A model generated the notes under the pieces. That model saw nothing but the letters and a program-made list of their open reading frames with translations, had not been told where the DNA came from and did no database searches. A stretch of 18,904 nucleotides of DNA from Planctomycetota bacterium (GTDB taxonomy: Bacteria; Planctomycetota; UBA1135; GCA-002686595): positions 1-18,904 of the forward strand of contig JAQBVH010000004.1 in NCBI GenBank assembly GCA_027623615.1. Direction: 5' to 3'. The translations under genes were made by a program, and so were the position numbers. Shown here one piece after another: positions 1 through 18,904 of this stretch (within the stretch, counting starts at the first letter, position 1; each line of letters opens with the position of its first letter).

Positions 1-600
1 GAGCCGCTGGTGCCCGGCGCACAGGTTCCGTTCCAGGGCGCTCGCACACCGGGTGGCGTGGACTCCGCACAGCAGCCCTCCGAGCACGGGACCCAACTGG
101 TCGGGCCCGAAGAACGGTCCGGGGACCCGTCCGGCAGCGCTGGCCCGAGTGAGCTCGAGCTGGTCGAGCACCGCTATGCCAGCGACAGCTTGAAGACCAC
201 CGGCACCCTCCGGCACGGCCGGCGTGAAGGGACCTGGACCGAGTACTGGGAGAACGGTGCGGTCATGATGACCGGGGACTGCGAAGCGGGCCTCCGGGTC
301 GGGCCCTGGACCTGGTACTACGAGGACCGCAGCGTCAAGGCCGAGGGCTCCTACGTGCAAGGCCTCAAGGTCGGCGAATGGTCGAGCTACCACGATAACG
401 GCCTGCTCCTCAAGCGGGGGCATTACCAGGCGGACGAGCAGAGCGAGTGGTGGAAGGTCTACTACCGCGACGGCACGCTGATGGAGCACGGGCGCTATGT
501 GCGTGGTGTGCGCCAGGGCCACTGGGAGTTCTTCGACAAGGACGGCGAGCTCGGTCCGCGGACCGGGACGTACGCCGACGGTCGACTGGTCCGGCAGTAG
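1..600 (+). CDS. YwqK/MORN-type repeat protein, 5' end outside or uncertain
   Basis: The frame is open from base 1; the first start codon in the window is a GTG at 10, so the true start may lie upstream. Counted from that GTG, residues 1-55 are low-complexity (Gly, Pro, Ser, Glu). Residues 64-196 hold about five repeats of 23-24 residues of the form G-x-W-x-x-Y/F-x-x-x-G-x-x-x-x-x-G-x-Y, for example GTWTEYWENG, GPWTWYYEDR, GEWSSYHDNG and GHWEFFDKDG. This is the pattern of MORN and YwqK-type repeats. In databases such proteins are often called toxin-antitoxin system YwqK family antitoxin, but that name is weak evidence of function and no toxin gene is visible. No membrane segment is seen in the visible part. 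The stop codon TAG (598-600) falls inside the first unit of a 14-bp tandem repeat. The family is fairly sure; the role is unknown. Confidence 0.75.
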   Translation, partial: EPLVPGAQVPFQGARTPGGVDSAQQPSEHGTQLVGPEERSGDPSGSAGPSELELVEHRYASDSLKTTGTLRHGRREGTWTEYWENGAVMMTGDCEAGLRVGPWTWYYEDRSVKAEGSYVQGLKVGEWSSYHDNGLLLKRGHYQADEQSEWWKVYYRDGTLMEHGRYVRGVRQGHWEFFDKDGELGPRTGTYADGRLVRQ

Positions 601-727
601 AGGAGCCGCAGTAGAGGCACCGCAGTAGAGGCACCGCAGTAGAGGCACCACAGTCGAGGCACCGCAGTAGAGGCACCACAGTAGAGGCACCGCAGTCGAG
701 GCACCGCAGCACCGCAGTCGAGGCACC
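594..727. repeat. 14-bp tandem repeat array, unit GCAGTAGAGGCACC
   Basis: Nine full units start at 594, 608, 622, 636, 650, 664, 678, 692 and 714, with a shortened 8-nt unit at 706-713 and a decayed start at 728. The unit varies at position 1 (G or A) and position 6 (A or C). The first unit has two mismatches near its end and contains the stop codon of the upstream gene. Because 14 is not a multiple of 3, the TAG inside the unit appears in all three plus frames within about 45 bases. The minus strand of the array has no stop, which creates false repeat-protein frames there. It lies between convergent genes and is best explained as slippage-born minisatellite DNA. Confidence 0.95.
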
Positions 728-834
728 GCGGTGCGGCCGGGGGTGGCTTGCCAGACCCTCTCCGACGTGTGCAGTTCGGTGAAGCGCGCTGTCCTGGGGA
801 GCTGCAAGCCGCTCCGCGGGCAAGGCGCCCCGGC

Positions 835-1872
835 TCAGCCGCCGCGGGTGTGCATCTCCAGGTGCGGGTCGCGGCGCAGCTCGTCCTGGGAGGCGAGGGC
901 CGCACGTTCCGCCAGTGCCAGGCGCTCTTCAGCGCCGCGATCGGCGCGCACGCCCCAGGCGCGTTGGATCCTGCGTGCGAGGGCTTGGCCGTCCTCACCG
1001 GCACGCAGGGGACCACGCAGGTCGAGCCCCTCGCGTCCGTAGAGGCAGGTGAACAGCCGACCGTCCGCGGTCAACCTGGCCCGGTCGCAGCGCGCGCAGA
1101 AGGGCGCGGTTGTCGAAGCGATGATCCCGAAGCGCTGGCCGCTCGCCGCGAGGGTGAAGCGTTGGGCGGGGGCGGCGCCGGCAGCCTCGGCCTCGATCGC
1201 TCCGGAGGCCTCGCTGAGGCGGGTCAGGATGTCCTCGCGGCTGACGACGGTCTTGGCGTCCCACTGGGTCGCGCCGCCCACGTCCATGTACTCGATGAAG
1301 CGCAGCTCAGCCCCGATCTCGCCGGCGTAGCGCAGCATCTCGACCAGCTCGTCGTCGTTCGTCCCGCGCATGACGACCATGTTGAGCTTCAAGGGCAGCC
1401 CGGCGGCGCGGGCCGCTTCGATGCCGGCCAGGCAGCGGTCGAGGGCATCGCGGCGCGTGAGAGCGGTGAAGCGGTCGGCGCGCAGGGTGTCGAGGCTGAC
1501 CGTCGCGCGGGTCAGGCCGGCGGCGACGAGTGGCTGGGCCTGTTCGCTCAGTCCGATCCCGTTGGTGGTCAGGGCGACCTCACGCAGACCCTCGAGGGCC
1601 GTGAGCTGGGCGACGAACTGATCGAGGCCTCGCCGCAGGAGCGGCTCGCCCCCCGTCAGGCGCACGCGGTCGACGCCGGTCGCGCAGAAAGCGCGCACGA
1701 GAGAGGTCAGCTCCTCGTAGTCGAGGATGCGCTCCCGGGGCAGCCAGGTGTACTCCTCCTCCGGCATGCAATAGCTGCAGCGCAGGTTGCACCGGTCGGT
1801 CACCGAGACCCGCAGGCTGCGCAGGGGGCGGCCGAGCTGGTCCAGCTGGGAGGGATCGGGGGTCACCGACAT
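835..1872 (-). CDS. moaA: GTP 3',8-cyclase MoaA (molybdenum cofactor step 1)
   Basis: A radical SAM enzyme that, with MoaC, turns GTP into cyclic pyranopterin monophosphate in the cytoplasm, the first step of molybdopterin synthesis. The 345-residue length is normal for the family. The N-terminal SAM cluster is C28-x3-C32-x2-C35 (CNLRCSYC), followed by GGEP at 74-77. The C-terminal GTP-binding cluster is C259-x2-C262-x13-C276, the spacing specific to MoaA. The chain ends in Gly-Gly, as MoaA proteins do, and that tail is needed for activity in the family. It starts with ATG at 1872, with no Shine-Dalgarno but a TAGACT hexamer 8 nt upstream. It is divergent from the MoxR-type gene across 43 bp. 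No other moa/moe gene is in the window. Confidence 0.96.
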   Translation of the reverse strand: MSVTPDPSQLDQLGRPLRSLRVSVTDRCNLRCSYCMPEEEYTWLPRERILDYEELTSLVRAFCATGVDRVRLTGGEPLLRRGLDQFVAQLTALEGLREVALTTNGIGLSEQAQPLVAAGLTRATVSLDTLRADRFTALTRRDALDRCLAGIEAARAAGLPLKLNMVVMRGTNDDELVEMLRYAGEIGAELRFIEYMDVGGATQWDAKTVVSREDILTRLSEASGAIEAEAAGAAPAQRFTLAASGQRFGIIASTTAPFCARCDRARLTADGRLFTCLYGREGLDLRGPLRAGEDGQALARRIQRAWGVRADRGAEERLALAERAALASQDELRRDPHLEMHTRGG

Positions 1873-1880
1873 GCCCTCGC

Positions 1881-1886
1881 AGTCTA
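1881..1886 (-). promoter_or_regulatory. Putative -10 element of moaA (TAGACT), near-leaderless
   Basis: Read on the minus strand, TAGACT ends 8 nt before the moaA ATG. A start point 6-7 nt downstream of a -10 hexamer would leave a leader of only 1-2 nt. No TTGACA-like -35 is at the usual distance. The same hexamer occurs in mirror position for the divergent gene. Confidence 0.45.
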
Positions 1887-1903
1887 TCAGCAGGCAAGCC
1901 CGT

Positions 1904-1909
1904 TAGACT
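1904..1909 (+). promoter_or_regulatory. Putative -10 element of MoxR-type ATPase gene (TAGACT), leaderless
   Basis: TAGACT is followed by exactly 6 nt and then the GTG start at 1916, the geometry of a leaderless transcript. There is no Shine-Dalgarno. It forms an inverted repeat with the moaA element (AGTCTA at 1881-1886), separated by 17 bp, so each -10 occupies roughly the -35 place of the other promoter. Confidence 0.5.
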
Positions 1910-1915
1910 CCGGGC

Positions 1916-3388
1916 GTGAGCACCAAGGACACGACTTCCAGACCCCGGACCCTCGGCGAGCTGCGCGCCTCGGATTGGCGCAGTCGCAGCGTGCGCACCG
2001 AGCTGCGCGAGAACCTGATGCTGCGCCTGCCCGAGGGCCTGCCGGTCTTCGAGGGGATCATCGGCTTCGACGAGACCGTCGTGCCCCAGCTGCAGGCGGC
2101 GCTGCTCTCCGAGCACAGCGTCCTGCTGCTCGGACTACGGGGCCAGGCCAAGACGCGCCTGATCCGTGGGCTGCCGAGCTTGCTCGACGAGTGGCAGCCT
2201 TACGTGGAGGGCAGCCCGCTGGCCGAGGACCCCTTCGCGCCGATCCTGCCCGGGACCCGCACGCGGGTCGCCGAGCTGGGAGCGGCGACGCCGATCGCGT
2301 GGCGGCACCGGGACGAGCGCTTCCAGGAGAAGCTGGCGACGCCGGACGTGACCGTGGCCGACCTGATCGGGGACCTCGATCCGATTCGCGCGTCGCGGCT
2401 CGGGCTCGACCTCTCGGATCCGGAGGTGATTCACTACGGGCTCGTGCCCAGGGCCAACCGCGGCCTGTTCGCGGTCAACGAGCTCCCCGACCTGGCGGCA
2501 CGCATCCAGGTGGCCCTGCTCAACGTGCTCGAGGAAGGCGACATTCAGCTGCGCGGGTTCCCCCTGCGCTTGCCCCTCGACCTGGGCCTGTTCTTCACGG
2601 CCAACCCCGAGGACTACACGAACCGCGGCAGCATCATCACGCCCCTGCGCGACCGCATCGCGAGCCAGATCCTGACCCACTATCCGCGGGGCCGCGAGGA
2701 AGCGGCGGCGATCACCGATGGCTCGGCGCGCATCGAGCGGCGCACCTCCGTGACGCTCGAGGTGCCCGACTTCGTGCGCGACATCGTCGAGCAGGTGGCC
2801 TTCGAAGCGCGCAGGAGCGACCTGGTCGATCAGACCTCCGGCGTCTCGGCGCGCCTCCCGATCGCCCTGTACGAGGCGGTCGTCTCGGCTGCCGAGCGAC
2901 GCGCCTTGCTCACCGGCGAGAAGCTCGCGGTCGCGCGCGTCGGCGACGTGCTCGCCAGCGGGGCGGCGGTGAACGGCAAGCTCGAGCTTGTCTACGACGG
3001 TGAGCGCGAAGGCCTGCGCGGGGTCGCGGACCGGGTGCTCGGCGCCGCGGTCAAGACGGTCTTCGACGAGTGCTTGCCGGACGCCTACTCGGGCGAGGGT
3101 GAGGACGCGCCCTACCATACGCTGCTCGCCTGGTTCACGGCTGGCGGCGAGATCGAGCTGTCGGACGCGCTCTCCAGCGTCGAGCTCGCGCAGCGCCTGG
3201 AACAGATCCCGGGGCTGCGCGTCCTGGTCGAGGAGCGCATGCATCTGCCCGAGATCGACGGGCACCGCGCTGCGGCCATGGAGTTCGTGCTCGAGGGGTT
3301 GGCCCAGAGCTCCCTGCTCGCGCGCCAGGACGCGGCGGGCAGCCGCAGCTACAAGGACATGCTGGGAGAGATGGCCCGCGGCCTCTGA
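1916..3388 (+). CDS. MoxR/ChlI-type AAA+ ATPase (magnesium-chelatase-like)
   Basis: A cytoplasmic AAA+ ATPase of the kind that works with a VWA-domain partner, encoded just downstream. The protein has 490 residues. Walker A is GLRGQAKT at 73-80; the Walker B region is LFAVNELPDL at 184-193, where Asn188 takes the place of the usual Asp before Glu189. Sensor 1 is FTANPEDYTNRG at 227-238, and DRI at 246-248 contributes the arginine-finger region. A conserved block of about 45 residues (181-225) with IQVALLNVLEEGDIQLRG matches the magnesium-chelatase/MoxR group often annotated as sigma-54-interacting regulator or Mg chelatase. There are no DNA-binding motifs, so I reject a transcription-factor role. 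The C-terminal third (from about 330) is alpha-helical and unassigned. By analogy it remodels or loads a target protein; the target is unknown. Confidence 0.9.
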   Translation: MSTKDTTSRPRTLGELRASDWRSRSVRTELRENLMLRLPEGLPVFEGIIGFDETVVPQLQAALLSEHSVLLLGLRGQAKTRLIRGLPSLLDEWQPYVEGSPLAEDPFAPILPGTRTRVAELGAATPIAWRHRDERFQEKLATPDVTVADLIGDLDPIRASRLGLDLSDPEVIHYGLVPRANRGLFAVNELPDLAARIQVALLNVLEEGDIQLRGFPLRLPLDLGLFFTANPEDYTNRGSIITPLRDRIASQILTHYPRGREEAAAITDGSARIERRTSVTLEVPDFVRDIVEQVAFEARRSDLVDQTSGVSARLPIALYEAVVSAAERRALLTGEKLAVARVGDVLASGAAVNGKLELVYDGEREGLRGVADRVLGAAVKTVFDECLPDAYSGEGEDAPYHTLLAWFTAGGEIELSDALSSVELAQRLEQIPGLRVLVEERMHLPEIDGHRAAAMEFVLEGLAQSSLLARQDAAGSRSYKDMLGEMARGL

Positions 3389-3392
3389 CGCG

Positions 3393-4481
3393 ATGCGCTG
3401 GCGCTACACCCGCTTCGACGTGGAGGCGAAGAACCGCGAGGAGCTGCTCGAGCAGCTGCGGCGGCTCTTTCACGACCTGCTGCTGCAGTCGGGCGGTGAT
3501 GTGGAGCTGGCCTTCGAGTGGATGAAGCAGATCGACGAGCGCTACGGGATCTTCCAGCGCGGGGTCAGCCTGGCCGAGCTGCGCGAGCACCTCGAGGCGC
3601 GCCGCACGATCGCCACGGGACCCGGAGGTGCGGCGCTGCTGACCTCGACTGGCGAGGCCCAGCTACGGCAGGAGTCCCTCGACCAGGTCTTCGCGGGCCT
3701 CTCCCTCGGCCCGGCCGGAGATCACCGCGTCGGGCGACCGGGGGTCGGCGGTGAGCGCATGGGGGAGACGCGCCCGTGGCAGTTCGGCGACACCTTCGAG
3801 GCGCTCGACGTGCCCTCGTCGCTGCGCAACGCCCTGCGGCGCGGTGGGGTCGAGCTGCACGAGGAGGACCTCGAGGTCTACGAGAGCGAGCACGCTGCCA
3901 CCTGCGCGACCGTGCTGCTGCTCGACCTGTCCCACTCGATGATCCTCTACGGCGAGGACCGCATCACGCCCGCCAAGCGGGTCGCCATGGCGCTCGCCGA
4001 GCTGATCCGCACGCGCTACCCCAAGGACGACCTCGACGTCGTGACCTTCGGGGACGAGGCGGTCCAGGTGCCCATCGAGCGGCTGCCCTACGTGACCGTG
4101 GGACCCTTCCACACGAACACGCGCGAGGCCCTGCGCCGCGCCCAGGACATCCTGCGGCGCAAGAAGCACCTCAACCGTCAGATCCTGATGATCACGGACG
4201 GCAAGCCCTCGGCGCTGACCGAGCGCAACGGCGAGATCTACAAGAACCCCTTCGGCCTGGACCGGCGCGTGATCGCCAAGACCCTCGAAGAGGCGGACCG
4301 CTGTCGCCGGGCGGGCATCCCGATCACGACCTTCATGCTGACCGAGGACCCGGTGCTGGTGAAGTTCGTCGAGGAGTTCACGGCGATCAACCGTGGCCGA
4401 GCCTACTTCTCCGGCCTGGGCAAGCTCGGTGATTTCCTCTTCGTCGACTACGTGCGCAATCGCCGGCGCAGCGTGCGCTGA
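3393..4481 (+). CDS. von Willebrand factor A (VWA) domain protein, MoxR partner
   Basis: The ATG lies 4 nt after the stop of the ATPase gene, giving 362 residues; the same frame is open further upstream but would overlap that gene deeply. The N-terminal half (1-165) is helical and charged. The VWA domain starts near 172 with the MIDAS motif D178-x-S180-x-S182 (DLSHS), a candidate MIDAS threonine at 241 or 243, and ITDG with D269. The metal site therefore looks intact. There is no signal peptide or membrane segment, so the protein should be cytoplasmic. Such ATPase/VWA pairs resemble ChlI/ChlD, CbbQ/CbbO and RavA/ViaA, where the VWA protein carries substrate to the ATPase. There is no Shine-Dalgarno at the ATG, so translation is probably coupled to the gene before it. 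Confidence 0.92.
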   Translation: MRWRYTRFDVEAKNREELLEQLRRLFHDLLLQSGGDVELAFEWMKQIDERYGIFQRGVSLAELREHLEARRTIATGPGGAALLTSTGEAQLRQESLDQVFAGLSLGPAGDHRVGRPGVGGERMGETRPWQFGDTFEALDVPSSLRNALRRGGVELHEEDLEVYESEHAATCATVLLLDLSHSMILYGEDRITPAKRVAMALAELIRTRYPKDDLDVVTFGDEAVQVPIERLPYVTVGPFHTNTREALRRAQDILRRKKHLNRQILMITDGKPSALTERNGEIYKNPFGLDRRVIAKTLEEADRCRRAGIPITTFMLTEDPVLVKFVEEFTAINRGRAYFSGLGKLGDFLFVDYVRNRRRSVR

Positions 4482-4563
4482 GGGCACGCTCGCGTAGCCG
4501 GAGCGATCCGCGAGGTCGGAGTTTCGGGGGAGGTCGTCGAAGAACCGGTCTCGGGTGGAACCT

Positions 4564-4623
4564 GATTTCGGGCGACCTTCGCGACGGCGCACAACTCGCC
4601 TCCCTTGGGGCGATCCCGAAATC
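4564..4623. terminator. Inverted repeat between convergent genes, weak terminator candidate
   Basis: GATTTCGGG (4564-4572) and CCCGAAATC (4615-4623) are perfect 9-bp arms around a 42-nt loop, in the 143-bp gap between the convergent VWA and triple-thioredoxin genes. The loop is long and no T-run follows, so an intrinsic terminator is only a possibility. The rest of the gap (4482-4563) shows no feature I can support. Confidence 0.3.
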
Positions 4624-4624
4624 C

Positions 4625-6271
4625 CTAGAAGTCCTCTTCCGGCGCCCGCACTCGCTTGTCCTGCTCCACGATCTGGCGCAGGACCTTCTTGGTCAGCGGG
4701 TCGGTCTTGGCGTCGGGCCAGCCCTGCCAGCGCACGATGCCCTGGCTGTCGACGACCAGCACGTGGGGGATGCCATCTACGCCCAACTGGCCCTTCATGA
4801 TCGCGGAGGGGTCGATGGCTATCGGGTAGTCGACCTGCACCTTCTCGAGGAAGGCCTTCACGGTCGCCGCGTCCTCGTCGCTGACTCCGATGATCGCGAC
4901 CTCGTCGCCGAACTCGGCCGTCCACTGGTTCATCTCGGGGATGAGCTTGCGGCAGGGTTCACACCAGGTGGCCCAGAAGTCGATCACGACCACCTTGCCC
5001 TGTCGGTCCGGCTCCTTGGTGATCCATTCACCGATCACGAAGTCGGGCGCCTGCTTGCCGCGGTAGTCGTGCTTGGCGTAGAGCTTCTTTTGCGGCGTCT
5101 CCGGCCAGCCGCTGTCGACGAAGTCACGCGAGCCCTGCGCGGTCACGTTCGTCTCGGCGCCGCGCTGCTTGCGGTCCGCGTTGATCACCTGGGCGACCAG
5201 TTCGGTGGTCAAGGCGTCCGGTTGGGCCGCGGGAACTCCCTGCCAGCGCACGATGCCCGTCGAGTCCATCAGGATCACGTGGGGAATCGCCGTCACGTTC
5301 AAGGAGGACTTGAGTCTGCCGCCCTGGTCGAGGGCCTGGGCGTAGGTGAACGACCTCGCGGCGAGGAAGTCTGCGACCTTGCTCCCCCAGGGCTGTCCCT
5401 GGGCGTCGCGGCTCTCGGGGTGTTGGCTGCTGACGCCTATGACGACCAGGTCCTCTCCGAAGCGCTCGTGCCACTCCTGAAGGTCGGGCATCCCGCGCAC
5501 GCAGGGCCCACACCAGGTCGCCCACAGGTCGATCAGCACGCACTTGCCCGCGAGGTCCGGCTCCTCGGTCAACCAGGTCAGCCCCGCGAGGGTCGGGCCC
5601 TGCTCGCCGCGCACGTCCTTGCCGTTCAGGCGCTTGTCCGGCATCGCCGGCCAGCGGGTGGAGACGACCTGCTCCTCCTCGGCCTTCTCCACGTAGGCGA
5701 TCAGCTTGCGCTGTCCTTCCCAGGGCTCGGCCAGGACGGCCCCGATGGCCTGGTCCATGTAGAGGTTGCCCTCCTTGTCAGCATTCTTGTTCAGCCCCGC
5801 CATGCGGACCTTCCCGTCCCGGTCGATCAGGAAGTAGGTCGGCCAGAACTTCATGGTCAGGGCCTGCTCCAGCGTGCCGGCCTTGTCGGCGGCGACCACG
5901 TACGGCAGGTTCTCCTTCCCGATCAGGTCGGCGTGGTTCTGGGCGCCGCGCTTGGAGTGCACGCCGAGCACGACGAAGCCTTGCTCCGCGTACTTCTCGT
6001 GCAGCTCGACCAGGTAGCCGAGCTCGCGCGTGCCCGCCCAGCTGCCCCACAGGTGCAGCAGGACCACGTTGCCTTGGAAGTCGGTCCAGTCGAGGGCCGC
6101 GGTGTTCTCCCACGAGCCGAGGCCGGCGAGGGACGGGGCGGCCTGGCCCTCGAGGGCGTTCCACGCGTCGACGGGGCACTTGGCGCGCCGGTCACGCCAC
6201 TCGGGCGGATCGTCGAGGCAGAAGGCGGTCGAGGGAGCGGCGACGAGAAGGGCGAGGAGGGGAAGTCTCAT
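4625..6271 (-). CDS. Secreted TlpA-like protein with three thioredoxin domains, first one degenerate
   Basis: 548 residues from the ATG at 6271, chosen because a signal peptide (1-17, MRLPLLALLVAAPSTA) begins there; the longer frame upstream adds an implausible basic stretch. Three TlpA/ResA-type thioredoxin folds follow. Domain 1 (about 45-185) has WAGT at 78-81 where WCxxC should be, so it lacks the redox cysteines but keeps a cis-Pro region (WPTYFLID, 143-150). Domain 2 (about 225-365) has WCGPC at 253-257 and a cis-Pro at 330. Domain 3 (about 405-540) has WCEPC at 436-440 and a cis-Pro at 502. It probably acts as a thiol-disulfide oxidoreductase in the periplasm or at the cell surface. 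No cytochrome c maturation or DsbD gene is nearby. No SD is evident; a TAAGAT hexamer at 6301-6306 (minus strand) could be a -10 element. Confidence 0.92.
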   Translation of the reverse strand: MRLPLLALLVAAPSTAFCLDDPPEWRDRRAKCPVDAWNALEGQAAPSLAGLGSWENTAALDWTDFQGNVVLLHLWGSWAGTRELGYLVELHEKYAEQGFVVLGVHSKRGAQNHADLIGKENLPYVVAADKAGTLEQALTMKFWPTYFLIDRDGKVRMAGLNKNADKEGNLYMDQAIGAVLAEPWEGQRKLIAYVEKAEEEQVVSTRWPAMPDKRLNGKDVRGEQGPTLAGLTWLTEEPDLAGKCVLIDLWATWCGPCVRGMPDLQEWHERFGEDLVVIGVSSQHPESRDAQGQPWGSKVADFLAARSFTYAQALDQGGRLKSSLNVTAIPHVILMDSTGIVRWQGVPAAQPDALTTELVAQVINADRKQRGAETNVTAQGSRDFVDSGWPETPQKKLYAKHDYRGKQAPDFVIGEWITKEPDRQGKVVVIDFWATWCEPCRKLIPEMNQWTAEFGDEVAIIGVSDEDAATVKAFLEKVQVDYPIAIDPSAIMKGQLGVDGIPHVLVVDSQGIVRWQGWPDAKTDPLTKKVLRQIVEQDKRVRAPEEDF

Positions 6272-6476
6272 GGCAATCGTTCGAGTCGGTCCAGGGCTCC
6301 ATCTTAGAGTGCCCGGCCGCGGTGCGGGTGCGAAGCGTGTAGTGGCGCAGGCCCGCCCCGAAACGGTTCCATCGGACCGGGATTTGGTGAGACTCCACAC
6401 CGGGGCCGCCTCCTGCCAGTTTCGCCCAATTTCGTTCCGGGTCAGGGGCCCTGATCACGCGGTACAGGGTGTTTGC

Positions 6477-6481
6477 GGAGG
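6477..6481 (+). promoter_or_regulatory. Ribosome binding site GGAGG
   Basis: GGAGG lies 4 nt before the ATG at 6486. It is one of only two perfect Shine-Dalgarno sequences in the window and it fixes the start of the secreted protein, since the longer upstream frame has no such site. Confidence 0.8.
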
Positions 6482-6485
6482 TCCC

Positions 6486-7772
6486 ATGAAGCTCGCCTTA
6501 ATCGCCCTAGTCCTGTCGTCCGCCCCCGGTCTGGCTCAACATCAGATCAAGGCCCGCAAGATCCTCAGCGCCCCGCGCGATGCGGGGGTCTATCACGTCG
6601 CGACCGGGACCTGGTCCCGGCCCAAGTCCCAGGCCTCGCTCGGGCCGGATGTAATCTACCGGGCCGATGCGCCGTCGGGATACTTCGGCGTGGGTTGGCA
6701 AGGGGATTGGGCGATGGACGAGGGCACCATGCCCGGACCGACCCATCCGAGGGGAGGCTCCCAAGAGTCGTACGTCATCGACGGGTTCGCGTTCTCGTAC
6801 TGCACGCTTGGGGCATCGGTGAAGTGGAAGTTCTTCTTCCTCGACAGCTACGTGTCTTGCGCCGGCCCCCAAGACTGTTCCTCGGTTGCTAGCCCGGTCT
6901 ATTCCTTGAACGCACCCGGCGCGGGCGCCTGCTGGACCGTGACTCTTGACCTCTCCGGAGGCCAGGAGTTCTGTCTCGAGGCCGACGGCGGCAGCTGCAA
7001 TCCCGGGTATCAAGGCGTCGGGGGTGGTCGGGACCATTTCGGAATCGCGCACGAGTTCTCCACGACCATGGGGCAGGCCACCGGACCGATTCTCGCCGGC
7101 TTCGACCCAGACTGGGCGCCAGCCGGGCAGGGGACTTGCTATGACGCCGCGCTGACTTGCGCTTCCGGCGCGAGCGGCTTGGGTGGACTTGACCAGTTCG
7201 AGGTCGCTGAGGGCGGGATCGGTCCCGGGTGCTACTCGTTCGGCGGCTACCTGGCGTCCTTCTCCGGCTGCGGGGGGCCGAGTCGCATTCCCGGCGCCCA
7301 GTTCGCCGCGACCCTGTTCACGGACTGCGCGGACTCTATCTGCGCTGATCCGTGTGGCGACCGCTATTGCCTGTCCGGACCCGACCAGGTCGGGGTCCTG
7401 ACGATCGACACCTGTGACCTGGCATCCGGAAGCGCGACGATCACTGCGACCCAGACCCAGAGCGTGAGGACCGCGTATCTTTGCGTTTCTGCAAACAACG
7501 GGGTGATCACCGATCCGCCGGGTGCGGTCGGTGACCTGTGCCTTGCAGGTGTTGGCCCGATCGGCCGATATGTGCGCGACCTGCGCTTCCCTAACGGCAG
7601 CGGGACCTGGTCGATCGACCTCATCTCCGACGCGACCGGTGCCGGCGTTGGCGCCTTACCGGACCCGCCCGGCGGCGTGCTCGCCTTTGGCGAGACCTGG
7701 CACTTCCAGGGGTGGGGTCGCGTCCCTGGGGGCAGCCGGTTCACGACAGCGTTGGAAGTGACCTTCCATTAG
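6486..7772 (+). CDS. Secreted Cys-rich hypothetical protein, planctomycete type
   Basis: 428 residues starting at an ATG with a clear GGAGG. Residues 1-17 form a signal peptide (MKLALIALVLSSAPGLA) with a likely cut before QHQ. The mature chain is rich in Gly, Ser, Pro, aromatic residues and about 20 cysteines, which suggests many disulfides in an exported protein. The last 110 residues or so (the CLAGVGPIGRY...GETWHFQGWGR region) resemble the C-terminal segment found in many secreted planctomycete proteins of unknown function, which I recall as a family pattern and cannot check here. No enzyme motif, membrane anchor or sorting tail is visible. It is divergent from the triple-thioredoxin gene across 214 bp, so a link to disulfide handling is tempting but unproven. 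The function is unknown. Confidence 0.8.
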   Translation: MKLALIALVLSSAPGLAQHQIKARKILSAPRDAGVYHVATGTWSRPKSQASLGPDVIYRADAPSGYFGVGWQGDWAMDEGTMPGPTHPRGGSQESYVIDGFAFSYCTLGASVKWKFFFLDSYVSCAGPQDCSSVASPVYSLNAPGAGACWTVTLDLSGGQEFCLEADGGSCNPGYQGVGGGRDHFGIAHEFSTTMGQATGPILAGFDPDWAPAGQGTCYDAALTCASGASGLGGLDQFEVAEGGIGPGCYSFGGYLASFSGCGGPSRIPGAQFAATLFTDCADSICADPCGDRYCLSGPDQVGVLTIDTCDLASGSATITATQTQSVRTAYLCVSANNGVITDPPGAVGDLCLAGVGPIGRYVRDLRFPNGSGTWSIDLISDATGAGVGALPDPPGGVLAFGETWHFQGWGRVPGGSRFTTALEVTFH

Positions 7773-7863
7773 GAGACCGCACGGTTCGGCGTGGGCCCGG
7801 TCAGGAGCACGCCGCAGTAGGCAGGACGCCGTCGGCTTTTTCTCGCTTCGTGCCGGCGCACCC

Positions 7864-7891
7864 GAGCTCCCACGCCGTGGCGTGGGAGCTC
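7864..7891. terminator. Strong GC-rich hairpin, likely bidirectional terminator
   Basis: GAGCTCCCACGCC (7864-7876) and GGCGTGGGAGCTC (7879-7891) are perfect 13-bp arms around a 2-nt centre (realistically a 4-nt or larger loop). The hairpin sits between the convergent secreted-protein gene (ends 7772) and ATP-grasp gene (stop at 7900-7902). There is no T-run on either side, so termination may rely on hairpin strength or Rho. A short T5 run at about 7838-7842 lies upstream with a poor stem. Confidence 0.6.
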
Positions 7892-7899
7892 ACCCTTGC

Positions 7900-9120
7900 T
7901 CAGCTCGCGTGGACCTTCAGGGTCTCGCCAACTCGGGTCATGAGGCCGCGCAGTTCGTCATAGTCGGGATGCTGCAGGCGCACCCAGGCGTTGGCCATGT
8001 AGCCGGCTTCGACACCTTGGGTCACGGAGCCCGGCCGCGGCAGGTGAGCGTCGATGACGCAGTCCGCGAGCTCTTCGAGGATCTGAGTGCCCTCGTAGTG
8101 CTGGATCCTCCCGTCGCCGCTGGGGCGCAGGGCGATCATGCCCGCCGACCGCGCCCGACTGGCCCTGGCCGGCGTGTCGCCGTGCACGAGCAGGCGCGCC
8201 CACTCCAGGTACAGGTCCAGGTCGTTCGCCGCCCCGTAGACGTCCCAAACGCGCACGCCGGGCGGACGGCAACCGATCTCGCTGAACTTCAGCCCCTTGG
8301 GCCCGAAGAACCACTCCATGTGGGTCGGGCTGGTGCCGATGCCCAGGGTCTCGATCACCTTCTGACCCAGCGCTCGCACCTGGGTGTACTCGTCCGAGGA
8401 GTCGATGCGGTTCGAGGTGATGATCTGCGGCGAGACCCAGCGCGTGCGCATCGCCTCGAGCACGCCCGGGTAGTAGTGGGCCACGAAGTCGTGCACGACG
8501 CGGCCGTCGACGCAGAGGGTGTCGTAGATCGCCTCGTGCCCCTCGACGAATTCCTCGATCGCAGTGGGCCTGCCCCGGTCGAGACCGCAGTCGATGATCG
8601 CTTGCTCGAGCTGCTCGTCGTCGTCGACCTTGAAGGTCCCCGATGCCCCCGCCGCATCACGGGGCTTGAGGATCAAGGGGTAGCCTTCCTGGGCAGCGAA
8701 GGCGCGCGCCTCCTCGGCTGAGCTCGCGCCGATCGAGTTCGCGCAGGGGACACCCGCCGCGCGCAGGGCCTCCTTCATGGCTGGCTTGTCGCGGCACAGG
8801 AAGGCGGTGCGCTCGCTCGTCCCAGGGATCTCGCAGCGCTCGCGCACCCGGGCGCAGGGCAGCACGTGGGCCTCGACCGTCGCCTCGAGCCGGTCGACCC
8901 ACTCGCGGGCCTGGCAGCGACGCACGGCCTGCTCGAGGGAAGGCTCATGGGTTACCGACGGCACGCGCTCGTAGCCGTAGAGCCACGACTGCAGGTCGGG
9001 GTCGAGGGCCTCGCGCGCGCCCTCGCCGATGCCGGTGACGCGGGCGCCGACGGCGGCCAGGGCGCGGACGTGCTCCCGTTGGTTGGCAGGGAATCCCGGT
9101 TCGAGGAAGAGGACGTGCAC
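7900..9120 (-). CDS. ATP-grasp family ligase, substrate unknown
   Basis: 406 residues from a GTG at 9120. The N-terminal pre-grasp domain (1-105) opens with MHVLFLEPGFP, a Rossmann-like strand and loop. The ATP-grasp core carries LILKP with Lys152, a glycine-rich loop AAGASGT at 156-162, the adenine-contact region EEFVEG at 189-194, HMEW at 267-270, and the Mg-binding FSEIGCRPPG at 279-288. The overall form is that of biotin-carboxylase-like or carbamoyl-phosphate-synthase-like ATP-grasp ligases, which join a carboxylate to an amine or thiol through an acyl phosphate. The gene lies 50 nt downstream of glgA on the same strand and is probably co-transcribed, although a TAGAAT hexamer at 9160-9165 (minus strand) could give it its own promoter. 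There is no SD before the GTG. The substrate cannot be told from sequence. Confidence 0.9.
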   Translation of the reverse strand: MHVLFLEPGFPANQREHVRALAAVGARVTGIGEGAREALDPDLQSWLYGYERVPSVTHEPSLEQAVRRCQAREWVDRLEATVEAHVLPCARVRERCEIPGTSERTAFLCRDKPAMKEALRAAGVPCANSIGASSAEEARAFAAQEGYPLILKPRDAAGASGTFKVDDDEQLEQAIIDCGLDRGRPTAIEEFVEGHEAIYDTLCVDGRVVHDFVAHYYPGVLEAMRTRWVSPQIITSNRIDSSDEYTQVRALGQKVIETLGIGTSPTHMEWFFGPKGLKFSEIGCRPPGVRVWDVYGAANDLDLYLEWARLLVHGDTPARASRARSAGMIALRPSGDGRIQHYEGTQILEELADCVIDAHLPRPGSVTQGVEAGYMANAWVRLQHPDYDELRGLMTRVGETLKVHAS

Positions 9121-9170
9121 GGAGGAAGTTCGATGGGGGAGCGGTGGGCGGAGGAAGGGATTCTAAACAG

Positions 9171-10622
9171 CTACAGCTCGGGCAGCCGGCGGAACAGGTC
9201 CTCGTAGGCGCCGATCTGGTTCTCCCAGGAGAAGTCCCGCTCCATCGCGTTGCGCTGGATGCGCAGGAACAGGTCTGGCTGGCGGTAGAGGGAGATGGCG
9301 TGCTCGAGCGCGCCGAGCAACGCGTGGCTGGAGAAGTCGTCGAAGACGATGCCCGTGCCCGTGCCGGCGCCCGGCTCGATCGGTTCGACCGTGTCCGCCA
9401 GCCCGCCGGTGCGGCGCACGATCGGCAGGGTGCCGTAGCGCAGGCTGTACATCTGGTTCAGCCCGCACGGCTCGAAGCGCGAGGGCATCAGGAACAGATC
9501 ACTGCCAGCTTCGATCAGGTGCGAGAGGGGCTCGTCGTAGCCGCGCCAGAAGCCGACCTTGGTCGGAAACGTCTCCTGCAGCCAGTGGAAGTAGCTCTCG
9601 TAGCGGTCTTCGCCGCTGCCCAGGATCACGAAGCGCAGGTCCTCGCGGTGCAGCAGCACCGGCAGGGCGTCGGGCACCAGCTCGAAGCCCTTCTGCGGCG
9701 TGAGGCGCGAGACGCAGCCGAGCACGGGCACGTCGAGGTCCTCGGTCGCCAGACCGAAGCGCTCGAAGAGGGCGCGCTTGCACTCGCGCTTGCCGGACAG
9801 GTCGCTCGCGTCGTAGTGCGCGGGCAGGTGAGGGTCGCTCGCGGGGTCCCACTCGTCGACGTCGATCCCGTTCGGGATGCCGATCAGGTGGTCGGCGCGC
9901 GCCCGCAGGAGACCCTCGAGACCTTCTCCGTACTCCTCACCCTGGATCTGGTGGGAGTAGGTGTGGCTGACCGTGGAGATCGCGGTCGCGTAGAGGATGC
10001 CGGTCTCCATGAAGGAGAAGTACCCCTCGTCCAGATGCTCCTGGTGCAGGAGGTCTCGGCGGTCGTCCAGGCCCAGCGCTGTCGTCATGTGGGCCGGGAA
10101 CTTGCCCTGGTAGGCCAGGTTGTGGATCGTCAGCACGCTGCGCGTGTTCGCGAAGAGCTGGTCCCACTCGTAAGCCGTGCGTAGGTACAGCGGCGCCAGC
10201 GCCGTGTGCCAGTCGTGGGCGTGCATCACGTCCGGCGCGAAGCCCTCCCGTTGGCAGACCTCGAAGGCGGCCTTGGTCAGGGCGGCGAAGCGGAAGGCGT
10301 CCTCCTCATCGCCGCGGTAGAGAGCCTCTCCGCCGTACAGGTCGGGCGCGTCGATGCAGCGCACGGCGACGTTCGAGTCCGGCAGGTCCGTCAGGCGAAC
10401 GCGAGCCTGATAGTGGCGTTCGCCCACTCTCAGCTCGAGGTCCGTGCCCGTGTCCTTGAAGGGCAGCTCGCGCATGCGCCCGTAGAGGGGCATCACGAGG
10501 CGCACCTCGTGCCCCGCGCGGTCCAGGTGCCGCGCGAGAGCTGCGACGACGTCAGCCAGGCCACCGGCCTTGGCGAAGGGAGTGACCTCGGCGGCGACCA
10601 GGCAGATGCGGAGAGGGGCCAT
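9171..10622 (-). CDS. glgA: Glycogen synthase GlgA (ADP-glucose, GT5)
   Basis: Transfers glucose from ADP-glucose to the growing alpha-1,4-glucan in the cytoplasm. The 483 residues fit the bacterial GT5 length. The N-terminal signature TPFAKAGGLADVV (14-26) contains the ADP-glucose-binding K-x-G-G-L. The N-terminal half also has HAHDWHTAL, and the C-terminal half has SRLTPQKG, SRFEPCGLNQMY from residue 381 (catalytic Glu384 region) and RRTGGLADTV. All these are standard GlgA landmarks, so the enzyme should be active. Starch and glycogen synthases share them; a bacterial GlgA is the simple reading. No glgB, glgC or glgP is in the window. The ATG at 10622 has no SD but a -10-like TAGAAT 6 nt upstream. 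Confidence 0.97.
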   Translation of the reverse strand: MAPLRICLVAAEVTPFAKAGGLADVVAALARHLDRAGHEVRLVMPLYGRMRELPFKDTGTDLELRVGERHYQARVRLTDLPDSNVAVRCIDAPDLYGGEALYRGDEEDAFRFAALTKAAFEVCQREGFAPDVMHAHDWHTALAPLYLRTAYEWDQLFANTRSVLTIHNLAYQGKFPAHMTTALGLDDRRDLLHQEHLDEGYFSFMETGILYATAISTVSHTYSHQIQGEEYGEGLEGLLRARADHLIGIPNGIDVDEWDPASDPHLPAHYDASDLSGKRECKRALFERFGLATEDLDVPVLGCVSRLTPQKGFELVPDALPVLLHREDLRFVILGSGEDRYESYFHWLQETFPTKVGFWRGYDEPLSHLIEAGSDLFLMPSRFEPCGLNQMYSLRYGTLPIVRRTGGLADTVEPIEPGAGTGTGIVFDDFSSHALLGALEHAISLYRQPDLFLRIQRNAMERDFSWENQIGAYEDLFRRLPEL

Positions 10623-10628
10623 GGCTGG

Positions 10629-10656
10629 ATTCTAGCCAGGGACGAACCGGGACCAA
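10629..10656 (-). promoter_or_regulatory. Putative leaderless promoter of glgA
   Basis: On the minus strand, TTGGTC (10651-10656) is followed by a 16-bp spacer, TAGAAT (10629-10634), 6 nt and then the ATG of glgA at 10622. The -10 matches TATAAT in five of six positions. The spacing to the start codon predicts an mRNA that begins at or next to the ATG. Confidence 0.55.
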
Positions 10657-10715
10657 ACCGCATCCACGGGACTCGGCGAGCCGAACCGCTGCACGGACCG
10701 GAACCCAGCACCCTC

Positions 10716-11960
10716 ATGACACTACTCCTCGCCCCCCTCGCGCTCGCGGCCATGCTGGCCCCGCCCGTTCTCCAGGACGAATCGACGTCCGCGCCGGACT
10801 GGGCACAGTGGCGTGGACCGACGCGCGACGGGTCCTGCACGGGCCCTGCCTGGCCGGCCGAGCTGAAAGAGGACTCGTTGGAGCGCCTGTGGCGCGTGGA
10901 GATGGGCCCGAGTTATGCGAGCCCGATCGTCGCTGGCGACCGGGTCTTCACCGTGGAGACCAGCGGCGAGCAGGATGAGGTCGTGCGCGCCTTGGATCGC
11001 GGCACCGGAGAGCAGCTGTGGGAGACGACCTGGAAGGGGTCCATGAAGGTGCCCTTCTTCGCGAAACGCAACGGCTCCTGGGTCCGTTCGACCCCCGCCT
11101 ACGACGGCGAGTACCTCTACGTCGGCGGCATACGCGACCGCCTGGTCTGTCTGGCGGGCGCGACCGGCAAGGTGCGCTGGGACGTCGACTTCCTCGAGCG
11201 CGACGGGAAGGGCCTGCCCGACTTCGGGATGGTCTGCTCACCGCTGATCGATGGGGAGCACCTGTACATCCAGGCCGGAGGCGCACTGGCCAAGCTGGAC
11301 AAGACGACCGGCGAGACGATCTGGCGCGGTCTCGAGGACAGCGGAGGGATGGACAGCCCCTTCTCCTCGCCCGTGATCGCGGAGCTACACGGCACTCGAC
11401 AGCTGCTCATCTCGACCCGTGAGTCCCTGTGTGGGGTCGACCTCGAGACTGGCGGACTCCTCTGGGAGGCCCCGATCAAGACCTTCCGCGGGATGAACAT
11501 CCTGACTCCCACTGCGGTGGGCGACGCGGTGTTCACGTCGGCCTACGGGGGTCGTAGCCAGCTGCTCGAGCCCGAGAAGGGTGAGGAGGGGTGGAGCGTC
11601 AGCCAGTCCTGGGAGTCGCGGCCGCGCGGCTACATGACCTCCCCGGTCGTGATCGACGGGTACGCCTACCTCTATCTGCAGTCGAACCGCTTCTCCTGCG
11701 TGCGGCTGTCCGACGGGGAGGTGGGCTGGATCTCCGAGCCGATGGGGGACGAGTACTGGTCGCTGGTCAGCCAGGGGGACCGGATCCTGGCACTGACCCA
11801 CTCCGGTGAGCTGCTCCTGATCCAGGCCGATCCCAGCGAGTACCGCGAGCTCGGGCGGGTGACCGTCGCCGAGCAGGAGACCTGGGCCCACCTGGGTGTG
11901 AGCGGGGACGAGCTTTTCGTCCGCGAACTCGAAGCGATGACCGTTTACCGCTGGAGATAG
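10716..11960 (+). CDS. Secreted PQQ-like beta-propeller protein
   Basis: 414 residues from the ATG at 10716, chosen because it opens a signal peptide (MTLLLAPLALAAMLAPPVL) after a 93-bp gap to glgA; the longer frame runs antisense into glgA. Residues 28-39 read DWAQWRGPTRDG, a typical opening of planctomycete PQQ-repeat proteins. Propeller blades show the A-x-D-x-x-T-G-x-x-x-W tryptophan motif, for example ALDRGTGEQLW, CLAGATGKVRW, KLDKTTGETIW and GVDLETGGLLW. No PQQ-dependent dehydrogenase active site is evident, so it is more likely a BamB-like scaffold or binding protein than an enzyme. Its stop is only 4 nt before the start of a B12-binding radical SAM gene, so it probably heads that operon. 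It could also be an unrelated upstream gene sharing the transcript. Confidence 0.9.
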   Translation: MTLLLAPLALAAMLAPPVLQDESTSAPDWAQWRGPTRDGSCTGPAWPAELKEDSLERLWRVEMGPSYASPIVAGDRVFTVETSGEQDEVVRALDRGTGEQLWETTWKGSMKVPFFAKRNGSWVRSTPAYDGEYLYVGGIRDRLVCLAGATGKVRWDVDFLERDGKGLPDFGMVCSPLIDGEHLYIQAGGALAKLDKTTGETIWRGLEDSGGMDSPFSSPVIAELHGTRQLLISTRESLCGVDLETGGLLWEAPIKTFRGMNILTPTAVGDAVFTSAYGGRSQLLEPEKGEEGWSVSQSWESRPRGYMTSPVVIDGYAYLYLQSNRFSCVRLSDGEVGWISEPMGDEYWSLVSQGDRILALTHSGELLLIQADPSEYRELGRVTVAEQETWAHLGVSGDELFVRELEAMTVYRWR

Positions 11961-11964
11961 ACCT

Positions 11965-13455
11965 GTGCGCATCCTTCTGGTTCAACCGGCCCCCTTCGAG
12001 GGCGGCCGCATCGGTCTCGAGAACGTCCTCTGGCTCAGCGAGCCGGCAGCGCTGACCGCCGTCGCCGCGATGATCGGGGACGAACACGAGGTGCGAATCC
12101 TCGACATGCGCCTGGAGGAGGCGGACCAGCTCCCGCGCGTGCTGGCGACCTTCCGCCCGGAACTGGTCGGGGTGACCTGCATGACGACGGACGCCTATCA
12201 GGCCCAGGCGATCCTGCATTGCGCCAGGTCGACACTGGGCGGCGGGGTCTTCACGGTCCTGGGTGGGCACCACCCGACCCTCTGTCCCGAGGAACACGAC
12301 TTGCCCGAGATCGACGCGATCGTGCTGGGCGAGGGCGAGGACACCTTCCGAGAGCTCGTGCTGCACCTGAGCGAGGGCGGCGACCGCGAGCGGCTCGACC
12401 ACATCGATGGGCTCGCCTTTCGACGCGGGCAGGAGCGCGTGACCACCGCGAAGCGCTCCCAGGCCCGGCAGCTGGACGAATTCCCGGCGCCAGCGCGGCA
12501 CCTGCTCGGGGACTACCGCAGTGAGTACTTCTTCGCCTCTGCGGCTGGCATGGTCTCGATCCAGACCAGCCGCGGCTGCGCGTTCGACTGTAACTTCTGC
12601 GCGATCTGGGAGTTCTACGAGCGCAAGGTGCGCTTTCTCTCCGCGAAGGGCATCGCCGATCGGATGGAGGAGAGCGAGGAGAAGTTCGTCTTCTTCCTCG
12701 ACGACAACTTCCTGACGCGGCCCCAGCGCCTGGTCGAGCTCTGCGACGAGATCGAGCGACGCAAGATCAAGAAGTACTGGCTGATCCAGGGCCGCACGGA
12801 CTTCGTGGTCGAGAACCCTGAGCTCGTCCGACGCATGCGCGACTGCGGCCTGATGATGGTCCTCTCGGGCTACGAGACCAACGACGAGGGCACCCTCGAC
12901 GCCCTGCGCAAGGACAACACCCGCGCGAACAACCTGGCCGCGGCGGCCATGCTCAACGACCTGTCGATCATGACCACCGGGATCTTCATGGCGCATCCCG
13001 ACTTCGAGCCTGAGGACTTCGACGCCCTCTACGCCGCGATCAACGAGATGAAGATCACGATCCCCCTGGTCGTGATCCACATGCCCCTGCCGGGCACGCA
13101 GAGCTATCGCGAGAACCGGGATCAGCTGCTGACCGAGGATGCGCGCATGTTCGACCTACTCCACGCGGTCACGCCCACCCGTCTGCCGCGGGCCGAGTTC
13201 TATCAGCACTACGCCCGCTGGAACGACGCGACCATGTCTGCCACCGACCGCTCCCTGAGCTGGCGCTTCCTGGCGCGCCGTCCGCGCATGATCCTCGCCT
13301 TGAGGCGCGGCCTGAAGACCTTCGCGAAGCGGCGCGATATCCTGCGTGCGACCCTTCGCGATCCTGAGACCTACCTGCGGGACGAGGAGCAGATCCTCCA
13401 TGACCGGCCCCTGAGCCGTTCCTCCTCCCGGCAGACGGACCTGGTGGCCTCATGA
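11965..13455 (+). CDS. B12-binding radical SAM protein, HpnR-like
   Basis: 496 residues from a GTG at 11965, with GGAG (11953-11956) inside the end of the gene before. Residues 1-140 form a cobalamin-binding Rossmann domain (MRILLVQPAP start; VLGGHHPTLCPEE at 98-110; LGEGEDTF at 121-128). The radical SAM core has C205-x3-C209-x2-C212 (CAFDCNFC) followed by AIWEFYERK, then FFLDDNFL at 243-250 and PLPGT at 374-378. The C-terminal region contains TPTRLPRAEFYQHY at 403-416, which together with the WEFY after the cluster resembles the hopanoid C-3 methylase HpnR as I remember it. The family transfers methyl groups to unactivated carbons through methylcobalamin, but the substrate here is unknown and no hopanoid gene is nearby. 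It is cytoplasmic or membrane-associated, with a basic tail. It overlaps the next gene by 4 bp (ATGA). Confidence 0.92.
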   Translation: MRILLVQPAPFEGGRIGLENVLWLSEPAALTAVAAMIGDEHEVRILDMRLEEADQLPRVLATFRPELVGVTCMTTDAYQAQAILHCARSTLGGGVFTVLGGHHPTLCPEEHDLPEIDAIVLGEGEDTFRELVLHLSEGGDRERLDHIDGLAFRRGQERVTTAKRSQARQLDEFPAPARHLLGDYRSEYFFASAAGMVSIQTSRGCAFDCNFCAIWEFYERKVRFLSAKGIADRMEESEEKFVFFLDDNFLTRPQRLVELCDEIERRKIKKYWLIQGRTDFVVENPELVRRMRDCGLMMVLSGYETNDEGTLDALRKDNTRANNLAAAAMLNDLSIMTTGIFMAHPDFEPEDFDALYAAINEMKITIPLVVIHMPLPGTQSYRENRDQLLTEDARMFDLLHAVTPTRLPRAEFYQHYARWNDATMSATDRSLSWRFLARRPRMILALRRGLKTFAKRRDILRATLRDPETYLRDEEQILHDRPLSRSSSRQTDLVAS

Positions 13456-14345
13456 TCGTGTCCAACACGGCTCCGGGTTTCACCGAGGGCCTGTCCCCCT
13501 GGCTGTCCGATCTCCGCGCGGAGGTGGAGTCCCACCCGGGAGTCAACCACTTGCTCCTGTCGCGCCTGGCCACCGGTCGCTACACCAAGAGCGACTACCA
13601 GGTCTTTGGTCTGCAGCACTATCCGATGGTGGGGAACTTCACCCGCTACATGGAGCTCCTGCTCCTGCGGGCACCTTCCTCGGAGCAGAAGCTCTGGCTG
13701 GCCAAGGTCCTGGTGGACGAATACGGCGAGGGATCGGACGGGGATGACCACGCCACGCTCTACCTCGACTACCTGCACAAGCTCGGCATGCCCGAGGGAC
13801 TCGAGCACACGACCGCACTCGTGCCCGAGGTCTGGGAGTTCATCGGCGTGCACCTGCGTCTGTGCCGCGAGGAGCCATTCCTGGTCGGTCTCGGCGCGCT
13901 CGGTCCGGGGCACGAGTGGGCCATCCCGAAGATGTTCCACCAGATCATCCCGGGGCTCGAGCGAGCTGGGGTCTCCTACGACGACCGCATGTACTTCGAC
14001 CTGCACACCGAGCAGGACATCGAGCATGCCAGCTGGATGGCGCAGGCCCTCGAGCAGCTCGGTACCAACGAGGAGGCGCGCGCGCAGGTGCGCCGCGGCG
14101 CACTCCTGTCCCTCGGCACGCGCTTCCGGTTCTGGACCGGCGTCGAGCGTCACATCGTGGCCCGCCGTCAGCCGACCTCGATCGAGGCGGTAAGGCGTGG
14201 GCTGATCGGTCGTCGGCGGCCCGAGAACATCCGCAGCGGCGGTGACCTCGGCCAGCTGCGCGCGGCCGTCGAGAACACTCTGGTGGGTCGCCCTTGGCCG
14301 GTCCCGCTGCCCTCCGACAAGGTCCTGCTCGAGGTTGCCCCGTGA
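13452..14345 (+). CDS. Heme-oxygenase-like diiron oxidase (HDO family)
   Basis: 297 residues, all-helical. The putative iron ligands are Glu90, His100, Glu155, His185, Asp189 and His192. The last three form H-x3-D-x2-H (HTEQDIEH, 185-192), the hallmark of heme-oxygenase-like diiron oxidases such as SznF, UndA, BesC and CADD. The spacings Glu90 to His100 (10) and Glu155 to His185 (30) match those I recall for the SznF HDO domain. These enzymes use O2 for N-oxygenation, C-C cleavage or desaturation. The shared fold (TenA, PqqC) makes a non-iron role possible, but the complete ligand set argues against it. The gene starts on the stop of one radical SAM gene (ATGA) and ends on the start of another (GTGA), so all three should act together. 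The tail (about 235-297) looks disordered and basic. The product is unknown. Confidence 0.86.
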   Translation: MIVSNTAPGFTEGLSPWLSDLRAEVESHPGVNHLLLSRLATGRYTKSDYQVFGLQHYPMVGNFTRYMELLLLRAPSSEQKLWLAKVLVDEYGEGSDGDDHATLYLDYLHKLGMPEGLEHTTALVPEVWEFIGVHLRLCREEPFLVGLGALGPGHEWAIPKMFHQIIPGLERAGVSYDDRMYFDLHTEQDIEHASWMAQALEQLGTNEEARAQVRRGALLSLGTRFRFWTGVERHIVARRQPTSIEAVRRGLIGRRRPENIRSGGDLGQLRAAVENTLVGRPWPVPLPSDKVLLEVAP

Positions 14346-15931
14346 AGATCCTCTTCGTCGCCAACAAGAAGAACGCCGATCCGACCGAGCGCGAGCTCTA
14401 CGAGATGGACCTGATGAACGAGGTCCTGGGGTTCGACCGCTCCCTGCTCGACCTGGGGCTGCTGACCGTCCTGGGCGCGACCCCCGAGCACATCGAGACC
14501 TCGCTCCAGGACGAGTACCTGGGCCCGATCGACTACGACGAAGCTTGCGACCTGGTCGCGATCTCGGCCAAGACCTCGTGTTCCCCCGCGGCCTACCGCG
14601 TGGCCGATGAGTTCCGGCGGCGGGGCAAGAAGGTCGTGCTGGGCGGCATCCACGCCTCCCTGCGGCCCGAGGAAGCGCTCGAGCACGTCGACTACATCGT
14701 GACCGGCGAGGCCGAGACCGTCTGGCTGGAGTTCCTGCGCGACTTCGAGGCTGGCTGCCCCAAGCAGCGCTACGACGCCCAGGGCTTCCCGGACATGGCC
14801 AACGTGCCGCACCCCAGCTACGCCAACACGGACCCCAAGCGGTTCCTGTTTCATCAGATCCAGACCACTCGCGGCTGCCCGTACATGTGCCGCTTCTGCT
14901 CGGTGCCGGACATCTCGGGTCGGGCGTTCCGCTTCAAGCCGGTCGAGAACGTGATCGACGAGATCCTCTCGATGCCGCGCCGCGGTGCGATGACCGAGCG
15001 CCTCAAGGCGCTCTACATGGTCGACGACAACTTCATCAGCCGCACGCGCTACACCAAGGAGCTGCTCGAGGCCCTGGTCCCCCTGCGGGAGCAGGGGCGC
15101 ATCCCCGACTGGTCCGCGGAGACGACCTTGAACGTGGCCAAGGACGAGGACCTGCTCGACCTGTTCCAGGCCGCGGGCTGCACGACCCTGATCATCGGGT
15201 TCGAGTCGGTGTCCCAGGAGACCCTGAAGTCGATGGACAAGGGCATCAACTTCTGCGTCTCCTACGACGAGGCCATCGAGAACATCCACAAGCGCGGCAT
15301 CTCGATCGTCGGCAACTTCATCGTGGGCTTCGACACGGACCACCTGAGCGTGTTCCGCGACACCCGCGACTTCATCCTCGAGAACAACATCCTCTACCCC
15401 TTCTTCAGCATCCTGGCTCCGATGCCTGGCACCGAGCTGCACGAGGAGTTCAAGCGCGAGGAGCGCCTCGATCACTTCGACTGGTCACGCTACGACACGC
15501 GCCACGTGCTCTACGAGCCCAAGCACATGAGCCGCGAGCAGCTCATGGACGGGTACGTCTGGCTCTACGAGCAGTGCTACCTGTCCGACAAGGGGCTCGA
15601 CAACCTGGCGCGCTTCTGGCGCAGGCCCGAGCGGGCGGGTTCGAACTTCGCCGAGCGCGCCTTCATCCGCTGGCGCCTGGCACGGAGCAAGAAGCTGACC
15701 GATCAGGGGCGTGACTTCACCCGGCGGGCGCTGGCCCTGCGCAAGGACACGGGCAAGGTCGACATGGCCCAACTGCTGTACTACCTCGACTCCGGGCACT
15801 TCGCCGAGTTCCTCTCGCGCTACAAGTCCGAGGACTACGACCTCCACGGCGCCCAGTTCGAGGCGGGTGAGGTCGCGAGCGTGAAGCAATGGGACGACGC
15901 CCGCGTGCGCCGCTCGGCTGCCGTCGTCTGA
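14342..15931 (+). CDS. B12-binding radical SAM protein, HpnP/DUF4070-like
   Basis: 529 residues from a GTG at 14342 that overlaps the previous stop by 4 bp; GAGG lies 7 nt before it. An ATG-free longer frame upstream would run deep inside the HDO gene and is rejected. The cobalamin-binding domain covers 1-165 with VVLGGIHASLRPEE at 98-111 and VTGEAETVW at 120-128. The radical SAM core starts with TTRGC179-x3-C183-x2-C186, followed by YMVDDNFISR, IIGFES, and GNFIVGFDTD. After PMPGTELHEEFKREERL comes HVLYEPKHMSREQL, a layout like the DUF4070 region of hopanoid C-2 methylase HpnP. A helical C-terminal extension of about 90 residues follows. The enzyme likely performs a methylation or another radical step on the same product as its neighbours. 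Hopanoid C-2 methylation itself is not supported by context. Confidence 0.92.
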   Translation: MKILFVANKKNADPTERELYEMDLMNEVLGFDRSLLDLGLLTVLGATPEHIETSLQDEYLGPIDYDEACDLVAISAKTSCSPAAYRVADEFRRRGKKVVLGGIHASLRPEEALEHVDYIVTGEAETVWLEFLRDFEAGCPKQRYDAQGFPDMANVPHPSYANTDPKRFLFHQIQTTRGCPYMCRFCSVPDISGRAFRFKPVENVIDEILSMPRRGAMTERLKALYMVDDNFISRTRYTKELLEALVPLREQGRIPDWSAETTLNVAKDEDLLDLFQAAGCTTLIIGFESVSQETLKSMDKGINFCVSYDEAIENIHKRGISIVGNFIVGFDTDHLSVFRDTRDFILENNILYPFFSILAPMPGTELHEEFKREERLDHFDWSRYDTRHVLYEPKHMSREQLMDGYVWLYEQCYLSDKGLDNLARFWRRPERAGSNFAERAFIRWRLARSKKLTDQGRDFTRRALALRKDTGKVDMAQLLYYLDSGHFAEFLSRYKSEDYDLHGAQFEAGEVASVKQWDDARVRRSAAVV

Positions 15932-15972
15932 AGGTTCGACACCGCCCTGCAACCCGAGCGACCGCGGCCCGG

Positions 15973-16791
15973 TCAACCCGGGTGGGCGGGGGAGGCGGTG
16001 GACCCGTCCGCGAACGGGTCCTCGGGATCCAGCCAGCGGGCGTGCCCGTCCTCGACGACGAGCAACTCCTCCCACTTCATCCCGATGCGCCCGCGGGCCA
16101 GGTGGGGCTCGACCGACCAGAGCCCGTCGCCCGGAGGCTGGTCCGCGCGTGGCGAATCGCTCCAGAAGGGCCAGCCGACCTTGCCAGGGGCGAGTCGATG
16201 CAGCGCGGCCCCGCCGAACAGGCGTAGCCCGCTCCCGAACCCGAGGCCAACCATGGACCAGCGCAGAGGGAGCCACGAACGATACACCCGGTGCCCGAGG
16301 GCGCCCATTAGGTAGCGCTGCTGGCAGCTCTCCCAGCCAACGGCCGCGCCGTGCTGCGCGACACGTAGGCACAGTTCCCGCGACGTGTGACCAGGACCGA
16401 TCCAGGTTGGGAGCAGGGCACGCAGCTCGGCGAGCACCTGGCGCCCCTCCTCCAAGCCGGTCCCCGCCGTCCAGCTCACGTCCGCCACACCGTCGCGGAA
16501 GACGGGGGCGACATCGAGCACGGCGGAGTCATCCACACCGAGCCGCGTCCCTCCGGGGAGGGCGTCGCCGCGACGTCGGAAGGACGCCATCGTGGACCGC
16601 TCCCCGAACCACACGATGGGCTCGTGGAAGAAGGCCACGGCGCCCGCGGCGCGCATCCCGTCCCGGAGACGACGTGCGGTCTCCCGTTCCGTGTCCCCGG
16701 GCCGCAACGCGGCGCTCGCATCGAGCAGCACCCGCCGGGCGCGGCGCTGGGCCGCGAGGCGGCCTTCGAGGATGGTCGGGGTCAGACGCAC
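15973..16791 (-). CDS. M24-type metallopeptidase-like protein (pita-bread fold), short
   Basis: 272 residues from a GTG at 16791, overlapping the SRPBCC gene by 10 bp. All five dinuclear metal ligands of M24 enzymes are present: Asp93 and Asp104 (D-x10-D), His167 (GALGHRVY), Glu228 (WSVEPH) and Glu241 or Glu242 (MKWEEL). The length is that of a bare methionine-aminopeptidase-like catalytic domain without the N-terminal domain of prolidases. It lacks the Gly-rich strands of MetAP around the ligands (the first Asp is in LDVAPVF, not DxG), so it is a divergent member, perhaps acting on a proline dipeptide or a non-peptide such as creatine. It is last in a three-gene run with a lipoprotein and an SRPBCC protein. 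The family is fairly sure; the substrate is unknown. Confidence 0.85.
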   Translation of the reverse strand: MRLTPTILEGRLAAQRRARRVLLDASAALRPGDTERETARRLRDGMRAAGAVAFFHEPIVWFGERSTMASFRRRGDALPGGTRLGVDDSAVLDVAPVFRDGVADVSWTAGTGLEEGRQVLAELRALLPTWIGPGHTSRELCLRVAQHGAAVGWESCQQRYLMGALGHRVYRSWLPLRWSMVGLGFGSGLRLFGGAALHRLAPGKVGWPFWSDSPRADQPPGDGLWSVEPHLARGRIGMKWEELLVVEDGHARWLDPEDPFADGSTASPAHPG

Positions 16792-17243
16792 GAGAGCGCG
16801 TCACCGACGCCGAAGCGCATGGCGATGGCCTCGGCGCGGTAGTCGAAGATGCGTTCCAGGTCGCGGCGGACGAACAGGCGCTCGACCAGCCGGCCTCCGG
16901 GCGCTCGGTAGGCGACGTGGTCCTGGATCCGGGTTCCTCCCTCGATCTCCTCGAAGGTGTGGGTGTGAATCCAAGACCTGTAGGGCCCGCGCACCTGCTC
17001 GTCCACGAACCGGTAGGGGGGCTGCCAGCAGGAGATGCGCGTCCGCCACCGGACCGGTACACCGTGCAGGCGGAGCGCGTACCCGATCAAGCTGCCCTCA
17101 CCGAGCTCCCCCTCCGACAGGCTTCGGATCTGAAAGTGCAGCCACGGTGGGGTGATGGCTTCGAGATTGCGGGGCTCCCCGAAGAAGCGAAAGACCTCTT
17201 CGATCGGTACGGGAACGTACTGGACCCGGGCGAGTTCACTCAC
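16782..17243 (-). CDS. SRPBCC (START-like) ligand-binding protein
   Basis: About 153 residues. The pattern is typical of the SRPBCC helix-grip fold: PIEEVFRFFGEPRNLEAITP near the start, then PYRFVDEQVRGPYRSW, HTHTFEEIEGGTRIQDHVAYRAPGG, and a C-terminal long helix with RRDLERIFDYR. These proteins bind hydrophobic small molecules in a cavity and some act as cyclases or hydrolases. I chose the GTG at 17243, which overlaps the stop of the upstream lipoprotein gene as GTGA, in line with coupled starts elsewhere in the window; an ATG at 17258 adds five residues and is equally possible. There is no signal peptide, so it is cytoplasmic. The M24-type gene starts inside its end. The ligand is unknown. 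Confidence 0.88.
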   Translation of the reverse strand: MSELARVQYVPVPIEEVFRFFGEPRNLEAITPPWLHFQIRSLSEGELGEGSLIGYALRLHGVPVRWRTRISCWQPPYRFVDEQVRGPYRSWIHTHTFEEIEGGTRIQDHVAYRAPGGRLVERLFVRRDLERIFDYRAEAIAMRFGVGDALSCV

Positions 17244-17809
17244 GGCTTGCCGTCCCATTCCGCCAGCGCCGCCTCCAGGGCCAGCAGGCTTCCGGCGGAG
17301 TAGCCCCGGTCGTGAAACCAGCGCACCTCGCCCTGGGCGTCGAGCAACAGCACCCGGATGTTGCGCGGGTTCTCGCTGCCGGTGAACACCTCGAGGTCGC
17401 CCGCGTCCCCGCCGTAGATCGTCGCCACCGAGCCCCAGTCCTCACTGGGGATCCCCTTGCGCATGCCCTTGTCGATCCGACTCGAGAGCATGCCCACAAG
17501 GGCGCCCGGGATGGTGGGCACCTCGAGCAAGCGCACGTCGAGCTCGGCCTGCAGGAGGCCCAGCAGCCAGCGGTCCGCGTCGAACTGAGCTTCTTGCACG
17601 TAGCCGACCAGCAGGACGGCCGGCGCGCCGGCGAGGTCCTCGGGTAAGCGCAGGGTCGTGCCTTCCAGGGTCTCGGCCCCGAGGGAGGGCAGGACCTCGC
17701 CAACCGGGTCCCGAGCGGGCTCGCGACTGGCGCACCCGACGCTGCTCCCGATGCCGGCTAAGGCGATGCCAATGACCAAGAGTGTTCCAATGCTGCGCTT
17801 ACGTTGCAT
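17240..17809 (-). CDS. Putative lipoprotein with thioredoxin-like fold lacking CxxC
   Basis: 189 residues from the ATG at 17809, chosen because a lipoprotein signal follows at once: basic QRKR, a hydrophobic run (9-24), then SVGC with Cys26 as the likely lipid-modified residue. The lipobox is slightly off (Ser at -3). The mature part reads like a thioredoxin-fold domain: EVLPSLGAETLEGTTLRLPEDL, then LLVGYVQEAQFDADRW, and late RNIRVLLLDAQGEVRWFHD. No CxxC or peroxidatic Cys is present, as in YtfJ or ATP10-like proteins, so it is probably not redox active. Two residue runs without homology that I can name lie between. It is first in the run with the SRPBCC and M24-type genes, with a 4-bp overlap if the SRPBCC GTG start is right. 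The longer frame upstream to 18031 has no support. Confidence 0.75.
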   Translation of the reverse strand: MQRKRSIGTLLVIGIALAGIGSSVGCASREPARDPVGEVLPSLGAETLEGTTLRLPEDLAGAPAVLLVGYVQEAQFDADRWLLGLLQAELDVRLLEVPTIPGALVGMLSSRIDKGMRKGIPSEDWGSVATIYGGDAGDLEVFTGSENPRNIRVLLLDAQGEVRWFHDRGYSAGSLLALEAALAEWDGKP

Positions 17810-17862
17810 GCAACGAGATTCGATGGGGCGCAGGAGCTGGATGCAACCGCTTACCTGCATCC
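17802..17862. promoter_or_regulatory. Cluster of GTTGCAT repeats at the lipoprotein start, possible operator
   Basis: CGTTGCATGCAACG (17802-17815) is a perfect 14-bp palindrome that contains the ATG of the lipoprotein gene. A third GTTGCAT lies on the minus strand at 17841-17847, inside GGATGCA (17839-17845) / TGCATCC (17856-17862), a 7-bp inverted repeat with a 10-nt spacer. Three copies of the same 7-mer within 45 bp of a start suggest a protein-binding site, but chance is not excluded. The rest of the divergent gap up to 18035 shows nothing I can support. Confidence 0.35.
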
Positions 17863-18035
17863 GAGGGGGTGCGTCGGGCGAATGTGATCTGCGAACGAGA
17901 GCCTGCGATGTCCCTTTACTTCCACCTTCGATCCTCCCTTCGCGTCGCCCCCTCGGGGTGGTCGCGGACAGGCCATTGGAAAGGGCCCCTGGGGCGGGGA
18001 GGGCTTGCTTGATTCTCGGCGCTCGCACCATTGGG

Positions 18036-18065
18036 TTGGGCGGCTCCCGGCCGCCCCGCTACTCT
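18036..18065 (+). promoter_or_regulatory. Putative leaderless promoter of the ECF sigma gene
   Basis: TTGGGC (18036-18041), an 18-bp spacer, TACTCT (18060-18065), then exactly 6 nt to the ATG at 18072. There is no Shine-Dalgarno. The geometry is the same as for glgA and the MoxR-type gene. It looks like a housekeeping-type promoter rather than an ECF autoregulated one. Confidence 0.45.
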
Positions 18066-18071
18066 CCGCAC

Positions 18072-18641
18072 ATGAGTTCGACCGAGCGGCCGCGCGATTC
18101 CCTGCTGCAGCGCGTCGCTCAAGGTGATGCGGAGGCGGTGGGTGCGTGCCTCGAGCGCTACGGTCCACTCGTCTGGTCGATCGCCAGGAGCCTCTCCTCC
18201 GACGTCGGCCAGGTCGAGGACGCGGTTCAAGAGATCTTCATCGAGCTCTGGCGCAAGGCGGACCGCTACGACTCCAGCAAGGCGGCCGAGTCGACCTTCA
18301 TCGCGACGATTGCCCGGCGCCGCATCATCGATCGCCGCCGCAGCAGGGCGCGTCAGCCGGAGTCCGAGGACCTGGAGAACCATGACACTCCGGTCGAGGA
18401 CCGCAGCCTTCACCTTGTCGAGTTGGGGGACGATGCGGCCCGGGCCGCGGAGGCGGTGGCAACGCTCAAGCCCGACCAGCAACGGGTGATCCAGCTGTCG
18501 GTGATCGAAGGCCTGACCCATCAGGAGATCGCCGCGACCACCGGTCTGCCGCTGGGGACCGTCAAGAGCCACATCCGCCGCGGCCTGGACCGCGTGGCCC
18601 AGATCCTGCGGGGTCGCGAGGACGAGGGAGGTTCACGTTGA
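18072..18641 (+). CDS. ECF-type RNA polymerase sigma factor
   Basis: 189 residues from the ATG at 18072; the longer frame upstream runs into the promoter and the antisense lipoprotein gene. Sigma region 2 covers about 20-92, with DAVQEIFIELWRKADRYD (50-67) for core binding and -10 recognition. Region 4 covers about 130-178, with the helix-turn-helix THQEIAATTGLPLGTVKSHI (149-168) for the -35. There is no region 1 or 3, as expected for group 4 (ECF) sigma factors. The linker (95-125) is acidic. It directs RNA polymerase to a small regulon, normally under control of an anti-sigma factor; the next gene overlaps it by 4 bp and fits that job. The exact ECF subgroup and signal cannot be told. Confidence 0.95.
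   Translation: MSSTERPRDSLLQRVAQGDAEAVGACLERYGPLVWSIARSLSSDVGQVEDAVQEIFIELWRKADRYDSSKAAESTFIATIARRRIIDRRRSRARQPESEDLENHDTPVEDRSLHLVELGDDAARAAEAVATLKPDQQRVIQLSVIEGLTHQEIAATTGLPLGTVKSHIRRGLDRVAQILRGREDEGGSR
18626..18631 (+). promoter_or_regulatory. Ribosome binding site GGGAGG for the TTG start
   Basis: GGGAGG sits inside the end of the sigma gene, 6 nt before the TTG at 18638. This good Shine-Dalgarno sequence is the reason for accepting a TTG start for the partial downstream gene. Confidence 0.7.
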
Positions 18642-18904
18642 GCCCCTCGTACGCGGGATGGAACGACGAGGTCCTGGACCTCGCGACGGAGCACGTCACC
18701 GAAGGCCTCGAGCCGCCGCGGCAGGCAGATCTCGAGCGGATCGTGGACCCTGAGGACTTGGCCGGGTTCGAGCTTGCCGTTGCTGCGCTCCACCTCGCCG
18801 GTCTGCCGAGGGTCGAGGCGCCGCCCGCCGACGTGCTCGGACGCCTGCACGCCAGCGCGCAACACCGCTTCGCGGCTCGGCCCCCGCGGGCGCCCTGGTG
18901 GGGA
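18638..18904 (+). CDS. Probable anti-sigma factor, N-terminal part (cut by window end)
   Basis: A frame of 89 codons, open to the window edge, that starts at TTG with a TTGA overlap of the sigma stop and a good GGGAGG. No ATG or GTG start fits the operon better. The visible part begins MSPSYAGWNDEVLDLATEHV and has an acidic helical region followed by LAGFELAVAALHLAG and LGRLHASAQHRF, a layout like the N-terminal sigma-binding part of planctomycete and bacteroidete anti-sigma factors (a short helix with ELA-type pattern, then a basic helix before a membrane segment). No H-x3-C-x2-C zinc motif is visible. A transmembrane helix, if present, is beyond the edge. The position right after an ECF sigma gene is the main support. 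Confidence 0.72.
   Translation, partial: MSPSYAGWNDEVLDLATEHVTEGLEPPRQADLERIVDPEDLAGFELAVAALHLAGLPRVEAPPADVLGRLHASAQHRFAARPPRAPWWG

Follow-up and report, generated by a model that had tools for sequence, protein, structure and literature searches.

Haem-oxygenase-like diiron oxidases (HDOs) form a superfamily that includes CADD/NePabS, BesC, UndA, HrmI and FlcD. Their three-histidine/three-carboxylate motif is described in PMC13108848, where UndA is named as the first HDO with an assigned function. CADD/NePabS is a self-sacrificing pABA synthase in which Tyr27 is sacrificed and Lys152 serves as the amine donor, according to PMC11965152. The closest described radical SAM systems are the hopanoid C-3 methylase HpnR, the Mg-protoporphyrin ester cyclase BchE, and MgmA (9ccb), OxsB, TokK, CysS and AprD4, for which structures are solved. 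The coproporphyrin-dependent haem pathway (HemE, HemY, HemH and HemQ) is a further point of comparison. In the literature covered, mostly papers available without subscription, we found neither the cassette presented here nor any part played by an HDO in haem synthesis described.

Organization of the cassette

The window, i.e. the whole stretch of 18,904 nucleotides of planctomycete DNA that was analyzed, contains three genes that overlap by 4 bp each, preceded by a fourth gene:

10716-11960, + strand: BamB-like beta-propeller gene, 414 aa from ATG 10716, signal-peptide-like start
11965-13455, + strand: rSAM1, 496 aa, GTG start; cobalamin-binding radical SAM protein, core partner of HDO
13452-13455, + strand: ATGA start/stop overlap of rSAM1 and HDO, putative translational coupling
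13452-14345, + strand: HDO, 297 aa, ATG start; haem-oxygenase-like diiron oxidase
14342-14345, + strand: GTGA start/stop overlap of HDO and rSAM2
14342-15931, + strand: rSAM2, 529 aa, GTG start; second cobalamin-binding radical SAM protein, optional partner

The reading frames of rSAM1, HDO and rSAM2 are free of internal stops, and their third-position GC of 0.88-0.95 fits coding DNA. A start codon at the place equivalent to the 4-bp overlap was found in 20 of 36 loci for rSAM1-HDO and in 9 of 18 loci for HDO-rSAM2, near-duplicates counted. The BamB-like gene stops 4 bp ahead of rSAM1; therefore, the local transcription unit may comprise four genes. It was rejected as a conserved fourth member because other genes lie upstream at related loci, namely an esterase-like gene in L013 and, on the opposite strand, a carbohydrate-esterase gene in L012. 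A scan for promoters and terminators gave no signal above shuffled sequences.

Assignment of the three proteins

Both radical SAM proteins exceeded the curated Pfam cut-offs, rSAM1 with 73.5 bits for B12-binding and 51.4 for Radical_SAM, rSAM2 with 63.8 bits for Radical_SAM and 38.4 for B12-binding. With a CxxxCxxC motif at residue 205 and residue 179, respectively, they have the architecture of cobalamin-dependent radical SAM enzymes. The two proteins share about 25% identity and differ in their best-scoring models, which are HpnR for rSAM1 and BchE for rSAM2, both far under the curated cut-offs. Scores for HpnR (TIGR04367) were 212.9 bits for rSAM1 and 62.3 bits for rSAM2 at a cut-off of 650; those for BchE (TIGR02026) were 157.6 and 112.7 bits at a cut-off of 481, with BchE ranked first among NCBIfam models for rSAM2 and second for rSAM1. 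Hence, neither protein was assigned to either family. rSAM1 resembles HpnR in its cobalamin and radical SAM domains, alignable over 2-443, but differs in that it adjoins an HDO gene in every panel genome that has it. The architecture of BchE is common to rSAM1 and rSAM2; chlorophyll pathway genes were not noted among the window proteins scanned. The model of rSAM1 (pLDDT 76.6) had OxsB, CysS, AprD4, MgmA and TokK as its nearest solved folds, which are also the nearest solved structures by profile; these enzymes act on other substrates and have 15-19% identity to rSAM1 in structural alignments.

HDO scored 96.7 bits for Haem_oxygenas_2, above the curated Pfam cut-off. Its model (pLDDT 89.3) is closest to CADD, HrmI, BesC and UndA, the best Foldseek match being CADD (1rcw, E 2e-7), and when it is aligned with structurally solved HDOs, CADD among them, E90, H100, E155, H185, D189 and H192 emerge as the diiron ligands. 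Each of the six is conserved in 82 of 83 aligned HDO rows, and a GPGHEW motif is invariant in 26 aligned HDO relatives. The predicted fold and the three-histidine/three-carboxylate ligands on three core helices place the protein in the HDO superfamily. It differs from the described members in its gene context, as it adjoins B12 radical SAM genes and a related clade adjoins ferrochelatase. The window HDO reached 53.9 bits for CADD (TIGR04305, cut-off 200) and 36.1 bits for BesC (NF042919, cut-off 500), which excluded assignment to BesC; its resemblance to UndA is one of fold only. A role as pABA synthase was rejected: Tyr27 and Lys152 of CADD align with L36 and I165 of HDO, positions counted by hand, and at these positions 0 of 83 HDO rows have Tyr or Lys. 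By these model scores, the cassette is far below the cut-offs for HpnR, BchE, CADD and BesC and a member of none of these families. The original prediction of three genes in 4-bp overlaps that encode two B12-binding radical SAM proteins of different subtypes and an HDO with all six diiron ligands was borne out.

Distribution and conservation

Relatives were scanned with exact motif matches required, and the best 80 of 84 were evaluated. Among these, the complete three-gene cassette was found at at least 18 loci, at least 16 of them distinct; two more three-gene loci came from the phylum samples. The hosts belong to Planctomycetota and Myxococcota. In the same best 80 of 84 relatives, 37 loci have rSAM1 and HDO, and 19 of these, including a few at contig ends, show the pair without rSAM2 nearby; whole-genome searches of 11 pair genomes found a close match to rSAM2 (E <= 1e-60) in none. 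Therefore, the core of the cassette is the pair of rSAM1 and HDO, and rSAM2 is optional.

The adjacency of the genes was consistent across samples. In a panel of 66 genomes selected largely by HDO presence, rSAM1 orthologs were found in 28 (27 distinct, G020 being identical to G045), all 28 beside HDO, and in none of the other 38. Orthologs of rSAM2 were found in 16 of 59 panel genomes, all 16 beside HDO; the sole rSAM2 seen without an adjoining HDO belongs to G761, where the rSAM1-HDO pair is located on a different contig. rSAM1 is rare in Planctomycetota: with three candidates scored per genome, the phylum sample had it in 4 of 392 genomes, the window being one of them, each time beside HDO. 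In the myxobacterium Paraliomyxa miuraensis, rSAM1 and HDO are fused as one ORF of 822 aa. In one genome of the same genus as the window (G001, about 86% complete), HDO and rSAM2 were not found. The alignments A1, A3 and A4 comprised 25, 15 and 14 of 120 listed homologs each, plus the query.

Furthermore, the proteins diverged together. The distances of rSAM1 and HDO were correlated with r=0.83 (n=32; 0 of 5000 shuffles), those among all three proteins with 0.85-0.93 (n=16), and those within phyla with 0.85-0.96 (n=9 and 7; 0-5 of 2000 shuffles); L002, L003, L030, L032 and L084 were left out, and common species descent can contribute to these values. Conservation, adjacency and co-divergence support the earlier view insofar as the genes make up one conserved unit. 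The trio had been open to refutation if it occurred nowhere else; it is found in two phyla, though not in G001. An O2-dependent step placed between two radical steps, as had also been proposed, is not supported, the core being the pair and rSAM2 often not found.

Neighboring genes

A fixed set of neighbors was rejected. Neighbors were compiled for loci other than L002, L003, L016, L030 and L032, and 6 of 113 proteins were then dropped from the tally; the remaining 107 proteins fall into 86 families, and none of the 25 listed matches more than five proteins. Among these 25 families, none that is biosynthetic recurs. In line with the original prediction, no carrier protein, NRPS, PKS or terpene cyclase lies adjacent among the window proteins scanned. 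At L018, a gene for HMG-CoA reductase is located directly 3' of rSAM2. Neighbors of a light-response type (MerR-B12 and TIGR01777 genes) were seen at a few loci, too few to fix a function.

Related HDOs and haem genes

A clade of 33 related HDOs is without rSAM1. At 23 of these 33 loci, HDO is followed at most 0.8 kb downstream by a ferrochelatase gene in the same orientation; no such gene was seen at the other 10, one of which ends 18 bp after HDO. The clade thereby resembles the coproporphyrin-dependent haem pathway, with HDO beside HemH and, once, also with HemE and HemY (HemE-HDO-HemH-HemY in a row in L077). Tetrapyrrole genes were found at just two of six outgroup loci: L085 has HemE-HemH-HemY and siroheme genes, followed on the same strand, at some distance downstream, by HDO, whereas in L091 siroheme-type genes adjoin HDO on the opposite strand. 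In the part of the tree to which the window belongs, i.e. the 43 HDO loci outside clade and outgroup (37 with rSAM1), HemE, HemH or HemY was found in the flanks of none. The haem link thus rests on the HDO family and not on the cassette itself; the window HDO lies outside the clade, has radical SAM partners, and its genome has HemN. The rSAM1-linked HDOs were not shown by the tree to be one clade.

Haem enzymes were searched in 57 genomes, comprising 44 with an HDO locus (G000, G041-G083) and 13 of 40 relatives chosen for having no HDO match. HemH and HemY were present in 15 of 15 clade genomes searched. HemQ was found in four, and none of HemN, HemF and HemQ in the other 11. Below-cut-off HemN homologs in the clade were assumed to be HemW, and since most genomes are metagenome-assembled, gaps in the assembly may account for enzymes that were not found. 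Within Planctomycetota, 8 of 9 genomes with a window-side HDO had a known enzyme for the step from coproporphyrin to protoporphyrin level, compared with 2 of 13 clade genomes (Fisher p=0.0015); for those of the nine that have rSAM1, the count was 5 of 6 (Fisher p=0.0095). Both tests were picked after the data were seen. The tables left out G015 and G020, which were not run for HemF and HemQ (G020 duplicates G045), and G082, which has HemN and whose HDO is unplaced on the tree. When strong matches alone were counted in all genomes, the difference was gone (12 of 28 vs 4 of 15, p=0.34), because 11 Myxococcota genomes have weak HemQ-like and three have weak HemF-like matches.

HDO columns of the two groups were compared with L019, L034, L037, L045, L074, L080, L084 and six outgroup rows left out. 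The two groups have 74 conserved columns in common. The residue is identical in 70 of these, among them the six ligand positions, and differs between the groups in four; a further 20 columns are conserved only in the clade and seven only in the window's group. To judge from the alignment, these group-specific columns leave room for another substrate.

Proposed function

Starting from the predicted fold, the metal-ligand sets, conservation, adjacency and co-divergence, all of which are observed, we propose that the three enzymes probably tailor one small molecule. That the cassette is a dedicated module for this purpose, with rSAM1 and HDO as core, rSAM2 as optional step and a tetrapyrrole as the likeliest substrate, is the reading we prefer and hold tentatively. 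HDO would bind a substrate carboxylate at its diferrous centre, where O2 would give a peroxo-diiron species that then removes hydrogen from the substrate; the outcome may be oxidative decarboxylation or desaturation, as in UndA. On the same molecule, rSAM1 and rSAM2 would act at unactivated carbons, which they would methylate or rearrange by means of 5'-deoxyadenosyl radicals and methylcobalamin. A porphyrin or haem side chain, e.g. a propionate, could be the substrate, and a haem or porphyrin with an added C-methyl group or another alteration would be the product. A tetrapyrrole appears likeliest because HDO relatives without radical SAM partners sit with haem genes, because the catalytic core of the clade HDOs is almost identical, and because these may supply an otherwise missing decarboxylation from coproporphyrin to protoporphyrin level. 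The original prediction had named a diffusible metabolite or a membrane lipid; both are possible, but the strongest signal from the context of the HDO family is tetrapyrrole biosynthesis.

Tailoring of a membrane or isoprenoid lipid is a doubtful, yet serious, alternative. Here, rSAM1 would methylate like HpnR, HDO would decarboxylate or desaturate a fatty-acyl or isoprenoid carboxylate like UndA, the HDO assigned earliest according to PMC13108848, and rSAM2 would make a further change. Two observations count for it and against a tetrapyrrole: rSAM1 is nearer to HpnR, a lipid methylase, than to BchE, with several of its homologs labelled 'hopanoid C-3 methylase' in one source, and L018 has its HMG-CoA reductase gene. 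The score of 213 bits is nevertheless far under 650, a hopanoid or fatty-acid family does not recur among the 107 neighbors in the 25 of 86 families listed, and the haem context of the relatives points elsewhere. We consider it unlikely that the cassette makes a small diffusible metabolite derived from an amino acid or another primary metabolite, a kind of product common among characterized HDOs, with the haem context of the clade reflecting a different substrate. Amino acids, or a tyrosine, are the substrates of the characterized relatives BesC, HrmI and CADD, the cassette has no fixed neighbors, and 27 columns show conservation restricted to one of the HDO groups; against this stand the near-identity of the catalytic core to the haem-linked clade and the absence of the residues that CADD consumes.

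The window-type HDO might also be a second O2-dependent decarboxylase of coproporphyrin or coprohaem that serves ordinary haem synthesis and is assisted by rSAM1. Many Myxococcota genomes with pair or trio are without a strong match to HemN, HemF or HemQ, and the related clade is a candidate for just this decarboxylation. Such a role is very improbable, given HemN in the window genome, HemN or HemF in five of the six rSAM1-bearing Planctomycetota panel genomes, and flanks of window-type loci in which HemE, HemH and HemY were not found. An association by chance of three unrelated genes, to which the missing rSAM2 of many loci and its separate contig in G761 might point, was ruled out as hardly credible by the same order in two phyla, adjacency, co-divergence, overlapping starts and the gene fusion.

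Extending the preferred tetrapyrrole reading to the whole family is speculative, and we regard it as unlikely to hold in full. The HDO family would then add a new branch to the tetrapyrrole enzymes. Its members in planctomycetes and Rokubacteria-like lineages would be O2-using diiron decarboxylases that take the place of HemQ, HemN and HemF by converting propionate to vinyl through UndA-type chemistry on coprohaem or coproporphyrin; in the lineage of the window, the same core, joined by one or two radical SAM methylases of the cobalamin type, would make a previously undescribed haem or porphyrin that is C-methylated or altered in a side chain. If the tetrapyrrole reading is right, an orphan cassette of mostly uncultured planctomycetes and myxobacteria would offer a testable path towards a new modified tetrapyrrole, or towards some other B12-methylated product. 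The related HDOs would be a concrete candidate for the missing haem step in genomes where HemN, HemF and HemQ were not found, and a haem-oxygenase fold that builds haem rather than breaking it would come as a surprise to specialists.

Anatomy of the three-gene cassette

The cassette consists of three open reading frames on the forward strand of the window. They lie where the original prediction had placed them, joined as predicted by an ATGA overlap (rSAM1/HDO) and a GTGA overlap (HDO/rSAM2):

11965–13455, + strand: rSAM1, B12 radical SAM protein, no internal stops
13452–14345, + strand: HDO, haem-oxygenase-like diiron oxidase, no internal stops
14342–15931, + strand: rSAM2, second B12 radical SAM protein, no internal stops

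Domain models of all three proteins scored above their curated cut-offs; both enzyme types, HDO and B12 radical SAM, have been described before. Alignment to CADD and to other solved HDOs identified the diiron ligands as E90, H100, E155, H185, D189 and H192, so that all six predicted ligands are present. The FlcD residues given in PMC11363339 also agree in spacing. An HDO alignment was scanned against genome contigs, and the best 80 of 84 relatives were compared together with the window and loci L002 and L003. The six ligands are kept in 82 of these 83 rows; the exception is L084 of Paraliomyxa miuraensis, where a single 822-aa open reading frame (8321–10786) fuses rSAM1 to an HDO half lacking three of the six (H185, D189 and H192).

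The predicted HDO fold (AlphaFold model, pLDDT 89.3) resembles those of CADD, HrmI, BesC and UndA. The rSAM1 model (pLDDT 76.6, of low quality near the cluster loop) matched OxsB, CysS, AprD4, MgmA and TokK, and MgmA was the top match of the rSAM2 profile among solved chains.

Distribution and composition of the cassette

The same three-gene order was found in other genomes: among the 83 rows, which include the window, the full set occurred at seven distinct loci of Planctomycetota and at nine loci of MAGs labelled Myxococcota, Deltaproteobacteria or Proteobacteria. Two of these nine (genomes G049 and G053) were recovered again in the Myxococcota sample, and the phylum samples yielded two more full sets (G166 and G814). 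Within the 83 rows (best 80 of 84 relatives plus three), all three genes were present at 18 loci, counted as 16 distinct because the HDO is identical in L002 and L016 and in L003 and L018. Nineteen loci carried rSAM1-HDO without rSAM2 nearby, some of them at contig ends, and 45 had HDO with neither radical SAM gene; a single locus, at the edge of a contig, carried HDO-rSAM2. One record with the pair (L026) is titled Klebsiella pneumoniae; its pair groups with those of delta/proteobacterial MAGs, and the label is probably wrong.

An rSAM1 ortholog was detected in 4 of 392 Planctomycetota genomes, that of the window included, and HDO adjoined it in all four. In a panel of 66 genomes chosen mostly via HDO loci, orthologs (about 50% identity or more) were present in 28 genomes (27 distinct), again always beside HDO. 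The other 38 lacked an ortholog, with a sole 34% homolog in G098; besides its ortholog, G061 encoded two homologs of lower identity (36% and 32%). Orthologs of rSAM2 (57% or more) adjoined HDO in all 16 of the 59 genomes that had them, while a search of the 11 pair genomes found no ortholog; six of the genomes had more distant homologs (33–38%). The Myxococcota sample contained rSAM2 in 4 of 377 genomes, three times beside HDO. In G761, rSAM2 was located by itself on a 5.3-kb contig and rSAM1-HDO on another.

Distances between rSAM1 sequences correlated with those between HDOs (r = 0.83, n = 32), as did distances within the full set (0.85, 0.87 and 0.93, n = 16); none of 5000 shuffles was as high in either case. 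Correlations within phyla were 0.85–0.96 (n = 9 and 7; 0 to 5 of 2000 shuffles), and all these values may still include shared species history. Of 36 rSAM1-HDO junctions, 20 have a start codon placed for a 4-bp overlap; so do 9 of 18 HDO-rSAM2 junctions. Because of adjacency, co-varying distances, overlaps and the lack of rSAM2 orthologs in the pair genomes searched, we conclude that the cassette is a unit with rSAM1 and HDO as its core and rSAM2 as an accessory. The predicted picture of a central O2-dependent step flanked by two radical steps is altered accordingly.

Neighbours of the cassette

A scan of 107 of the 113 listed neighbouring proteins matched 86 families; among the 25 of these 86 that were listed, metallo-beta-lactamase fold proteins (5), multihaem cytochrome domains (5) and MerR (4) led. 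None of these, nor of the cytochrome, regulator, epimerase and reductase genes described below, was frequent enough to name a pathway. One protein matched Mg_chelatase (PF01078) and was taken for a putative ComM-type protein. A multihaem cytochrome gene recurred beside rSAM1 (L021, L026, L027, L029, L030, L032, L054 and L084). In six pair loci, of which three are near-identical, this gene is co-oriented with the pair and precedes it; in two it occupies the opposite strand. The three members read had five CXXCH motifs each.

In L040, L046 and L059 the genes upstream of the pair include a sigma factor and a MerR-B12 regulator resembling CarH (119 bits against a CarH-model cut-off of 400). L087 has a MerR-B12 gene divergent to HDO. 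These neighbours suggest light or B12 control. In L087 (6120–13667), where HDO has neither rSAM1 nor rSAM2, nearby genes also encode ThiC, a ChaN-type haem-binding protein and a B12 radical SAM protein that is KedN5-like but scores below the cut-off of that model. A TIGR01777/DUF1731 epimerase was found near the cassette in L017, L018 and L031, and in L018 an HMG-CoA reductase gene is directly 3' of rSAM2. The window also contains an M24 peptidase-like gene (15973–16791, − strand), convergent with rSAM2 and present in L012 and L013 as well, and a protein with three AhpC-TSA/thioredoxin-like stretches (4625–6397, − strand).

A clade of HDOs linked to haem biosynthesis

In the HDO tree, 33 rows, mostly from Planctomycetota, formed a supported clade (99/94), none of them with rSAM1 beside HDO. 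At 23 of the 33 loci HDO is followed, at a distance of 0 to 0.8 kb and in the same orientation, by a ferrochelatase gene; one of the other ten stops 18 bp past HDO. Clade members with haem-biosynthesis genes beside HDO include L076 and L077 (order HemE, HDO, HemH, HemY in L077), and such genes also accompany HDO in L085. L085 belongs to the more distant Rokubacteria-type group and has HemE-HemH-HemY and siroheme genes, with HDO further down the same strand; in L091 of this group siroheme-type genes adjoin HDO on the other strand, and the other four of its six loci gave no tetrapyrrole genes with the queries used.

The final steps of haem synthesis were looked for in fifteen clade genomes. HemH was present in all, as was HemY above cut-off (once with an in-frame stop), HemQ in four and HemF in none. 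HemN above cut-off was not found in these 15 or in 13 further ones, its sub-cut-off homologs being taken for putative HemW. HemN, HemF and HemQ were thus all not found in 11 of the 15, mostly MAGs of unstated completeness. Among 13 control relatives without an HDO match, nine had HemH; two of these had a HemF match above cut-off, and five others encoded a HemN-type C-terminal domain no more than about 1.3 kb from HemY.

Planctomycetota from the window's part of the tree had HemN or HemF in 8 of 9 genomes (5 of 6 with rSAM1, 3 of 3 without), versus any of HemN, HemF or HemQ in 2 of 13 clade genomes of the same phylum (p = 0.0015; rSAM1 genomes alone, p = 0.0095; tests picked after data inspection). 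Over all genomes the contrast was 26/28 versus 4/15 (p = 1.4e-5) when weak HemQ-/HemF-like matches were counted and 12/28 versus 4/15 (p = 0.34) with strong matches alone, both tests post hoc; it hinges on the weak matches, so that the Myxococcota part is at most tentative.

The clade HDO is a candidate new coprohaem or coproporphyrin decarboxylase. Coprohaem decarboxylase converts two propionates to vinyls (PMC11761711), and UndA uses Fe and O2 to turn a fatty acid into a terminal alkene (PMC13108848); the proposal therefore has precedent in the HDO fold. The literature searched, accessible in part (PMC8529089, PMC10740692, PMC10151467, PMC13108848, PMC11363339 and PMC11965152 among it), contained no description of the rSAM1-HDO pairing, its spread or the haem-linked clade, and the main text of a 2026 HDO review (PMC13108848) has no occurrence of radical SAM, porphyrin or ferrochelatase. 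Since few subscription journals were covered, novelty is provisional.

Substrate and proposed chemistry

Two groups of HDOs were compared: 38 from the window's part of the tree, 36 of which adjoin rSAM1, and 32 from the ferrochelatase clade. At least 90% conservation in both groups was found for 74 columns, 70 of them with the identical residue; the four that differ (N32/G, Y49/F, G94/R and L108/M) include no ligand. Twenty further columns were conserved in the clade alone and seven in the window's group alone. A core shared to this extent speaks for identical chemistry acting on a related substrate, and a tetrapyrrole may tentatively be proposed for the cassette, at a little under an even chance. 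This comparison is not proof, because HemE, HemH and HemY were not found in the flanks of any of the 43 loci that share the window's part of the tree, the tree does not establish one clade of rSAM1-linked rows, and a HemN is encoded in the genome of the window. Of the other substrates considered, a lipid appears rather unlikely and another metabolite unlikely.

Every chemical step, as distinct from the observed anatomy, conservation and contexts of the cassette, we infer from the enzyme families. The diferrous HDO would take up the substrate carboxylate, react with O2 and oxidise a nearby C-H, with CO2 loss or a double bond as the result. rSAM1, together with rSAM2 if present, would generate a 5'-deoxyadenosyl radical by cleaving SAM and would pass the cobalamin methyl to an sp3 carbon of the molecule on which HDO acts.
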